A stretch of DNA of 64,000 bases. Source: Kineosporia sp. R_H_3 (GTDB lineage Bacteria; Actinomycetota; Actinomycetes; Actinomycetales; Kineosporiaceae). Location of the stretch: positions 1 to 64,000 of the forward strand of contig NZ_MWLL01000246.1 in assembly GCF_002198675.1 (NCBI RefSeq), written 5' to 3'. Shown piece by piece: positions 1 to 64,000 of this stretch. The notes below the pieces were generated by a model. The model was not told the DNA's origin and made no database searches. It saw nothing but the letters and a program-made list of their open reading frames with translations. The stretch's first letter is position 1. Every line of letters begins with the position of its first letter. Both the position numbers and the translations under genes were made by a program.

Positions 1-67
1 ATCGCCGGTGCGACGCGTCCCGAGCAGGTCCGGGCGAACGCCGCGGCCGGGGCCTGGCTGCCGACCG
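1..67 (+). repeat. Left arm of a perfect 67-bp inverted repeat; fragment of an aldo/keto reductase 3' end
   Basis: Bases 1-67 are the exact reverse complement of 257-323, with the first mismatch at base 68. Read on the plus strand from base 1, they encode about 22 residues (starting IAGATRPEQVRANAAAG) that match the C-terminal part of the aldo/keto reductase at 213-1154. The similarity stops abruptly and the frame then runs into sequence with no recognisable protein. The arm reaches the window edge, so its true length is unknown. It is either a partial inverted duplication or a fold-back junction at the end of an assembled contig. Bases 68-212 hold no gene I can support. Confidence 0.85.
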
Positions 68-212
68 CCGTCCACATCGTGGGACCGTCGTACCGCAGAC
101 CGTCACAAGAGCGCTCCCGGCGCCGACACGCCGCGGTTCCGGCGCGTTGGTGCGTCCTGCGGTCCGGCCGTCCCAGGATCCGGACGCCACCCAGTGCGAC
201 GACGGACTCGCG

Positions 213-1154
213 TCACTGCTCGTCGAGCAGTGCCTCCAGCGCGGCGAGGTCGTCGCCGGTCGGCAGCCAGGCCCCGGCCGCGGCGTTCGCCCGGACCTGC
301 TCGGGACGCGTCGCACCGGCGATGACCGACGCGACCGCGGGCCGGGCGGCGAGGCCGCCGATCGCGACGTCGAGCAGGCCGATCCCGCGCTCCCCCGCGA
401 AGCCGGTCAGCGCCTCCACGGTGTCGAGCCGGTCGTCGGTGATGTAGTCCTGCCGGCCGTGCAGCCGGGTGCCCTCGGGAGCCGGGGTGTCGCGCCGGTA
501 CTTGCCCGTGAGCAGCCCGTTGGCGAGCGGGTAGTACGGCAGGAGGCCGATGCCGAAGTGCTCGCACGCGGGGACGAGGTCGTCCTCGGCGCCGCGTTCG
601 AGGAGGCTGTACTCGTTCTGCGCGCTGACGAACCGCTCGTAGCCGTGCGTGCGCGCCGTCCAGTCCGCGTCCGCGACCTCCCAGCCCGTGAGGTTCGACG
701 AGCCGATGTACCGGACCTTGCCCTCGCGGACCAGGTCGGTGAGCACCGAGAGCGTCTCCTCGACCGGGGTGACGAGGTCCGGCCGGTGCAGCTGGTAGAG
801 GTCGACGTGGTCGGTGCGCAGCCGGCGCAGCGACCGCTCGACCGCCCGGCGGACGTACCGCCGCGACGCCCGCGCCCCGCCGTCGTTCCCGAGCGCGCCG
901 TGCAGGTCCATGCCGAACTTCGTCGCGAGCACGAAGTCGTCCCGGCGGCCGGCGAGCACCTCGCCGAGGAACTCCTCGCTCGCCCCGTAGGTGTCGGCGG
1001 TGTCGAGGAGCGTGATCCCGCAGTCCTGCGCGGCGTCGACGACGGCGCGCGTCGCCTCGAGGTCGATCCGGCGGCCGAAGTTGTTGCAGCCCAGGCCGAC
1101 CACGGAGACCACGAGGCCGCTGTCCCCGAGCGGGCGGTAGCGCATGTCGCTCAT
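213..1154 (-). CDS. Aldo/keto reductase
   Basis: This 313-residue protein is a cytoplasmic NADPH-dependent carbonyl reductase of the AKR superfamily (TIM barrel). The catalytic tetrad is visible: Asp51 and Tyr56 in DTADTYG, Lys79 in ATKFG and His123 in YQLHRPD. The cofactor end of the barrel is marked by SVIAGATRPEQV near the C-terminus. The start is the ATG at 1154. A TAGCGT -10 element ends 7 bases upstream with no Shine-Dalgarno, so the mRNA is probably leaderless. That element overlaps the stop of the upstream YjbR gene. The substrate cannot be told. Part of its 3' end is repeated in inverted orientation at bases 1-67. Confidence 0.93.
   Translation of the reverse strand: MSDMRYRPLGDSGLVVSVVGLGCNNFGRRIDLEATRAVVDAAQDCGITLLDTADTYGASEEFLGEVLAGRRDDFVLATKFGMDLHGALGNDGGARASRRYVRRAVERSLRRLRTDHVDLYQLHRPDLVTPVEETLSVLTDLVREGKVRYIGSSNLTGWEVADADWTARTHGYERFVSAQNEYSLLERGAEDDLVPACEHFGIGLLPYYPLANGLLTGKYRRDTPAPEGTRLHGRQDYITDDRLDTVEALTGFAGERGIGLLDVAIGGLAARPAVASVIAGATRPEQVRANAAAGAWLPTGDDLAALEALLDEQ
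257..323 (-). repeat. Right arm of the 67-bp inverted repeat, inside the aldo/keto reductase gene
   Basis: This is the partner of bases 1-67, identical over 67 bp in opposite orientation and separated by a 189-bp spacer. It lies within the coding sequence for the C-terminal cofactor-binding region of the aldo/keto reductase. Confidence 0.85.
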
Positions 1155-1164
1155 GCGCGCCACG

Positions 1165-1587
1165 CTAGACCTCGGGGTCGTCCCCGGCATCCGGGTGCTC
1201 CCCGGCCGCCAGGAACGCGTCCGCGAGCCGCTTCGGGGCGACCGCGAGCCAGCCCTCGACGACGACCTCGCGCAGGACGTCGACCTCGATCTCGTCGAGC
1301 CGGACCAGGACGGCCGGGTAGCCGGCGAAGTGGGCGATGACGAAGAACACCGCCGGGTCGGCCTGGACCCACGCCTGCTGGACGCCGAGGTCGTCGACCA
1401 TGGCGGCGAGCACGGGACCCGTCGGTGCGGCGTCCCCGAGCTCTGCCGTGCCGGCCCTGCCGAGCGGGCGCTCCCAGGCGAACCCCTTGCGCCGCACCGA
1501 CCAGGACAGGGTGCCCCGGCGGCTCGTCTCCTCGACCGCCTCCGGCAGCGCGAGCGCGATCGTGCGGACGTCGTCCCAGGTCGCCAT
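1165..1587 (-). CDS. MmcQ/YjbR family protein
   Basis: This 140-residue protein has the YjbR fold pattern: an N-terminal helix (DDVRTIALALPEAVEET), a central strand region with FAWERP, and the segment VWVQADPAVFFVIAHFAGYPAVLVRL typical of the family in Actinobacteria (quoted here only in part: VFFVIAHFAGYPAVLVRL). Family members resemble double-wing DNA-binding proteins, but their function is mostly unproven. The gene lies directly upstream of the aldo/keto reductase on the same strand, 10 bases apart, although the reductase appears to have its own promoter at the junction. No catalytic residues are evident. Confidence 0.85.
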   Translation of the reverse strand: MATWDDVRTIALALPEAVEETSRRGTLSWSVRRKGFAWERPLGRAGTAELGDAAPTGPVLAAMVDDLGVQQAWVQADPAVFFVIAHFAGYPAVLVRLDEIEVDVLREVVVEGWLAVAPKRLADAFLAAGEHPDAGDDPEV

Positions 1588-1632
1588 CCGCCGAGTCTGC
1601 CGCGCCGGGGCGCTGCCGTCAGGGGCGGCGCG

Positions 1633-2133
1633 TCAGCCCTGCTGCGACGGGTGCGGCCGCGGGACGGGGCACTCCAGGGCGTAGCCGCGGCCGGCGTAGT
1701 CGAAGTCGCCGAGCTCGAGGCGGACCAGGGACGGGTCCTGCGGGGAGGCGTAGTAGGCCCGGATCTCCTTGACGAGCAACGTCTCCGGCTCGAAGACGTA
1801 CCACTCGTCACCGCGCAGGACGGTGCCCTCGGCGGTCTTGAAGTGGCTCCACTCGATGACGGCCTGGTGGCTCGCCGGGTCGCAGACGAGGCGGTCGATC
1901 GTCCACGCCGAGCCGCGGGTCGCGACGGACGCGGCCCACCGCTCGGCGATGACCCGGGCCCCGCGCCACGCGCCGCCGTACATCCCCGGCGGGAAGTAGT
2001 GGACGGCGTCCGGGACGAAGCAGGCGACCATCCCCTCGACGTCGGCGGCGTTGCAGCCGTCGAAGTAGGTCCGGATCCGGGCCTCCATCGCCGCGGCCCG
2101 CGCGGCGAGGTCTGCGCTGTCGACGATGCTCAT
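1633..2133 (-). CDS. SnoaL-like / nuclear transport factor 2 fold protein
   Basis: This 166-residue protein has the SnoaL-like cone fold pattern. A helix (AAAMEARIRTYFDGCNAADVEGMVACF) is followed by a strand-rich body with DAVHYFPPGMYGGAWRG and IEWSHFKTAEGTVLRGDEWYVFE, shown here only as short pieces. Family members act as small-molecule isomerases or cyclases, or simply bind ligands, so no specific reaction can be assigned. I chose the ATG at 2133; the frame is open further upstream but those residues look non-conserved and basic. It is divergent from the MarR gene across about 86 bases and could be under its control. Confidence 0.8.
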   Translation of the reverse strand: MSIVDSADLAARAAAMEARIRTYFDGCNAADVEGMVACFVPDAVHYFPPGMYGGAWRGARVIAERWAASVATRGSAWTIDRLVCDPASHQAVIEWSHFKTAEGTVLRGDEWYVFEPETLLVKEIRAYYASPQDPSLVRLELGDFDYAGRGYALECPVPRPHPSQQG

Positions 2134-2219
2134 CGGGGCAGGGTAGGTCGGCCCTCGCGGGTGCCGGGCGGGGCGTTCGCGGCTGCCGAACGCGGGCGGC
2201 ACAACCATCGGGATTGACG

Positions 2220-2771
2220 ATGGGTCGGTGCGGGCGTTGGCTGACGGCCGTGCAGATCGACGTGCGGATCGACGGCGCGGGGGACGGGCCCGACGAGGAG
2301 CAGGACGCCGTCCACGTGGCCCGGGCGTTCGAGCGCGCCTACCAGCAGGCCTACCTGCGGTTCCACCGGCGCGACGGCAAGCGCTCCGAGCTCAGCGGGG
2401 CCTCGCGCGCGGTCCTCACCCATCTCGCGCACACCGGGCCGCTCACCGTGGGCGAGATGGCGCAGCACCTGGACCGGGCCCAGTCGGTCGTCAGCGACAT
2501 CGTCACCCAGCTCGCCGGGAAGGGGCTGCTCGCCCGCGAGCGGGACCCGGCGAACGGGCGGCGCACGCTCGTCTGGCTCACCGACGACGGGCTGGCGTTG
2601 CTCGACCGGGACCGCGAGGTGCTGTCCGTCGACCTGCTCGCCCGCGCCGTGGCCCGGATGACCCCGCAGGACCGCGCCGCGCTCGTGCGCGGCGTCCGTG
2701 CCCTCGTCGCCGCCGACGACGACGCCGGGCCGAGCACCGACGAGAACCCGACCAGGAGGAGACCGACATGA
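2220..2771 (+). CDS. MarR family transcriptional regulator
   Basis: This winged-helix regulator of about 183 residues has the MarR pattern. A dimerisation helix (ERAYQQAYLRFHRRDGKR) precedes the recognition region (LTVGEMAQHLDRAQSVVSDI) and the wing (LLARERDPANGRRTLVWLT). The start is uncertain. ATG 2220 is used here, but TTG 2214 and GTG 2250 are in frame and GTG 2250 would begin at the sequence MQIDVRIDG. Its stop overlaps the ATG of the zinc-ribbon gene (ATGA at 2768-2771), so the two are translationally coupled. It probably controls itself and the divergent SnoaL-like gene. Confidence 0.87.
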   Translation: MGRCGRWLTAVQIDVRIDGAGDGPDEEQDAVHVARAFERAYQQAYLRFHRRDGKRSELSGASRAVLTHLAHTGPLTVGEMAQHLDRAQSVVSDIVTQLAGKGLLARERDPANGRRTLVWLTDDGLALLDRDREVLSVDLLARAVARMTPQDRAALVRGVRALVAADDDAGPSTDENPTRRRPT

Positions 2772-3010
2772 CGACGAGCACCGGCTGCGAGAGCTGCGGC
2801 ATGCCCATCGAGACGGGGCGCTACTGCGCCCACTGCACGGACGCCGAGGGCAACCTCCAGGCGTTCGAGGAGCGCTTCGAGCGGATGGTCGCGTGGCAGG
2901 CCCGGCGCGAGCCGGACGCCCCGCGCGCCGACCTCGAGGCCGCCACCCTCGCGTACATGGCACGGATGCCGGCCTGGCGCGACCACCCGCGCGTGCTCGC
3001 CCGCGGCTGA
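2768..3010 (+). CDS. Small putative zinc-ribbon protein
   Basis: This 80-residue protein carries two CxxC pairs, CESC near residue 8 and CAHC near residue 19, forming a zinc ribbon. A helical tail follows (FEERFERMVAWQARREPD, then AATLAYMARMPAWRDH). It resembles the small 'putative zinc ribbon' family (zinc_ribbon_2 type) that often accompanies regulators or occurs alone. A strong AGGAGG sits just upstream of the ATG, and the start overlaps the MarR stop by 4 bases, so it is co-expressed with MarR. A role as partner or ligand sensor for the regulator is only a guess. Confidence 0.82.
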   Translation: MTTSTGCESCGMPIETGRYCAHCTDAEGNLQAFEERFERMVAWQARREPDAPRADLEAATLAYMARMPAWRDHPRVLARG

Positions 3011-3011
3011 T

Positions 3012-3039
3012 CCGCCCCGGTCGACCGGATCCGGGGCGG
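3012..3039. terminator. Hairpin between convergent genes
   Basis: Perfect 9-bp arms CCGCCCCGG (3012-3020) and CCGGGGCGG (3031-3039) with a 10-base loop begin 2 bases after the zinc-ribbon stop. There is no T-run. The DUF1684 gene converges from the other side, so the hairpin may serve both. Confidence 0.6.
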
Positions 3040-3068
3040 TCGCCCGGGAGCCGGTCGACGACCGCGGA

Positions 3069-3710
3069 TCAGGTGTACGGCGGGGTGCGCTCGCCGCCCG
3101 GGAGGGCCACCGTCAGGGTGTTGCCGGCCGGCGGCAGCGGGCACGTCCACGCCGGCGAGTACGCGCACGACGGGTTGTACGCGAAGTTGAGGTCGACGAC
3201 GAGCCGGCCGGCCCGGACGTCCCGGGCTGACCCCGCGGGCCGTGCCCGCCGTCCGCCCCCGAGGTCGGCGCCCTTCACCGTGTCGAGGACGTACCGGCCG
3301 CCGCCGTAGGTGTCGGGCGCGGCGTCCCGGACCGGCAGGAAGATCCCGCCGCCGTACGACCCGAGCCACCAGACGTCGAGCGCGCCGAGCCCCGGCAGCC
3401 GGACGACGCCCACCCGGGTGAACGGGACGTCCCCGTCCGAGCCGGTCCGCGCCGTCCACGTGCTCGGTCCGGCCTCCTCGGGGGCAGGCTCGACGGCGAC
3501 GTCGAACCGCAGGTCCGGGTCGTAGGGCGCCACCGGCAGACCACCGAAACCGGCCCGGGCCTCGTCGGTGAGCGGGCTCTGCGGGTGGTGGGCGAACAGG
3601 TCGTCCCGGCCGCGGCGCCACAGGTCGTGCGCCGCGCGCGGGGCGTCCGCGGCGCGCACGTCGGCGTAGAGCGCGGCCACCCGGCGGCGCCAGTCGAGCA
3701 GGTCGAGCAC
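3069..3710 (-). CDS. DUF1684 family protein
   Basis: This 213-residue protein has the hallmarks of DUF1684. The N-terminal segment LLDWRRRVAALYADVRAA precedes WRRGRDDLFAHHPQSPL, and the C-terminal core has LVVDLNFAYNPSCAYSP followed by WTCPLPPAGN. No biochemical function is established for the family. I chose GTG 3710, which has GAGGGG 4 bases upstream; the frame stays open to 3797, but that stretch is a basic non-conserved extension. The gene is divergent from the acyl-CoA synthetase across about 143 bases. Confidence 0.83.
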   Translation of the reverse strand: MLDLLDWRRRVAALYADVRAADAPRAAHDLWRRGRDDLFAHHPQSPLTDEARAGFGGLPVAPYDPDLRFDVAVEPAPEEAGPSTWTARTGSDGDVPFTRVGVVRLPGLGALDVWWLGSYGGGIFLPVRDAAPDTYGGGRYVLDTVKGADLGGGRRARPAGSARDVRAGRLVVDLNFAYNPSCAYSPAWTCPLPPAGNTLTVALPGGERTPPYT

Positions 3711-3853
3711 GTCCCCTCCAGACGGACCGGCCGCACGTGCGCGATGCCCGCGGCTGTGACCCATGCCGGGCCGCCGGTCCTTCCGCCACCCTCGCACGCC
3801 GCCTACTGTTCGCAGGCAGAGGCGTCGACGAGGACCGGGAGCTGGCAGCAGGC

Positions 3854-5491
3854 ATGAGCGGGATCTACGAGACCGGGCTCGAACGGACGGCCGCCAACTT
3901 CGCGGCCCTCACCCCGCTGGTCTTCCTCGACTGGGCCGCGGACGTCTACCCGCAGCGGCCGGCCGTCGTCCACGGTGCGCGGCGCTACACGTGGACGCAG
4001 TACCGCGACCGCTGCCGCCGCCTCGCGTCCGCGCTCGAGGCGCACGGCGTCGGTCCCGGCGACACCGTCGCGGCCGTCCTCGCGAACACCCCGGAGATGC
4101 TCGAGGCGCACTTCGGCGTCCCGATGACCGGCGCCGTGCTCAACGCGGTGAACACCCGGCTCGACGCCCCGACGATCGCCCACATCCTCGACCACGGCGA
4201 GGCGACGGTGCTCCTCGTCGACCGCGAGTTCTCCGGCGTCGTCCGGCAGGCCCTCGAGGCGGCCTCGGTGACGCCGCTCGTCGTCGACGTCGACGACAGC
4301 GAGTTCACGGGCGGCGGCGAGCGGATCGGCACGGTCGAGTACGAGGCGTTCCTCGCCGGCGGTGACCCCGGCTACCGCCGCACCCAGCCCGTCGACGAGT
4401 GGCAGGCCATCTCGCTCAACTACACGAGCGGGACGACGGGCAACCCCAAGGGCGTCGTCTACCACCACCGCGGCGCGCACCTCAACGCCGTGGGCAACAT
4501 CCTCACGTGGAGCATGCCCCGGCACAGCGTCTACCTGTGGACGCTACCGATGTTCCACTGCAACGGCTGGTGCTTCCCGTGGACCCTCGCGGCGAACGCC
4601 GGCACGAGCGTGTGCCTGCGCCGGGTCGACGCCCGGGAGATCTACCGGCTCGTCCGCGAGGAGAAGGTCACGCACTACTGCGGTGCCCCGATCGTGCACA
4701 AGATGCTCGTCGACGCCCCCGCGGAGCTGCGCGACGGGATCGACCACCAGATCAGTGCGATGGTCGCGGCCGCGCCGCCGCCCGCCTCGCTCATCGCGGC
4801 CATGGAGCGGATCGGCATCGACCTCACCCACGTCTACGGCCTCACCGAGGTCTACGGACCGGCGACCGTCGCGGCGAAGCAGGACGAGTGGGCGGACCTC
4901 GACCTCGAGGAGCGGGCCCGGGCCAACGGTCGCCAGGGCGTCCGGTACCTGCTCGAGGACGCCGTCACGGTGCTCGACCCCGAGACCGGCGAGGAGGTCC
5001 CCGCGGACGGCGAGACGATGGGCGAGATCGTCTTCCGCGGCAACGTCGTCATGAAGGGCTACCTGAAGAACCCGGCCGCGACGCAGGAGGCCTTCGCCGG
5101 CGGCTGGTACCACTCGGGCGACCTCGCGGTCCGGGAGCCGGACGGGTACGTGAAGATCCGCGACCGGGCCAAGGACGTCATCATCTCCGGCGGCGAGAAC
5201 ATCTCCTCCGTCGAGGTCGAGGACGTGCTCTACCAGCACGCCGCCGTCGCGTTCGCCGCCGTCGTCGCCACCCCGGACCCGAAGTGGGGCGAGACCCCGC
5301 GCGCGTACGTCGAGCTGCGGGACGGCGCGACCGCCACCGAGCACGAGCTCGTCGAGCACTGCCGCGCGCACCTGGCCCACTTCAAGGTGCCGCGCAGCGT
5401 CGTCTTCGGCGCGCTGCCGAAGACGAGCACGGGGAAGATCCAGAAGAACGTGCTGCGCGAGAGCGCGCGGTCGAGCGAGTCGTTCCGGTGA
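3854..5491 (+). CDS. Acyl-CoA synthetase (AMP-forming)
   Basis: This 545-residue ANL-superfamily enzyme activates a carboxylic acid to acyl-AMP and then to acyl-CoA. The phosphate loop is YTSGTTGNPKG, the adenine region is VYGLTEVYGP, the hinge region reads GWYHSGDLAVREPDGYVK followed by RAKDVIISGGENIS, and the C-terminal catalytic lysine is in PKTSTGKIQK. The N-terminus (FLDWAADVYPQRPAVV) resembles medium-chain and aromatic acid ligases, so the substrate is probably a fatty or aryl acid. It is followed 19 bases later by an enoyl-CoA hydratase relative, consistent with a beta-oxidation-type operon. Alternative upstream starts in frame look like leader sequence. Confidence 0.94.
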   Translation: MSGIYETGLERTAANFAALTPLVFLDWAADVYPQRPAVVHGARRYTWTQYRDRCRRLASALEAHGVGPGDTVAAVLANTPEMLEAHFGVPMTGAVLNAVNTRLDAPTIAHILDHGEATVLLVDREFSGVVRQALEAASVTPLVVDVDDSEFTGGGERIGTVEYEAFLAGGDPGYRRTQPVDEWQAISLNYTSGTTGNPKGVVYHHRGAHLNAVGNILTWSMPRHSVYLWTLPMFHCNGWCFPWTLAANAGTSVCLRRVDAREIYRLVREEKVTHYCGAPIVHKMLVDAPAELRDGIDHQISAMVAAAPPPASLIAAMERIGIDLTHVYGLTEVYGPATVAAKQDEWADLDLEERARANGRQGVRYLLEDAVTVLDPETGEEVPADGETMGEIVFRGNVVMKGYLKNPAATQEAFAGGWYHSGDLAVREPDGYVKIRDRAKDVIISGGENISSVEVEDVLYQHAAVAFAAVVATPDPKWGETPRAYVELRDGATATEHELVEHCRAHLAHFKVPRSVVFGALPKTSTGKIQKNVLRESARSSESFR

Positions 5492-5510
5492 GCCGTCCAG
5501 CGAGGTGCGC

Positions 5511-6311
5511 ATGAGCCAGTCCCCGGCCGACGAGCCGTACGTCCTGCGGTCCGACGCGGGCGGTGTCGCGACCCTCGCGATGAACCGCGGCAGCCGGTTC
5601 AACCCGTTGTCCGCCGCGATGATCGCCGCCCTCGACGGGCACCTGCGGGACATCGCGGACGACGCGGCCGTGCGGGCCGTCGTCCTCACCGGGTCCGGGC
5701 GCGGCTTCAGCGCCGGGCACGACCTCGCCGAGATGCGCGCGCACACCGGGGACGACGCCTGGCAGCAGGGCCTGTTCGACGCCTGCACCGCGATGATGCT
5801 GCGCCTCACGCAGCTGCCGCAGCCCGTCGTCGCGAAGGTGCACGGGATCGCCACCGCCGCCGGGTGCCAGCTCGTGTCGATGTGCGACCTCGCGGTGTGC
5901 ACCGACGACGCCCGGTTCGGCCTGCCCGGGGTGAACATCGGCATCTTCTGCTCGACGCCGGCCGTCGGGGTCGCCCGGAGCATCGGCCGCAAGCGCGCCA
6001 TGGAGCTGCTGCTCACGGGCGAGATGGTCGACGCCGCAACGGCTCTCGACTGGGGCCTGGTGAACCGGGTGGTCCCGGCGGCCGACCTCGACGCCGCCGT
6101 GGCACGGTTCACGGACGTCGTCGTGGCCCGCAGCGCACCGGTCCTCGCCAACGGCAAGCGCACCTTCTACGCGCAGATCGACGCCGGGATCGGTGAGGCG
6201 TACGAGGTCGCGGGCTGCGCGATGGTCACCGACCTCGCGGGCGCCGACTCGGCCGAGGGCATCGACGCGTTCCTCGAGAAGCGGTCGCCGGTCTGGCCGT
6301 CGTCGGTCTGA
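5511..6311 (+). CDS. Enoyl-CoA hydratase/isomerase family protein, ECHDC3-like
   Basis: This 266-residue crotonase-fold protein has the CoA-binding oxyanion segments GRGFSAGHDLAEM and GIATAAGCQLVSMCDLAV. In standard enoyl-CoA hydratases the two catalytic glutamates lie in GGGCEL and QPE. Here those positions read AAGCQL and LPGV, so both glutamates are missing (Gln and Gly). This pattern matches the ECHDC3-like branch of the superfamily. It is probably not a normal hydratase; another reaction on an acyl-CoA, or an accessory role, is possible. It follows the acyl-CoA synthetase by 19 bases and is presumably co-transcribed. The ATG at 5511 is preferred to GTG 5505. Confidence 0.9.
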   Translation: MSQSPADEPYVLRSDAGGVATLAMNRGSRFNPLSAAMIAALDGHLRDIADDAAVRAVVLTGSGRGFSAGHDLAEMRAHTGDDAWQQGLFDACTAMMLRLTQLPQPVVAKVHGIATAAGCQLVSMCDLAVCTDDARFGLPGVNIGIFCSTPAVGVARSIGRKRAMELLLTGEMVDAATALDWGLVNRVVPAADLDAAVARFTDVVVARSAPVLANGKRTFYAQIDAGIGEAYEVAGCAMVTDLAGADSAEGIDAFLEKRSPVWPSSV

Positions 6312-6336
6312 ACGGCCGGGTCGGCCGGCGGGCGGG

Positions 6337-8865
6337 TCAGCGGGCGACGAGCCCCTTGACGCCGCCCGCGACGAGCGCCGCGACGTCGAGCATCATGACC
6401 GGCAGTGCGGGGCCGCCGGGCGAGGCGACGTAGCGGGTCTCCCAGACCGGGTCGAACCGCTCCTTGAACTGCCGCAGGCCCTGGAAGTTGTAGAAGTGCT
6501 CGCCGTGCGACCAGAGGAAGTGCCCGGCGCGGTCCCAGAAGGTGCCGGTGCCGTCGGTGCGCAGCCCGGACAGCGGCGCCATCCCGAGGCTGAACGAGGC
6601 GTAGCCCGCATCCCGCGACCAGGTCATCGCCTCGACGAAGAGGTGGCTCATGACGGTCCGCGGCGCGTCGGGCAGCCGGCGCATGAGGTCGATCTTCACC
6701 TCGTGCCGGGCACCGCTCGTCCAGAGCGTCGCGAACGCGACGACCCGGCCCTCGAGACGGGCGACGACGACGGGGAAGCGCCGGACGTAGTCCGGCTCGA
6801 AGGCCCCCAGGGAGAACCGCTTCTCCCTGGCGTTGCGCTCGGCGAGCCAGGAGTCCGAGACCGCCGCGAGCTCGGGGAGCAGGTCCTCGACGTCCGCCGG
6901 TTCCACGACCTCGATCTCGACCCCGGCCCGGGTGCTCGCCCGGCACTCCGAGCGCAGCTTCGCGCGGTGCTTGCCCTCCATGGAGAACCCACTGAGCGGG
7001 ACGGTCGCCTCCTCGCCGAGCTTGACGAGGGTCAGGCCGTGACGGCGGTAGAGGTCGGCGAGGTCCTCGCGGACGCTGTAGAGCACCGGCCGCCCGCACG
7101 CCCGGTCGGCCTCGTCGACGAACCGCGCGAGCAGGTCGTCGAACTCGGCCTCGTCCCCGACCGGGTCCGACATGACGACCCAGCTGCGAGCCCGCACCTG
7201 GTACATGAGCAGGGCGTTCCCGGCGCCGGAGAAGAGCACCCGCTTGTCGCCGGTCCACAGCAGGCAGGCGTTGCCGTGCGTCGACCGGGTGAGCACCTGC
7301 TCCGCCCGGCGCATCTCGTCGTCCGTCGCCGTGAGGGCCGCGCGGCCGGGGGCCTGGAGCCGGCTGCCGCCGAGGACCACCCCGACGAGGCCGACGGCGA
7401 GCCCGACCCGGACGTGCACGGGGGCGTCGCCCGCGGCCGACGCCGCGAGCACGGTCCGGCCGTCGACGAGCGCGCTCCCGGTCCACAGGTCGTGCCACCA
7501 GACGAGGACCGAGACGCTCGCCGCGACGGTGAGCGACCAGCCCCAGCCGCGCGGGTCGCTGAGCACCGACATCGTGCGGTGGAAGGCGCCGCGGGCCATG
7601 ACGAGCAGGACCACGAGCAGCGCGGAGGTGCCGGCGACGCCCCGGGCGTCATGGGTGGCCGCCACCGCGAGCACGGCCGCGAGGGTCGAGAGCGAGAGCA
7701 CCCACGCACCGTGCAGCCGCCGGTGCAGCCCACGGGCGAGCAGCAGGAGCAGCACCCCCGCGAGGCTCGCGGTGAACGCCGTCATGTCCGGGGCGGCCGA
7801 GTCACCGGGGACGTCGCCGGTGACGACGAGCACGAGACCGAGCCCGCCGACCCCGAGGCCGAGCACGGACGGCGTGAGGAGCCCGGCCCGGGCGAGCAGG
7901 CTGCCGAGCGCCGCCCGGTCGCGCCGGTGCTCGAGCCCCGCGAGGACGACGGCGGCGGCCCCGAGCGGGAGGAGGAAGTAGACGAACCGGTACGCGACGA
8001 GGGCCGTGACGAGCCGCTCCGGCGGCACGGCGCCGCCGAGGGCGAGCAGGAGGACGGTCTCGAAGACGCCGAGGCCGCCGGGCACGTTGCTCACGAGCCC
8101 GGCCACCGTCGCGACGACGAAGAGCGGGGCGAACGTCGCGAAACCGACGCCGGTGCCGTCGGGCAGCAGCACGAAGAGGACGGCCGCCATCGCGAGCCAC
8201 TCGAGCGTCGACAGCGCGACCTGGGCGAGGGCGAGCGGCCGGGAGGGCCGGTCGACCCGCCAGTCCCGCACGGTCACCGGACGGCGTCCGGCGCCCGACC
8301 AGGCGACGTACAGGCCGACGGCCGCGAGCAGGGCGGCGCCGCCGGCCAGCGCGACCGGCTGCGTGGTGCCGAGTGCCGCACCCACGACTGCCGGGTCGGC
8401 GACGGCGCCGACGCCCGCCAGGAGGGCGCAGCCGAGGCCGAGGGTCACGAGGTTGAAGCCGATGATCCGGGTCACGGCGAAGCCGGGCACGGCCCAGGCC
8501 GAGTAGACGCGTGCCCGTAGCGCGGCGCCGACGACGGCGGAGGCGCCGAGCGAGTTGCCGAAGGCGGTCGCCACGAACGAGGCCGCCGCGTAGCGGCGCC
8601 ACGGCAGCGGGTGCTCCACGTACCGCAGCGCGAGGGCGTCGTAGCCGGTCATCGCGCCGTACGAGACCACGGTGGCGCCGAGCGCGAGCAGGACCGGCCC
8701 GGCCCCGAGCGCGGCGAGGTCCCCGCCGAGCCGGTGCCACGGGTAGTCGGCGAGGTGCCGGTGCAGCACCACCACGGCGGCGGCGAGCACGCCGAGCACG
8801 AGGAGCGGCGCCGCGGCGCGCAGCAGGCGGGCGGGCGAGGCGAGGGGCGTCGTCGGGGTGCTCAT
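6337..8865 (-). CDS. mprF: MprF-like phosphatidylglycerol lysyltransferase/flippase
   Basis: This 842-residue membrane protein has an N-terminal flippase-type domain with many hydrophobic helices (roughly residues 15-310), further helices to about 480, and a cytoplasmic DUF2156/GNAT-like synthase domain. The synthase domain contains ACLLWTGDKRVLFSGAGNAL, then FSMEGKHRAKLRSECRA, and ends in FKERFDPVWETRYV. Family members transfer an aminoacyl group from aminoacyl-tRNA to phosphatidylglycerol and flip the product, lowering envelope negative charge and giving resistance to cationic peptides. There is no fused lysyl-tRNA synthetase, unlike mycobacterial LysX. The amino acid transferred is not predictable here. 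It is downstream of the molybdoenzyme on the same strand with 65 bases between. Confidence 0.88.
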   Translation of the reverse strand: MSTPTTPLASPARLLRAAAPLLVLGVLAAAVVVLHRHLADYPWHRLGGDLAALGAGPVLLALGATVVSYGAMTGYDALALRYVEHPLPWRRYAAASFVATAFGNSLGASAVVGAALRARVYSAWAVPGFAVTRIIGFNLVTLGLGCALLAGVGAVADPAVVGAALGTTQPVALAGGAALLAAVGLYVAWSGAGRRPVTVRDWRVDRPSRPLALAQVALSTLEWLAMAAVLFVLLPDGTGVGFATFAPLFVVATVAGLVSNVPGGLGVFETVLLLALGGAVPPERLVTALVAYRFVYFLLPLGAAAVVLAGLEHRRDRAALGSLLARAGLLTPSVLGLGVGGLGLVLVVTGDVPGDSAAPDMTAFTASLAGVLLLLLARGLHRRLHGAWVLSLSTLAAVLAVAATHDARGVAGTSALLVVLLVMARGAFHRTMSVLSDPRGWGWSLTVAASVSVLVWWHDLWTGSALVDGRTVLAASAAGDAPVHVRVGLAVGLVGVVLGGSRLQAPGRAALTATDDEMRRAEQVLTRSTHGNACLLWTGDKRVLFSGAGNALLMYQVRARSWVVMSDPVGDEAEFDDLLARFVDEADRACGRPVLYSVREDLADLYRRHGLTLVKLGEEATVPLSGFSMEGKHRAKLRSECRASTRAGVEIEVVEPADVEDLLPELAAVSDSWLAERNAREKRFSLGAFEPDYVRRFPVVVARLEGRVVAFATLWTSGARHEVKIDLMRRLPDAPRTVMSHLFVEAMTWSRDAGYASFSLGMAPLSGLRTDGTGTFWDRAGHFLWSHGEHFYNFQGLRQFKERFDPVWETRYVASPGGPALPVMMLDVAALVAGGVKGLVAR

Positions 8866-8930
8866 CCCGACCCTGATCGGCACGCCGGGCCGCTCCCTGT
8901 AGTGCTCCGCGGCCGGGCCCGGCCGGGCGC

Positions 8931-10997
8931 CTACCGGGCCGGGTCCTCCACCGGAGTGAGCCGCACCCGGTTGTCGTGGAACGTCGCGCCGCCGCCGTGG
9001 TCCGACAGCGCGTCCGACGTCGTCGCGTTGACCGTCGACCCGTCGGGGAACCGGCCGCGGGACAGGCCCTTCGTCGTCGCCGCGACCCCCGGGCGGACGG
9101 CGTCCGTCACGGTGACGACGGCGACGAAGGCGCCCCGGTCGTTGCCGACACGCACCGCGGCCCCGTCGGTGACGCCTGCCTCCGCCGCGTCGTTCGGGTG
9201 CACGAGCACGACCGGGTCGCCGGCGCGGTCGTGCTTCGGGGAGTCGGTGAACGTCGAGTTCACGAGGTAGTGGTTCGCCGCGCTGACGAGCGCGAGGCCG
9301 TCGAGCGCCTCGTGCGGGGGCCGGTAGTCCGGCAGCCGGCCGGCCCCGGCCGCCTCGGCCGTCGCGCTCACGAACTCGAAGCGGCCGGACGGCGTCGGGA
9401 ACGCCTCGGCGAAAGGCAGGAACGGCTCCGGCACGTCGATCCGCTGGAAGCCCTTCTCCTGCAACGACTCCAAGGTGACGCCCGGGATCCCCCGGGTCTC
9501 GTCGCCGATGGCATCCCGGAGCAGCTCCTCGTCGCTCGCGAGCACCGCGGGGTCGGTGATCCCGAGCCGGGCGGCGAGCCGGCGGAAGATCTCCGTGTGC
9601 GGCAGGCACTCCCCCGGCGGCGGCACCGCGGGCCGGGCGAGCTGCACGTACAGGTGGGAGTAGGAGTCGACGAGGTCGAACTGCTCGTGCTGCATCGCGC
9701 CGGGCAGCACGAGGTCGGCGTACGCCGTGGTGTCGGTGAGGGTGTGCTCGACGACGACCGTGAAGAGGTCCTCCCGGGCCAGGCCGGCGCGCGTCGTGCG
9801 CTGGTCCGGGTTGGAGACGACCGGGTTGCCGGCCCAGACGACGAGCACCTCGACCGGCGGGTCGTCGCGCGTCAGGAGCTCGCGCCCGAGCCGGGACATC
9901 ACCAGGCCGCGACCGGGGGCGGCCGGGCGCAGGTCGGGCCGCTGGTGCGCGGCGTCGTCGAACCCGTAGAAGCGCCCGGTCGAGTACGCCGTCCCGCCGC
10001 CGAGGCGGCCGTAGTCGCCGGTGACGGCCGGCAGGCAGGACACGAGCCGGACAGCGGCCGCCGCCCCGCCGTGCCGCTGCACGCCCATGAGGGTGCGGAT
10101 GCCGAGCGGGCGGTGCGCGGCGACGAGGTCGGCGAAGGCGTCGACCTCCTCGACGCCGAGGCCGCACACCTCGGCGGCACGCCGCGGGCTCCAGCGCGCG
10201 AGCACCGTGTCCCGGAACTCCTCCCAGCCGAGCGCGTGCGCCGCCAGGTACTCCTCGTCCGCCGCGCCGCGTGCGACGAGGCCGGCCATGACGCCGAGCG
10301 CGAGCGCGCCGTCCGTGCCGGGCCGCGGCGCGAGGTGCAGGTCGGCCCGGGCCGCCGTCCGGGTGCGGATCGGGTCGACGACGACGAGCGGGGCACCGGC
10401 GTCGCGGCCCTGCGTGACGAAGGGCCACAGGTGCAGGTTCGAGGTGAGGGTGTTCGTGCCCCAGAGCACGATCGTCCCGGAGTGCCGCAGGTCGGCCGGG
10501 TCCATGCTCGCGGCCGCGCCCACGGTGAACCCCATCCCGGCGTGGCCGGCGGGCGAGCAGATGTTGCCGACGTGCCGGCTCGCGCCGAGGGTGTTGAACA
10601 GCCGGGCGCCCGAGCCGGAGCAGCCCTGCAGCACGCTGATCGTGCCGGTCGCCGAGTACGGCCAGACCGACTCGCCGCCGTGCCGTTCGACGGCGTCCCG
10701 GATCCTCGTGGCCATGAGGTCGAGCGCGTCGTCCCAGGAGATCCGCTCGAAGTCGTTGCCGCCCTTGGGTCCGACCCGGCGCAACGGGTGCAGCAGCCGC
10801 CGCGGCGAGGCGGCGTACTCCAGGTAGGGGTTGACCTTGGCGCACAGGCCGCCCCGGGTGAACGGGTGCTCGGGGTTGCCGCGCAGCGACACCGCGCGGC
10901 GGCCGCCGGCGTCGTCCTCCTCGACGGTGACGACCCACGAGCACGCATCCGGGCAGTCGAGCGCGCACGCCCCGACGACCTCGAGCCGACGTCCCAT
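8931..10997 (-). CDS. Molybdopterin-dependent oxidoreductase with [4Fe-4S] site
   Basis: This 688-residue protein belongs to the DMSO-reductase superfamily. An N-terminal [4Fe-4S] motif has cysteines at about 11, 15, 19 and 49 (ACALDCPDAC and GGLCAK). Bis-MGD binding segments follow, including GTNTLTSN and VVWAGNPVVSNPDQ, and the C-terminal domain has VLVHPNDAAEAGVTDG. The Cys in NICSPAG may be the Mo ligand; this is inferred. No Tat signal is present, so it is probably cytoplasmic. It could be a formate-dehydrogenase-like or other anaerobic-type dehydrogenase, and the substrate is unknown. No electron-transfer or membrane-anchor subunits lie beside it. Confidence 0.9.
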   Translation of the reverse strand: MGRRLEVVGACALDCPDACSWVVTVEEDDAGGRRAVSLRGNPEHPFTRGGLCAKVNPYLEYAASPRRLLHPLRRVGPKGGNDFERISWDDALDLMATRIRDAVERHGGESVWPYSATGTISVLQGCSGSGARLFNTLGASRHVGNICSPAGHAGMGFTVGAAASMDPADLRHSGTIVLWGTNTLTSNLHLWPFVTQGRDAGAPLVVVDPIRTRTAARADLHLAPRPGTDGALALGVMAGLVARGAADEEYLAAHALGWEEFRDTVLARWSPRRAAEVCGLGVEEVDAFADLVAAHRPLGIRTLMGVQRHGGAAAAVRLVSCLPAVTGDYGRLGGGTAYSTGRFYGFDDAAHQRPDLRPAAPGRGLVMSRLGRELLTRDDPPVEVLVVWAGNPVVSNPDQRTTRAGLAREDLFTVVVEHTLTDTTAYADLVLPGAMQHEQFDLVDSYSHLYVQLARPAVPPPGECLPHTEIFRRLAARLGITDPAVLASDEELLRDAIGDETRGIPGVTLESLQEKGFQRIDVPEPFLPFAEAFPTPSGRFEFVSATAEAAGAGRLPDYRPPHEALDGLALVSAANHYLVNSTFTDSPKHDRAGDPVVLVHPNDAAEAGVTDGAAVRVGNDRGAFVAVVTVTDAVRPGVAATTKGLSRGRFPDGSTVNATTSDALSDHGGGATFHDNRVRLTPVEDPAR

Positions 10998-11002
10998 GCG
11001 GG

Positions 11003-11695
11003 TCAGGGTCGCACGGCCGCCCGGTCGCGGCCCAGTGCGGCCCAGGCCCGGGCCGGGTCGAAGCCCTCCGGCCGGGTGAACGTCGTCCCGAGCAGCCGGA
11101 CCTCGCCGAGCCCGGCGACCTGCGTCGCCCGGACGACGGTGCCGGCGCGCCCGGTGTGCAGGAGCCACCAACCGGTGCCCGCGTGGACGAGGGCGAGCGG
11201 GGCGAGCACCTCCCGCCCGCCGGCGGCGGCGGGCACCGAGATCTCGAGCCCCTCCCGGGCGGCCCGCGCGACGACGGCCAGGGCCTCGACCGGGCCGTCG
11301 TCCGCCGCGGTGAGGTCGACGTGCAGCCAGCCCTCGAGGGCCGCGGCCGTCCGCAGGACCGGCTCGGGCAGCGCCGCCCCGACGGCGGTCCTGGCCGCCT
11401 GCGCGCCGGCGCGCATCCCCAGCGCCTCGGCGAGACCGGGGAACCCGACGAGCCACAGCGCCTCCGCGGCGTCGTGGGAGAGCTGGGCGGGGAGCCCGCG
11501 GACGCCGTCCAGCAGGGCGATGCCCCCGCCGTAGCCCTGCGTCGTCACGACGGGCAGGCCCGCCTCGCTGAGGGCCTCGACGTCGCGCAGCACCGTCCGC
11601 GGCGACACCTCGAGCAGGTCGGCGAGCTCCTGGGCGGTCATGCGGCCGCGCCGCTGCAGGGTGAGCATCATCGTCAGCAGCCGGGCCGCGCGCAC
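11003..11695 (-). CDS. YafY/WYL-type transcriptional regulator
   Basis: This 230-residue protein has an N-terminal HTH_11 (RLLTMMLTLQRRGRMTAQEL, then VSPRTVLRDVEALSEAGLPV) followed by the G-rich hinge GYGGGIALLDG, the usual entry to WYL-family regulators. The C-terminal half is shorter than full-length WYL proteins and ends in VAGLGEVRLLG. Such regulators sense small ligands or nucleic acid ends and often repress a neighbouring gene. Start is the GTG at 11695. It is 5 bases upstream of the molybdoenzyme gene on the same strand, so the two are probably one transcript and it may control that operon. Confidence 0.87.
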   Translation of the reverse strand: MRAARLLTMMLTLQRRGRMTAQELADLLEVSPRTVLRDVEALSEAGLPVVTTQGYGGGIALLDGVRGLPAQLSHDAAEALWLVGFPGLAEALGMRAGAQAARTAVGAALPEPVLRTAAALEGWLHVDLTAADDGPVEALAVVARAAREGLEISVPAAAGGREVLAPLALVHAGTGWWLLHTGRAGTVVRATQVAGLGEVRLLGTTFTRPEGFDPARAWAALGRDRAAVRP

Positions 11696-11826
11696 CCCAC
11701 GACAGTACGGCGTGACACCCGGCCGAGGAGATCGTCCGAGACAGGAACATGACAGAAGATGTCAGCTTCGTGCTGCCAGGCTGTCCGTCCGGGCCGGTCG
11801 CGGCCCGACCGGACGAGAGGACGTCG

Positions 11827-12234
11827 ATGACCGCCGAGGCAGGCACGCCGGAGAACCCGTGGACCCTGCGGACCCCGCCGCTGACGTCCGAGTACGAGGC
11901 CTGGTTCGACACCGTCGGCGGCACGGACGTCGTCGTCGTGCGGGTGGGGAAGACGGTCCTGCACTACGACCGGCGCTGCGTCGACGACCTCGCGGCGATG
12001 CTCAAGGCCCACGGGGACTGGATGGAGCTGGGCAGCGCCGACGAGCAGAAGGACGCCAGGCCCGGCACCGTCGAGGCCTGGGGCCGCGCGGCCGACAACC
12101 CGGTCGGCGGCTGGTACGGCCTCAAGAAGGGGCTGCGCGGCCGGTTCGGGATGTACCTGCCGCCCCTGCTGGAGCAGCTCGGCCTCGCCGAGGTCGAGCA
12201 CAACCCGCGCAACAACCGGATGCGCGCGCTCTGA
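11827..12234 (+). CDS. Conserved actinobacterial protein of unknown function (DUF6855-like)
   Basis: This 135-residue soluble protein has no recognised catalytic motif. Strongly patterned segments include ENPWTLRTPPLTSEYEAW, the strand TDVVVVRVGKTVLHYD, and the ending NPVGGWYGLKKGLRGRFG followed by EVEHNPRNNRMRAL. From memory it resembles a small family of actinobacterial proteins (DUF6855), but I cannot confirm this here. I chose the ATG at 11827, which has GAGAGG 6 bases upstream; the frame is open back to 11749. It stands alone between the divergent WYL-type regulator and the convergent MetE-like gene. Confidence 0.78.
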   Translation: MTAEAGTPENPWTLRTPPLTSEYEAWFDTVGGTDVVVVRVGKTVLHYDRRCVDDLAAMLKAHGDWMELGSADEQKDARPGTVEAWGRAADNPVGGWYGLKKGLRGRFGMYLPPLLEQLGLAEVEHNPRNNRMRAL

Positions 12235-12252
12235 GCGGGGCGCCGCACGCGC

Positions 12253-13383
12253 CTACCCCCAGACCTCCTCGGCCGTCTCGACGACGAGCCGGAGCTTGGC
12301 GAGCTGCTCCTCCCACGTCAGCGCGTTGCCCTCGACCGTCGAGGAGAACCCGCACTGCGGCGACAGGCACAGCTGCTCCAGCGGCACGTACCGCGCCGCC
12401 TCGTCGATCCGGCGCTTGAGCGCGTCCTTGCTCTCGAGCGCCCCGCTCTTCGTCGTCACGAGGCCGAGCACGACGAACCGGCCCGGCGGCACGAAGCGCA
12501 GCGGTTCGAACCCGCCCGAGCGGGCGTCGTCGTACTCGAGGAAGAACCCGTCGACCTCGAGGCCGCCGAAGAGCGCCTCGGCGACGTAGTCGTAGCCGCC
12601 CTCGGCGGCCCACGACGAACGGAAGTTGCCGCGACACATGTGCGTCGTGACCCGCAGGCCCTCGGGCCGGTCGGCGAGGGCTGCGTTGATCGTGCGGATG
12701 TAGTGCTCGTGCTGGCGCTCCGGGTCACCGCCGAGACCCGCGACGAGCTCGCGCTGGGCCGGGTCGTTGAGATAGGCCAGGCTCGTGTCGTCGAGCTGGA
12801 GGTAGGTGCAGCCGAGCTCCGCGACACCGGCGACCTGCGCCCGGTAGGCGGCCACGAGGTCGGCCCAGAACCGGTCGAGGTCGGGGTAGACGTCGGCGTC
12901 GATCGCCGCCCGGCCGCCCCGGTAGTGGACCATGCTCGGCGACGGGATCGTCAGCTTCGGCGTCGCCCCGGTCCCGGCGGCGGAGACCGCGTCCCGGAGG
13001 AACGAGAAGGCCTCGCCGAACACGGTCCGCGGCAGGGTGACCCGGTCGTGCACGCGCATGGCCGGGGTGTCGAAATCCAGCTCACCGGCCGCGTTGCGGA
13101 AGTGCACCCGCAGGCGCTCGTCGGTCGGGTCGACGCCGCCGAGGGCGTAGATGAAGTCCATGTGCCAGGACGTCCGGCGGTACTCGCCGTCGGTCGCCGT
13201 CCGCAGCCCGGCCTCGGCCTGCAGGGCGACGGCCTCGCGCACGCAGTCGTCCTCGACGGCGCGCAGCGCGTCCGCATCGATCTCGCCGGCCGCCCGGCGG
13301 GCCCGCGCGGCCAGCAGGCGCGGCGGGCGCAGGAGGCTGCCGACGTGGTCGGCGCGGAAGGGCGGGACGGCGTTCGCGGCCAT
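12253..13383 (-). CDS. Cobalamin-independent methionine synthase C-terminal domain-like protein
   Basis: This 376-residue protein is a single MetE C-terminal-type barrel. It begins FRADHVGSLLRPPRLL and ends in LSPQCGFSSTVEGNALTWEE. The His and Cys of HMCRGN and the Cys of SPQCGF match zinc ligands of MetE, which activate the thiol of homocysteine. Family members such as YxjG/YxjH transfer methyl groups to homocysteine; lacking the N-terminal folate barrel, they may use donors other than methyltetrahydrofolate. The methyl donor here is unknown. Start ATG 13383 has GAGGGAG just upstream. It is single, convergent to the unknown protein at 11827. Confidence 0.88.
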   Translation of the reverse strand: MAANAVPPFRADHVGSLLRPPRLLAARARRAAGEIDADALRAVEDDCVREAVALQAEAGLRTATDGEYRRTSWHMDFIYALGGVDPTDERLRVHFRNAAGELDFDTPAMRVHDRVTLPRTVFGEAFSFLRDAVSAAGTGATPKLTIPSPSMVHYRGGRAAIDADVYPDLDRFWADLVAAYRAQVAGVAELGCTYLQLDDTSLAYLNDPAQRELVAGLGGDPERQHEHYIRTINAALADRPEGLRVTTHMCRGNFRSSWAAEGGYDYVAEALFGGLEVDGFFLEYDDARSGGFEPLRFVPPGRFVVLGLVTTKSGALESKDALKRRIDEAARYVPLEQLCLSPQCGFSSTVEGNALTWEEQLAKLRLVVETAEEVWG

Positions 13384-13474
13384 GGGACTCCCTCGTCACC
13401 GGCGTCTGGACGGCGCCACTGTGCCACCCGGGGGCCGCCGTGACGAGAGGATCACAGCACGAGCCTGGGCCGGG

Positions 13475-13491
13475 TCCGGACGCCGTCCGGA
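13475..13491 (-). terminator. Short hairpin downstream of the TetR gene
   Basis: Perfect 7-bp arms TCCGGAC (13475-13481) and GTCCGGA (13485-13491) with a GCC loop lie about 31 bases beyond the stop of the TetR gene on the minus strand. There is no U-run, so it is only a possible terminator. Confidence 0.4.
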
Positions 13492-13521
13492 GACCGCCCG
13501 GACCGAGGGCCCGCGGCGGGG

Positions 13522-14169
13522 TCAGGCATCGGCGGCCGCGGCCGCGTCGGCGCAGCGGGACGCCTTGGCCGGCGCGACGCCGACGACGGCGAGCGCGCTC
13601 GTCGCGACGAGCCGGCCGGCGGCCGCGGGGTCCACGGCGCCCTCGAGCACCTCGTCGAAGACGGCGAGCACGACCTGCCCGGCGACCCGCGCGAGGACGT
13701 CGGCGTCGGTGTCGACCCGGAAGACACCCTCGTCCTGCCCCGCCCGGACGAGGGCGGCCCGGCGCCGGCGCAACGGCTCGAGGCGCTCCAGCGCCCGGTC
13801 GCGGTGCTCGGAGCGGGCGGCCAGGGCACCGAGGAAGCGGAACGGCTCGGCGGCGCGCCACACGGCGAGCTCGAACCGGGCCAGTGCGGTCGCCGGGTCG
13901 TCGGCGGAGGTGTCGACGGCGTCGAGGACGGCGACGAGCCGGTCCCCGGCGCGGGTCGCGATCGCCGCGACGAGCTCCTCGCGTGACGAGAAGTGGCCGT
14001 AGACGGTGCGCCGGGACAGGCCCGCCTCGCGGGCGACGCTCTCCAGGCTGGCGTCGGGGTCCCGGGTGAGGGCCGCCAGCCCGGCGTCGAGGAGGGCGAT
14101 CCGGTTCGCGAGCGCGTCGCGACGGCGGACGAGGACGGCCCCCGCCGTCTCGGAGAGGGAGGTCGTCAT
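13522..14169 (-). CDS. TetR family transcriptional regulator
   Basis: This 215-residue regulator has an N-terminal TetR HTH (SLESVAREAGLSRRTVYGHF, then SREELVAAIATRAG) and a helical ligand-binding half with no assignable ligand. The ATG at 14169 is chosen because a complete promoter sits directly upstream: TTGCAC (-35), 17 bases, TAGGGT (-10), then 7 bases to the ATG, implying a leaderless message. The -35 element is part of a 16-bp inverted repeat, so autorepression is likely. The neighbouring GntR-like gene is divergent across 380 bases. Confidence 0.92.
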   Translation of the reverse strand: MTTSLSETAGAVLVRRRDALANRIALLDAGLAALTRDPDASLESVAREAGLSRRTVYGHFSSREELVAAIATRAGDRLVAVLDAVDTSADDPATALARFELAVWRAAEPFRFLGALAARSEHRDRALERLEPLRRRRAALVRAGQDEGVFRVDTDADVLARVAGQVVLAVFDEVLEGAVDPAAAGRLVATSALAVVGVAPAKASRCADAAAAADA

Positions 14170-14549
14170 GCGATCAACCCTAGAAGGCTGCACATATACG
14201 TGCAAGTTAAGCAGCGCACTTGATGGCGAGATCAGATGCACAGACCTGTGCGAGCACGTGCCGCGACGCTCGGTGCCCCACCTGGCGACCCGGCCCTGTG
14301 CAGATCTGCCGGCACGTCGTCGTGCAGGTCATGAGAACGCTGCGCACCGGCGCGCAGGATCCACCCCGCCTGCACACCACCGTGCACGTCGACCTGCACG
14401 GCGCCGTCCGCACCCACACCTGCGTGACAGAAAGTGAACCTACGATCACATTCTGCCCACCTTGGCCGTGCCGACCTGTGACCGACACCCCTTCTCGCTA
14501 ATCTTGATCACCAACCGGCGACGGACCACCGACCAGGGAGGCCCGACAC
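14170..14549. promoter_or_regulatory. 380-bp gene-free region rich in GTGCA/TGCAC palindromes
   Basis: No coding sequence is supported here. The region holds a dense set of inverted repeats built on GTGCA/TGCAC: TGCAC-N6-GTGCA at 14189-14204 and again at 14371-14386, GTGCA-N8-TGCAC at 14382-14399, GCACA-N4-TGTGC at 14238-14251, GCACGTGC at 14254-14261 and GCAGATCTGC at 14300-14309. A TAATCT at 14499-14504 could be the -10 for the GntR-like gene. The repeats lie between two divergent regulator genes and probably bind one or both of them. Confidence 0.6.
14177..14205 (-). promoter_or_regulatory. Promoter and probable operator of the TetR gene
   Basis: On the minus strand TTGCAC (14205-14200) and TAGGGT (14182-14177) are separated by exactly 17 bases. 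The perfect inverted repeat TGCACATATACGTGCA (14189-14204, 5-bp arms around 6 bases) covers the -35 and half the spacer, a typical place for a TetR operator. Base pattern is seen; the binding protein is inferred. Confidence 0.65.
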
Positions 14550-15872
14550 GTGCCGAACCGTCGCAGCACGATGCTCTCCCGGGCGGACGAGGCGTACGCA
14601 CTGCTGCGGCGACGGATCACCCGGTGCGAGCTGGCCCCCGGCACGGCCGTCACGGCCCGCGAGCTCGCCGCCGACCTCGGCCTCGGCCTGACGCCGGTCC
14701 GCGAGGCCCTGACCCAGCTCCACCGGGAGCGGCTCGTCGTGACGATGCCCCGCCGCGGCTACCGGGTCGCACCGGTCACCGCGACAGGTGTCCGCGACTG
14801 CCTCGAGGTCTGGGCCGTCATCCGCCCGCGGGTCGTCGCGCTCGCGGTGGGCCGGGCCTCCCCGGAGGCGGCGCAGCGGATCTGCGCCCTCCTCGACGAC
14901 GACCTGCGCACCTGGGCGGACACCCCGTCGGCGCACGGGACGCTCGAGGACCGCAGCCGGGCCTGGAGCCTCATGACCGCCGAGGCCGGCAACGGGCTGC
15001 TCGCGGACGTGTACCGGCTGCTCGACGGGCACCTCCTGCGGCTGCGCACGGTCCTGCCGCACGGCACCCCGCTGCCGGCGCCGGCCGCACCGACCTGGAC
15101 CGAGCTCTTCGCGACCCGGGACACCGAACGCGCCGCGCACCGGGCGACGGCCGAGATCGAGGCATTCCGGGCCACAGTCCGGCCGCTGCTCGACCGCCTC
15201 CCTGATCCCGGGCCGCCGGTCGGCGAGCCGGGCGACGCACCGCCCGGGTCCCTGGCGGACTCGGCGTGGGCCGCGCTGCGCCGGCGGATCATCGACGGCG
15301 ACCTCGCCCCCGGTGCCCGGCTCACCGAGCGCGCGCTGTCGGCCGAGCTCGGCCTCGGGATCACCCCCGTCCGCGAGGCCCTCGCGCGGCTCGACCACGA
15401 GCACCTGGTGCTGACCCTGCCCCGGGCCGGCTACGTCGTGACCACGACGACGCCGCAGGACGTCCTCGACACGGTCCAGATGTGGGCGTGCCTGGCGCCG
15501 ACGCTCGTCGGGCTCGCGGTCCGGCACGCGACGCCGGACGAGGCGCGACGCATCGTCGCCCTCATGACGTCACCGGCCGACGACCCGGCCGGCCTCACGG
15601 AGAACCGGTCCCGGGGCTGGCGGCTCGTCGCGCGGGCCGGGCGCAACGCCGTCCTCGGCGACGTCGTCGGCCTCGTGGACGGCCCGCTCTCACGCCTCTT
15701 CGCGCTGCTGCTGACCCGGCCCGCGAGCCTGGTCCGCCCTGTTCCGCTCGACTGGGAGCGGCTGTTCGCGGAGCGGGACCCGGCGCTGGCGCGCGCCCGG
15801 ACCGACCGGTACGCCGCGGCGCTCGACGAGGTCGCGCGCTGGGCCGTCGCCGAGGGCTCCCGGCGGACGTGA
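14550..15872 (+). CDS. Tandem-duplicated GntR-like regulator (two HTH/FCD-type units in one chain)
   Basis: This 440-residue protein consists of two homologous halves. Each begins with a GntR winged helix: LRRRITRCELAPGTAVTARE with LGLTPVREALTQL near residue 20, and LRRRIIDGDLAPGARLTERA with LGITPVREALARL near residue 240. Each is followed by a helical FCD-like domain. The His residues that bind metal in normal FCD domains are not visible (the usual FH position reads W or R), so ligand sensing may differ. Ordinary GntR proteins are homodimers of one such unit; here two are covalently joined. Start GTG 14550 has AGGGAGG 8 bases upstream. Target genes are unknown. Confidence 0.85.
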   Translation: MPNRRSTMLSRADEAYALLRRRITRCELAPGTAVTARELAADLGLGLTPVREALTQLHRERLVVTMPRRGYRVAPVTATGVRDCLEVWAVIRPRVVALAVGRASPEAAQRICALLDDDLRTWADTPSAHGTLEDRSRAWSLMTAEAGNGLLADVYRLLDGHLLRLRTVLPHGTPLPAPAAPTWTELFATRDTERAAHRATAEIEAFRATVRPLLDRLPDPGPPVGEPGDAPPGSLADSAWAALRRRIIDGDLAPGARLTERALSAELGLGITPVREALARLDHEHLVLTLPRAGYVVTTTTPQDVLDTVQMWACLAPTLVGLAVRHATPDEARRIVALMTSPADDPAGLTENRSRGWRLVARAGRNAVLGDVVGLVDGPLSRLFALLLTRPASLVRPVPLDWERLFAERDPALARARTDRYAAALDEVARWAVAEGSRRT

Positions 15873-16062
15873 TCGACGGCCGGGCCCGGTGCCGCCCCGG
15901 GCGGGTGCAGATATATCAGCGGTCGCGCCACGTGACGACGATCGTCCGTGCCTACCATCAGGCCACAGAGGCGTGAGAAGCACGGCTCAGCGGCGGGGCC
16001 GGCCTTCCTCGCCGTGGAACCCGTCGCGCGACATGGCCCGTCGCGTCGAGGGAGGCACTGCC

Positions 16063-17031
16063 ATGCTGTCCCCGGGACCCGGTGAGGACGCGGGAGGCCT
16101 CCCGCGCAGCCAGAGCGGTGCGAACCCCCAGCACGTCATGGCGACCCTGCTCGGCGACTACTGGCTCGACCGCGACGAGCACCTGCCCTCGGCCAGTCTC
16201 GTCGACCTCGTGTGCGACTTCGACGTCACGACGGCGAGCGCGCGGGCGGCCCTGAGCCGCCTGCTGCGCCGCGGCACGCTCGACGCCCGCAAGAGCGGTC
16301 GCAACACCTTCTACCGCCTGTCGCCGCCGGCGCGGGCCGGCCTCGCGGCGACCCGCGACGCGCTCGTCGCGTCGACGGCACCGGTCGAGGAGGCCTGGGA
16401 CGGCACCTGGCTCGTCGTGGCCTTCTCGGTCTCGGAGGACCGGCGCGAGGTGCGCCACGCACTGCGCGCCGGGCTGCGCCGCCTCGGGTTCGGGCCGCTC
16501 TACGACGGCGTGTGGGCCTCTCCCAACGCCTCCCACGACGCGCTGGTCCGCCTCCTCGCCGACCTGGGCGTCGAGCAGGCGACCGTCATGCGCTCGTCCG
16601 TCCTGCACCCCGGGGACGGCGTCGGCCACCCGACGGCGGTGTGGAACCTCGCGACGCTCGCCGACCGCTACCGCGGCTTCACGCGCACGTACGCCCCGGT
16701 CCTCGACGACCTCGCGGCCGGCGCCGTCTCACCGCGCACCGCTCTGCGGCTGCGCGCCGAGGCGCTCGAGGCCTGGCGCGGCCTCGTGGACGACGAGCCG
16801 TCGCTGCCCGCGGCGCTCCTCCCGGCGGACTGGCCCCGCACGGAGGCCACCGGCGTCTTCGTCCGCCTCCTCGACGCCCTCGCACCGCTCGCGGAGCACC
16901 GGTTCCGGGAGGCGGTCGCGGCCGAGGCCCCGGAGCTCGCCTCGCTGGCCGCCGTCCGCCGGCTCGGTACGTCCCTCTCCCTCGACGTCGCGGCGCCGGT
17001 CGGCACGCTCCGCGACAGCAACCCTCTGTAG
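16063..17031 (+). CDS. PaaX family transcriptional regulator
   Basis: This 322-residue protein has a PaaX-type N-terminal winged helix (GDYWLDRDEHLPSASLVDLV, then TTASARAALSRLLRRGTL and ARKSGRNTFYRLSP), the central domain with DGTWLVVAFSVSEDRREVRH and LRRLGFGPLYDGVWASP, and a C-terminal helical domain ending near LLPADWPRTEATGVF. PaaX of E. coli represses phenylacetate catabolism and responds to phenylacetyl-CoA. The ligand here is unknown. The ATG at 16063 follows GGGAGG by 7 bases. In-frame upstream codons from 15889 look like non-coding leader. TACCAT at 15953-15958 is a possible -10. Confidence 0.9.
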   Translation: MLSPGPGEDAGGLPRSQSGANPQHVMATLLGDYWLDRDEHLPSASLVDLVCDFDVTTASARAALSRLLRRGTLDARKSGRNTFYRLSPPARAGLAATRDALVASTAPVEEAWDGTWLVVAFSVSEDRREVRHALRAGLRRLGFGPLYDGVWASPNASHDALVRLLADLGVEQATVMRSSVLHPGDGVGHPTAVWNLATLADRYRGFTRTYAPVLDDLAAGAVSPRTALRLRAEALEAWRGLVDDEPSLPAALLPADWPRTEATGVFVRLLDALAPLAEHRFREAVAAEAPELASLAAVRRLGTSLSLDVAAPVGTLRDSNPL

Positions 17032-17161
17032 GCCCACACCCACGATCGGTCACAGTTTCTCGTCGGTTCTCCCCACACGGACCACCGCAGCACGGGAAGA
17101 TCGGGCAGCCCGCTCGACCGGGCGGGTCCGCGCTCGGGGGAAGGACTCGGGGGAACCGCAC

Positions 17162-19189
17162 ATGAAGAGGATCGGATCCAGCAGACGCCGCGCCGCCGTC
17201 GGCACAGCGGTCGGGGCCCTGGTGGTCACCGCGCTCGCCGCCGCAGGTGCACCGGCCGACGGTGTCACCACGGCAGGGCTCGCCAAGGCCCAGGCGGTCT
17301 CCGCCCGTAAGGCGGGCCCGGCACCCGCATGGCTCACGACGATGCGCGCGCAGGCCGTCATCCACAAGCGGCACGGCCAGCTCGTCACGGTCGGGCCCGA
17401 CCCGCGCCTGGCCACCGGTCCCGGCGTCCGGGACGTCGCCGGCTGGGCCCGCAAGGAGGCCCTCGAGAAGGAGGCCGCGCAGGCGGACACCGGCGGCGGC
17501 GTCTCCACCCAGAGCCGACGGTCCTCGGGCACCGTGAAGCCGCCGTCCGGCTCCGGCCGGCGCGCGGTCACCGAGTCCGAGCCGGCCGGCACCCGCGGCG
17601 GCAACGACACCCTCGCGACGGCCCAGCGGATCCCCGGCTTCGGGACCCGTCGCCCCGCGAAGAACGCCGCCGACGTCACCGGCGACCAGGCGGCGGCCCC
17701 CAGGCCGACGCTGGCGAAGATCAAGCCCAACGTCGAGGACGACAGCACCTTCGAGACCGCCGGGGTCACCGGTGTCTCGACGGTGCGCGGCGGCGCGACG
17801 ACGACCGGCTTCATCGGCGACAACCCGCCGAACCCGGACGAGCCCGGGGCCACGGACGCCGACCTCTACGCGCTCGACCTCACCGCGGGTCAGATCCTCG
17901 ACGTCGACCTGCGGACGACGAGCGGCGACCTCGAGCCGATCATCTTCCTCCTCGACGAGCAGGGGAACTTCCTGGCCGACAGCTTCTTCGACCCGGACTT
18001 CTTCAACCCGTCGATCCAGGCCCCGGTCAAGACCACCGGCCGCTACTACGTCGGCGTCCAGGGCTTCACGATCATCGACCTCGGCACCGGCAAGGTCACG
18101 GTGTCCAAGGGCAACTACGCGCTCGACCTGGCCGCGCGAGCCGGGGACACCGACACCTACAAGGTCGCCCTGGCCGCCGGTGACGTGCTCGGCACGAACG
18201 TCGCGGGCTCCGGCAAGGTCGTCACGCTCCTCGACGCCAAGGGCACCGAGCTCATGGGCTCCGCGCAGGACGCGTCCGGGATCTACCCGACGAACACCCC
18301 GCTGCCGGGCGGCGGCAACGCGGTCGCCGAGACCGTCGCGCCGAAGAAGGGCACGTACTACGTCCAGGTCTCCGGCGGCGACGGGCCGTACACGCTGCAG
18401 GTCGAGGCGTACCGGCCGGGCGGGACGGGGAAGGTCCGGCAGACGGTCTTCCTCGACTACGACGGCCAGCGGCTCAACACGAACTCGGTCTTCGGCCGCG
18501 GCGTGACGACGCTCTCGCCGCTGTCGAGCTTCCTGCCCGGCTGGGGGATCAAGGCCGGTGACCGCAAGGCGCTGGGCCGCAAGATCAAGGCGACGGTCGT
18601 CGAGAACCTGCAGAAGGACCTCGTCGCCTCGGGCCTGAGCACGACGGTCTCGGTCAAGGTCGTCACGAGCGACGAGGTGAAGAAGGACCCGTACGGCGGC
18701 CAGGGCGTCATGCGGGTCGTCGTCGGCGGCACCATCGACGAGTCCGGGGTCGCGACGATCGGCATCGCGCCGTCCATCGACCCGGGCAACTTCGCCCGCG
18801 AGGAGAGCGCACTCGTGCTCCTCGACGCGCTCAGCGAGCCCGGCACCCTCGGGGACGTCGAGAACAGCCCGCCGTACTCGCTCAACACGTACATGGGCCC
18901 GCGGAGCGACCGGGTCCGGTTCGTGGGCCAGGCGGTCGGCAACGTCGTCTCGCACGAGGTCGGCCACACCCTCGGCAGCTTCCACACCGACAACACCGAC
19001 GAGCAGGCGTCGCTCATGGACGCCGGTGGCTTCGGCTACGGCAACCTCTTCGGCGTCGGCCCGGACGGTGTCGGCGGCACGGCGGACGACCGGGACGTCG
19101 ACTTCGTCACCGACACGTTCGACCTGTTCGAGGGCTTCACGGGCCAGGAGAACACCCTGGCCCGGACGACCTGGGCGCTGAGCCGGTGA
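17162..19189 (+). CDS. Secreted metzincin-like zinc metalloprotease with pre-peptidase domains
   Basis: This 675-residue protein has an N-terminal basic, then hydrophobic export signal (about residues 1-35). A low-complexity segment with conserved GGNDTLATAQRI follows. Two beta-sandwich, pre-peptidase C-terminal-like domains come next (about 235-320 and 325-415); both have the DLYALDL/DTYKVAL and YYVGV/YYVQV pattern. The C-terminal catalytic region carries HEVGHTLGSFH, His598, Glu599, His602 and His608, the HExxHxxGxxH zinc motif of metzincins. A possible Met-turn is SLMDAGG. It is secreted or surface-exposed and its substrate is unknown. The gene stands alone and is followed by a strong hairpin. 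Confidence 0.88.
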   Translation: MKRIGSSRRRAAVGTAVGALVVTALAAAGAPADGVTTAGLAKAQAVSARKAGPAPAWLTTMRAQAVIHKRHGQLVTVGPDPRLATGPGVRDVAGWARKEALEKEAAQADTGGGVSTQSRRSSGTVKPPSGSGRRAVTESEPAGTRGGNDTLATAQRIPGFGTRRPAKNAADVTGDQAAAPRPTLAKIKPNVEDDSTFETAGVTGVSTVRGGATTTGFIGDNPPNPDEPGATDADLYALDLTAGQILDVDLRTTSGDLEPIIFLLDEQGNFLADSFFDPDFFNPSIQAPVKTTGRYYVGVQGFTIIDLGTGKVTVSKGNYALDLAARAGDTDTYKVALAAGDVLGTNVAGSGKVVTLLDAKGTELMGSAQDASGIYPTNTPLPGGGNAVAETVAPKKGTYYVQVSGGDGPYTLQVEAYRPGGTGKVRQTVFLDYDGQRLNTNSVFGRGVTTLSPLSSFLPGWGIKAGDRKALGRKIKATVVENLQKDLVASGLSTTVSVKVVTSDEVKKDPYGGQGVMRVVVGGTIDESGVATIGIAPSIDPGNFAREESALVLLDALSEPGTLGDVENSPPYSLNTYMGPRSDRVRFVGQAVGNVVSHEVGHTLGSFHTDNTDEQASLMDAGGFGYGNLFGVGPDGVGGTADDRDVDFVTDTFDLFEGFTGQENTLARTTWALSR

Positions 19190-19223
19190 TCTCCGCCGGC
19201 TGAGGCCGGACGACCGCGCGGGC

Positions 19224-19252
19224 GGGCGGCGCACCCCGAGGGGGCGCCGCCC
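19224..19252 (+). terminator. Terminator hairpin after the metalloprotease gene
   Basis: Perfect 9-bp arms GGGCGGCGC (19224-19232) and GCGCCGCCC (19244-19252), loop 11 bases, 34 bases past the stop. No U-run, as usual in this genome. The convergent gene at 19286 may share it. Confidence 0.6.
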
Positions 19253-19285
19253 GTCCGCGTCAGCGGCCGTCCGCGTCAGGGCCCG

Positions 19286-20482
19286 TCAGGGCGCCGGCAC
19301 CGCGAGGACGTGCTGCTTCAGCCAGCCCTCGTCGAGATCCCCGAACCGTTGCGGCGCACCGGGAACCGTCCAGACGTGGATCATCTCGTTGGTCAGCGCC
19401 ACGGTGACGGAGCCGGCCGGGCACACCCCGAGCGGCGAGGTCAGCCCGGCGAGCGACGGCGGCAGCAGCGCGAAGCAGACCTGCTCGTGGGCGTGCCAGG
19501 TCGTGAGCGGCCCGCCGACCGCGGGCCCGTGCGTGCGCAGCCCCTCGACCTGGAACATCGCCCCGAGCAGGACCGGGGTGCCGTCGTCGCGCAGCGCGTA
19601 GACGAGCGTCTCGGGGCGGTCCGGGTCGAGCGTGGCGTCGTCCTTCGTGTACCGCGGGTTGTCGGCGTGGAAGTCGTGCCCCCGGATGCCCGTCGCCGCG
19701 TAGCCGGCGGCCACCGCGGCCGCCGGGTCGGCGTACCGCGCGAGCGAGCGGACCGTGCTGCGGTAGAGGTCCTCGGCCGCCGCGGTCTGCGCGACCGTCG
19801 GGTCCTCACCGTCCCCGGCCGGCATGGCGACCCCGACCGCGGGCGAACCGGCGTGGTGCCCGTCCTCGCCGTCGCCGTGACCGGCGCTCAGCCCGACCGC
19901 CCAGACCCCCACGACGACGAGCGCGGTCCCCGCCGCCACGCCCGACGTCGCGAGCACGCGGCGGGCCCGGCCCGCACCGACCGGTGCACCGAGCGCGAGC
20001 AGCCCCGTCACCTCGACGACCTTGCACGCCATGGCGACCTGGTCCGGCATGTGCCGGGCGGCGAGGCCGGCGAGCAGCCCGAGCAGCGAGCCGGCGAGCA
20101 CGAGCGCCGCCGTGAGGCCGGCGCGGCGGCGGCCCGTGACGAGCCGGTGGGCCGCCCAGCCGAGCAGCCCGGCGTCGACGGCGAACGCGACCGACCAGCC
20201 GGACAGGCCGTGCGTCGGCACGAGCGCGACGTGGACGGCGGCCGACGCGACGAGCGCCCACACCGCGAGCGCCCGCTCGGCGGGCAGTGCGCGCAGCCGG
20301 CCGAGCCACGGCACCGGCGGCAGCACCGCGGGGAGCCGGTGCACGAGCACGGCGACGAGCGGGAGCAGCGCGAGCACCACGAGTGCGGGCACGTGCTCGG
20401 GCGCGACGTCGTAGAGCAGCGACCCGACGTAGCTGCCGGGCTCGCCCTCGACGTGCCCCCCGCCGTGCGCGAGCCGGTTCAC
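19286..20482 (-). CDS. Membrane protein with His-rich linker and unknown extracytoplasmic domain
   Basis: This 398-residue protein has about six hydrophobic helices (about residues 30-200), then a His/Asp-rich linker (HGDGEDGHHAG), then a soluble domain of about 170 residues. The soluble domain contains GHDFHADNPRYTKDD, TTWHAHEQVCFALLPP and TNEMIHVWTVPGAP; its conserved-looking His and Cys residues suggest a metal or redox site, but I do not recognise the fold. Start GTG 20482 overlaps the stop of the 142-residue membrane gene (GTGA). It is last in a cluster running from a two-component system. A metal-related role is inferred only from His content and the neighbouring CDF exporter. Confidence 0.75.
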   Translation of the reverse strand: MNRLAHGGGHVEGEPGSYVGSLLYDVAPEHVPALVVLALLPLVAVLVHRLPAVLPPVPWLGRLRALPAERALAVWALVASAAVHVALVPTHGLSGWSVAFAVDAGLLGWAAHRLVTGRRRAGLTAALVLAGSLLGLLAGLAARHMPDQVAMACKVVEVTGLLALGAPVGAGRARRVLATSGVAAGTALVVVGVWAVGLSAGHGDGEDGHHAGSPAVGVAMPAGDGEDPTVAQTAAAEDLYRSTVRSLARYADPAAAVAAGYAATGIRGHDFHADNPRYTKDDATLDPDRPETLVYALRDDGTPVLLGAMFQVEGLRTHGPAVGGPLTTWHAHEQVCFALLPPSLAGLTSPLGVCPAGSVTVALTNEMIHVWTVPGAPQRFGDLDEGWLKQHVLAVPAP

Positions 20483-20907
20483 CGCTCACCGCGCAGGAGC
20501 ACGAGAACCGTTGCGGGGACGGCGATCCGGACGAGCGCCGGGAGGAGCAGCGGCGGTACCCCCTCGAGCATCGCGATGGTGACGTCGACGCCGGCCGCGG
20601 CGAGGAAGACGACCTGGACGGCGAGGACGAGCCAGCGCCGCCGGACGGCGCCGGGCGCGGCGCGGCCGGCGTCCCGCGCGGCCAGGGCGAGGACGACGGC
20701 GACCGCGGCGGTGAGCACGGCCGGCACCGGGGTGCCCATGCCGACCGCGGCGACGACGAGTGCCTCGAGCGTCGTCACGAGGGCGACGACGAGCTCGAGG
20801 AGGAGCAGGACCCGGACGACGCGCATCCGGCCGGAGGGCCCGGGCCCGGTGAGGGGCAGCGGCGCCGTCGGGGGCGGCGCGAGGGGCAGGGTGGGGGTCG
20901 TGGTCAT
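20479..20907 (-). CDS. Small membrane protein, four predicted helices
   Basis: This 142-residue hydrophobic protein has about four membrane segments (near VVRVLLLLELVVALVTTLEA, VLTAAVAVVLALA, WLVLAVQVVFLAAAGVDV and LLLPALVRIAVPATVLVLL) and a proline-rich N-terminus. I do not recognise a family. ATG 20907 is the only reasonable start. It lies 85 bases downstream of the histidine kinase gene and its stop overlaps the next gene by 4 bases, so the pair is translationally coupled. Confidence 0.75.
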   Translation of the reverse strand: MTTTPTLPLAPPPTAPLPLTGPGPSGRMRVVRVLLLLELVVALVTTLEALVVAAVGMGTPVPAVLTAAVAVVLALAARDAGRAAPGAVRRRWLVLAVQVVFLAAAGVDVTIAMLEGVPPLLLPALVRIAVPATVLVLLRGER

Positions 20908-20992
20908 GCCGGGACGGTCGCGCGGGCCGGTGAACCGGCCGTGGGGCTGCGATGAGACGACGATGAGAGCCGGCGGCCGGACCTCCGGAGCC

Positions 20993-22369
20993 CTACGCGG
21001 CCGGCAGGTGCAGCGTGACGACGGCCCCGCCGTCCGGCGCGTTCTGCGCGGCGACCCCGCCGCCGTGCAGCCCGGCCACCGCGCTCGTGATCGACAGCCC
21101 GAGCCCGCTGCCGCGCCCCGAGCGGGCCGGGTCGGCGCGGTAGAAGCGCTCGAACACCCGGCCCACCGCGTCCGGCGGGAAACCCGGGCCGTGGTCCCGG
21201 ACGGTGACGACCGCCCAGTGCCCGGCGCCGCCCGGCCCGTCGGGCCGGCCGACGGTGACGAGCACCGGCGCGCCGCCGCCGTGGAGGACGGCGTTGTCGA
21301 CGACGCAGCCGACCGCGCGCCGCAGCAGGTCCGCGTCCCCGAGGACGAGCACCGCCGGCGCCCCCGGAGGCACCCGGACCTCGCAGGCGGCACCGGCCAC
21401 CCGGGCGACGTCCGCGGCGAGCGCCCCGAGGTCGACCGGACGCCGGGCCGGCTCGGGGACGGCGTCGGTCCGGGCGAGCACGAGGAGGTCGTCGACGAGC
21501 CGGCTCATCCGGTCGGCCTCCGCCCGGACGTCGGCGACGGCCTCGGCGCGGTCGGCGGGTTCGGCGTCCGGCCGCTCGGCGAGGAAGCCCGCGTTGCTGC
21601 GGATCGTCGCGAGCGGGGTCCGCAGCTCGTGCGAGGCGTCCGCGACGAAGCGCTTCTGCTCCTCCAGCGCGGCGGCGAGCCGGGCCCGGCCGTCGGCGAT
21701 CCGGTCCATCATCGCGTTGAACTCGCGGGCCAGCCGCCCGACCTCGTCGCTGCGGCGGGGCACGTCGAGGCGGCGGCCGAGGTCACCGGTCCTCGCCACC
21801 TCGCCGACGGTCGTCGCGAGGTCGCGCAGCGGCCGCAGCGCCCGGCCGCTCACGACCCACGAGGCGACCGCCCCGGCCAGGGCCGTGAAGAGCGCCGCGA
21901 GCAGCACCGCACCCCAGAGCCCCTGGCGCTGTCCGGCGACGTACGCCGTCTGCTGGACGGCCACCGCGACCCCGTCCGGCCGGGCCCGACCGACCATCCG
22001 GACCTCGACCCCGGCCAGGCTCACGGTGGCCTTCGAGACCTGCCGGGCGAGGGCGTCCTCGACGAGCGAGACCGGCACCTGGGGCGGCCGGCCCCCGATC
22101 CGGGCCTGGCTGTAGACGACCTCGCCGGCCCGGTCGGTGACGACGACGGCGGGGTCCAGGGACGTCCCGAGGTCGGTGACGATCGCCGGGGACGCCGAGC
22201 CACCGGGCTCGAACCCGGCGGCGGCCGCCGTGGCGAGCGCGTCGAGGGCGTCGTCCTGGTCCTGCGGGCCGGCCGCGGTGGCGAGCGCCACGAGGAGCAG
22301 GGCGAAGAGCAGGACCGTCCCCGCGGCGAGCACGGTGCCGAGCGCCGCGAGCCGCCAGCGCGCGCTCAC
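20993..22369 (-). CDS. Sensor histidine kinase
   Basis: This 458-residue membrane kinase has two transmembrane segments (about 10-32 and 150-172) enclosing an extracytoplasmic sensor, a HAMP domain with LRDLATTVGEVARTGDLGRR, the phosphoacceptor His247 in ADASHELRTPL, and the ATPase boxes DNAVLHG, DHGPGFP and GSGLGLSI. It phosphorylates the response regulator encoded just upstream, whose stop overlaps its GTG start (GTGA at 22366-22369). The signal is unknown. Context with membrane proteins and a divergent metal exporter suggests an envelope or metal signal, but this is inference. Confidence 0.94.
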   Translation of the reverse strand: MSARWRLAALGTVLAAGTVLLFALLLVALATAAGPQDQDDALDALATAAAAGFEPGGSASPAIVTDLGTSLDPAVVVTDRAGEVVYSQARIGGRPPQVPVSLVEDALARQVSKATVSLAGVEVRMVGRARPDGVAVAVQQTAYVAGQRQGLWGAVLLAALFTALAGAVASWVVSGRALRPLRDLATTVGEVARTGDLGRRLDVPRRSDEVGRLAREFNAMMDRIADGRARLAAALEEQKRFVADASHELRTPLATIRSNAGFLAERPDAEPADRAEAVADVRAEADRMSRLVDDLLVLARTDAVPEPARRPVDLGALAADVARVAGAACEVRVPPGAPAVLVLGDADLLRRAVGCVVDNAVLHGGGAPVLVTVGRPDGPGGAGHWAVVTVRDHGPGFPPDAVGRVFERFYRADPARSGRGSGLGLSITSAVAGLHGGGVAAQNAPDGGAVVTLHLPAA

Positions 22370-23085
22370 CCGCCCTCCCGCAGCACGTAGCCGGCCCCGC
22401 GCACGGTGTGCAGCAGCCGCACCGGCCGCCCGTCGTCGATCTTGCGGCGCAGGTAGCCGACGTACACGTCGACGACGTTGGACGCCGTCCGGGCGTCCAG
22501 GCCCCACACCGCGTCGAGCAGCCGCTCGCGGGAGAGCACGACCCGCGGGTGCCGGACGAAGTGCTCGAGGAGGCGGAACTCCTGCGTCGTGAGGTCGACC
22601 GGTTCGCCGGCCCGCAGCACGGTCATCGCGGCCGGGTCGAGCTCGAGGTCGGCCAGCCGCAGGACGACGGCACCGGCGGCGTCCGGGGCGTCCGGCCCCG
22701 GCACCGCGGACGCCGTCCGCCGGCGCAGCAGCGCCCGCACCCGGGCGAGCAGCTCGTCGTGGTCGAACGGCTTGACGAGGTAGTCGTCGGCGCCGGCGTC
22801 GAGCCCGGTGACCCGGTCCCGGACGGCGTCGCGGGCGGTCACCATGAGGATCGCGACGTCGTCCCCCGCGGCGCGGACCCGTCGGCAGATCTCCACCCCG
22901 TCGACGCCGGGCAGCATGACGTCGAGGAGCACGATGTCGGGCGGGTCGTCGCGGATCGCCGCGAGGCCCGCCGGACCGTCCGCGGCCACCCGGACCCGGT
23001 GGCCGTCGTAGGTGAGCGCACGCCGGATCGACGCGGCGAGCCGCGCGTCGTCCTCGACGACGAGGACACTCCCCCGGCGGGTCAT
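22366..23085 (-). CDS. OmpR/PhoB family response regulator
   Basis: This 239-residue regulator has a receiver domain with the acidic pocket Glu11/Asp12, phosphoacceptor Asp55 in VLLDVMLPG and Lys in VKPFD, followed by a winged-helix output domain (TTQEFRLLEHFVRHP and VDVYVGYLRRKID). Start ATG 23085 is 8 bases from a TAGCGT -10 with no Shine-Dalgarno, so it is probably leaderless. The first gene of the two-component operon, it is divergent from the CDF transporter with only 33 bases between, which makes the transporter a natural target. Confidence 0.95.
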   Translation of the reverse strand: MTRRGSVLVVEDDARLAASIRRALTYDGHRVRVAADGPAGLAAIRDDPPDIVLLDVMLPGVDGVEICRRVRAAGDDVAILMVTARDAVRDRVTGLDAGADDYLVKPFDHDELLARVRALLRRRTASAVPGPDAPDAAGAVVLRLADLELDPAAMTVLRAGEPVDLTTQEFRLLEHFVRHPRVVLSRERLLDAVWGLDARTASNVVDVYVGYLRRKIDDGRPVRLLHTVRGAGYVLREGG

Positions 23086-23118
23086 GGTCACGGACGCTAG
23101 CCGACCTACGCTGTCCGG
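23086..23118. promoter_or_regulatory. Back-to-back leaderless promoters, response regulator / CDF exporter
   Basis: In 33 bases, TAGCGT (23099-23094, minus strand) lies 8 bases from the regulator ATG, and TACGCT (23107-23112, plus strand) lies 6 bases from the exporter GTG. Neither gene has a Shine-Dalgarno. The -35 regions must lie inside the opposite gene. Confidence 0.55.
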
Positions 23119-24057
23119 GTGGGCGGTCAGGGACATGGGCACGGCGGGCACGCGCACGGCCACTCCCACCTGCCCCCGGACGGCGCGCGCGGCCGGTTGG
23201 TCGCCGTCCTCGCGGTGTCGCTGACGATCCTCGCGGTCGAGGTCGTCGGCGCCGTCGTCTCGGGCAGCCTCGCGCTGCTCGCCGACGCCGGGCACGTGCT
23301 CACCGACGTCGCAGGGCTCGCGCTCGCCGTCGCCGCGGCGACCCTGGCCCGGCGGCCGGCGACCGACCGGCGCACGTGGGGGTTCCGCCGGGCCGAGGTG
23401 CTCGCGGCCGCCGCCCAGGCCGCCGTCCTGCTCGCCGTCGGCGTCTTCGTCGTCGTCGAGGCGCTGAGCCGGCTCGTCGACCCGCCGGAGGTCGACGCCC
23501 CGCTCATGCTCGCCTTCGGCGGCGTCGGGCTGCTCGGCAACCTCGTCGGCCTCGCGCTGCTCGTGGGCCGCCGCGGCGAGAACCTCAACACCCGCGCGGC
23601 GTTCCTCGAGGTGCTCAACGACGCGCTCGGATCCGTCGCGGTCGTCCTCGCGGCGCTCGCCGTCCTCGCCGGGGGCTGGCTCCGGGCGGACGGCGTCGCC
23701 TCCCTCGTCATCGGCCTGCTCATCCTGCCCCGCACGTGGAAGCTGCTGCGGGAGACCGTCGACGTGCTCCTCGAGGCGACCCCGAAGGGCGTCGACCTCG
23801 CCGAGGTGCGCAGCCACGTGCTCGGCCTGCCGCACGTGCTCGGCGTGCACGACCTGCACGCCTCGACGGTCGCCACCGGGCTGCCGGTGCTCTCCGCGCA
23901 CGTCGTCGTCGACGACGCGTGCTTCCACGACGGTCACGTGCCGCGGCTGCTCGACGAGGTGCAGGCCTGCCTCGCCGGGCACTTCGACGTCGAGCACTCG
24001 ACGTTCCAGTTCGAGTCCGCCGCTCACGCCGACCACGAGCACGCGGCGCACCACTGA
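23119..24057 (+). CDS. CDF family cation exporter
   Basis: This 312-residue protein has the six-helix cation diffusion facilitator pattern with His-rich ends (HGHGGHAHGHSH at the N-terminus and HADHEHAAHH at the C-terminus). The TM2 metal site reads ADAGHVLTD (HxxxD). The TM5 site reads EVLNDALGS where CzcD-type proteins usually have HxxxD, so the usual His is Glu and metal preference may differ. The cytoplasmic domain is around PKGVDLAEVRSHVL. It exports divalent metals such as zinc or cobalt by proton exchange. Start GTG 23119 is 6 bases from a -10, which supports a leaderless start. Confidence 0.92.
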   Translation: MGGQGHGHGGHAHGHSHLPPDGARGRLVAVLAVSLTILAVEVVGAVVSGSLALLADAGHVLTDVAGLALAVAAATLARRPATDRRTWGFRRAEVLAAAAQAAVLLAVGVFVVVEALSRLVDPPEVDAPLMLAFGGVGLLGNLVGLALLVGRRGENLNTRAAFLEVLNDALGSVAVVLAALAVLAGGWLRADGVASLVIGLLILPRTWKLLRETVDVLLEATPKGVDLAEVRSHVLGLPHVLGVHDLHASTVATGLPVLSAHVVVDDACFHDGHVPRLLDEVQACLAGHFDVEHSTFQFESAAHADHEHAAHH

Positions 24058-24091
24058 GCGGTCCGTCACCCGGCGCAGCCGGGCCGGCGCG

Positions 24092-24116
24092 GCGTCACCC
24101 GGCCGCCGGGTGACGC
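24092..24116 (+). terminator. Terminator hairpin after the CDF gene
   Basis: Perfect 11-bp arms GCGTCACCCGG (24092-24102) and CCGGGTGACGC (24106-24116), loop CCG, 35 bases past the CDF stop. No U-run. Confidence 0.6.
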
Positions 24117-24217
24117 GGCGACCCTGCGCGACGGCCGCACGGCGCGCGTTGGGCCGGTCAGGGGTCCCCCGCCAGGCTGCTGTCAGATCCGCGCGCCGGC
24201 GACCGACGATGTGAGAC

Positions 24218-24733
24218 GTGAGCACCCCCGCCGAGATCGAGTCGACCGTCACGGTGATGCCGCCCGACGTGCTCGACGACGTCACCCGGGCGCAGCTGCA
24301 GGACGCCGTCCAGCGGCACGACCCGGTCGTCGACGCGCGCCGGTGGTCGAGGGTCGCGTTCTTCGTCATGACGCTCGTCGTGTGGTTCCCGACGGTGTGG
24401 TCGGGCACGAAGCGCGCCGAGCTCGCCGTGCAGCAGTGGGGCGCCGTCATCGCCCTGACGATCGGGCTTCACCTCGTGCTCGCGACGGCGAACCGGTTCG
24501 CCAAGGAGAACGCCCGGGCGGTCCTGCGGCGGGACTCGATCGCCCGCTCGATCCTCGCCGCCGAGCAGCTCGCCGAGCAGCAGGCCAAGCTCGAGGCGGC
24601 GCAGGCCAAGCTCAAGGCCGACATCGACAAGAAGGCCGCCGCCCAGAAGGAGGCCGACGCCAAGGCGAAGGCCGAGCGCGAGGCGGTCGAGGCGCTCGCC
24701 GACGCGATGGCCCAGGTCGCCAAGCAGCCCTAG
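24218..24733 (+). CDS. Membrane protein with C-terminal coiled coil, unknown function
   Basis: This 171-residue protein has two hydrophobic helices (around FFVMTLVVWFPTVW and AVIALTIGLHLVLA) and an Ala/Lys/Glu-rich C-terminal region of about 60 residues (AEQQAKLEAAQAKLKAD and onward) typical of a coiled coil. Family not recognised. Start GTG 24218 is the first in frame. It stands between the CDF gene and the convergent 3-hydroxyacyl-CoA dehydrogenase gene. Confidence 0.75.
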   Translation: MSTPAEIESTVTVMPPDVLDDVTRAQLQDAVQRHDPVVDARRWSRVAFFVMTLVVWFPTVWSGTKRAELAVQQWGAVIALTIGLHLVLATANRFAKENARAVLRRDSIARSILAAEQLAEQQAKLEAAQAKLKADIDKKAAAQKEADAKAKAEREAVEALADAMAQVAKQP

Positions 24734-24745
24734 GGCGAGCGCGGC

Positions 24746-25654
24746 TCAGCCGTACGCGTAGAACCCGCGGCCGCTCTTCTTGCCGAGCAGCCCGGCCTCG
24801 ACCATCCGGCTCAGCAGCGGCGGCGGTGCGTAGAGCGGCTCCTTGAACTCCTCGTAGAGCGACTCGGCGATCGCCTTCGTCGTGTCGAGGCCGATGAGGT
24901 CGGTGAGCGCGAGCGGGCCCATCGGGTGCGCGCAGCCCTGGACCATGCCGGTGTCGATGTCCTCCGCCGTCGCGTAGCCGGACTCGAGCATCCGCACCGC
25001 GGAGAGCAGGTAGGGCACGAGCAGCGCGTTGACGACGAAGCCGGCCCGGTCGCGGCAGTGGATGACCTTCTTGGCGAGCACCTGCTCGGCGAACGACTGC
25101 GTCCGCCGGACGGTCTCGCCCGAGGTGAGCAGCGACGGCACGAGCTCGACGAGCTTGAGCACGGGCACCGGGTTGAAGTAGTGCATGCCGACGACGTGCT
25201 CGGCGCGGCCGGTCGCCATCGCGACCTTCATGATCGGGATCGAGGACGTGTTCGACGCGAGCAGCGCGTCCGGCCGCTCGACGACGGCGTCCAGGGTGCG
25301 GAAGACGGCCACCTTGGCGGCCTCGTCCTCGACGACCGCCTCGACGACGAGGTCGCGGTCGGCGAGCGCGTCGAGCCCGACGACGACGCGCAGCCGGGAG
25401 AGCGTCTCGGCGGCGGCGTCCGCGGTGATCTTCCCGCGGGTGACACCGCGCTCGACCGAGGCGCTGACCCGCTTGAGCGCGCGCGACGCGGCCGCCTCGT
25501 CGGCCTCGGCGACGACGACGTCGCAGCCGGCGGCGGCGCAGACCTCGGCGATGCCCGAGCCCATGAGCCCGCCGCCGACGACCCCGACGCGGCGGATGTC
25601 GTCCCGGGGGTCGGGGTGGGCACTGGTGGCGGGCACGGCGGCGGCGTCGGTCAT
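24746..25654 (-). CDS. 3-hydroxybutyryl-CoA / 3-hydroxyacyl-CoA dehydrogenase
   Basis: This 302-residue protein has the Rossmann dinucleotide site VGVVGGGLMGSGIAEV, the catalytic segment SNTSSIPIMK with HYFNPVPVLKLVE (the active-site His), and the C-terminal dimer domain with GFVVNALLVPYL and MVQGCAHPMGPL. It oxidises 3-hydroxyacyl-CoA to 3-oxoacyl-CoA with NAD(P), in butyrate-type or beta-oxidation metabolism. ATG 25654 is 8 bases from a TAGCGT -10 with no Shine-Dalgarno, implying a leaderless message. The flavin monooxygenase ends 11 bases upstream on the same strand. Confidence 0.95.
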   Translation of the reverse strand: MTDAAAVPATSAHPDPRDDIRRVGVVGGGLMGSGIAEVCAAAGCDVVVAEADEAAASRALKRVSASVERGVTRGKITADAAAETLSRLRVVVGLDALADRDLVVEAVVEDEAAKVAVFRTLDAVVERPDALLASNTSSIPIMKVAMATGRAEHVVGMHYFNPVPVLKLVELVPSLLTSGETVRRTQSFAEQVLAKKVIHCRDRAGFVVNALLVPYLLSAVRMLESGYATAEDIDTGMVQGCAHPMGPLALTDLIGLDTTKAIAESLYEEFKEPLYAPPPLLSRMVEAGLLGKKSGRGFYAYG

Positions 25655-25665
25655 GGTGCCTGACG

Positions 25666-27174
25666 CTAGCCGAACCGGACCCCTTCGTCGTCCACCCGCC
25701 CCCGCCGGAACATGACCCGGTCCCGGACGTAGTTCTGGTGCACCCGCCACGGCGCCCGGGGCCCCTGCTTGGGCAGCACGTCGAGGCCGCGGCGGACGTA
25801 CCCGGAGCGCAGGTCGAGCAGCGGCAGCCGCTCGTCGGTCGGTGGCGGCACCGGGACGACGCTGCGCAGCCCCTCGCGGTCCATGTGGGTGAGCAGGCGG
25901 CAGACGTACTCGGCGACGAGGTCGGCCTTGAGCGTCCACGAGGCGTTCGTGTAGCCGACGGTGAACGCGAGGTTCGGGACGCCGGTGAGCATCATCGCCT
26001 TGTACGCCACCGTCTGCGCGACGTCGACCGGCTCACCGTCCACGCTCAGCGCGATCCCCCCGACGGGCAGCAGGACGAGCCCGGTCGCGGTGACGACGAC
26101 GTCCGCGGGCAGCACCTGCCCGGACGACGTCCGCACCCCCTCCGGCACGAACGTGTCGACGGTGTCGGTGACGACCGAGGCGCGGCCCGACGCGACGGCA
26201 CGGAACAGGTCTCCGTCCGGCACGAAGCACAGCCGCTCGTCCCACGGGGCGTACCGGGGCGTGAAGTGGGTCGCGACGTCGTACCCCGCGGGCAGCTGGG
26301 CGCGCACCCCCTTGAGGAGCAACGACTTCATGAGCTCGGGACGGCGGCGGCTCACCGCGTACTGGAGCTGGGCGGCGAGGATGTTCTTCCACCGGATCGC
26401 CGGGTCGGCGGCCCGCTGCGGCAGCGCCCGGCGCAGCAGCCGCGCCGCCGGGTCGCGGCCCGGCAGCGAGAGCACCCACGTCGGCGAGCGCTGGAGCATC
26501 GTCACGTGCGCGGCGGTGCCGGCGAGCGCCGGCACGAGGGTCACGGCGGTCGCCCCGCTGCCGAGGACGACGACCCGCTTGCCGGTGCAGTCGAGGTCGG
26601 CGGGCCAGGCCTGCGGGTGGACGACGGTGCCGGCGAAGGACTCCACGCCCGGCAGGTCCGGGGTGTAGCCCGCCTCGTAGCTGTAGTAGCCCGAGCAGAT
26701 GTAGAGGAACGAGCAGGTGAGCACGGCCTCGCCGGCGGCGCGGCGCACCCGCACCGTCCAGCGCGCGTCGGCCCCCGACCAGGACGCCCCCACGACCCGG
26801 TGCCCGAACCGGACGAGCCGGTCGACGCCGTACGCGCGGGCGGTCTCCACGACGTACTCCCGGATCGAGTCACCGTCCGCGAGCGCCTTGTCGCCGCGCC
26901 ACGGCCGGAACGCGTAGCCGAGGGTGTGCATGTCGGAGTCCGAGCGGACGCCGGGGTAGCGGAAGAGGTCCCAGGTGCCGCCGATCGCGTCGCGGGCCTC
27001 GAGGACGGCGAGCGAACGGCCGGGGTGCGCCGTCCTCAGCCGACAGGCGGCGCCGACACCGGAGAGCCCGGCCCCGACGACGAGGACGTCGAGGTGCTCC
27101 GGCCGCCGGTCGGGCGGCCGGCTGTCGGGTCCTGCGGCTCCGTCGGCGTCGGATCCTGTTGCGGCGTCGGCCAT
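25666..27174 (-). CDS. Flavin-containing Baeyer-Villiger-type monooxygenase
   Basis: This 502-residue flavoenzyme has the FAD site VVGAGLSGVG (residues 32-41), the NADPH site VVVLGSGATAV, and the Baeyer-Villiger fingerprint FxGxxxHxxxW (F180, G182, H186, W190 in FAGTVVHPQAWP). It resembles EtaA-type monooxygenases that convert ketones to esters or oxidise sulfur compounds. The ATG at 27174 is 6 bases from a TAAGGT (27186-27181) that could be its own -10, inside the upstream EamA gene. The first 139 bases overlap the end of that gene in another frame. Confidence 0.92.
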   Translation of the reverse strand: MADAATGSDADGAAGPDSRPPDRRPEHLDVLVVGAGLSGVGAACRLRTAHPGRSLAVLEARDAIGGTWDLFRYPGVRSDSDMHTLGYAFRPWRGDKALADGDSIREYVVETARAYGVDRLVRFGHRVVGASWSGADARWTVRVRRAAGEAVLTCSFLYICSGYYSYEAGYTPDLPGVESFAGTVVHPQAWPADLDCTGKRVVVLGSGATAVTLVPALAGTAAHVTMLQRSPTWVLSLPGRDPAARLLRRALPQRAADPAIRWKNILAAQLQYAVSRRRPELMKSLLLKGVRAQLPAGYDVATHFTPRYAPWDERLCFVPDGDLFRAVASGRASVVTDTVDTFVPEGVRTSSGQVLPADVVVTATGLVLLPVGGIALSVDGEPVDVAQTVAYKAMMLTGVPNLAFTVGYTNASWTLKADLVAEYVCRLLTHMDREGLRSVVPVPPPTDERLPLLDLRSGYVRRGLDVLPKQGPRAPWRVHQNYVRDRVMFRRGRVDDEGVRFG

Positions 27175-28052
27175 TGCGCCACCTTACGTGCCGGCCGCGG
27201 CGACAGAGCAGCCCCGGCGCTCGCGACGCAGACCACGAGGATCGCGCCGACCTCGATCGGCGACAGGCGTTCGCCGAGCACGACGAGCCCGGCGGCCGCG
27301 GCACCGACCGGCTCCAGGCTCATGAGCACCCCGAAGGTCGCGGTCGGCAGCGCCCGCAACGCGGCCATCTCGAGCGCCGCGGGCAGCGCCGACGACAGGA
27401 CGCCGACGAGCGCCCCGACCGCGAGCACCCGCGGCTCGAGCAGCGCCGTGCCCGCGGTGACCAGCCCGGCGGGGAACGCGACGACCGCCGCGACCGTGAA
27501 CGCCACCGCCAGCCCCTGGAACCCGGGCAGCACCGCCCCGACCCGCTTGCTGACGACGATGTAGCCGGCCCAGCCGACCCCGGCGAGCAGCGCCAGGGCG
27601 GTGCCGACCGGGTCGAGGCTGCCGTCGAGGAGCGCGCGGCCGCCGCCGGTGAGCAGCACGACCCCGGCCCCGGCGAGCGCGGCCCACAGCAGGTCCGCCG
27701 GCCGCCGCGTCCCGACGACGGCGACCGCGAGCGGCCCGACGAACTCGAGCGTCACCGCGACCGCGAGCGGGATCCGCCCGATCGAGGCGTAGAACGTGAG
27801 GTTGAGCGCGAGCAGCACGAGCCCGAGCAGCGCGGCGAGGCCGAGCCGGCGGGCGTCGAGGTCGCGCCGGCGCGGCCGGACGACGGCGAGGCACACGAGC
27901 GCCGCGACGCCCACCCGGACGGCGACCGTCCCGGTCGTGCCGACCGCGCCGAACAACTGCTTGGCCAGGGCCGCGCCGACCTGCACGGACGCGACCGACG
28001 CGAGCACCGTGAGGACGGGGGCGCCGACGTGGGCGGGCGGGGAGGCGGGCAC
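27036..28052 (-). CDS. EamA/DMT family transporter
   Basis: This 338-residue protein has ten hydrophobic helices in two EamA repeats (first around VRVGVAALVCLAVVR to FVGPLAVAVVGT, second around LALLAGVGWAGYIVV to MSLEPVGAAAAGLVVLGE). Members export amino acids or metabolites. Start GTG 28052 follows GGGAGG by about 10 bases. The transmembrane part ends near SAGAALSPRPAR. A proline- and threonine-rich tail of about 45 residues then continues to 27036, overlapping the monooxygenase gene by 139 bases. Either the tail is translated or the overlap reflects a genuine coding arrangement; the substrate is unknown. Confidence 0.85.
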   Translation of the reverse strand: MPASPPAHVGAPVLTVLASVASVQVGAALAKQLFGAVGTTGTVAVRVGVAALVCLAVVRPRRRDLDARRLGLAALLGLVLLALNLTFYASIGRIPLAVAVTLEFVGPLAVAVVGTRRPADLLWAALAGAGVVLLTGGGRALLDGSLDPVGTALALLAGVGWAGYIVVSKRVGAVLPGFQGLAVAFTVAAVVAFPAGLVTAGTALLEPRVLAVGALVGVLSSALPAALEMAALRALPTATFGVLMSLEPVGAAAAGLVVLGERLSPIEVGAILVVCVASAGAALSPRPARKVAQWPTPQQDPTPTEPQDPTAGRPTGGRSTSTSSSSGPGSPVSAPPVG

Positions 28053-28090
28053 GGGGAGCAGCCTCCCACCGGCCCGCACGGCGGGACGGG

Positions 28091-29089
28091 CTACCCGACG
28101 AGCCCGTCGACGTCCGGGGCCTTCTTCAGGGTGCCGTAGCGCCGCGCGGCCGTGCCGACGGCCAGCAGGGACTCCCGGTCGAGGCCGACGGGCCAGTCCG
28201 GGAGGTTGACGGAGACGGCGACCTCGCGCGGGATCTTCGTGTACGTCGTGACGATCTCGCGGACCTGGACCTGGTGGTCGCGGGCGTAGGCGAGGGAGTC
28301 GTTGAGCGCGGAGACGAAGCGGTCGAGGATGATCGGCTGCTTCTCGCGGAACGACGCCGTCGTGAAGTACGCGGCGATCTGCACCTTGGAGTAGGTCTCG
28401 GTGAGGTTGTTGAAGAGGATGCGGCCGCCGCCGGCCACGACCGAGCTGACGAACGGCTCGCTGAGCCAGGCGGCGTCGACGGTCCCGGCCTTGACCGCGG
28501 CGGGCATCTCGGGGAACGGCATGGGCACGAACGTGACCTTCGAGGGGTCGCCGCCGGCCTTCTCGACGGCGGCGCTGACCGTCGTGTCGCCGATGTTGTT
28601 CAGGGCGTTGACCGCGACCTTGCGACCCTCGAGGTCCTTGGCCGAGCGCAGCGTCGACCCCTTGCCGACGACGACGCCGTTGACGTCCTTCACCGGGTCG
28701 CCCGTCGAGCTGACGCCGGCCGCGACGGCGATCACTTCCGCACCCTTCTCCCGGGCCGCGAGGAGGGACACGACGTTGCTGAACCCGATGTCCACCTTGC
28801 CGCCGAGGACCTTCTCCGCGATCTCGCCGCCGGTCTGCGCGATGACCGGCTCGACCTCGAGACCGCGCTGGGCGAAGTAGCCCTTCTGGATCCCGAGGTA
28901 GATCGGCGCGACGTCGATGATCGGGATGATCCCGACCGAGATCTTCGTCATCGGCAGGCCGCTCGACGCGCCGGCGCCGATGGTGAGGCCGGGGTCCGGC
29001 TCGGCGCACGCCGTGAGCAGCCCGGCGAGCAGGGCCAGCACGGCACCGGCACCCGGCAGGGCGCGCAGGCGACGGGACGGTCGAGGCAT
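28091..29089 (-). CDS. ABC transporter substrate-binding lipoprotein (NitT/TauT-type), copy 1
   Basis: This 332-residue protein has a lipoprotein signal (LAGLLTAC lipobox, Cys near residue 28) and the NMT1/SsuA-like periplasmic-binding fold: ISVGIIPIIDVAPIYLGIQK, IGFSNVVSLLAAREKG, VAVNALNNIGDTT and VTFVPMPFPEMPAAVKAG. It should bind a small organic or anionic solute for import. A close paralogue lies at 32587-33597 next to the permease and ATPase genes, whereas no other transport genes adjoin this copy. The promoter is divergent from the PaaX gene, which is a likely regulator. The ATG at 29089 gives the signal peptide. Confidence 0.9.
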   Translation of the reverse strand: MPRPSRRLRALPGAGAVLALLAGLLTACAEPDPGLTIGAGASSGLPMTKISVGIIPIIDVAPIYLGIQKGYFAQRGLEVEPVIAQTGGEIAEKVLGGKVDIGFSNVVSLLAAREKGAEVIAVAAGVSSTGDPVKDVNGVVVGKGSTLRSAKDLEGRKVAVNALNNIGDTTVSAAVEKAGGDPSKVTFVPMPFPEMPAAVKAGTVDAAWLSEPFVSSVVAGGGRILFNNLTETYSKVQIAAYFTTASFREKQPIILDRFVSALNDSLAYARDHQVQVREIVTTYTKIPREVAVSVNLPDWPVGLDRESLLAVGTAARRYGTLKKAPDVDGLVG

Positions 29090-29122
29090 GGCGGGCCTCC
29101 AGCAGGAGCGGGCGATCAAGCG

Positions 29123-29161
29123 AACGTAGGGCGGCCATAGGGGCTCGTCAACGCGAATGCC
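29123..29161 (-). promoter_or_regulatory. Promoter of binding-protein gene copy 1
   Basis: On the minus strand TTGACG (29151-29146) and TACGTT (29128-29123) are 17 bases apart. A GGCATT element (29161-29156) lies 4 bases upstream of the -35; the same GGCATT sits 3 bases upstream of the TTGACG of copy 2. Confidence 0.6.
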
Positions 29162-29222
29162 CAGGTCAGGGCCGAGTGAGTGGCAATCACCCCGCCAATC
29201 TCACGCAGTGCTTCGGCTCGCC

Positions 29223-29228
29223 TACGAT
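29223..29228 (+). promoter_or_regulatory. -10 element of the second PaaX gene
   Basis: TACGAT ends 7 bases before GTG 29236 with no Shine-Dalgarno, supporting a leaderless start there. No good -35 is visible. Confidence 0.45.
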
Positions 29229-29235
29229 CAGCATC

Positions 29236-30114
29236 GTGTCGACGCCCGTCGGGCAGGTCCCGACCCGTGACCCGGTCGTCGGGTCCGTCGGCGCCGCGAC
29301 CCCGGTCCGGCCCCAGATCGTCCTCTACACCGTCTTCGGGGACCACCTCGTCGACGTCGGTCTCGCCGTCGCGACGAGCAGCCTCCTCGACGTCGCGCGG
29401 CGGGTCGGGATCGGCGAGCACGCGATGCGGACGACGCTGGCCCGCCTGACCGCCCGGGGCACGTTGACCCGGCTGCGACGCGGCCGCCAGGCCTACATCG
29501 GGCTCAGCGAGGAGGGCCGGCGGACCGTCCTCGACGGGCGGGCCCGGGCGCACGCGGACGTCGTCACGACGGACTGGGACGGGGCGTGGACGCTCGTCGC
29601 CTTCTCGCTGCCGGACAGCCAGCGCCGCCGGCGCTACGACCTGCGGGTCCGTCTGGAGTGGGCCGGTTTCGGGGTCGCCCAGGGCGGGCTGTGGGTATGC
29701 CCCCGCGACGTCGACGTCGCGGCGGTCCTCGGCGAGGTGGACCCCGAAGGGCTCGACCTCCACGACCGGGTGCGCGCCTTCCGCGCGACGACCCTCTCGC
29801 CGACCCGGGTCTCCCGGATGGTCGCCGAGGCCTACCCGCTGGAGGCGCTCGCCGCCGGCTACACCGCCTTCGAGCAGCGCTGGGCGGGCACCCTGGACGA
29901 CCCCGGGCCGGTGGACCCGTTGGCCCGCCGGGCGCTGCTCGCGGCCGACTGGTCACGCGTCGTGCGGCGCGACCCGCGGCTGCCCGTGGAGCTGCTGCCG
30001 GCCGACTGGCCGGCCGCCCGGGCGCAGACCCTGTTCCGCGACCTCGTCGGCTGGCTCGCCGAGCCGTCGCGGCGGCAGGCGGAGCTCGACCTGGACACCG
30101 TGCCGCAGCAGTGA
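29236..30114 (+). CDS. PaaX family transcriptional regulator
   Basis: This 292-residue PaaX-type regulator has an HTH region (GIGEHAMRTTLARLTARGTL and LRRGRQAYIGLSEEG), a central domain DWDGAWTLVAFSLPDSQRRR with LRVRLEWAGFGVAQGGLWV, and the C-terminal LLPADWPAARAQTLFRDLV, also found in the other PaaX at 16063. PaaX proteins respond to acyl-CoA intermediates of aromatic acid catabolism. Its gene sits between the two binding-protein genes of the ABC transporter and is divergent from the first. Control of the transporter by an imported or metabolised ligand is a reasonable inference. Confidence 0.88.
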   Translation: MSTPVGQVPTRDPVVGSVGAATPVRPQIVLYTVFGDHLVDVGLAVATSSLLDVARRVGIGEHAMRTTLARLTARGTLTRLRRGRQAYIGLSEEGRRTVLDGRARAHADVVTTDWDGAWTLVAFSLPDSQRRRRYDLRVRLEWAGFGVAQGGLWVCPRDVDVAAVLGEVDPEGLDLHDRVRAFRATTLSPTRVSRMVAEAYPLEALAAGYTAFEQRWAGTLDDPGPVDPLARRALLAADWSRVVRRDPRLPVELLPADWPAARAQTLFRDLVGWLAEPSRRQAELDLDTVPQQ

Positions 30115-30152
30115 CCCGCAGCGGTGAGCCGCGGCAGTGAGCAACCCGTGGG

Positions 30153-30950
30153 TCAGCCGCCCGAGCGGTGCGCCGAGCGGATGCCCTCGTACCAGCGCAG
30201 CACCCGGGCCTCGACGGCCCGGAAGACCCAGGCGAGGGTGACGCCGAGCAGCCCGAGCACGATGATGCCGGTCCACATCTGCGGGACGGCGAAGGTCCGC
30301 TGGAACTGCACGACCGTGAACCCGATCCCGTTGCTCGCCGCGAACATCTCGCTGATGACCATGAGGATGATCCCGACCGACAGCGCCTGCCGCAGGCCCG
30401 TCATGATCTGCGGGCTGGCGGACCGCAGGACGAGGGAGCGGACCCGGCCGGGGCCGCGGATGCCGTAGCTGCGGCACGTGTCGGCCAGGACGGGGTCGAC
30501 CGCGCGGACCCCCTCGACGGTGTTGAGCAGGATCGGCCAGAGGCAGCCGAACACGATGACGAGCACCTTCATCAGGTCGTCGATCCCGGCGACGGCGACG
30601 AGCAGCGGCACGGTCGCCGGCGGCGGGACGGCCCGGAACACCTCGAGCACCGGTTCGACGAGCGCCCGCAGCGTGGGCGACGACCCGATGAGCAGCCCGG
30701 CGCCGACGCCGACGACGGCGGCCAGCCCGTACCCCGTGAGCAGCCGGGCCAGGCTCGGCAGCACGTCGGAGACGATGCGGGCGTCGGCGCCGCCCGCGAA
30801 CCACGTCTCGGGCAGGACGGCCACCACCTCGCGCAGCGGCGGGAAGTAGAAGCTCTCGCTCCCGTCGCTGGTGACCCACCAGGCCGCGAGGAGGACGACG
30901 GGCAGCGCGACGACCTCCGCCGCCCGGCGCAGCCGCGCACCGACGCTCAC
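30153..30950 (-). CDS. ABC transporter permease (NitT/TauT-type)
   Basis: This 265-residue inner-membrane permease has about six helices and the EAA loop region around ADTCRSYGIRGPGRVRSLVL, the motif that contacts the ATPase. Helices flank RLLTGYGLAAVVGVGAGLLI and MTGLRQALSVGIILMVISEM. It forms the transmembrane channel together with the homologous permease encoded just upstream, whose stop overlaps its GTG start (GTGA at 30947-30950). It is the last gene of the transporter operon, convergent with the PaaX gene. Confidence 0.93.
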   Translation of the reverse strand: MSVGARLRRAAEVVALPVVLLAAWWVTSDGSESFYFPPLREVVAVLPETWFAGGADARIVSDVLPSLARLLTGYGLAAVVGVGAGLLIGSSPTLRALVEPVLEVFRAVPPPATVPLLVAVAGIDDLMKVLVIVFGCLWPILLNTVEGVRAVDPVLADTCRSYGIRGPGRVRSLVLRSASPQIMTGLRQALSVGIILMVISEMFAASNGIGFTVVQFQRTFAVPQMWTGIIVLGLLGVTLAWVFRAVEARVLRWYEGIRSAHRSGG

Positions 30951-31744
30951 GGCGCCACCTCCCCGCGGACCGAGACGTGCCAGCGCAGCAGGCGGCGTTC
31001 GAGCGCCCGGACACCGACGTTGACGACGAGCCCGAGCAGCCCCGTCACCAGGACGAGGCCGTAGACGAGCGCCGTGGCGCCACCGCTCTGCGCCGCGGCG
31101 ATCTCCCGGCCGAGGCCGGGGCTGCCGATGACGAGCTCGGCGGTGATCGCGAGGATGAGGGCGACCGCCGCGGCGAGCCGGACGCCGGTCGCGACGTACG
31201 GCTGCGCGGTCGGCCACAGCACGTGACGGACCCGCGCCCAGCGGCCCAGCCCGTAGGACCGCGCCGTCTGCTCGGCCACCGGGTCGACGTCCGCGACGCC
31301 GTACATCGTCTGCACGAGCACCTGCCAGAACGACGCGTAGACGATGAGCAGGAGCGCCGAGCGCAGCTGGGTGCCGAGCACGAGCACGGCGAGCGGGACG
31401 AGGGCCACGGAGGGGATCGGCCGCAGGAACTCCACGGTCGAGGCCGTGAGCCGGCGCAGCCAGGGCACCGAGCCGAGCACGACCCCGACGGCGACGCCGA
31501 GGACGACCGCGATCGCGAGCCCGAGCCCCCACTGGACCGTGGTCGCGGCGAGCGCCGCCCGGAACTGCGGTGTCGGCACCTCGGCGGCGAGCGCGCCGAG
31601 GATGACCGACAACGGCGGCAGCACGTCGTCGGGGACGCCGAGCACGCGCGGCAGGACCTCCGCGGCGAGGGCGGTCAGGCCCAGGCCGGTCGCCCCCAGC
31701 ACGACGGTGCGCGGGACCGGCGGCCCGGCCGGCCGGGCGCTCAT
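30947..31744 (-). CDS. ABC transporter permease (NitT/TauT-type)
   Basis: This 265-residue permease has the EAA region AEQTARSYGLGRWARVRHVL and helices around VQWGLGLAIAVVLGVAVGVV, RPIPSVALVPLAVLVLG and LAAAVALILAITAELVI. It probably pairs with the downstream permease as a heterodimeric channel. Its ATG overlaps the stop of the ATPase gene (ATGA at 31741-31744) and its own stop overlaps the next GTG, so the three genes are tightly coupled. Confidence 0.93.
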   Translation of the reverse strand: MSARPAGPPVPRTVVLGATGLGLTALAAEVLPRVLGVPDDVLPPLSVILGALAAEVPTPQFRAALAATTVQWGLGLAIAVVLGVAVGVVLGSVPWLRRLTASTVEFLRPIPSVALVPLAVLVLGTQLRSALLLIVYASFWQVLVQTMYGVADVDPVAEQTARSYGLGRWARVRHVLWPTAQPYVATGVRLAAAVALILAITAELVIGSPGLGREIAAAQSGGATALVYGLVLVTGLLGLVVNVGVRALERRLLRWHVSVRGEVAP

Positions 31745-32529
31745 GCGCCGTCCGGACGGCCCGCGGCCCGCTGCGCGGCCCGGATCTCGCCGTACACCCT
31801 GGTGCGCAGCTCGGTGAAGCGCGGCATGGCCCGGGTGTCGAGCTGGTCGCGCTCGCGCGGCAGGTCGACCGGCAGGTCGTCCTGGACCACGGTCGGCGAC
31901 GAGGAGAGGACGACGACGCGCTCGCCGAGGTAGACGGCCTCGTCGATGTCGTGGGTGACGAACAGGGTCGTCACCCCGGTGCGGTCCCAGAGGGTCCGGA
32001 TGAGGTCCTCGAGGTCGGCACGGGTCTGAGCGTCGACGGCCGCGAACGGCTCGTCCATGAGCATGACGTGCGGTTCGTAGGCGAGCGCACGGGCGATGGC
32101 CACGCGCTGCTGCATCCCGCCGGACAGCTGCCAGGGGTAGGCGTCCGGGGTGTGCGCCAGCCCGACGGCCGCGAGCGACTCCGCGACGAGCCGGCGCCGC
32201 TCGGCCCGGCCGCGCCCCTTGTGCCGCAACGGCAGCTCGACGTTCTGGGCGACGGTCATCCAGGGGAACAGCGAGCGGCCGTACTCCTGGAACACCACGG
32301 CCATGCCGGGGGGCGGCCCGCTCACGGGCCGCCCCTCGACACGGACCTCGCCGCCCGTCGGGCCGAGCAGGCCCGCCAGGCACTTCAGCAGCGTCGTCTT
32401 GCCGCACCCGGAGGGGCCGACCAGGCACACCAGCTCACCGGCCGCCACCGAGAAGGTGATGTCGCGCAACGCCTCCACGGTCCGGTCCCGTGACGTGTAG
32501 ACCTTGCGCAACCCACGGACCTCGAGCAT
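31741..32529 (-). CDS. ABC transporter ATP-binding protein (NitT/TauT-type)
   Basis: This 262-residue ATPase has Walker A GPSGCGKTT, the Q-loop around VVFQEYGRSLFPW, the signature LSGGMQQR, Walker B ALAYEPHVMLMDEP and the H-loop FVTHDIDEA. It resembles the SsuB/TauB group, which energises import of sulfonates, taurine, nitrate or thiamine precursors. It is the second gene of the operon, 57 bases downstream of the binding-protein gene. Confidence 0.95.
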   Translation of the reverse strand: MLEVRGLRKVYTSRDRTVEALRDITFSVAAGELVCLVGPSGCGKTTLLKCLAGLLGPTGGEVRVEGRPVSGPPPGMAVVFQEYGRSLFPWMTVAQNVELPLRHKGRGRAERRRLVAESLAAVGLAHTPDAYPWQLSGGMQQRVAIARALAYEPHVMLMDEPFAAVDAQTRADLEDLIRTLWDRTGVTTLFVTHDIDEAVYLGERVVVLSSSPTVVQDDLPVDLPRERDQLDTRAMPRFTELRTRVYGEIRAAQRAAGRPDGA

Positions 32530-32586
32530 CTGCTCCCTCTCCTGGCGGACGGACGACGGACCGGTGCGGCCTGGGCGGCCCGCCGG

Positions 32587-33597
32587 TCAGGCGCCGGCGA
32601 ACAGCCCCGCGACGTCCGGCGCCTTCGTCAGCGTGCCGAACGAGCGGGCCGCCTCGCCGACGGCGGTCGCCGACTGGGCGTCGAGCTCGGCCGGCCATGC
32701 GGGCAGGACCACCTTGGCCGCGACCTCCGGCGGGATCTTCGTGTACGTCGCCAGGACGGCGCGGGCCTCGTCCGGGTTCGCGACCGCGTACGCCAGGGAC
32801 TCCTCCATGCCCTCGACGAACGCCGTCACCGTCGCCGGGTCCTCGGCCTTGAGCTTCTCGCTCGTGAAGTACGTGGCGATCTGGAGCTTCGGGTAGGTCT
32901 CGGTGAGGTTGTCGAAGAGGATCGAGCCGCCGGCCGCGAGGATCTGGCTGCGGAACGGCTCGCTCTCCCAGGCCGCGTCGACCTTCCCGGCGGCGAGCTG
33001 CGCGGGCATGTCCGGGAACGGCATCTCGACGAAGGTGACCTTCGACGGGTCGCCGCCGGCCTTCTTCACGGCGGTCTTGATCGTCGTGTCGCCGATGTTG
33101 TTCAGGGCGTTGATGGCCACCTTCTTGCCCTCGAGGTCCTTCGCCGTCTTCAGCGGCGACCCCTTGGCGACGAGGACGGCGTTGACGTCCTTCGCGGGGT
33201 CACCGGTCGAGCTGGCCCCGCCGACGACGGCGACGAGCGGCACGCCCTTCTCCCGTGCGGTGAGCAGCGAGACGACGTTGCTGAAGCCGAACTGGTTCTC
33301 CCCGGCGAGGACGGCGGGCACGATCGCGGACCCGCCCTGCGCGGGCGCCGGCGTGATCTCGAGGCCGCGCGAGGAGAAGAACCCCTTCTGGATGCCCAGG
33401 TAGAGCGGCGCGACGTCGATGATCGGGATCACGCCGACGGTGATCTTCTTCGTCCCGGCGGCGGAGGACGCCGATCCCGGGGCCCCGGTCCCGGTGGCCG
33501 GGTCGGACGCGGAGCCGCCGCAGGCGGCGAGGACGGTGGCGAGGACGGCGGCCGCGAGGGCTGCGGCGCCCCGACGACCGATGGTGGGCGAGTGCAT
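32587..33597 (-). CDS. ABC transporter substrate-binding lipoprotein (NitT/TauT-type), copy 2
   Basis: This 336-residue paralogue of the protein at 28091-29089 has an LATVLAAC lipobox and shares long identical segments such as IPIIDVAP, GFSNVVSLL, ASSTGDPAKDVN, ALNNIGDTT and AGGDPSKVTFVEMPFP. It heads the operon with the ATPase and both permeases, so it is the primary binding protein of that importer. The ligand is unknown. The ATG at 33597 follows the Shine-Dalgarno CCAGGAGGAG. Its promoter is listed separately. Confidence 0.92.
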   Translation of the reverse strand: MHSPTIGRRGAAALAAAVLATVLAACGGSASDPATGTGAPGSASSAAGTKKITVGVIPIIDVAPLYLGIQKGFFSSRGLEITPAPAQGGSAIVPAVLAGENQFGFSNVVSLLTAREKGVPLVAVVGGASSTGDPAKDVNAVLVAKGSPLKTAKDLEGKKVAINALNNIGDTTIKTAVKKAGGDPSKVTFVEMPFPDMPAQLAAGKVDAAWESEPFRSQILAAGGSILFDNLTETYPKLQIATYFTSEKLKAEDPATVTAFVEGMEESLAYAVANPDEARAVLATYTKIPPEVAAKVVLPAWPAELDAQSATAVGEAARSFGTLTKAPDVAGLFAGA

Positions 33598-33704
33598 CTG
33601 GCTTCTCCTCCTGGGAGATGGTGCGACGACGGCGTTGACGAGCAGGGGGCCATGCGCACCGCCGCGGGGCCGGCGCGTCCCCGGCCGCGGCCGGGAGGTG
33701 TCGG

Positions 33705-33745
33705 ACGTTAGGCGTTCCGTTCACCGTCGTCAACAAAATGCCTAA
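33705..33745 (-). promoter_or_regulatory. Promoter and possible operator of the ABC importer operon
   Basis: On the minus strand TTGACG (33733-33728) and TAACGT (33710-33705) are 17 bases apart, giving a leader of about 100 bases. An imperfect inverted repeat brackets them: TTAGGCGTT (33708-33716) and AATGCCTAA (33737-33745), matching at 8 of 9 positions. The outer arm contains the GGCATT that is also found above copy 1. Confidence 0.6.
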
Positions 33746-33889
33746 GGTTGTTCCACGATCCGCCGAAGCCTGACGATCAGTGCACTTCCCCCCACGAAAA
33801 GTCACCATTTGGGTCGGTACGACTCGGCCGCGCGGGGGCTCCGCGGGGTATCGCGCTCCGCGGCGCCGCGGAGCCGTCATGATCTGGTC

Positions 33890-35806
33890 GTGGCCGAGAT
33901 GACCCAGGGGCTGGGCGGGGGCGCGCCAGCCGGTGAACCGGTCGACCGCGCGTTCCGCGTCGACCTGCGCGGCGTCGTCGACCTCCTGAGCCACCACCTC
34001 TACTCGAGCCCGCAGGTGTACCTCCGCGAGCTCGTCCAGAACGCGGTCGACGCCGTGACCGCCCGCCGCGGCGCCGAGCCGTCCGCGCCCGGGCAGGTCC
34101 TCCTCGTCCCCTCGGACGTCGCCGCCGACGGCCGGCTGCACTGCGTCGACACCGGCTGCGGCCTGTCCCCGGACGACGTCGAGCGGTTCCTCGCGACGAT
34201 CGGGTCGTCGTCCAAGCGGGACGAGCTCGGCCTGGCGCGTGCGGACCTGCTCGGCCAGTTCGGCATCGGCCTGCTCTCGTGCTTCCTCGTCGCGGACGGG
34301 ATCGAGCTCGTGACGACGCCCGCCGGCGGCGGCCCGACGACCCGCTGGGTCGGCCGCAGCGACGGCGGCTACACGGTGACCGTGCTCGACGCGGCCGCAG
34401 CGGCCCGGGAGCGGGCGGCCCTCGCCGACCTCGTCGCGGCCGCCGGCGCCCCGGACCTGCCGACCGGCGCCGGGACCTGGGTGCGGCTGCTGCCGCGCCG
34501 GGACGCCCGGGACACCACGTCCGCGGGCGAGGTCGAGCGGCTGGCCCGACGCTTCGCCCAGATGCTCCCGGTCGAGGTGTCGGTCGCCCGCGCCGGCGGG
34601 CGCACCGAGCGGGTCACCCGGGACGTCCGGCCCTGGGACGGCGACGCCCGCTCCGCGGCGCAGATGCGCGACGAGGCCGCCGACCTGCTCGGGGTGCCCG
34701 TGCTCGCCGTGCTGCCCGTGACCGTACGGACCGCCGGCCTGCGCGGCGTCGTGGCGGTCCTCGGGCGGCCGACAGCGCCGTCGTCCCGGCAGGCGCACCA
34801 CGTGTACGCCAAGGGGATGCTCGTCGGCACGGGCGTCGAAGGGCTGCTGCCCGGATGGGCGTTCTTCGCGCGCGCCCTCGTCGACACGGACGGCCTGCGG
34901 CTCACGGCGTCCCGGGAGTCGCTGTACGACGACGACCTGCTCGCCGAGGTCCGGGAGGCGCTCGGCGAGCACCTGCGCCGCTGGCTGCTGCGCACCGCCG
35001 ACGTCGCGCCGCAGCGGTTCGGCGAGGTGCTCGCCCTCCACGAACCGGGGATGCGGGCGCTGGCCGTCCACGACGACGACCTCTACCGGGCCTACGCACC
35101 TCTCATGACCGTCGAGACGTCCGTGGGCACGACGACGCTCGGCGACGCCCTGCGGCGCTTCGACGTCGTCCGCTGGACCGCGACGACCGACGAGTTCCGC
35201 CAGGTGCTGCCCGTCGCGAGCGCGCAGGGCCTCGGGGTCGTCAACGCCGGGTACTCGTTCCAGGCTGAGCTCATGGAGCGGCTGCCCCTGCTCGACCCGG
35301 ACGTGCGGGCCGTGCAGGTCGTGCCCGGGGACCTCGACGCCCACGTCGACCTGCTCGACGACGACGTCCTCGCCGGCTACGCGAGGTTCCTCGAGGTCGC
35401 CCGGGAGACGCTCGGCCGCCTCGACGTCGACGTCGAGGTCCGCTCGTTCACCCCGGCGAGCCTGCCCGCGCTCGTCCTCGACGACCGCGAGAGCGCGCAC
35501 CGGCGCAGCGCCCGGGCCGCCGCGGACGACGCGGACGACGCGTGGGCCGGGCTGCTCGCCGCCCTCGACGACGGCGGCCGCAGCGAGATCAGGCTGCTGC
35601 TCAACCACGCGCACCCCGTGGTCCGCCGGCTCACGACGCCGATGCCCGCGCGGGTGCTCGCGCTCACGGCCGAGGCCCTGTGGTGCCAGGCCCTCCTGCT
35701 CGGCCAGCGCCCCCTGCGCCCGGCGGACCAGGCCGTCATGAACCGCTCCTTCGTCGGGCTCCTCGAGCTCGCGACGGGCACCGCCGAGGAGGGCGACCAG
35801 CTGTGA
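33890..35806 (+). CDS. HSP90-family ATPase (HtpG-like)
   Basis: This protein of about 638 residues has the GHKL ATPase of HSP90: LYSSPQVYLRELVQNAVDAV (N box), VDTGCGLSPDDVERFLATIG with GSSSKRDE (G1 region), and LLGQFGIGLLSCFLVADGIE (G2 region). The middle domain has GMLVGTGVEGLLPGWAFFAR and LRLTASRESLYDDD, corresponding to the HtpG catalytic-loop area. There is no MEEVD tail. GTG 33890 is 6 bases from CATGAT, a possible -10; ATG 33899 is the alternative. Its stop overlaps the start of a 998-residue repeat protein (GTGA at 35803-35806), so the two probably act together. Clients are unknown. Confidence 0.9.
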   Translation: MAEMTQGLGGGAPAGEPVDRAFRVDLRGVVDLLSHHLYSSPQVYLRELVQNAVDAVTARRGAEPSAPGQVLLVPSDVAADGRLHCVDTGCGLSPDDVERFLATIGSSSKRDELGLARADLLGQFGIGLLSCFLVADGIELVTTPAGGGPTTRWVGRSDGGYTVTVLDAAAAARERAALADLVAAAGAPDLPTGAGTWVRLLPRRDARDTTSAGEVERLARRFAQMLPVEVSVARAGGRTERVTRDVRPWDGDARSAAQMRDEAADLLGVPVLAVLPVTVRTAGLRGVVAVLGRPTAPSSRQAHHVYAKGMLVGTGVEGLLPGWAFFARALVDTDGLRLTASRESLYDDDLLAEVREALGEHLRRWLLRTADVAPQRFGEVLALHEPGMRALAVHDDDLYRAYAPLMTVETSVGTTTLGDALRRFDVVRWTATTDEFRQVLPVASAQGLGVVNAGYSFQAELMERLPLLDPDVRAVQVVPGDLDAHVDLLDDDVLAGYARFLEVARETLGRLDVDVEVRSFTPASLPALVLDDRESAHRRSARAAADDADDAWAGLLAALDDGGRSEIRLLLNHAHPVVRRLTTPMPARVLALTAEALWCQALLLGQRPLRPADQAVMNRSFVGLLELATGTAEEGDQL

Positions 35807-38799
35807 CGACGACCGATCTCGCGGACCGCATCGAGGCCTGCGACGAGATGCCGTACGGCCGGGAGCGGACGCTGCTCGCCGAGCGGCTCGTCGCCGAGGC
35901 CGACGCGGCCGGCGACGTCGCCCTCGGCGTCGGCGCCCGGCACGTCCTCATCCCCTCGTACTTCTACGGTCCGGCCGCGGAGCCGCAGAAGATCTTCGCG
36001 GCCTTCGCGTGGAACCTGGCCCGCTGGGACGAGGACCCCGAGGCGTTCGAGGCCGTCGACCGGCACTCGCTCCTCTGGTACTTCAAGTGGGTCACCGGCG
36101 AGGTGCTCAACTACCCGCAGGTGCCGTTCGCGCAGGCGGAGGCGACGCTCGCCGACATGCGGGACCGCTACGAGCGCGCCGGCGAGGGCCTGGCCCCGTA
36201 CGAGGGTTCGCGGTACGTCCAGGCGTCGCACCGCTACGGCGAGGCGGACCCGCGCACGGCCGAGGCCTTCGAGGCCTGGGTCACCCTGCCCCGGACCGGC
36301 CTGTCGGACTGCCGGGCCTGCGAGCCCTCGACCCGGGTCGAGCGGCTCGCGGCCCTGGGGCGGCACGAGGACGCCGTCGCGGCCGCGGGCCCGGTGCTCG
36401 CCGACGGCGGCTGCGCGGAACAGCCGCAGCGGATGATCGACGCCGTCCTCGGCTCGCTCCTGGCCTGCGGCGACGTCGTGCGGGCCGCGCAGGAGCACGC
36501 CCGCGCGACGCGGCTGCACCGCCGCAACGGCCCGCAGGCCGACCTCGCCGCCCAGGTCCACGCGTGCGCCCTCGTCGGCCGCTACGGCCGCGGCCTCGAC
36601 CTGCTCGAGGACGTCCTGCACCAGGTGGAGACCTCGACGGTCCCGTGGTCGCGGATGATGCTCGCCGCGGCCGGGGCCCGGCTGCTCGACGGGCTCGTGA
36701 CGGCCGGCCACGCCGACGAGCCGGTCGCCGCCGCCCGGCCCGGCAGCAGGTTCTCGACGCCGCGCCCCGCGGCCGAGGTGCGCACGGACCTGCGGGAGAC
36801 CGCGCTCGGCCTCGCCGGCGCCTTCGACGACCGCAACGGGACGACGGCCGTCTCGCAACGGGTCACCGCCCGCCTCACGGCCGCCGACCTCCCGGACGTG
36901 CCGGCCTGGCCCCGCACCCGCCGGCCGCGGCTGGACCGCGGTGCGGCGGCCCCGGCCACCAGCGCAGAAGACGGCTCCGGCGCCGCGGCCGCCGGCGCGC
37001 TGCCGCCCGCGCAAGGGCTCGACGACCTGCTGCGGCTGCGTGACGAGGTGTCCGCCACCGGTGCCGCCGACGGCTGGGACCGCCTCGTCGCCGGCTGGTC
37101 CGCGCTGCGGCCCCGGGTCGTCGCCGAGGCCTCCGACCTGCTCGTCGCGCGCGCCGTGGACGTCGCACGGCTCGACGTGGCCGCCGTCCGGCACGAGCTG
37201 ACCGCCGTCCCCGACGGCGGACGGCCCGACCCCGCGCTGCGCGCCCGGCTCGTCACGGTGGGGGCGGCGCTGCGCAGCGCCGGCCAGGAGGCGGAAGGGC
37301 TTCTCGTCGCCCTGCAGGCGCACGGGATCGAGGCGATCGCCCGCGCCGACGCCGGGCCCGGATCCGTGGAGGCCGACCTCACCGAGGCCACCCGGCTCGC
37401 CGACGCCGTCGCGGCGGCGGGGGACGCCGCCGCCGCGGCCCAGGCGACCGCGGAGCTGGCGCTGCTCGCCGTCCGCCTCGGCCAGACGGTCGCCGACCCC
37501 GCGGTGGCCCGCTCCGCCCACGACGGCGGGCTGCGCGCCGCGGCCGCCGCCGCCGAGGCCTTCGCCGTCCTCGACCCCGCGGGCCTCGACGGGGCGCAGC
37601 GCGGCCGGTACGCGCTCGCTCTGCTCGTGACGACGCAGCGGGCCGGGCACGAGGACGCGCTCACCCTGCTCGAACGGGCGCTCGCCGTCCTACCCGCCGG
37701 CACCCGCGCCTACGAGCGCGCCGTCGTCCTCGACGCCACGGCGTTCCGGCTCGCGGCCCTCGACCGCGTCGAGGAGGCCGCCGACGCGCTCGACGCGGCC
37801 GCCACGGACGCCCGCACGAGCGGCAACACCGCGCTCGCGGCGTCCTGCGCGGCCCGGGCCGGCGGGCTCCTGCTCGACCTCGACCGCCCCGGTGAGGCCG
37901 CGGAGCGGCTCGAGCGCGCACTCGCCGCCCTGCCGCCCACGGCCACCGCCTGGGGCGTGCACGCCGACCTCGTCGTCGCCCTCGGCCGGGCCGGTCGGAC
38001 GCTCGACGCCGCGGACCTCGCGGACACCGTCGAGCGGCTCGTCGGCGAGCGGCCGCCGACGGGTGACGACCCGCAGGAGGCGTTCGACGCCGGCCGGGCC
38101 GCCTTCGTCGGCGCCCTCGCCCTGCGCACCCTCGACGAGGGCGCCGCGGCCGCCCGGCTCGCGACGACGAGCGCCGCCCTGCATGCCCTGCACCCGCAGT
38201 CGCTCGCCCGGGCCGAGGCGCTCGACCTCGCGGCGGGCTGCACGGAGGACGTCCCGGAACGGGTCCGGCTGCTCGCCGAGGCCGTCGAGGTGGCCGCCGG
38301 CGCGGACGACCGCTGGTTCGCGGCCGACCTGCGGCGCCGCCACGCGGACGCCGTCGACGACGCGGACGGCCCCGACGCCGCGCTCGCGCTGCTCGCCGGG
38401 CTGCGCGCCGACGTCACCGCCGCCGACGTGCCCGCCGAGGAGGAGGCCGCCCGCACCTGGCACCTCGCCGCGATCGGCCACCTGGAGACCGCGGTGCTCC
38501 TGCGCGCCGACCGGGCGGACGCCGCGCTCGCGGCCCTCGCCGGGGTCGCGCAGGCCTACGGCGACGTCGGCGACGACGACAACGCGGTGCGGGTGACGTG
38601 CCTGCACGTGCAGGCGCTGCACCAGGGCGGTCGGACGGACGCCGCCGAGGCGCTCGGTCGCGCGGTCGCCGACCAGGCGCTCGCCCAGGGCCGCAGCGGG
38701 CACGCCCGGGCGGTCGGCGGCACGGTGGCCCGGGTCCTCGACGAGTCCGGCGACCCGGAGGCCGCCGACGAGGTCTGGTCGCGCTACAGCGGGGAGTGA
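35803..38799 (+). CDS. Large helical-repeat (TPR-like) protein partnered with HSP90-family ATPase
   Basis: This 998-residue protein has no signal peptide, membrane segment or catalytic motif I can find. It is strongly Ala/Leu/Arg/Asp-rich with many helix pairs, such as AAQEHARATRLHRRNG, ALTLLERALAVLPAGTRAYE, ALDAAATDARTSGNTALAAS and RLERALAALPPTATAWG, resembling degenerate tetratricopeptide repeats. A linker near residues 375-405 divides an N-terminal part (about 1-370) from a C-terminal array. Because its GTG start overlaps the HSP90-family stop, a chaperone-partner or scaffold role is a reasonable inference; the eukaryotic TPR/HSP90 link is only an analogy. Confidence 0.85.
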   Translation: MTTTDLADRIEACDEMPYGRERTLLAERLVAEADAAGDVALGVGARHVLIPSYFYGPAAEPQKIFAAFAWNLARWDEDPEAFEAVDRHSLLWYFKWVTGEVLNYPQVPFAQAEATLADMRDRYERAGEGLAPYEGSRYVQASHRYGEADPRTAEAFEAWVTLPRTGLSDCRACEPSTRVERLAALGRHEDAVAAAGPVLADGGCAEQPQRMIDAVLGSLLACGDVVRAAQEHARATRLHRRNGPQADLAAQVHACALVGRYGRGLDLLEDVLHQVETSTVPWSRMMLAAAGARLLDGLVTAGHADEPVAAARPGSRFSTPRPAAEVRTDLRETALGLAGAFDDRNGTTAVSQRVTARLTAADLPDVPAWPRTRRPRLDRGAAAPATSAEDGSGAAAAGALPPAQGLDDLLRLRDEVSATGAADGWDRLVAGWSALRPRVVAEASDLLVARAVDVARLDVAAVRHELTAVPDGGRPDPALRARLVTVGAALRSAGQEAEGLLVALQAHGIEAIARADAGPGSVEADLTEATRLADAVAAAGDAAAAAQATAELALLAVRLGQTVADPAVARSAHDGGLRAAAAAAEAFAVLDPAGLDGAQRGRYALALLVTTQRAGHEDALTLLERALAVLPAGTRAYERAVVLDATAFRLAALDRVEEAADALDAAATDARTSGNTALAASCAARAGGLLLDLDRPGEAAERLERALAALPPTATAWGVHADLVVALGRAGRTLDAADLADTVERLVGERPPTGDDPQEAFDAGRAAFVGALALRTLDEGAAAARLATTSAALHALHPQSLARAEALDLAAGCTEDVPERVRLLAEAVEVAAGADDRWFAADLRRRHADAVDDADGPDAALALLAGLRADVTAADVPAEEEAARTWHLAAIGHLETAVLLRADRADAALAALAGVAQAYGDVGDDDNAVRVTCLHVQALHQGGRTDAAEALGRAVADQALAQGRSGHARAVGGTVARVLDESGDPEAADEVWSRYSGE

Positions 38800-38871
38800 C
38801 CGGGCGGGCCCTAAGCCCGGGGACGTCGCAGCCCGGGCGCAGCAGGCTGGAGGCATCCCTCGGAGGCCCTC

Positions 38872-39810
38872 ATGACCCGCCACCTGCTGCACCCCGGCCC
38901 GGACGCGACACGCGTCGCGACGTCACCCGCCGCACCGCCGCCCCCTGGCGCACCGGCTGCCCGCACGGTCACGACGCGACCCGTCGTCCGGCCGGCGGCC
39001 TTCGTCCTGTCCGGCGCCCTCGCCGTCGCGACGACGGCGGCGTGCGTCCCGACGTTCTTCGTGGACGGCGTCCTCCTCGGGCCGGCGGTCATGCGCGGCT
39101 CGGCGCGGGGCACGGCGCTCGTGCTCCTGGTGCTCGGCGTCCCCGCGCTGCTCGGCCTCATGGCCGCCGTCCGCCGGGCCGGGCCGACCTGGGCGCGGCG
39201 GGCCTTCCTCGCCTGGGTGGGGACGGCGGCGTACGTCGTCTACAACGCCGTGATGCTCGTCCTCGGGACGCCGTTCAACGCGCTCTTCCTGCTCTACGAG
39301 GCGATGCTCGCGCTCGGGATCGGCTCGCTCGTGGCGCTGCTCGCCGGGCTCGACCCGACGACGCTCGCCCCGCCCCGGGACCGCGCGCCGTACCGCGCCG
39401 TCGGCGCGTGGATCGGGTTCGTCGCCACGGCGAACGCCCTCGTGTGGCTGCGGATGGTCGTCCCGGCGCTCGGCGACCCCGCGGACGCCGCGTTCCTGCG
39501 GGGCACCGGGCTGACGACGTTCCCGACGCACGTCCAGGACCTCGCCTTCTGGCTGCCGCTGGCGCTCGTCGTCGCCGTCTGGCTCTGGCAGCGACGGCCC
39601 TGGGGCTACGTGCTCGGCTCGGCGCTCGTCGTGTACTACGTCGCCGAGGCCGTCGGGGTGGGCGTCGACCAGTGGATGGGCTCGAGCGCCGACCCGGCGT
39701 CGGACGTCGCGACCATGGCGGGTGCGTACCTGTTCGCCGTGATGGCCGTCGTCGGTGTGGTCCCCCTCGTGGCGCTGCTGCGGCACCCCGACGGGACGAC
39801 GTCCGCGTGA
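38872..39810 (+). CDS. Multi-helix membrane protein of unknown function
   Basis: This 312-residue protein has a proline-rich N-terminus and about eight hydrophobic helices (for example FVLSGALAVATTAACVPTFF, ALVLLVLGVPALLGLMAAV, TAAYVVYNAVMLVLG, LAFWLPLALVVAVWLW, GAYLFAVMAVVGVVPLVALL). Charged loops are short. It looks like the DUF4386/DoxX-like class of small membrane proteins, but I cannot assign it. It lies between the repeat protein and the PrimPol gene, with 72 and about 31 bases to each, and could be co-expressed with either. Confidence 0.8.
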   Translation: MTRHLLHPGPDATRVATSPAAPPPPGAPAARTVTTRPVVRPAAFVLSGALAVATTAACVPTFFVDGVLLGPAVMRGSARGTALVLLVLGVPALLGLMAAVRRAGPTWARRAFLAWVGTAAYVVYNAVMLVLGTPFNALFLLYEAMLALGIGSLVALLAGLDPTTLAPPRDRAPYRAVGAWIGFVATANALVWLRMVVPALGDPADAAFLRGTGLTTFPTHVQDLAFWLPLALVVAVWLWQRRPWGYVLGSALVVYYVAEAVGVGVDQWMGSSADPASDVATMAGAYLFAVMAVVGVVPLVALLRHPDGTTSA

Positions 39811-39841
39811 CGCCCGGCCCGCGATGGGCCAGGCTCGGCGT

Positions 39842-40864
39842 GTGCCATCTGCCGAGACCCGCGAGGGCGTGTCGCTGAGCAACCTCGACACCCCGCTCTT
39901 CGACGGCGCGGACGCGACCAAGCGCGACCTCGTCGACTACCTCGACGCCATGAGCGACCGGATCCTGCCGGTGCTCGCCGGGCGGGCGCTGTCCGTCGTG
40001 CGGGTGCTGCGCGGCCAGGACCCGTTCATGCAGAAGAACGTCCCGAAGTACGCGCCCGACTGGCTGCCGACGGTGCCGGCCTGGGCGCAGTCGTCGCAGC
40101 GGCAGGTCCGCTACCCGGTCTGCGACGACCGCAGGACGCTGATGTGGCTGGCGAACCAGCGCGCCGTCGAGTACCACCCGCAGCTGTTCCGCGGCGACGC
40201 CTGGGACGCCCCGACGTCGCTCGTGCTCGACCTCGACCCGCCGGAGCCGGACGGCGCGGACGGCGCCGCGTCGTCCGCCGGCTCCGGTGCCGTCCTGCAC
40301 GCGTTCCGGACGGCGGCCCGTGCCGCGTTGCTCGTGCGCGAGGTGCTCGACGCGGCGGGGATGGCGTCGGCCGTGAAGACGAGCGGCGCCAAGGGCGTGC
40401 ACGTCGTCGTCCCGCTCGACGGCACGGCGCACGGCGAGGACGTCATGGCCGCGACCCGGGCCGTCGCCGCCCGCGCCGAACGCCTCGACCCGGCGCTCGC
40501 GACGACCGCGTACATCAAGGCCGACCGCGGCGGGAAGGTCTTCCTCGACGCGACCCGGTCCGGCGGCGCGACCGTCGTCGCGACGTGGAGCCCGCGCGTG
40601 CGGCCCGGCACGACGGTGTCGTTCCCGCTGCCCTGGGCCGACCTGCTCGACGCCGACCCGCGCGACGCGACCGTCCGCACGGTGCCCGGTCTGCTCGCCG
40701 CGGCCGGCCCGGACGCCGACCCCTGGCGCGACCTGCTCCCCGCCCCGCAGACCCTCGACCCGGGCCTCGTCGAGGAGGGCCGGACGATCCCGGTCGCCCG
40801 GGTCGCGGCGATGCACGAGGGCAAGCGCCGTGCGAAGGCCCGGCGCGAGGCCGGGGACGCCTGA
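39842..40864 (+). CDS. LigD-type polymerase/primase (PrimPol) domain protein
   Basis: This 340-residue protein matches the polymerase domain of LigD from non-homologous end joining. The region after TKRDLVDYLDAMSDRILPVL leads to the catalytic LVLDLDPPEP (two metal-binding Asp), SGAKGVHVVVPL, and YIKADRGGKVFLDAT. It has no ligase or nuclease domain, so it is a stand-alone PrimPol, a kind also known in mycobacteria (PolD1/PolD2). It would extend or prime DNA ends during repair. No Ku gene is visible here. GTG 39842 is chosen; ATG 39824 and GTG 39872 are alternatives. Confidence 0.9.
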   Translation: MPSAETREGVSLSNLDTPLFDGADATKRDLVDYLDAMSDRILPVLAGRALSVVRVLRGQDPFMQKNVPKYAPDWLPTVPAWAQSSQRQVRYPVCDDRRTLMWLANQRAVEYHPQLFRGDAWDAPTSLVLDLDPPEPDGADGAASSAGSGAVLHAFRTAARAALLVREVLDAAGMASAVKTSGAKGVHVVVPLDGTAHGEDVMAATRAVAARAERLDPALATTAYIKADRGGKVFLDATRSGGATVVATWSPRVRPGTTVSFPLPWADLLDADPRDATVRTVPGLLAAAGPDADPWRDLLPAPQTLDPGLVEEGRTIPVARVAAMHEGKRRAKARREAGDA

Positions 40865-41119
40865 CCGGGTGCCCGCCCGCTCCGCGACGCCGCCCTCCGT
40901 GCACCCATCGCTGCACGGGCCACCGGTTCAGCACCGTGCAACCGTGGGTGCGTCACGTGCGGGGTGGCCGCGGCCGGCACAGGCGCCGGCCGGTGACTTC
41001 CGGGCGGCCGGACGGTCCTACCAGCAGCCGACGCGAGAGGATGACGACCGTGCCCGAGACGATCCCGTGCGCCGGCCCGGCATCCTGACGGCAGCGACCC
41101 CCGAGAGGCAGGAGCCCGC
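40865..41119. promoter_or_regulatory. 255-bp intergenic region with a GTGCA-N8-TGCAC palindrome
   Basis: CCGTGCA (40897-40903), CCCATCGC, TGCACGG (40912-40918) forms a perfect 7-bp inverted repeat. A further GCACCGTGCA lies near 40931. The GTGCA-N8-TGCAC spacing is the same as at 14382-14399, upstream of the GntR-like gene. It could be an operator or, being just past a stop codon, a terminator hairpin. Confidence 0.45.
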
Positions 41120-41488
41120 GTGGCCACGAAGCACGCCAGTGTCGAGGAGTACCTCGCGTCCTTCCCGGACGAGGTCCGCGCCGTCCTCGAGGAGATCCGC
41201 CGCCGGGTGCTCGTCGTCGTCCCCGACGCCGGTGAGCGGATCAGCTACGACATCGCGGGGATGACGTTGGGCGACAAGGTCTTCCTGCACTTCGCGGGGT
41301 GGAAGAAGCACGTGAGCATCTACCCGGTGCCGGACGCCGCGGGCGACCCCGCCCTCGCCGAGGCGCTCACGCCGTACGCCGGCCCCCGGGGCACGCTGAA
41401 GTTCCCGCTCGCCCGACCGGTGCCGTACGACCTCGTCGAGCGGGTGGCGGGTGCCCTCGCGGTGCAGCGGGGCGGCCGCCCGGCATAG
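41120..41488 (+). CDS. DUF1801 (YdhG-type) protein
   Basis: This 122-residue protein has the DUF1801 pattern: VEEYLASFPDEVRAVLEEIR at the start, then ISYDIAGMTLGDKVFLHFAG with WKKHVSIYP, and GTLKFPLARPVPYDLVERVA near the end. Some relatives (Bacillus Fra/YdhG) bind iron as frataxin-like proteins; most are uncharacterised. Start GTG 41120. A short gap of 8 bases separates it from the ZIP-like transporter, which has its own -10-like CATAGT. Confidence 0.87.
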   Translation: MATKHASVEEYLASFPDEVRAVLEEIRRRVLVVVPDAGERISYDIAGMTLGDKVFLHFAGWKKHVSIYPVPDAAGDPALAEALTPYAGPRGTLKFPLARPVPYDLVERVAGALAVQRGGRPA

Positions 41489-41496
41489 TTGCGGCC

Positions 41497-42255
41497 GTGG
41501 ACGTCCCGCTCTGGCTCGAGGCCGGCTTCTGGGGGCTGGCCGCCGGCGCGACGCTGCTCGTCGGGGCCGCGGTCGCGTGGTTCGCCCGGGTGCCGCGGGA
41601 CGTCGTCGCGACCGTCATGGCGTTCGGCGCCGGCGTCCTCGTCTCGGCGCTCGCCTTCGAGCTGGTCTCCGACGCCGTCGAGGGCGGCGGCCTCGCCGCG
41701 ACGGCCGGCGGCTTCCTCGCCGGGTCCGTCGCCTACGTCGCGGCGAACATCGCGCTGGCCCGCCGCGGCGCCCGGCACCGCAAGCGCGCGGGTGACGAGC
41801 AGCCCTCGCCGGACGACAGCGGGACCGGCGCGGCGATCGCGGTGGGGGCGCTGCTCGACGGCGTCCCGGAGTCCGTCGTCCTCGGGATGTCCCTGTTCGG
41901 CGGCGGCGGGGTCGGCGTCGCCGTGCTCGTCGCCATCGCGATCTCCAACCTGCCCGAAGGCCTGTCGAGCGCAGCCGGGATGAAGCGCGCCGGCCGGAGC
42001 GCGGGCTACGTCTTCGGCGTCTGGGGCGGGATCGCGCTGGCCTCCGGGCTGGCGGCGATGCTCGGCGCTCTGCTGCTCCAGGACGCCTCCGGCACGACCG
42101 TCGCCGTCATCACCGCCGTCGCCGCCGGCGCCATCCTCGCGATGGTCGCCGACACGATGATCCCTGAGGCGTTCGAGCGGGCGCACGCCTACACCGGGCT
42201 CGCGACGTCGCTCGGCTTCCTCGCCGCGCTCACGGTCGACCGGCTCGGCGGCTGA
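41497..42255 (+). CDS. ZIP family metal transporter-like protein
   Basis: This 252-residue protein has about seven helices with ZIP-type signatures: FWGLAAGATLLVGAAVAW, VMAFGAGVLVSALAFELVSD, AIAVGALLDGVPESVVLG and AIAISNLPEGLSSAAGM. The pairs D/E in GVPESV and NLPEGL correspond to the metal sites of ZIP proteins (usually HNxPEG). The usual His is partly replaced, so metal specificity is unclear. GTG 41497 is 7 bases from CATAGT (41484-41489), supporting a leaderless start. The protein is predicted to import divalent metal, or, if the sites are altered, to do something else. Confidence 0.88.
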   Translation: MDVPLWLEAGFWGLAAGATLLVGAAVAWFARVPRDVVATVMAFGAGVLVSALAFELVSDAVEGGGLAATAGGFLAGSVAYVAANIALARRGARHRKRAGDEQPSPDDSGTGAAIAVGALLDGVPESVVLGMSLFGGGGVGVAVLVAIAISNLPEGLSSAAGMKRAGRSAGYVFGVWGGIALASGLAAMLGALLLQDASGTTVAVITAVAAGAILAMVADTMIPEAFERAHAYTGLATSLGFLAALTVDRLGG

Positions 42256-42263
42256 TCGGCGGG

Positions 42264-43346
42264 TCAGCCCGGGAACGTCGTCCAGCGCGCGGCCGCCCCG
42301 ACGCCGAGGAGCACGAAGAGGCCGGCCAGCCCGGCGAGCACCACGGTCACCTCGATGTCGCGCTCCACGACCTCGACCTGCCGCGGCAGGTCGGCGAGCA
42401 CGTCCTGGAGCTGCTCGGCGCCCGTCGCGGCGAAGTACCGGCCGCCGGTCGTCTCGGCGACCTCGCGCAGGGTCGGCTCGTCGACCACGAGGAACCCGCG
42501 CCGGCGCGGGTCGTTCGCGGCGCCGCCGCCACCCCCGAGGCCCGGGCCGAAGTTGTCGAAGCCGCTGCCGCCGAGCTGCGCGGCCGAGCAGACCAGGCTC
42601 GTCGGGTCCGTCGTCCCGAAGCCGATCGGGTAGACCCGCACGCCGCGGGCCGCCGCCACCTGCGCGGCCTCCTCCGGCGGCACCCCGCGGGTGTTCGCAC
42701 CGTCGGTGAGCAGGACGACGATCTCCGGGGCGTACCGGCCGCCCGGGCCGCCGGTGCCGCCGGTCCCGGCCGCGGGCAGCTCGACGTCGGACGGCGCGAC
42801 GTCCGGGTCGATCGCCGCGATCGCGTCGACGGACTTGAGGATCGCGGCGCCGATCGTCGTCCCGCGCCCCGTCGTCAGGCCGTCGATCGTCGCGACGAGC
42901 TGGTCGCGCTCGGTCGTCGGCGGGACGGCGAGCTGCGCGGAGCCGGAGAAGACGACGAGCCCGATCCGGGTGCGGTCGTCCTGGTTGTCGACGAACTCGC
43001 GGACGGCGGCCTGCGCCGCGGTGAGCCGGTTCGGGTCGACGTCGGTCGCGCACATCGAGCCGGAGACGTCGAGCGCGAGGATCACCGACGACGCCGAGAC
43101 CGGCACCTGCGCCGAGACCTGCGGCCGGGCGCCGGCCGCGAGCAGGCACGCGAGCGCGGCGAGGAGCAGCCCGAAGGGCGCGTGCCGCTTCCAGCCGGCG
43201 CGCCGCGGTGCCGCGGCCCGGACGAGCGCGACGTGCGGGTGCACGACGGCGACGCGCTTGCGCCGGCGCACCGCCCACACGTACCCGGCGACGAGCAGCG
43301 GCACGACGAGGAGCGCGGGGAGCACGAACGGCCAGGCGAAGCCCAT
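42264..43346 (-). CDS. vWA-domain membrane protein (BatA/YfbK-like)
   Basis: This 360-residue protein has two N-terminal membrane helices (PFVLPALLVVPLLVAGY and GLLLAALACLLAAGA), an extracytoplasmic von Willebrand A domain with an intact MIDAS (ALDVSGSM, then GTTIG and LLTDGANT), and a C-terminal helix (VLAGLAGLFVLLGVGAAAR). A Gly/Pro-rich loop with GSGFDNFGPGLGGGGGAAND interrupts the vWA domain. It is the last gene of the MoxR/DUF58/vWA/vWA cluster. In other bacteria such clusters maintain envelope or aerotolerance functions; the target here is unknown. Confidence 0.9.
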   Translation of the reverse strand: MGFAWPFVLPALLVVPLLVAGYVWAVRRRKRVAVVHPHVALVRAAAPRRAGWKRHAPFGLLLAALACLLAAGARPQVSAQVPVSASSVILALDVSGSMCATDVDPNRLTAAQAAVREFVDNQDDRTRIGLVVFSGSAQLAVPPTTERDQLVATIDGLTTGRGTTIGAAILKSVDAIAAIDPDVAPSDVELPAAGTGGTGGPGGRYAPEIVVLLTDGANTRGVPPEEAAQVAAARGVRVYPIGFGTTDPTSLVCSAAQLGGSGFDNFGPGLGGGGGAANDPRRRGFLVVDEPTLREVAETTGGRYFAATGAEQLQDVLADLPRQVEVVERDIEVTVVLAGLAGLFVLLGVGAAARWTTFPG

Positions 43347-43348
43347 CG

Positions 43349-44335
43349 TCACACCACCCGTCCGAACCAGACGAAGGACAGCCCGGCGCCGACGAGGAGC
43401 AGCAGCGCGGCGATCCCGGCGAGCAGCGCGGTGATCTCGATCTTCTCCGTGCGGACCGTCCAGGCGAGGTCGATGGTCCGGTAGACCTGCTCGAGGGCGG
43501 CACCGTCCGCCGCCGCGTAGTAGGTGCCGTCGGTCGTGCGGGCCACCTCGCGCAGGAGCGGCTCGTCGAGCTTCGTCGCGAGCTGGAAGCCGTCGACCTG
43601 CAGCACCGTGCCTGCCGCGCTGCCGAGGCCGACCGGGTAGACCTTCACCCCGGCCGTCGAGGCGATCGCCGCGACCTCGAGCGGGTCCGGACCCGACGTG
43701 TTCTCGCCGTCCGAGAGCATGACGACCGCGGCCGACCCGTAGTAGCCGATGTCCCCGCCGGACGCCTCGACCCCGCCGCCGGCGCTCTCGTCGACCTCGA
43801 CGACCCGGCCGGCGATCGCCGACAGCGAGGTCTGGATCCCGCGGCCGATCGACGTCCCGCCCTGCGGCGAGAGCCGGTCGACGGCGGCGAGCACCTGCGC
43901 CCGGTCGGTCGTCGGCTGCTGGACGACGAGGCCGCCCTCGCCGAAGGCGACGACGCCGATCCGCACCTGCGCCGGCTGCCGGCGGACGAACGTGCGGGCC
44001 GCGGTCTTCGCGGCCTCCATCCGGGTCGGGGAGACGTCGGTGGCGGCCATGCTGCTCGAGGTGTCGAACGCGAGGACGACGGTGCCCTCGCGGCGCGGCG
44101 ACGCGACCGTCGCCTGCGGCCGGGCGAGCGCGACGAGGAGCAGCGTGAGAGCCACGAGCAGCAGCGCGGGTGCGACGTGCCGGCGCCGGCGGCCGCGCAC
44201 GACTGGGGCGACGATGCCTTGCGCGGCAAGGCGTTCGCGGCGCTCGTCGCGACTGCGCAGGAGCCGCCGGTAGCCGGCGACGAGCAGCGGCACGGCGAGC
44301 AGCCCCACGAGCATCCACGGCCAGGCGAAGGTCAT
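43349..44335 (-). CDS. vWA-domain membrane protein (BatA-like)
   Basis: This 328-residue paralogue of the following gene has the same layout: helices at WMLVGLLAVPLLVAGY and LLLVALTLLLVALARP, a vWA domain with MIDAS residues in LAFDTSSSM, GGTSIGRG and MLSDGENTS, and a C-terminal helix near the end. It lies directly upstream of the second vWA gene with 2 bases between them, so they are co-translated. The MoxR ATPase encoded upstream probably acts on it. Confidence 0.9.
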   Translation of the reverse strand: MTFAWPWMLVGLLAVPLLVAGYRRLLRSRDERRERLAAQGIVAPVVRGRRRRHVAPALLLVALTLLLVALARPQATVASPRREGTVVLAFDTSSSMAATDVSPTRMEAAKTAARTFVRRQPAQVRIGVVAFGEGGLVVQQPTTDRAQVLAAVDRLSPQGGTSIGRGIQTSLSAIAGRVVEVDESAGGGVEASGGDIGYYGSAAVVMLSDGENTSGPDPLEVAAIASTAGVKVYPVGLGSAAGTVLQVDGFQLATKLDEPLLREVARTTDGTYYAAADGAALEQVYRTIDLAWTVRTEKIEITALLAGIAALLLLVGAGLSFVWFGRVV

Positions 44336-44360
44336 CGGCCGGCCCCCGTCCGCGCGGCCG

Positions 44361-45281
44361 TCATCGCACGGCCCTGCGCCGGCGCAGCTCGGCGATCCGG
44401 GCCAGCGCGCGGACGAGGTCCTCGTCCGTTCCGACGACGTGCAGGTCCGTGCCGGCGGTGCGCACGCCGGCGGACAGCGTCGCCTGCCGTTCCTCGGCAG
44501 CCGCACGCAGCCGCTCCCGGAAGCCCGGGTCGTCGGTGTCGACGAGGATCTGCTCACCGGTCTCGGCGTCCTCGACCCACATCGTCCCGGCGGAGGGCAG
44601 CTCGAACTCCCGCGGGTCGACGACCTGGACCGCGACGACGTCGTGCCGGCGCGCGAGCATCCCGAGCGGGCGCTCCCAGCCCGGCTCGCCGATGAAGTCC
44701 GAGACGAGGACGACGAGGGAGCGGCGGCGGACCAGGCCCAGGGCCGCGCGCAACGGGACGGCGAGGTCGGTCGGCCGCCGGGCGCCGTCCGGCGGCTGCG
44801 GCTCGCGCAGCAGGTGCTCGAGGATCCGCAGCACCTGGGTGCGGCCGTGCCCGGGCGGGACGACCCGCTCCACCTCGGCGTCGAAGAGCACCGCACCGAC
44901 CCGGTTGCCGCCCCGGGCCAGGATCCTGGCGACGGTCGCGGCGACCTCGGCGACGACGAGGTGCTTGCGGCGGTCGACCGGCCCGAACCCCATGGACGGC
45001 GACCGGTCGAGCAGCAGCCACGCGGTGACGTCCCGGTCCTCGACGTACTCGCGGACGTACGGCTCGTCCATCCGGGCCGTGACGTTCCAGTCGATGTGCC
45101 GCAGGTCGTCGCCGGGCTCGTACTCGCGCAGGTCGGTGACGTCGACCCCCGCCCCGCGGAAGAGCGTGCGGTAGTCGCCCTGGAGCCGGCCGTCGAGCCG
45201 GCGGACGACGCGCCACTCCAGCCGCCGCAGCAGGCGCTCGGGGGTGAGCGCCGCCGGGGTCAGCGCCCCTGGGCCGGCCAC
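44361..45281 (-). CDS. DUF58 domain protein
   Basis: This 306-residue cytoplasmic protein has the DUF58 hallmark: GDYRTLFRGAGVDVTDLREY with EPGDDLRHIDWNVTAR, then a vWA-like DRSPSMGFG and LVSDFIGEPGW. Family members are partners of MoxR AAA ATPases. GTG 45281 is used, which overlaps the MoxR gene by 22 bases. It is followed 25 bases later by the first vWA gene. Together MoxR, DUF58 and two vWA proteins form a standard four-gene set. Confidence 0.9.
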   Translation of the reverse strand: MAGPGALTPAALTPERLLRRLEWRVVRRLDGRLQGDYRTLFRGAGVDVTDLREYEPGDDLRHIDWNVTARMDEPYVREYVEDRDVTAWLLLDRSPSMGFGPVDRRKHLVVAEVAATVARILARGGNRVGAVLFDAEVERVVPPGHGRTQVLRILEHLLREPQPPDGARRPTDLAVPLRAALGLVRRRSLVVLVSDFIGEPGWERPLGMLARRHDVVAVQVVDPREFELPSAGTMWVEDAETGEQILVDTDDPGFRERLRAAAEERQATLSAGVRTAGTDLHVVGTDEDLVRALARIAELRRRRAVR

Positions 45282-46309
45282 GACCGGTCTCCCCCGCCGG
45301 CGCGGGCCCGGTCCCGCATCGGGATCTCGGGCAGCGGCACGGCGTCGAGGACCGGGGTGAGCAGGTCGTCCGGCGAGACGCCGTCCGCTAGCGCCTCGTA
45401 CGACAGGACGAGCCGGTGCCGCAGCACGTCGCGGGCGAGGTCCCGGGCGTCGGCGGGCAGCGCGTAGTCGCGCCCGCGCAGGAACGCCAGCGCCTTCGCG
45501 GCGAGGACGAGGTTGATCGGGGCCCGCGGGCTCGCGCCGAACGAGACGTAGCGGGCGAGGTCCGGCAGGCCGACGGACGCCGGCTCCCGGGTCGCGGTGG
45601 CGAGCCGGACGGCGTACTCGATGACGCCGGGGTCGACGTACACGGCGTCCGCGGCACGCTGGTAGTCCCGCAGCTGGTCGAGGTCGAGCACCCGCGCGGT
45701 GCGCTCGCGCGCGCTCGTCATCCGCTCGACGACGACGAACTCCTCGGCCGGGGTCGGGTAGCCGACGAGCACCTTGAGCATGAAGCGGTCGACCTGCGCC
45801 TCGGGCAGCGGGTAGGTGCCCTCGGACTCGATGGGGTTCTGGGTCGCCATGACGAGGAAGGGGTCCGGCGCAGTGTGGGTCTCGCGGCCGATCGTCACCT
45901 GCCGCTCCTGCATGACCTCGAGCAGCGCGCTCTGCACCTTGGCCGGCGCCCGGTTGATCTCGTCCGCGAGCAACAGGTTGGCGAACACCGGGCCGAGCCA
46001 GGTCTGGAACTCGGCGTCCTTCTGGTTGTAGACCCGGGTGCCCACGACGTCCGCGGGCACGAGGTCGGGGGTGAACTGGATCCGTTGGAAGACCCCGCCC
46101 ATCGCCTCGGCGAGGGTCTTGATCGCCATGGTCTTCGCGAGCCCCGGGACGCCCTCGACGAGCAGGTGGCCGCGCGCGAGCAGGCAGACGAACATCCGCT
46201 CGAGGAGCTGGTCCTGGCCGACGATCGTCTTCTTGACCTGGTAGAGCGCCTGCTCGAGCGGGTGGGTGCCCGCCGGCTGGGGGGCCGGCTGCTGCGGGGT
46301 GGCGGTCAT
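45260..46309 (-). CDS. MoxR family AAA+ ATPase
   Basis: This 349-residue AAA+ ATPase has Walker A in LLVEGVPGLAKTM, Walker B LLLADEINRAP, the segment MQERQVTIG, sensor-1 TQNPIESEGTYPLPEAQVDR and the C-terminal lid. MoxR proteins act as chaperones that insert cofactors or assemble complexes together with vWA partners. The ATG at 46309 is preferred to GTG 46336. The gene overlaps DUF58 by 22 bases and probably starts the operon, 36 bases downstream of the protease gene. Confidence 0.95.
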   Translation of the reverse strand: MTATPQQPAPQPAGTHPLEQALYQVKKTIVGQDQLLERMFVCLLARGHLLVEGVPGLAKTMAIKTLAEAMGGVFQRIQFTPDLVPADVVGTRVYNQKDAEFQTWLGPVFANLLLADEINRAPAKVQSALLEVMQERQVTIGRETHTAPDPFLVMATQNPIESEGTYPLPEAQVDRFMLKVLVGYPTPAEEFVVVERMTSARERTARVLDLDQLRDYQRAADAVYVDPGVIEYAVRLATATREPASVGLPDLARYVSFGASPRAPINLVLAAKALAFLRGRDYALPADARDLARDVLRHRLVLSYEALADGVSPDDLLTPVLDAVPLPEIPMRDRARAGGGDRSWPAQGR

Positions 46310-46345
46310 CGGGCTCCGTTCCTGGGGCTGGTCCACGACGTCGGC

Positions 46346-47212
46346 TCAGATCGCCGGGCCGCCGGCGGCGCCGCCGGCGTTCGCGATGGGGACGGCGAAA
46401 CCGATCCCGACGAAGAAGGACTGCTTGCCGGGGTTGGCCAGGGCGGTGACGACACCGACCACCTGGCCGTCCCGGTTGACGAGCGGGCCGCCGCTGCTGC
46501 CCGGGTTGACCGCCGCGTCGAACTGGATGAGGTCCTCGAGCGTCCCCGCCTGGCTGCGCACCGTCCGGCCGGTGGCCGACACGACGCCCGCGGTGAGGGT
46601 GCGCTCGAGGCCGAACGGGTTGCCGACCGGGTAGACGGCGTCCCCGACCTGGACGCCGCCGCCGAGCACCGCGGGGACGACGACCTCGGGCAGCCGGTCG
46701 ACGGCCAGGACGGCGATGTCCTTGGTGGGGTCCCTCTCCGCGACGGTCGCGGTCGCCCGGGTGCCGTCCGCGAACCTGACCGTGATCGTGCCGCCGCCCG
46801 AGACGACGTGCAGCGCGGTGAGGACGGAGCCGTCGGCGTTGACGACCGTGCCGGTGCCGAGCGACCCGTCGCCCTGCCCGGCCGGCTCGCCCGAGCCGCT
46901 GCCGGTGGTCACGGTGACGAGCGAGGGCAGGATCGTGCCGTAGACGACGGCGGCGTCCGGCGGGGCGGCGCGCTGCTCGGCCTGCGCCGCCGCGAGCCCC
47001 TCGGCGACGGTCCTGGCGACGTCCGCCGTGGACAGCGGTGCGGGGCCGGGGTCACGCAGCAGCCACCACGTGAGCGCGGCGACCACGACGAGCACGACGA
47101 GCAGGAGGGCGGGGCGCAGCCGCCGCCGGACGCGGCCCGTCGCGGCCCCTTCGGCGGGTGCGGCGTCGGCCGGGTCGTCGGCGGCGACCAGTGGGAGCAC
47201 TGCCCGCGCCAT
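46346..47212 (-). CDS. Membrane-anchored trypsin-like serine protease (S1C, DegP/HtrA-type)
   Basis: This 288-residue protein has a single N-terminal membrane helix (PALLLVVLVVVAALTWWLL, about residues 35-55) and an extracytoplasmic trypsin fold. The catalytic triad lies in ALHVVSG (His), KDIAVLA (Asp) and NPGSSGGP (Ser240). There is no PDZ domain at the C-terminus. It is probably an envelope-stress protease. ATG 47212 is 6 bases from TACGCT (47224-47219), so it is probably leaderless. It lies upstream of moxR on the same strand and may be in the same transcript. Confidence 0.92.
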   Translation of the reverse strand: MARAVLPLVAADDPADAAPAEGAATGRVRRRLRPALLLVVLVVVAALTWWLLRDPGPAPLSTADVARTVAEGLAAAQAEQRAAPPDAAVVYGTILPSLVTVTTGSGSGEPAGQGDGSLGTGTVVNADGSVLTALHVVSGGGTITVRFADGTRATATVAERDPTKDIAVLAVDRLPEVVVPAVLGGGVQVGDAVYPVGNPFGLERTLTAGVVSATGRTVRSQAGTLEDLIQFDAAVNPGSSGGPLVNRDGQVVGVVTALANPGKQSFFVGIGFAVPIANAGGAAGGPAI

Positions 47213-47218
47213 TCAGCG

Positions 47219-47224
47219 AGCGTA
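47219..47224 (-). promoter_or_regulatory. -10 element of the serine protease gene
   Basis: TACGCT on the minus strand ends 6 bases before ATG 47212, with no Shine-Dalgarno, suggesting a leaderless transcript. No clear -35 is seen. Confidence 0.45.
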
Positions 47225-47364
47225 AGTCGCCGCAGGGGTTTGTGACACTCCCGTGACCTTCGAATTCGCTGGGAACGGCTTGGGACGGCGCAGTGGCGCG
47301 TGCAGAGGGTCGGCCTGCGGGCGACGCGACGGCCGGTGGGACGGCGGCGGGCACGGCACGGGGC

Positions 47365-48201
47365 TCACCGCGCCAGGAAGGCGAGCAGGGCCGCGTTGAA
47401 CTCCCGCGGGTGCGAGGCGTTGAACCCGTGCGGCCCGCCGCTCACGACGACGGTCTCGACGTCCTTGACGTGCTCGGCGACCCGCCGCCCGCTGACCTCG
47501 AACGGCACGATCGCGTCCTGGTCGCCGTGGAGGACGAGCACCGGGACGTCGACGCGCGCGAGGTCGGCGCGGAAGTCCGTGCGGGCGAACGCGGTGATGC
47601 AGTCGGCGGTGCCCTTCGGCGACGCCGTCGAGGCGACCTGCCAGGCGAACCGGACGACGGCGTCGCTCACGGTCTGCGTGCCGCCGGCGGCGTAGAAGTC
47701 CTTGACGAAGCCGTCGAGGAAGGCGAGCCGGTCGGTGGCGACACCGTCGAGGAACTGCCCGATCGTCGCCTCGTCGAGGCCGCCGTCGGGGTTGTCGTCG
47801 GTCTTCGCGAGGTACGGCGTCACGGCGCCCGCGAGGACGGCGCTGCGCACCCGCGCCGAGCCGAAGGTGCCCAGGTAGCGGGCGACCTCGCCGCCGCCCA
47901 TGGAGAAGCCGACGAGCGTGACGTCGCGCAGGTCGAGACCCTCGAGGAGCGCGTCGAGGTCGGCGGCGAAGGTGTCGTAGTCGTACCCGGTCCACGGCCG
48001 GGAGGACTCCCCGAACCCGCGCCGGTCGTAGGTCACCACTCGGAAGCCGGCGTCGACGAGCGGCCCGACCTGGGCCTCCCACGACCTGCCGGACAGCGGC
48101 CAGCCGTGGACGAGCACGACCGGGCGGCCGGTGCCGACGTCCTCGTAGTGCAGCTCGACAGGGGCGCTCCCGACGGCGTCGGGGACGGTGAGGCGGGGCA
48201 T
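47365..48201 (-). CDS. Alpha/beta hydrolase (haloperoxidase-like)
   Basis: This 278-residue hydrolase has the oxyanion motif HGWPLSG, the nucleophile elbow GFSMGGG (Ser100), the acid in HGDQDAIVP and His in SGGPHGFN. It closely resembles cofactor-free non-heme haloperoxidases and perhydrolases, which are esterases. The physiological substrate is unknown. ATG 48201 follows GGAAGGAAG. It is divergent from the SDR gene across about 186 bases. Confidence 0.92.
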   Translation of the reverse strand: MPRLTVPDAVGSAPVELHYEDVGTGRPVVLVHGWPLSGRSWEAQVGPLVDAGFRVVTYDRRGFGESSRPWTGYDYDTFAADLDALLEGLDLRDVTLVGFSMGGGEVARYLGTFGSARVRSAVLAGAVTPYLAKTDDNPDGGLDEATIGQFLDGVATDRLAFLDGFVKDFYAAGGTQTVSDAVVRFAWQVASTASPKGTADCITAFARTDFRADLARVDVPVLVLHGDQDAIVPFEVSGRRVAEHVKDVETVVVSGGPHGFNASHPREFNAALLAFLAR

Positions 48202-48387
48202 GGGTCTTCCTTCCGCTCGGCGCTGGTGCTCGGCGCGACCGCGGACGGGCGCGTGCGATCGACGCTAAACGGATGTTCCGGGCCCGCCAGGTGACCTGCC
48301 CCGGCCGGGCCCGGACCCCCGTGGCAGCATCGCGGACGACGCCCCGCTGCACCCCGCCGCGGGCGACGTCGTCGAGGGAGCGCCACC

Positions 48388-49272
48388 GTGAGCACGACCG
48401 TCTGCGTCACCGGAGCCGCCGGGAAGGTCGGGCGGTACGCCGTCCACGAGCTGCTGGAGCACGGGTACCGGGTGGTCGCGGTCGACACCGTCCCGCACCC
48501 GCCGACGCTGCCCGCGGTCTGGTCCCGCGAGGACTTCACCTACCTGCGGGCCGACCTCGAGGACTTCGGCGACACCGTCGACGCGCTCGGCGGCTGCGAC
48601 GCCGTCGTCCACGTCGCGAACATCCCGGCGCCGGGCCTCATCCCGCCCGCACGCACGTTGAACCGCAACAACCTCATGAACACCAACGTGTTCCTCGCCG
48701 CCGCCCAGCTGCGCCTGGCGAAGGTCGTCTGGGCCTCGAGCGAGACGACCCTCGGCCTGAACTTCGGCGACGGCGGCCGGGCGCCGCGCTACGTGCCGCT
48801 CGACGAGGACCACTACCCGCACCCCGCGACGACCTACTCGCTGTCCAAGGTCGTCGCCGAGACGACGGCCGAGCACGTCGCGGCCTGGAGCGGGATCCCC
48901 TTCCTCGCGCTGCGGTTCTCCAACGTCATCCTCCCCGAGGAGTACGCGGCGTTCCCGACCTACTGGAGCGACCCGGCGACGCGCGTGTTCAACCTCTGGT
49001 GCTACATCGACGTCCGCGACGCGGCGCTCGCGTGCCGGCTCGCGCTGGAGTCCGACGTCACCGGCGCCCGGGCGTACGTCATCGCGAATGAGGACACGGT
49101 CATGACGACCCCGAGCGCCGACCTCGTCGAGCAGGTCTTCCCGGGGACGCCGCACAAGACCCCCGTCGAGGGCTTCGCGGCGCTCATGACGAGCGCCCGG
49201 GCCCGCGCCGAGCTGGGCTTCGTGCCGCAGCACCCCTGGCGCGACCAGGTGCAGGCACCGCCGGCGGGCTGA
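48388..49272 (+). CDS. NAD-dependent epimerase/dehydratase family protein
   Basis: This 294-residue extended SDR has the dinucleotide-binding motif VTGAAGKVGRYAV, the active-site Tyr-Lys in TYSLSKVVAE, and the substrate region ALRFSNVILPEEY. Such enzymes modify nucleotide sugars or other NAD substrates; which is unknown. Start GTG 48388. It is alone on this strand between the hydrolase and the transglutaminase-fold gene. Confidence 0.92.
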   Translation: MSTTVCVTGAAGKVGRYAVHELLEHGYRVVAVDTVPHPPTLPAVWSREDFTYLRADLEDFGDTVDALGGCDAVVHVANIPAPGLIPPARTLNRNNLMNTNVFLAAAQLRLAKVVWASSETTLGLNFGDGGRAPRYVPLDEDHYPHPATTYSLSKVVAETTAEHVAAWSGIPFLALRFSNVILPEEYAAFPTYWSDPATRVFNLWCYIDVRDAALACRLALESDVTGARAYVIANEDTVMTTPSADLVEQVFPGTPHKTPVEGFAALMTSARARAELGFVPQHPWRDQVQAPPAG

Positions 49273-49289
49273 CCCGCCCTGTCCCATCG

Positions 49290-49307
49290 GTCGAACACAC
49301 GTTCGAC
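49290..49307 (+). promoter_or_regulatory. LexA (SOS) box upstream of the transglutaminase-fold gene
   Basis: GTCGAACACACGTTCGAC is a perfect 18-bp palindrome that contains the actinobacterial/Bacillus-type LexA site CGAAC-N4-GTTCG. It lies in the intergenic space, 17 bases after the SDR stop, and its right half (TTCGAC) is a possible -35 with TACGGT (49326-49331) 18 bases on as the -10. LexA bound here would block that promoter. Confidence 0.8.
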
Positions 49308-49472
49308 AACCGCGGGGTTCTGTCGTACGGTCGGATCCGGTGGGAACGGCGCACGACTGTGCGGAGCCGTGCGCCGCCCACCGCTTCCCCGCACCTGCTG
49401 AACATCCCCCGCTCGCTTCGCCGGGTCCGCCGCGGGCCCCGTCGGACGACCTCCCGACGCCCCGAGGCCGCC

Positions 49473-50354
49473 ATGCCCGCTGTCATCGACTACGCCCTCC
49501 CGGGCCCCCTCACCGACCTGAGCGGGGTGCCGGACGCCGTCCTGCCGCCGTCCGCGGACCCGCTCGCGCTGTGCGGGATCGCCCGCGGGCTCGTCGTGGC
49601 GCCACCGGACGCTCAGGCCCTCGGACTGCCGCGGGGCCGGTCCGCGACGAACCACGTCCGGCCGGCCGCGGACCTCGTGCGGGCCGTGCTGGCGCTCGAC
49701 CCGGCGCCGCTGTCCGTCGTCCGGCCTCCGGCACGCCGCATCGTCGGCACCTGCCGGCACGTCGCGGTGATCACCGTGGCGCTGCTGCGGCACCACGGCG
49801 TCCCGGCCCGGGCCCGGTGCGGGTTCGCGACGTACTTCGAGCCGGACCGGGCCGTCGACCACTGGGTCGTGGAGTACCGGACGGCACCGGCCGGCCGCTG
49901 GCACCGGGTCGACCCCGAGCTCCCGCCCTCCGCCGATGCTCGCGCCGGGTACCGCTCCGAGCCCTCCGGCGGCGCGAATCCGGTACCGGACGTGAGCACG
50001 AGCGACGGGGCGGCGGTGGCCGGGGAGTTCCTCACCGGCGGCGAGGCCTGGGTCGCGTTCCGGCGCGGCGCGGTCGACGCGTCTCGGTTCGGCGTCGCGG
50101 GCACCTCCGACGCCTGGGGACCGGCCGAGATCAAGGGCAATGCGATCCGGGACCTCGCGGCGCTCAACAAGGTCGAGGTGCTGCCCTGGGACGAGTGGGG
50201 CCGGATGGCGGACGCCTACGCCGGGCGCACCGGTCCCGACCACGACACGCTCGTCGACGCCGTCGCCGCCGTCTGCGGTGCCGACGACCCCGCGTTCGTC
50301 GCCGACCTCTACGCGCGCGAGGAGCTCCGGGTCCCGGAGCACCTGCAGCGCTGA
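49473..50354 (+). CDS. Transglutaminase-like (papain-fold) protein, probable SOS gene
   Basis: This 293-residue protein has a transglutaminase core with a likely triad Cys94 (GTCRHVAV), His130 (DHWVVEY) and Asp147 (VDPEL). A C-terminal region of about 130 residues has GGEAWVAFRRGAVDASRFGV and IKGNAIRDLAALNKVE, reminiscent of a bacterial transglutaminase/protease-like family of unknown function. The fold is used by proteases, deamidases and amide-forming enzymes. The ATG at 49473 is preferred; the frame runs on to about 49359. The LexA box upstream implies induction by DNA damage. It is convergent with the modABC operon. Confidence 0.83.
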   Translation: MPAVIDYALPGPLTDLSGVPDAVLPPSADPLALCGIARGLVVAPPDAQALGLPRGRSATNHVRPAADLVRAVLALDPAPLSVVRPPARRIVGTCRHVAVITVALLRHHGVPARARCGFATYFEPDRAVDHWVVEYRTAPAGRWHRVDPELPPSADARAGYRSEPSGGANPVPDVSTSDGAAVAGEFLTGGEAWVAFRRGAVDASRFGVAGTSDAWGPAEIKGNAIRDLAALNKVEVLPWDEWGRMADAYAGRTGPDHDTLVDAVAAVCGADDPAFVADLYAREELRVPEHLQR

Positions 50355-50377
50355 GCGCGCACCTCGCGCCCGTGCGC

Positions 50378-51520
50378 TCAGCCCGGCGCCGGGTAGGCCG
50401 TCACCTCGGTCGCCTTGGCGGTGAGCCAGACCTGCTGCCCCGTCCGCAGCTCGAGGTCTGCGAGCGCGGCCGGGGTGATGTCGACGATCGCGTCGGGCGT
50501 GCCGTCGACGGCGACCCGGACCCGGTCGGTGAGCAGCTCGAGGCCCGCGACGGTGCCGGTCCACACGTTGCGGGCCGAGCCGGCGTCCGGGGAGTGCGTG
50601 TAGAGCGAGATCGCCGTGGGGGCGACGGCGACGAGCATCCGGGTGGCGGGCAACGGGACGACGTGGCCGCCGCCGTCGTCCGGGTCGTGGCCCGCGGCGA
50701 ACAGCCGGCCGCCGTCGTCGAGGTCGACGCGGCCCGTCGAGCGGTCGGTCATGGCGCCGCGGTAGAGGTTGAGCCCGACGAGCCGGGCGACGTACTCGGT
50801 CGCGGGGCGACGGGCGACGGCGGCGGGCACGCCCTCCTGGACGGCGCGGCCGCCCTCGAGCACGAGGATCCGGTCGGCGAGCACCATCGCCTCGAGCGGG
50901 TCGTGCGTGACGACGAGGGTCGGTCCGCCGAACGTCGCGAGGTACCCGCGCAGCTCGGTGCGGATCTCCAGCCGGGTCCGGGCGTCGAGGGCCGCGAGCG
51001 GCTCGTCGAGCAGGAGCAGCCGCGGGTCGGACGCCAGCGCCCGGGCCAGCGCCACGCGCTGCGCCTGGCCGCCGGAGAGCTGCCCCGGTCCGCGGGCCGA
51101 GAGCTCCTCGATCCCCAGCCGCTCCAGCACCTCCCGGGCGTGCGCGCGGGCGTCGGGGCGCCGTCCGCCCCGCACGTGCCGGGAGAACGCGACGTTGTCG
51201 AGCACCGTGAGGTGCGGGAACAGCCGGTAGTCCTGGAAGACGAGGCCGACGCGGCGGTCCACCGCCGGCACGAACGTGCCGCGGTCGGCGTCGTCCCACG
51301 TCTGGTCGCCGACCGTGACCCGGCCCCGGGAGACCGGGAGCAGCCCGGCGAGCGCCCGCAGCAGCGTCGACTTGCCCGCGCCGTTCGGGCCGAGGACGGC
51401 GAGGATCTCACCGGCCCGTACGTCCGCCCGCACCTCGAGGTCGAAGCCGCCCCGGACGACCCCGACGTCGGCCCGCAGCGCCCCGCCGGTAGCGGGCTCG
51501 CCGTCCGCCCGTGCCGTCAC
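50378..51520 (-). CDS. modC: Molybdate ABC transporter ATPase ModC
   Basis: This 380-residue ATPase has Walker A LGPNGAGKST, the Q-loop LVFQDYRLFPH, signature LSGGQAQR, Walker B PRLLLLDEPLAALD and H-loop VVTHDPLEA. The C-terminal TOBE/MOP-like domain (from about 255) has ARNVWTGTVAGLELLTDRVR. Its place after ModB and ModA and beside a TOBE regulator fixes molybdate (or tungstate) import as its role. Start GTG 51520 overlaps the modB stop by 4 bases. Confidence 0.94.
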   Translation of the reverse strand: MTARADGEPATGGALRADVGVVRGGFDLEVRADVRAGEILAVLGPNGAGKSTLLRALAGLLPVSRGRVTVGDQTWDDADRGTFVPAVDRRVGLVFQDYRLFPHLTVLDNVAFSRHVRGGRRPDARAHAREVLERLGIEELSARGPGQLSGGQAQRVALARALASDPRLLLLDEPLAALDARTRLEIRTELRGYLATFGGPTLVVTHDPLEAMVLADRILVLEGGRAVQEGVPAAVARRPATEYVARLVGLNLYRGAMTDRSTGRVDLDDGGRLFAAGHDPDDGGGHVVPLPATRMLVAVAPTAISLYTHSPDAGSARNVWTGTVAGLELLTDRVRVAVDGTPDAIVDITPAALADLELRTGQQVWLTAKATEVTAYPAPG

Positions 51521-52383
51521 AGCCCGGCCCCGGGCCGCAGCCACCGGTCACGCAGCAGCACGAGCACGGCGACCGACACCGTGAGCAGCACCAGGCTCAG
51601 CGCGACGGCGGCGGGCGGGTCGGTCTCGAAGGCGCGGTAGACGGCGCTCGGCATCGCCTGGGTGACGCCGGGCAGGTTGCCGGCGAAGGTGATCGTCGCC
51701 CCGAACTCGCCGAGCGCCCGGGCCCAGCAGAGCACCGCCCCGGCGGCGAGGCTGGGCGCGACGAGCGGCAGGGTGACCCGGCGGAACGTCGTGACGGGCC
51801 GCGCGCCGAGGGTCGCCGCGGCCTCCTCGAGCCCGGCGTCGGCGGACCGCAGCGCGCCCTCCACCGTCACCACGAGGAACGGCATCGCGACGAACGTCTG
51901 CGCGACGACGACGGCGGCCGTCGTGAAGGGGATCTGGTAGCCGGTCCAGTCGTAGAGCCAGCGGCCGGCGATCCCGTTGCGGCCGTAGGCGAGCAGCAGC
52001 GCCACGCCACCGACGACGGGCGGCAGCACGAGGGGCAGCGTGACGAGCGCACGGAGCAGCCGGATCGCGCGCCCCCGGGAGCGGGCGAGCACCCACGCGA
52101 GCGGGACGCCGACGACGACCGAGATCACCGTCGTCACCGAGGCCGTGACGAGCGAGAGCCGCAGTGCCTCGACCGCCTGGCTCTCGGCGAGGATCCGCGG
52201 CAGGTCTCGCCACGGGGCGAGCACGAACATCCCTGCGAGCGGCAGCAGGAGGAAGGCCACCGCGACCGCCGCCGGCACCCCGAGCGGCCACGGGGTGCGC
52301 CGTCCGGCGTCGGTGACGGCCCGCACGGACGACGGCGACCGGCCGGGCGGGGCCTGGCGGTCGCCGTCGTCCGTCACGACCAC
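51517..52383 (-). CDS. modB: Molybdate ABC transporter permease ModB
   Basis: This 288-residue permease has helices around LGVPAAVAVAFLLLPLAGMF, VTTVISVVVGVPLAWVLAR, VTLPLVLPPVVGGVALLLAY and VVVAQTFVAMPFLVVTVEGA, with the EAA-type loop EEAAATLGARPVTTFRRVTL. Residues ARALGEFGATITFAGN are typical of ModB/CysT-type permeases. The start is uncertain between GTG 52383 and GTG 52377. It is 19 bases downstream of modA and its stop overlaps modC. Confidence 0.93.
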   Translation of the reverse strand: MVVTDDGDRQAPPGRSPSSVRAVTDAGRRTPWPLGVPAAVAVAFLLLPLAGMFVLAPWRDLPRILAESQAVEALRLSLVTASVTTVISVVVGVPLAWVLARSRGRAIRLLRALVTLPLVLPPVVGGVALLLAYGRNGIAGRWLYDWTGYQIPFTTAAVVVAQTFVAMPFLVVTVEGALRSADAGLEEAAATLGARPVTTFRRVTLPLVAPSLAAGAVLCWARALGEFGATITFAGNLPGVTQAMPSAVYRAFETDPPAAVALSLVLLTVSVAVLVLLRDRWLRPGAGL

Positions 52384-52402
52384 GACCCTACGGGTGGCGG
52401 TG

Positions 52403-53194
52403 TCACGGAGCCTGGAAGCCCGCTCCGGCGAGCACCTTCTGCCCCTCGGCCGACAGCACGTAGTCGACGAACGCCCGCGCGACGGCGGCGTTCCTGCTCG
52501 CCGTGAGCGGCGCGATCGGGTACGTCGTCGAGGCGTTGACGTCGGCCGGGATCTCGACGCCCTTGACGGCGTCGCCGGCGGCGAGGACGTCGGTCACGTA
52601 CACGACCCCGGCATCGACCTCGCCGAGGCTGACCTTCGCGAGGGTGGCCTTGACGTCAGCCTCCTCGGTGACCGGCCGGACAGTGAGCTTCGCGTTCTCG
52701 AAGACCTTCGCCGCCGTCGCGCCGCACGGCACCGCGGCCTGGCACAGGGCCACCTTGACGCCCGGCCGGGCGAGGTCGGAGAGCCGGGTGACGTTGCCGG
52801 GGTTCTCCGGCGGCACCGCGATCTCCATGACGTTCCTGGCGAACGGCGTCGAGGTCGTCGCCGCCTTCGCCGCCACGACGGCGTCCATGTTCTTCTGCGA
52901 CGCGGAGGCGAACACGTCGGCCGGCGCGCCCTGCGTGATCTGGGTGACGAGCGCGGACGACGCCCCGAAGCTGAACGTGACCGTCGTACCGGGGTTCGCG
53001 TCCTGGAACTGCGTGCCCAGGGTCTGGAAGGAGCTGGTGAGCGACGCGGCGGCGAGCACGGTGATCTCACCGGACAACCCGCCGGACGACGCCCCGGCAG
53101 GCGCGTCAGCACCGGACGACGAGCCGCCGCAGGCGGCGAGGAGCAGGGCCCCGGCGACGACGAGGGACGGGGCGAGGGCAGGACGACGGCGCAC
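52403..53194 (-). CDS. modA: Molybdate-binding lipoprotein ModA
   Basis: This 263-residue protein has a lipoprotein signal (ALLLAACGG) and the ModA pattern: ITVLAAASLTSSFQTLG, FSFGASSALVTQI, GAPADVFASASQ, and VYVTDVLAAGDAVKGVEIP. It binds molybdate or tungstate outside the membrane and delivers it to ModB. Start GTG 53194. It is the first transporter gene after the HTH/TOBE regulator, 48 bases downstream of it. Confidence 0.95.
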   Translation of the reverse strand: MRRRPALAPSLVVAGALLLAACGGSSSGADAPAGASSGGLSGEITVLAAASLTSSFQTLGTQFQDANPGTTVTFSFGASSALVTQITQGAPADVFASASQKNMDAVVAAKAATTSTPFARNVMEIAVPPENPGNVTRLSDLARPGVKVALCQAAVPCGATAAKVFENAKLTVRPVTEEADVKATLAKVSLGEVDAGVVYVTDVLAAGDAVKGVEIPADVNASTTYPIAPLTASRNAAVARAFVDYVLSAEGQKVLAGAGFQAP

Positions 53195-53242
53195 GGTTGC
53201 TCCTTGCGGGCCGGGGCGAGAGGGGACGGCGGGGCGGCGCGG

Positions 53243-53650
53243 TCAGTCGGCGGGGATCTCGACGGTGACGTTGGTCGACTTCACGCTCGCGACGGCGAGC
53301 ACTCCCGGCTCGAGGCCGAGCTCGTCGGCCGCCTCGCGGCTCATGAGGCTGACGACACGGAACGGGCCGGCCTGCAGCTCGACCTGGGCCATCACGGTGT
53401 CCTTGACGACCTTCGTCACCAGCCCGCGGAAGTGGTTGCGCGCCGACTGCGCCACCGCCGGGCGTGGCTCGTTCTGCGCCGCCGCGGCGAGCTCCTCAGC
53501 GAACCGGGCGAGCGCGGGACCCGCCACGACGCGCCGGTTGGAGTCGTCCACGGTGGTCGGCAGCCGGCCCGAGTCGGCCCACCGGCGCACGGTGTCGTCG
53601 CTCACCCCCAGAAGCTCGGCGGCCTGCCGGATCCTGAAGGTCGAGGTCAT
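53243..53650 (-). CDS. MerR-type HTH plus TOBE molybdate-responsive regulator
   Basis: This 135-residue protein joins a small MerR/excisionase-type HTH (FRIRQAAELLGVSDDTVRRW with DSGRLPTTVDD and RRVV, residues about 5-50) to a molybdate-binding TOBE/Mop domain (HFRGLVTKVVKDTVMAQVEL and VASVKSTNVTVEI, residues about 70-133). Such compact regulators use bound molybdate to control mod genes. It is the promoter-proximal gene of the modABC operon, and the palindromes just upstream are a likely operator for autoregulation. Confidence 0.92.
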   Translation of the reverse strand: MTSTFRIRQAAELLGVSDDTVRRWADSGRLPTTVDDSNRRVVAGPALARFAEELAAAAQNEPRPAVAQSARNHFRGLVTKVVKDTVMAQVELQAGPFRVVSLMSREAADELGLEPGVLAVASVKSTNVTVEIPAD

Positions 53651-53662
53651 GACCGGAGCGTA

Positions 53663-53737
53663 TCCGCATCCGCGGAGATATGGCTACCGGATGCCCGCGT
53701 CATCATCTGATGATGGCTACGCCGTCCGCAGATGCGG
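53663..53737 (-). promoter_or_regulatory. Palindrome-rich control region of the regulator-modABC operon
   Basis: In about 75 bases there are a perfect palindrome CATCATC-T-GATGATG (53701-53715), the inverted pairs GCATCC (53666-53671) with GGATGC (53689-53694) and CCGCA-GA-TGCGG (53726-53737), and a direct repeat ATGGCTAC at 53680-53687 and 53713-53720, 33 bases (about three turns) apart. This is a strong candidate for the molybdate regulator's operator; the binding is inferred. Confidence 0.55.
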
Positions 53738-53753
53738 AACGGGGCTGGTCGGG

Positions 53754-56135
53754 TCAGGACGGGTAGACCGGCTCCGGGTCACGCTTGTGCCACTGGTCCG
53801 CCCCCGTGTCGTCCTGGGTGCCCGACGTGGAGTCGGCCGCCCGACCGGACGACTCGCGCTCCAGCGTCACGACGACCGACTTGGACGCCGGCTGGTTGCT
53901 GCCCAGCGCGGTGGAGTCCAGCGGGACCAGCGGGTTGGTCTCCGGGTAGTAGGCCGCGGCGCTGCCCCGCGGGGTGTCGTACTCGACGATCCGGAAGCCG
54001 GGCGCCCTGCGAACGTGCTCGTCGCCGTCCCAGCGCGTGACGATGTCGACGCGGTCCCCGTCACGGAAGCCGAGCGCGGTGATGTCCTCGCGGTGCAGGA
54101 AGATCACCCGGCGCCCGCCCTCGACCCCCCGGTAACGGTCGCTGAGCCCGTAGATCGTCGTGTTGAACTGGTCGTGGCTGCGCAGCGTCTGCAGCACGAG
54201 GTGCCCGGGCGGCACCTGCAGCACCTCCAGCGGGGACACCGCGAACTCGCCACGGCCCGACGGGGTGTCGAAGGTGCGGGAGTCCCGGGGCGGGTGCGGC
54301 ATGAGGTAGCCGCCGGGGCGGCGGACGTTCACCTCGTAGCTCTCGCACCCCGGCACGACCCGGGCGATGTGCCGGCGGATGTGCCGGTAGTCCTCGCGCA
54401 TCGCCCGCCAGTCGATCCCGTACCGGTCCCCCAAGGTCGTCTCGGCGATCGAGGTGAGGATCGACACCTCGGAGCGCAGGTGCGGGCTCGCCGGATCGAG
54501 CGGCCCGCGGGAGGCGTGCACCGAGCAGGTCGAGTCCTCCACGGTGACCGCCTGCGGCCCACCGGCCTGCACGTCCTTCTCGGTGCGCCCCAGCGTGGGC
54601 AGGATGAGCGCGGTCCGCCCGCACACGAGGTGCGACCGGTTGAGCTTCGTGGAGATCTGCACCGTCATCCGGGTCCGGCGCAGGGCACGGGCGGTGACGT
54701 CGGTGTCCGGGGTCGCCTGGGCGAAGTTGCCGCCGAGACCGAGGAAGAACCGCACCGTGCCGTCGCGCATGGCGCGGATCGAGTCGACGGTGTCCAGCCC
54801 GTCCTCCCGCGGCGGGTCGAAGCCGAACTCCCGCTGCAGCGCGACGAGGAACGACTGGGGGACGCGCTCCCAGATGCCCATCGTGCGGTCGCCCTGGACG
54901 TTGGAGTGCCCGCGCACCGGCAGCAGTCCCGCTCCGGGCCGGCCGATGCTGCCCTGCGCGAACGCGAGGTTGACGACCTCCTTGATCGTCGCGACGGCGT
55001 TGCGGTGCTGGGTGAGGCCCATCGCCCAGCAGAAGACCGTGCGGCCGGAGTCCCGCAGCATGCGGGCGGCCTCGGTGATCTGCTCCCAGCTCAGGCCGGT
55101 GGCCGCGGTGACGACGTCGCGGTCCACGGCCCCGACGTGCCGGCGCCACTCTTCGTACCCGGTGGTGTACCGCTCGACGAAGTCGTGGTCGACGGCGTCC
55201 CACTCCACGAGCAGCGAGCCGATCGCCTGGAACAGTGCGAGGTCGCCGTTGAGCCGGATCGGCAGGTGCAGGTCCGACAGGTCGGTGCCGCGCCCGACGA
55301 CACCACGGACGTTCTGCGGGTTCTTGAACCGCACGAGGCCGGCCTCGCGGAGCGGGTTGATCGAGATGATCTTCGCGCCGTTGCGCTTGGCCGTCTCCAG
55401 CGCCGTGAGCATCCGCGGATGGTTGGTGCCGGGGTTCTGCCCGGCCAGCACGATGAGCTCGGCGTCGTGCACGTCCTGCAGCGTGACGCTCGCCTTGCCG
55501 ATCCCGATCGACTCCTGCAAGGCGATGCTCGTGGACTCGTGGCACATGTTCGAGCAGTCGGGCAGGTTGTTCGTGCCGTAGGCACGCACGAAGAGCTGGT
55601 ACACGAATGCGGCCTCGTTCGAGGCCCGGCCCGAGGTGTAGAACGTCGCCTCGTCCGGGCTCGCGAGCGACCGGAGCTCGTCCCCGATCATGGTGAACGC
55701 CTCGTCCCAGCCGATCGGCTCGTAGTGCGTGCCGCCGGGACGTTTCACCATCGGATGCGTGATGCGCCCCTGCTGCCCGAGCCACATCTCGGAGTGCGCG
55801 TCGAGGTCGGCGATGCTGTGGGCGGCGAAGAACTCCGGCGTCGCCCGGTCCTTCGTGGCCTCCTCCGCCACCGCCTTGACGCCGTTCTCGCAGAACTCCG
55901 CCGTGTGCCGGTGCCCGGGATCCGGGTCGGGCCACGCGCAGCTCACGCAGTCGAAGCCCTCGGCCTGGTTGAGGGCCCGCAGCGTCCGGGCGGTGCGCAC
56001 CGGGCCCATGTGGCCCAGCGCCCGCTTCATGGAGACCGCCACCGCCGTGGGCCCGGCCGCGTGCTCCTGCGGGGTGGAGATCGTCAGGCCCGACTCGTCG
56101 CCGTCGTCGACCGGCTCGCTCTTCGTCGTGCGCAT
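53754..56135 (-). CDS. FdhF/YdeP family molybdopterin oxidoreductase
   Basis: This 793-residue protein belongs to the FdhF/YdeP branch of the DMSO-reductase superfamily. Near the N-terminus are the Cys residues FDCVSCAW and AEFCENG. The pattern DCSNMCHESTSIALQ supplies a probable Cys ligand to molybdenum, and molybdopterin contacts follow, including VLAGQNPGTNHPR and HSNVQGDRTMGIWE. YdeP has been linked to acid resistance and formate-like chemistry, but the reaction is unproven. There is no Tat signal. ATG 56135 is used. It lies directly upstream of the regulator-modABC operon, which would supply its metal. Electron-transfer subunits are absent. Confidence 0.92.
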   Translation of the reverse strand: MRTTKSEPVDDGDESGLTISTPQEHAAGPTAVAVSMKRALGHMGPVRTARTLRALNQAEGFDCVSCAWPDPDPGHRHTAEFCENGVKAVAEEATKDRATPEFFAAHSIADLDAHSEMWLGQQGRITHPMVKRPGGTHYEPIGWDEAFTMIGDELRSLASPDEATFYTSGRASNEAAFVYQLFVRAYGTNNLPDCSNMCHESTSIALQESIGIGKASVTLQDVHDAELIVLAGQNPGTNHPRMLTALETAKRNGAKIISINPLREAGLVRFKNPQNVRGVVGRGTDLSDLHLPIRLNGDLALFQAIGSLLVEWDAVDHDFVERYTTGYEEWRRHVGAVDRDVVTAATGLSWEQITEAARMLRDSGRTVFCWAMGLTQHRNAVATIKEVVNLAFAQGSIGRPGAGLLPVRGHSNVQGDRTMGIWERVPQSFLVALQREFGFDPPREDGLDTVDSIRAMRDGTVRFFLGLGGNFAQATPDTDVTARALRRTRMTVQISTKLNRSHLVCGRTALILPTLGRTEKDVQAGGPQAVTVEDSTCSVHASRGPLDPASPHLRSEVSILTSIAETTLGDRYGIDWRAMREDYRHIRRHIARVVPGCESYEVNVRRPGGYLMPHPPRDSRTFDTPSGRGEFAVSPLEVLQVPPGHLVLQTLRSHDQFNTTIYGLSDRYRGVEGGRRVIFLHREDITALGFRDGDRVDIVTRWDGDEHVRRAPGFRIVEYDTPRGSAAAYYPETNPLVPLDSTALGSNQPASKSVVVTLERESSGRAADSTSGTQDDTGADQWHKRDPEPVYPS

Positions 56136-56287
56136 GTGCTGCTGGGCCCTTCGTCGTGCGCCCGCGCGCCGGGCCGCGGGGGTCGCTGCCGTCCGAGTGC
56201 CCGCTCGGACGCCGTCCAACCCTCCGTGACCACCCCGGTGTGCCCGCCCCACGGGCCGGGGGCTGTTGCGCGGCCCGCCCGCTGCCC

Positions 56288-58285
56288 ATGATGGCCACCA
56301 TGACGACCGACGCCCGGTTCCCCCGCCTGTTCTCCCCGCTGCGGATCGGCCCCGTCGAGCTGCGCAACCGGATCGTCTCGTCGGGGCACGACACGGTCAT
56401 GGCGCAGGACGGCGTCCCCGGCGACCAGCTCGTCGCCTACCAGGAGGCCCGGGCGCGCGGCGGCGTCGGGCTCGTCGTCGTCCAGGTCGCGGGGGTGCAC
56501 GCGTCGGCGCAGTACACGAGCCACGTGCTCATGGCGGACGACGACGCCTGCGTCCCGGCGTTCGCGCGGCTCGCCGAGACGGTGCACGCCCACGGCGCCA
56601 AGGTCTTCCAGCAGCTGTTCCACGACGGGCGCGAGCTCATGGAGTCGCCCGACGGCACGCTCCCCGTGGCGCTCGCGCCGTCCGCCGTCCCGAACGAGCG
56701 GTTCCACGTCATGCCGCGGGCGATGCCGCTCGGCCTCGTCCGGGAGATGGTCGCCTGCTACGCCGCGAGCGCGCGCCGGATGCGCGAGGCCGGCTACGAC
56801 GGCGTCGAGGTCGTCGCGTCGCACGGGTACTTGCCGGCGCAGTTCCTCAACCCGCGGACGAACCTGCGCACCGACGAGTACGGCGGGGACGACGAGGGCC
56901 GGCTGCGGTTCCTCCGCGAGGTGCTCGAGGGCGTCCGGGCGGCGGTCGGTCCGGGGCTCGCGGTCGGGGTGCGGATCTCGGTCGGGGAGGAGTCCGGCGA
57001 GGGGCTCACGGCCACCGAGGCGCTCGACGCGTTGGGGCGCCTGGACTCCGCGGGGCTGCTCGACTACGTCTCGGTCGTCGCCGGGACGTCGGCGACGCTC
57101 GCCGGCTCGGACCACATCGTGCCGCCGATGACCCGCGCGGTCGGCTACACGGCCCCGCTCGCCGCGCAGGTCAAGGCCGTCGTGGGGGTTCCGGTCGTCG
57201 TCGCCGGCCGGCTGAACTCCCCGCAGGACGCCGAGCAGGTGCTCGCCCGCGGGGACGCCGACGCGACCGTCATGACCCGGGCGCTCATCTGCGACCCCGA
57301 GATGCCGGCCAAGGCCGCGTCGGGCCGGCTCGAGGAGATCCGGGCGTGCATCGGCTGCAACCAGGCGTGCATCGGGCACTTCCACGCCGGCTACCCGATC
57401 TCGTGCATCCAGTACCCGGAGACGGGCCGCGAGCGCACCTACGGCCTCCGGGTGCCGGCCCGTGAGCCGCGCGACGTCGTCGTCGTGGGCGGCGGGCCCG
57501 GCGGCCTCAAGGCGGCCGCCGTCGCGGCCGAGCGCGGCCACCGGGTGACGCTCTTCGAGGCCGGGCGGCGGCTCGGCGGCCAGGTGCTCCTCGCCCAGGA
57601 GGTGCCGGGGCGGGCCGAGTTCGGCGGCGCCGTCGGCAACCTCGCCGGCGAGGCGCAGCGGGCCGGGGTGAAGGTCATGCTCGGCACGACGGTGGACGCC
57701 GCGATGCTCGCCGACCTCGCCCCGGACGTCGTCGTCGTCGCGACCGGGGCCCGGCCCCGGGTGCCGGCCCTCGACCTCGTCGACGCCCCCGTCGTCCTCA
57801 CCGCCTGGGACCTGTTCCGCGGCACCGAGGTCCCCCGCCCGGCCGACGGCCGCCGCCGCGTCGTCGTCGCCGACTGGCGCTGCGACTGGGTCGGCCTCGG
57901 CGCGGCGAACCTGTTGGCCGGCAAGGGCTGGAAGGTCACCCTCGGGGTCACGGGCTACCACGCCGGGCAGCGGCTCCAGCAGTACGTCCGGGATGACATG
58001 CTCGCCCAGGCGCACCGGCTCGGCGTCGACGTCGTCCCGCTCGTGCGGGTCTACGGCGCCGACGCCGACTCGGTGTACCTCCAGCACGTCCTCACCGACG
58101 AGCCGGTCGTCGTCGACGGCACCGCGGCCCTCGTCCTCGCCCAGGGCCACGACGCCGTCGACGGGCTGCTCCGCGAGATCGAGGACGCCGACGCCTTCGA
58201 GGTGCACGCCGTCGGTGACTGCCTCGCCCCGCGCACCGTCGAGGAGGCGGTGCTCGAAGGGCTGCGGGTCGGCAGCGCCCTGTAG
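56288..58285 (+). CDS. NADH:flavin oxidoreductase / 2,4-dienoyl-CoA reductase-type protein (OYE + FAD)
   Basis: This protein of about 665 residues has an N-terminal OYE-type FMN barrel (FSPLRIGPVELRNRIV, QLFHDGRE, HGYLPAQFLNPRTNLRTDEYG) to about residue 345. A [4Fe-4S] motif follows (CIGCNQAC and, 15 residues on, a further Cys in PISCIQ), then a C-terminal NAD(P)/FAD domain with VVVVGGGPGGLKAA. This layout is that of bacterial dienoyl-CoA reductase and trimethylamine/histamine dehydrogenases, and of OYE enzymes in mycofactocin-containing actinobacteria. ATG 56288 is used; 56300 is an alternative. The substrate is unknown. It is divergent from the molybdoenzyme gene. Confidence 0.92.
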   Translation: MMATMTTDARFPRLFSPLRIGPVELRNRIVSSGHDTVMAQDGVPGDQLVAYQEARARGGVGLVVVQVAGVHASAQYTSHVLMADDDACVPAFARLAETVHAHGAKVFQQLFHDGRELMESPDGTLPVALAPSAVPNERFHVMPRAMPLGLVREMVACYAASARRMREAGYDGVEVVASHGYLPAQFLNPRTNLRTDEYGGDDEGRLRFLREVLEGVRAAVGPGLAVGVRISVGEESGEGLTATEALDALGRLDSAGLLDYVSVVAGTSATLAGSDHIVPPMTRAVGYTAPLAAQVKAVVGVPVVVAGRLNSPQDAEQVLARGDADATVMTRALICDPEMPAKAASGRLEEIRACIGCNQACIGHFHAGYPISCIQYPETGRERTYGLRVPAREPRDVVVVGGGPGGLKAAAVAAERGHRVTLFEAGRRLGGQVLLAQEVPGRAEFGGAVGNLAGEAQRAGVKVMLGTTVDAAMLADLAPDVVVVATGARPRVPALDLVDAPVVLTAWDLFRGTEVPRPADGRRRVVVADWRCDWVGLGAANLLAGKGWKVTLGVTGYHAGQRLQQYVRDDMLAQAHRLGVDVVPLVRVYGADADSVYLQHVLTDEPVVVDGTAALVLAQGHDAVDGLLREIEDADAFEVHAVGDCLAPRTVEEAVLEGLRVGSAL

Positions 58286-58297
58286 CCCGGCTGCCGC

Positions 58298-58744
58298 CTA
58301 CCCCGCGCTACCCGCCTGCTGGGCGTAGGCGCGCATCTCCTCGACGTCGTCCGGCGCGTCCTCGGTCATGATCCGCCGCACCTGGACGGGCTGCTGGAGC
58401 GGACGACCGCCGCGGCCGGGCACAGCCGAGACGCGGGCCGCGATCTCCACGGCCCGCGCACGGTCCGGGACGTCGACGATCTGGTAGCCCGCGACCCACT
58501 CCTTGAACTCCGCGAAGGGGCCGTCGGTGACGACCGGTGCGCCGATCCCGTCGGCCGTGACGACCACCGAGAGGTCCGGCGGCGAGAGCACGTCCGCACC
58601 GACGAGCTCGCCGCTCGCGACGAGCTCCTCGTTGAGCGCCCGGTAGTGGTCCAGGTGCGCCGCGACCTCGTCCTCGGTCCAGCGCTCGATCGGGGTGTCG
58701 TCGACCCCGGGCCGGAAGTCGACGATGAGCAGGTACTTCGGCAT
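58298..58744 (-). CDS. YCII-related (DGPF) domain protein
   Basis: This 148-residue protein has the YCII fold signature in MPKYLLIVDFRPGVD and the characteristic DGPFAEFKEWVAGYQIVDV segment (middle of the protein), with a helix HLDHYRALNEELVASGELV. YCII-family proteins act on small chlorinated or peptide-like substrates, or function as DGPF proteins beside sigma factors. No sigma factor is present here. The C-terminal half after residue 115 is less conserved. Confidence 0.87.
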   Translation of the reverse strand: MPKYLLIVDFRPGVDDTPIERWTEDEVAAHLDHYRALNEELVASGELVGADVLSPPDLSVVVTADGIGAPVVTDGPFAEFKEWVAGYQIVDVPDRARAVEIAARVSAVPGRGGRPLQQPVQVRRIMTEDAPDDVEEMRAYAQQAGSAG

Positions 58745-58846
58745 GGTGTCCTCCGTCGTGGTGATGGGTGCCGGTCGTCCGTGGGACGGAGCCGACGTCG
58801 CGTTCTCGACATGCCCACCCGGACGCCGCCGACGCGCGGCGGCCCG

Positions 58847-60028
58847 TCAGCCCCCGAGCACCGCCCGGAGCGCACCGTCGAGATCGGCCCACAGGTCCTC
58901 GACGTCCTCGATGCCCACGGAGAGGCGGCAGAGGCTGGGGCCGACGATCGCGGCGTCGCCGGCCCACCGGGCCCGCCGCTCGATGAGCGACTCGACACCG
59001 CCGAGGCTCGTCGCGTGGGCGACGAGGCGCAGCCGGGCGAGGAAGTCCTCGGTCTGCTCCGCCGTCCCGTCGACGTCGAACGACAGCATCGAGCCGTAGC
59101 CGCCGGTGAGCACCCGGGTGGCCCGCTCGTGGCCCACGTCCGCCGGGAGCCCCGGGTAGTTGACCTTGCGCACCAGGGGATGGGCGTCGAGCCGGCGGGC
59201 GAGCTCACCCGCGGACGCCTGCGCCTGCGCGAGCCGGACGCCGAGCGTACGCAGGCCACGGACCGCGAGGAACGCCTCGAGCGCACCGGGGATCGCCCCG
59301 TGGTCGTGCCGGTGGGTCGCGAGGAACGCCGCGTGCTCCGGGCTCGCGCACACCGCGGCCCCGAGGAGCAGGTCGGAGTGGCCGCCGAGGAGCTTGGTCG
59401 CGGAGTGCATGACGATGTCGGCGCCGAGCGCGAGCGGCCGCTGCCGCAGCGGGGTCGCGAACGTGGCGTCGACGACGCTCAGGGCGCCGCGCTCCCGGGC
59501 GCCGGCCGCGATGGCCGGGACGTCGGCGACCGCCATGAGCGGGTTCGCGACGGACTCGACCCAGACGACGTCCGCACCGTCCGCCGCCGCGAGCACGGCG
59601 TCGGTGTCGCCGGGGGCCGCCCGCCGGACCGTCAGCCGGCCGTGCGCCTCCATCCGCTCGAAGACGTTCCGGACGCCGTAGTACGCGACCGTCGGGAGGA
59701 CGACGACGCCACCGGTCGGCACGAGGTCCGCGATCGCGGTCGCGGCGGCGAGGCCCGAGGAGAACGCCACCGCCGTCCCGCCGTCGAGCGCCCCGAGCGC
59801 CGTCTCGAACGCGGACCACCCCACGTTGCCGTCGCGGCCGTACGCGACCTGCGTGTCGTGGAGGTACGTCGCGCTGAGGTGGATCGGCGGGTTGACCGGC
59901 GCCCCCGGCGCCCGTGCGGGCCGGCCGGCCTGGACGGCGACAGTGCCAGGCGACCAGGCCGGGTCGAGGGCGATGTGGGCGGGCGGCGCCCCGGCGGGCT
60001 CGGAGGTCATGGCGGGCTCGGTGGTCAT
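58847..60028 (-). CDS. PLP-dependent trans-sulfuration enzyme (cystathionine gamma-synthase/lyase type)
   Basis: This 393-residue enzyme is a Cys/Met-metabolism PLP enzyme. The cofactor lysine is Lys212 in SATKLLGGHSD. It also has the phosphate-binding FSSGLAAATAI, the Tyr region PTVAYYGVRN, VWVESVANPLMAVAD and the C-terminal SLGGVESLIERRA. Enzymes of this family synthesise or cleave cystathionine, O-acetylhomoserine or methionine. The exact reaction cannot be told. ATG 60028 is the best start and the N-terminal extension is rich in Ala/Pro. No sulfur-metabolism genes adjoin it. Confidence 0.93.
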   Translation of the reverse strand: MTTEPAMTSEPAGAPPAHIALDPAWSPGTVAVQAGRPARAPGAPVNPPIHLSATYLHDTQVAYGRDGNVGWSAFETALGALDGGTAVAFSSGLAAATAIADLVPTGGVVVLPTVAYYGVRNVFERMEAHGRLTVRRAAPGDTDAVLAAADGADVVWVESVANPLMAVADVPAIAAGARERGALSVVDATFATPLRQRPLALGADIVMHSATKLLGGHSDLLLGAAVCASPEHAAFLATHRHDHGAIPGALEAFLAVRGLRTLGVRLAQAQASAGELARRLDAHPLVRKVNYPGLPADVGHERATRVLTGGYGSMLSFDVDGTAEQTEDFLARLRLVAHATSLGGVESLIERRARWAGDAAIVGPSLCRLSVGIEDVEDLWADLDGALRAVLGG

Positions 60029-60157
60029 GGCGGCATCCTGCCGGACGACGGCCGCCGTCCGGCGTCGGCTGGGACGTACGTGCGCCGCCGCGTGCGGCCT
60101 CCGCGGGAATAGGGTGCTCGTCCGGGCTCTCGTCACCACGCGTTCGGAGGTCGTCCC

Positions 60158-61858
60158 ATGAGGTCGTCCAGCACGGTCGGCGGGCTGACCGTCCACGCGG
60201 TCGCCGGCACCCACGCGGTGCTCCTGGGGTTCGACCTGGTCGACCCCGCGGGGTGCCTCGGGTTCGGCGTCCGCCGCACCGACCACACCGAGGACGAGAC
60301 CTACTGGCTGCGCGGGCTGAAGACGTTCGCGAGCCTCGTGCCGCACCCCTCGCCGGGGATGGACTTCTCGCTGCGCGACCACCCCGTGCAGGGCTTCCAG
60401 TGGGGCGACTACACCGCCAAGCCCGACCACGAGTACACGTACGACGTCGTCGCCTGGCAGGGCGCGCCGGGGGCGCTGCAGCCGCTGCTCCAGGCGTCGG
60501 TGCGGGTGCGGACCGAGCCGGAGGACGACGGCACGCACGGGGTCTGGTTCAACCGCGGCGTCGCCGGGTCGCAGGCGTTCGCCAAGCGGTTCGGGCACTG
60601 CAGCCCGCCGACGGGTGCGGACGAGAGCCATCCGGCGTTCGCGTGGCTGTCCCGCGGGCTCGCGGAGGCGTTCCTCGCCTTCGTCGGCCGGGCGAACGGG
60701 CCGGAGTGGGGGCTGCGCGGCGCGTTCTACGAGTTCACCTGGGGCCGTGGGCTGCAGGCATTGGCGGCGGCCGCGGCGGCCGGTGCCGACGTCGCGCTCG
60801 TCGTCCACGGCCGCGACAAGGACTCCGACGCCGCTACCGCCGCCGGCAAGGACACCGACCGGACCGCGGCGGACAACCGGACCGCGGTGACCGCCGCCGG
60901 CCTCGACCCCGTCGTCACGTGGCGGACGGCGCCGCTGCGGTCGGCGTTGCAGCACAACAAGTTCCTCGTGCTCACCCACCAGGGGCAGCCGGTCTCGGTG
61001 TGGACCGGGTCGACGAACCTCACCCAGGGCGCGCTCTTCGGCCACCTCAACGTCGGCCACCTCGTGCACGACCCGGTGGTCGCCGGGCAGTTCCTCGACT
61101 ACTGGGCGCTCCTCGCCGACCAGACGAGCACCACCGCTGTCGCCCGGCAGTGGACCGAGACGCGGAACCCGGTCGACCCGGCGCTCCCGCCGCCGGACGG
61201 CGTCACCGCGGTGCTGTCACCGCGCGGCACGAAGAGCCCGCTGCTCGACTGGTACGCGCGGACGTTCGACGCGGCGACCGACAGCGCGCACATCACCGGC
61301 GCCTTCGGGCTGCACAAGGTCTTCCGGGACGTCCTCGCCCGGGACCGGGACGTCGTCCGGACCGTGCTCCTCGACAAGCGGCCGCCGCGGGACACCCCGG
61401 TCCCGGCCACGGACCCCGACGTCCGGACGTCGTGGGGCGACTACCTGCAGCACGCGACCCTCGAAGGCTGGGCGGACGAGCAGCTCACCGGCTTCAACAC
61501 GTGGGTGAAGTTCGTGCACACCAAGGTGATCCTCGTGGACCCGCTCACCGACTCCCCCACCCTCTTCACCGGGTCGGCGAACTACTCGGACAACTCGACG
61601 ACCGACAACGAGGAGAACACCGTCGTCGTCCGCGGGGCGGCCGCCCGCCGCGTCGCCGACATCTACCTCACCGAGTACCAGCGGCTCTTCATGCACTTCG
61701 TCTTCCGCAACTGGGCCACCCTCGACGCGAACGACCCCGAGGCGATCACCGCCGGGGCCGGGCACCTCGACGAGACGTCCGGCTGGACGGAGCGCCACTA
61801 CCGGCCGGGCGGCTGGCGCGAGCGGCAGCGGCGCACGTTCGCGCGGACCGGTCGCTGA
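60158..61858 (+). CDS. Phospholipase D-fold protein with two HKD motifs
   Basis: This 566-residue protein has two PLD signatures: H266-x-K268 in LQHNKFLVLTHQ with GSTNLTQGALF, and H454-x-K456 in FVHTKVILVDPL with FTGSANYSDNST. A single chain with two HKD motifs forms one active site. The N-terminal about 220 residues have a beta-rich region (TYDVVAWQGAPGALQP). No signal peptide or membrane segment is evident. It could be a phospholipase, nuclease or transphosphatidylase. The ATG at 60158 has GGAGG about 9 bases upstream. The gene is alone, followed by a perfect hairpin. Confidence 0.9.
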   Translation: MRSSSTVGGLTVHAVAGTHAVLLGFDLVDPAGCLGFGVRRTDHTEDETYWLRGLKTFASLVPHPSPGMDFSLRDHPVQGFQWGDYTAKPDHEYTYDVVAWQGAPGALQPLLQASVRVRTEPEDDGTHGVWFNRGVAGSQAFAKRFGHCSPPTGADESHPAFAWLSRGLAEAFLAFVGRANGPEWGLRGAFYEFTWGRGLQALAAAAAAGADVALVVHGRDKDSDAATAAGKDTDRTAADNRTAVTAAGLDPVVTWRTAPLRSALQHNKFLVLTHQGQPVSVWTGSTNLTQGALFGHLNVGHLVHDPVVAGQFLDYWALLADQTSTTAVARQWTETRNPVDPALPPPDGVTAVLSPRGTKSPLLDWYARTFDAATDSAHITGAFGLHKVFRDVLARDRDVVRTVLLDKRPPRDTPVPATDPDVRTSWGDYLQHATLEGWADEQLTGFNTWVKFVHTKVILVDPLTDSPTLFTGSANYSDNSTTDNEENTVVVRGAAARRVADIYLTEYQRLFMHFVFRNWATLDANDPEAITAGAGHLDETSGWTERHYRPGGWRERQRRTFARTGR

Positions 61859-61870
61859 CCCGGTCCGCGC
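61841..61870 (+). terminator. Terminator hairpin overlapping the PLD-protein stop
   Basis: Perfect 11-bp arms GCGCGGACCGG (61841-61851) and CCGGTCCGCGC (61860-61870) with an 8-base loop that contains the TGA stop (61856-61858). No U-run. The convergent amine oxidase gene may use it as well. Confidence 0.65.
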
Positions 61871-61900
61871 GATCCGTGCGTCCGTCCGTGACGCGCGACC

Positions 61901-63874
61901 TCAGTGCTCGCAGGCGCAGGCGCCGTTGCCGTTGCCGTTGCCGGACGCGCAGTGCGCGGCGCCGTGCGGCGTCGGTCGCGGCGCGTTCAGGGTCGGGTTG
62001 CGGTCGAAGAAGCCGAACGGCTGGAGCGCGAAGCCGACGTGGGAGCGCGGCATGACCGGCCAGTCCTCGAGCCGGACGACGTGGTGCATGCCGAACGAGT
62101 ACCAGACGACGAGGTCGGTGTCGGCGATCGGCCGGTTGGCCGCCGTCCAGGCCGGCAGGCCGTCGCCGCCCCGGCTCTGGTTCGGGTACTCGCCGGCCGC
62201 GTGCCGCTCGTTCCGGTCGTACGCCGTGACCCAGAGGTTCTTCGTCGCGAACGCGGCCCGCTACGCGACCGAGGACTGCGGCCCGGCGGCGAGGGTGATC
62301 GCGTCGGACGGCACGAGCTTGTAGGCGACCGGGTCGCCGACGACGTTGCGCCGTCCGTGGTTGACGACCTTCCAGAAGCGGTGCTTGGAGGCGTCCGCGA
62401 CCCGGATCGCGTCCTGCTCGCGCTCGAGGAGACGGTCCACGGTGTGGAACGCGCTGTGGTGCGGGTTGTCCTCGGGGGTCACCGTCTCGACCTCGTAGAC
62501 GGCGTTGCTCTCGCCGTCGAGGTCGAAGTCGAGGCGCATGTTGAACATGTGCTGGTGGATCGGGCCGTAGAGCCCGTCGTTGTTGAGGGGCTGGCCGTAG
62601 GGCGTCCGCTCGCCCGGCTGCTGCGCGGTCGTCGAGAGGATGCCGGTCGCCTTGACGAGGAACTCGATCGTGCCGTCGAGGTAGAGGTGCCAGTAGAAGC
62701 CGTACTCGTAGTTCGCGACGGTCGCGATGAACGAGATCACGAGCTTGCGGGAGCGGCGCACCTCGCTCGACCCGGTGCGGAAGTCGTAGTGCTTCCAGAG
62801 GATCGAGTCGTCCTCCTCGTGCATGCAGATCGCGTTCTTGATCGTCAGCGGTGCGCCGTGGCTGTCCGCGACGAGGCCGTCGAAGTACCGGATCTCGCCG
62901 AGGCAGTCGCAGCCGAGCTCGAGGGAGTTCGCGAGCGCACCGATGTTGTACTCGCCGGCGTCGAACGCGTTCTTGCGGTACTGCACCGTCGTCGGGTCGC
63001 CGTACGGCACGACCATCTCCGACAGCGAGACCCGGTGCAGCACCGAACGGTCCTCGCCCTTGTCGGTGAACCGCACCTGGTGGAGCACGAGGCCCTCGCG
63101 GGCGGTGAAGCCGATCCGGAACGACCAGTCCGCCCAGCGGACGTGGTTGCCGGTGACGACGAACGACGGCCCCTCCGGCTGGACGACCTCGATCGGCCTG
63201 AGGTCCGTGCGCGCCGGCCCGACGTCGGCGGGGAGGTAGTTGTCCTCCTGCCGCGGCACCGGGATGAGCGGCCCCTCCTCGACGCGCACGACGGTGCCCG
63301 CGTTGAGGTCGTAGATCACGACGAGGTCCTCGGCCGGGTGCGCGTACGGGTTGTCGTCGGCGCGCATCCGCGCGTAGACGAGCGCGCGGAGCAGGCGCCG
63401 GCCCTCGTCGTCCACGCCGTAGTAGCCGGCCGACCAGGGCTCGATGCAGACGAGGTCCAGGTCGGTGAGCCCGCGCCGGGCGAGCGCCTTGACGACCCGC
63501 GGGTCGGCCTTGCAGTTGACCTCGCACTCCTCGAACTCGTCGAGCATGATCGGCGGCTGCCCGACACCCTCGACGCCGTGCCAGTCCTCGACGGTGCCGC
63601 GGCCCAGGTCGACGACGGCCTCGTAGGCCGCGCCGTCCGCGCGGTCGATGAGGACGACGGCCGCCTCGCGCGGGCAGGCCGCCAGGTCCCCGGCGAGCGC
63701 GGCCTTGCCCGGCTCGCGCAGGACGACGCCCGCGAACCGGAAGGAGTCGGCCGCGGCCGGCCCGGCCTTGAGGACGGCGACGGCGGCGGTGATCTCCTCG
63801 GCGCTCAGCGGGTCGAGCGGGTGGGAGACCGAGAGCGCGTCGGGCGCAGCGGTGACCAGGGCTTCGGCGGACAT
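61901..63874 (-). pseudogene. Copper amine oxidase interrupted by an in-frame TAG
   Basis: The whole reading frame (658 codons) encodes a primary-amine oxidase closely resembling Arthrobacter enzymes. Catalytic Asp305 lies in FDAGEY, the TPQ-precursor Tyr389 in ANYEYGFYW, and two copper ligands, His440 and His442, in PIHQHMFN. A TAG at 62261-62263 (codon 538) stops translation. Downstream, in the same frame and without other damage, come ATKNLWVTAYDR and FGMHHVVRLEDWP, where His598 aligns with the third copper ligand. The product of 537 residues should therefore lack a full copper site and could not form TPQ. Nonsense mutation, sequencing error and readthrough are all possible. Confidence 0.88.
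62261..62263 (-). other. Premature TAG codon within the amine oxidase gene
   Basis: The codon lies between SSVA and RAAFATKNLW, where homologues have Arg, Lys or Gln. A CAG or AAG codon would need one base change (C>T or A>T) to give TAG. Strong frame conservation on both sides argues against a frameshift. Confidence 0.85.
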
Positions 63875-64000
63875 GCGGACCTCCGGGGGCGGGTTGCGCT
63901 GACGGTAAGCCCCGTGATGGCCGCTGCCAAGGCCTGGACGTGAACGCCGTGTGAGACGGAGGACGAATCCGCGGGCCGGATCAGGTCACCTGCGCGACGA

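Follow-up and report, generated by a model that had tools for sequence, protein, structure and literature searches.

The window analysed here is a stretch of 64,000 nucleotides from Kineosporia sp. R_H_3. It contains a gene for an HSP90-family ATPase whose last four bases are also the first four of a gene for a 998-residue, TPR-like protein, and the locus raises the question of what an HSP90 and such a neighbor might do together. Bacterial Hsp90 has, to our knowledge, been described as operating without co-chaperones. An earlier note, made from the sequence of this locus, proposed either an independently evolved chaperone/scaffold pair or a stress or conflict system. The analysis presented below indicates that the pair probably consists of a bacterial HSP90 and a TPR protein dedicated to it as co-chaperone or client adaptor, independently of an MEEVD tail; together they would form a two-protein chaperone machine. 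The features of the locus are as follows.

33890..35806, + strand: HSP90 family protein (P0001) of the NF010683 type, 638 aa, GTG start; assigned by NCBIfam score
33953..34609, + strand: N-terminal GHKL ATPase domain, approximately residues 22-240; from the alignment to TRAP1 and the catalytic residues
34652..35389, + strand: middle domain, approximately residues 255-500, R342 lying within a TASRE motif; from the AlphaFold2 model and VIA-align
35402..35791, + strand: predicted C-terminal dimerisation-type domain, approximately residues 505-634, no MEEVD; from the VIA-align ranges
35803..35806, + strand: 4-nt stop/start overlap GTGA, joining the HSP90 end and the partner start
35803..38799, + strand: TPR-like partner (P0002), 998 aa, GTG start; from the AlphaFold2 model, TPR_12 in relatives, and Foldseek
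35803..36876, + strand: N-domain of the partner, residues 1-358, constant across the family; from alignment conservation
36310..36321, + strand: C170-x2-C173 of the partner, both Cys present in 70/70 alignment rows
36412..36414, + strand: C204 of the partner, present in 70/70 rows
37018..38787, + strand: variable C-terminal TPR-like solenoid, residues 406-995; from the model helices and lower conservation

The HSP90 protein

The window HSP90 scored 637.1 bits against the NCBIfam model NF010683 (cut-off 455), with residues 18-634 aligned to positions 4-601 of the 604-position profile. It is thus, by curated score, a member of the bacterial "HSP90 family protein" (NF010683/PRK14083), a model described without reference to any partner gene or specific function. 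Against the canonical HtpG model, NF003555, it scored 114.5 bits, below the cut-off of 371. A search of the 7.26-Mb genome from which the window comes found P0001 as the sole match of its type, and a scan of the same genome for canonical HtpG found none above the cut-off; P0001 is the only HSP90 found in this genome.

AlphaFold2 models of the HSP90 and its partner were built from 26-row alignments of the window proteins and related loci. The HSP90 model (pLDDT 88) was matched by VIA-align to full-length TRAP1, HtpG, Grp94, and Hsp90, with Z-scores of 24.9-31.1 among the 50 matches listed, and the full-length matches extended from model residues 6-28 to residues 626-637. Because the model aligns nearly end to end with full-length Hsp90s, a C-terminal dimerisation-type domain is taken to be present, and the protein, as modeled, has all three domains (N, middle, and C) that make up the Hsp90 fold. 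The Bergerat fold motifs, which the earlier note had recognized, were all located (E47, N51, D87, G89, and GQFGIG at residues 122-127), as was R342 of the middle domain, and in the alignment E47, N51, D87, G122, G125, G127, and R342 are kept in 29/29 paired HSP90s. Canonical HtpG has the same three-domain fold and the same catalytic Glu, Asp, and Arg, but in the six paired rows listed, the motif around the middle-domain Arg reads TASRE or VASRE, versus NVSRE in the two HtpG rows listed. Among 25 actinobacterial and firmicute members, the alignment column that we take to be equivalent to yeast Gln384 holds Tyr in 17; it holds Gln in all four proteobacterial members and all ten HtpGs. The reported lack of the MEEVD tail was also borne out: the window protein ends in AEEGDQL, and an EVD ending was found in 0/80 HSP90 tails (the window and 79 relatives). 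A link to the geldanamycin-insensitive HtpG of S. hygroscopicus, through its reported residues G88 and L92, was considered and found no support, as both residues occur in 0/80 family members at the positions that we presume to be equivalent in yeast numbering.

The partner protein

The partner model (pLDDT 89) is helical almost throughout, with a low-confidence linker at residues 381-402 that separates the N-domain from the solenoid. Among 26 diverse partner rows, the mean frequency of the top residue, taken per 50 residues, was 0.46-0.61 over the first 350 residues, versus 0.23-0.44 beyond. Seven residues, C170, C173, C204, K95, D342, R344, and N345, are invariant in a 70-row alignment from which L051, L106, L118, and partners cut by contig ends were left out. 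Foldseek returned low whole-length TM-scores for the 50 matches listed, which we take to be helical-repeat proteins or complexes, with TPR solenoids such as IFT-A, SKI3, OGT, and LGN prominent among them. The Pfam TPR_12 model matched 17 of the 26 members of the partner alignment at E <= 0.01. P0002 itself gave no TPR match in Pfam, the only match being a sub-threshold one to SNAP, which weighs against the co-chaperone reading. NCBIfam likewise assigned P0002 to no family. On the basis of the model helices, the Foldseek matches, and TPR_12 in relatives, the partner is predicted to contain a TPR solenoid of tandem helix pairs. The earlier note had described a giant degenerate TPR array; the TPR-like helical solenoid stands, but the protein as a whole really comprises a conserved N-domain of ~350 aa plus a variable solenoid. 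No model specific to the partner family was found in Pfam, NCBIfam, or PADLOC, and Pfam and NCBIfam searches with its homologues gave nothing to name it by beyond TPR and scattered weak matches. One of the 26 homologues carried a Usp match, the position of which was not located by a crude regex search.

Gene order in Actinobacteria

The 4-base overlap with the 998-residue partner, as first noticed, is real: positions 35803-35806 are common to both genes. Of 77 homologous loci scored (L051, L107, and L118 were left out of this count), 58 have a start codon that allows a 4-nt overlap and 12 have one that allows a 1-nt overlap. Relatives of the pair were sought by a contig scan, and the best 80 of 352 confirmed relatives, all actinobacterial by title, were used. 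Tblastn with P0002 placed a partner downstream in 79 of these 80 loci, the match in L051 being the second of two tandem copies. By an N-domain HMM, the partner was the next same-strand gene in 73 of the 80, including L051 and also L107, which tblastn had missed; in the remaining seven, the partner is truncated by the contig end and was detected by tblastn. Since 73 loci are accounted for by the HMM and seven by tblastn, the partner lies directly downstream in 80/80 of these loci (the best 80 of 352). In two actinobacteria (L051 and L073) and in Listeria (L169), a single HSP90 gene is followed by tandem copies of the partner.

A sample of 296 genomes of the class contained 41 pair-type HSP90 copies above 400 bits, in 36 genomes, and the N-domain was encoded directly downstream of 40 of the 41; HSP90 rows below 400 bits (canonical HtpG and other GHKL proteins) had been removed before this count. 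The same sample held 44 N-domain copies in 38 genomes, four of them without an adjacent HSP90. Canonical HtpG was above its cut-off in 52 of the 296 genomes and, from a comparison of the two lists, occurs together with the pair-type HSP90 in nine of the 36. The recurrence of this gene order is far beyond chance. Conservation of the neighborhood in Actinobacteria, which the earlier note had put forward as a check, is thus seen in both samples, and neither of the outcomes that it had named as fatal, an unconserved pair or a repeat protein of an unrelated known family, was found.

Comparison with canonical HtpG

Loci of canonical HtpG served as a control; 18 were taken and 15 used, with L190, L192, and L193 left out as their HtpG was not recognized by the motif rule. 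The gene next to HtpG was 56-952 nt away, never overlapping, and on the same strand in nine cases, and an overlapping TPR gene or a partner of this kind was found in 0/15 loci. Pfam TPR was matched in the next gene at one locus, a separate TIR-AAA-TPR gene 64 nt on. Seven annotated HtpG regions likewise had no such partner next to HtpG, the neighbors being adk (twice), BrkB, DUF664, or a gene on the opposite strand (three); L183 and L184, which lack annotation, were not counted. In a tree of 40 HSP90s, a branch with 100/100 support separated 29 paired HSP90s from ten canonical HtpGs, and the Pseudanabaena HSP90 grouped on the paired side. This tree was rooted at its midpoint, and its long branches make finer placing unsure.

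The most ordinary explanation is that the window holds a plain HtpG with a hitch-hiking neighbor gene. The catalytic residues and the domains of Hsp90 are there, as such an explanation would have it, but the protein falls below the HtpG cut-off and is separate on the tree, and its pairing (40/41, compared with 0/15 for canonical HtpG) contradicts a chance neighbor. With the cut-off, the pairing count, the tree, and the HtpG-locus control all against it, this explanation was rejected as highly improbable.

Pairs in other phyla

Full-length relatives beyond Actinobacteria come from searches of plasmid, phage, and E. coli records, and it is only through these collections that other phyla were sampled. 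In Listeria, two TPR-like genes in tandem, of 324 and 320 aa, lie behind an HSP90 (799 bits); they correspond to N-domains alone (178 and 183 bits). In Paenibacillus, the HSP90 gene overlaps by 4 nt the gene for a 353-aa, N-domain-only protein (204 bits). When 16 proteins were searched, the N-domain matches of these partners had E-values of 6e-57 to 2e-63.

A more distant arrangement was found in P. aeruginosa, X. vasicola, Salmonella Infantis, and E. coli, in which an HSP90-like ATPase gene has a gene for a TPR-like protein of 764-774 aa directly downstream. The proteobacterial HSP90s scored 277-293 bits, below the NF010683 cut-off, in the two tested. The partners gave TPR matches that exceeded the Pfam gathering score in E. 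coli only, and the N-domain HMM did not match them significantly (E 0.0045-0.83); both results weigh against the co-chaperone reading. Nor was hhalign significant, with probabilities of 11% and 0.5% for the N-domain against the proteobacterial partner and 3.5% for the whole partner. The non-significant 11% alignment still places both C-x2-C pairs in register, and C144 and C147, invariant in 4/4 proteobacterial partners, form a C-x2-C at a like place to that of the N-domain. In E. coli, the second HSP90-like ATPase gene is patchy (245 of 5426 genomes), and among the matches listed the copies are all chromosomal and share 79-80% DNA identity with the Salmonella copy. The E. coli partner, examined in one genome, lies between fdhD and yiiG, and the Salmonella and E. 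coli pairs are near fdhD in both regions read.

These pairs bear on whether the TPR protein is a helper of the HSP90 or its substrate. P0002 could equally be a client of HSP90, in which case the HSP90 would be a private foldase for one large repeat scaffold or sensor that does the work. The near one-to-one pairing, the overlapping genes, and the large variable solenoid fit this description, and HSP90 identity and partner N-domain identity rise together (r 0.985, a correlation confounded by species phylogeny). However, the Listeria and Paenibacillus partners, at 320-353 aa, are small to need a private HSP90, and in Proteobacteria and the actinobacterial genome G330 (see below) the slot is filled by TPR-like proteins that are not significantly similar to this partner, a pattern more easily explained by an adaptor than by a single client. 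We consider the client explanation unlikely.

Unpaired N-domains and genomic context

Several loci depart from the one-to-one pattern. Five N-domain proteins, four in the class sample and one in Actinomyces, have no adjacent HSP90, which counts against the co-chaperone reading. One of them, in G278 (L156 8532-10609), follows a YbjN gene and has a C-terminal YbjN domain of its own (E 1e-16); a copy in G377:C4 (L158 8469-10519) has a like YbjN arrangement by eye, and the Actinomyces oris copy (L174 4160-8877) has a YbjN gene nearby, as tested by HMM. None of these three lies beside an HSP90, and the DCxxC motif is missing from the proteins of L156 and L158. YbjN, as we understand it, resembles a secretion-chaperone fold, and its association with N-domains counts in favor of the co-chaperone reading. 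A 945-aa N-domain protein of G476 (L159 9418-13630) is followed by cyclic-nucleotide-binding-like and adenylate-cyclase-like genes, named by eye. In G330 (L160 8734-11369), the HSP90 gene overlaps a 297-aa TPR gene in which no N-domain was detectable, and in the Pseudanabaena plasmid L170 another gene lies between the HSP90 and the TPR gene downstream of it; both arrangements weigh against the co-chaperone reading. The L160 region contains R-M-, Fic-, and PIN-like genes, by eye. The Pseudanabaena HSP90 (L170 5932-8565) carries a C-terminal extension with a weak match to CAP12-PCTIR TIR (E 0.001, below the gathering score), and has a TIR-domain gene and a DEAD helicase gene as neighbors.

Genes around the pair were clustered in the best 80 of 352 loci, from seven genes before to eight after, and the 45 largest clusters were examined. 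A recG-like gene adjoins the pair in 37 of the 80 loci, and a TetR and a biotin-carboxylase-type gene adjoin it in 11, ten of them of Micromonospora or Actinoplanes type (names by eye). The pair has recurrent chromosomal sites in Streptomyces-type and Micromonosporaceae-type loci. Apart from lineage-wide synteny, no third gene among these clusters keeps the same position from genus to genus, and generic ABC-transporter- and dehydrogenase-like clusters are scattered around the pair.

A stress-triggered conflict or signaling system, in which the TPR protein would sense an invader or damage and the HSP90 would act as the switch, is improbable. It would be in keeping with the sub-threshold TIR match and the TIR and DEAD neighbors of the Pseudanabaena HSP90, with the R-M- and Fic-like genes near L160, and with the patchiness of the gene in E. 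coli. The chromosomal sites described above, including that near fdhD in Salmonella and E. coli, and the lack of a third fixed gene argue against it. PADLOC did not assign the two proteins to one system: P0002 had no match, and P0001 matched in the ATPase-domain region only, with residues 24-142 aligned to small parts of the TmtA and REase_II profiles. The conflict system that the earlier note had allowed for is thus not supported, the neighbors of L160 and L170 notwithstanding.

Upstream in the window itself, the region 27036-33597, divergent from the HSP90 operon, contains an ABC permease/ATPase set with two similar NMT1-type binding proteins around it, at 28091-29089 and 32587-33597 (names by eye). 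A stand-alone LigD-type polymerase/primase-like domain was seen by eye at 39869-40864.

Relation to known systems

The proteobacterial pair presumably includes PA1068-PA1069, since we equate L171 with this P. aeruginosa locus on the basis of gene order and PMC4053335. It has the same order, an HSP90-like gene and then a TPR-like gene, but its HSP90 (293 bits) is below the NF010683 cut-off and its partner is not significantly similar to the P0002 N-domain. PA1069 was reported to be apparently operonic with Hsp90, and its level is lower in efhP mutants (PMC4053335). At 46 C, PA1069 goes down (log2 -1.98) and htpG goes up (2.83) (PMC4957987). A heat response was seen only for this distant partner and is down, not up, which weighs against the co-chaperone reading. 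PA1069 was also listed in a BatR co-IP (PMC13411936).

The HSP90 is already known as a named family, and in the parts of Chen et al. 2006 consulted, HTPG had been split into three groups, A-C, with S. coelicolor having two HTPG genes of different groups, of which HTPG2 is 615 aa (PMC1525184). We infer that HTPG2 belongs to the paired HSP90 family. The same parts of that paper mention no partner gene for the HTPG groups (PMC1525184). Among the matches listed from the open-licence PMC literature, as seen in excerpt, none was found to treat the HSP90-TPR operon as a single system.

Proposed mechanism and implications

The best-supported reading remains the chaperone/scaffold pair first suggested for this locus, in the form of a bacterial HSP90 and a co-chaperone or client adaptor dedicated to it; it draws on the strict coupling in Actinobacteria, the homologous pairs in Firmicutes, and the TPR-like partner, not significantly similar to P0002, in Proteobacteria. 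The first gene would encode an HSP90 that works as an ATP-driven dimer and belongs to a lineage separate from canonical HtpG, and the second a protein that would bind it physically. The combination of a constant N-domain and a variable solenoid suggests that the N-domain of ~350 aa docks on the HSP90, by a route other than an MEEVD tail, and that the solenoid collects clients or scaffolds the complex. The three invariant cysteines of the N-domain may form a metal or thiol site, and translational coupling through the overlap would hold both proteins in ratio. The same slot is occupied by TPR-like partners that are not significantly similar to one another, which suggests that this lineage of HSP90 requires a TPR adaptor. 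All of these assignments are read from genomes.

The pair may be compared with eukaryotic Hsp90 and its TPR co-chaperones (Hop/Sti1, Cpr6, and FKBP51), in which an Hsp90 is likewise teamed with a TPR protein. Unlike these, the bacterial pair has no MEEVD tail, its partner has a conserved Cys-containing N-domain and is encoded in the same operon, and its solenoid is, we believe, longer than those of the eukaryotic co-chaperones. Similarly, P0001 is set apart from canonical HtpG by having its own TPR-like partner gene.

In this operon, an entire lineage of HSP90s is linked with a TPR-like partner, and it offers a direct, testable co-chaperone candidate. The operon is common in Streptomyces, the genus that produces geldanamycin. 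A bolder reading, to which we give roughly one chance in three, is that the pair represents an ancient second bacterial HSP90 system, with a TPR co-chaperone of its own that was drawn on two or more occasions from unrelated TPR proteins, regulation through a Cys-rich docking domain, a place apart from the heat-shock response, and a client set of its own. If that were true, the teamwork of Hsp90 with TPR proteins would not be a eukaryotic invention.
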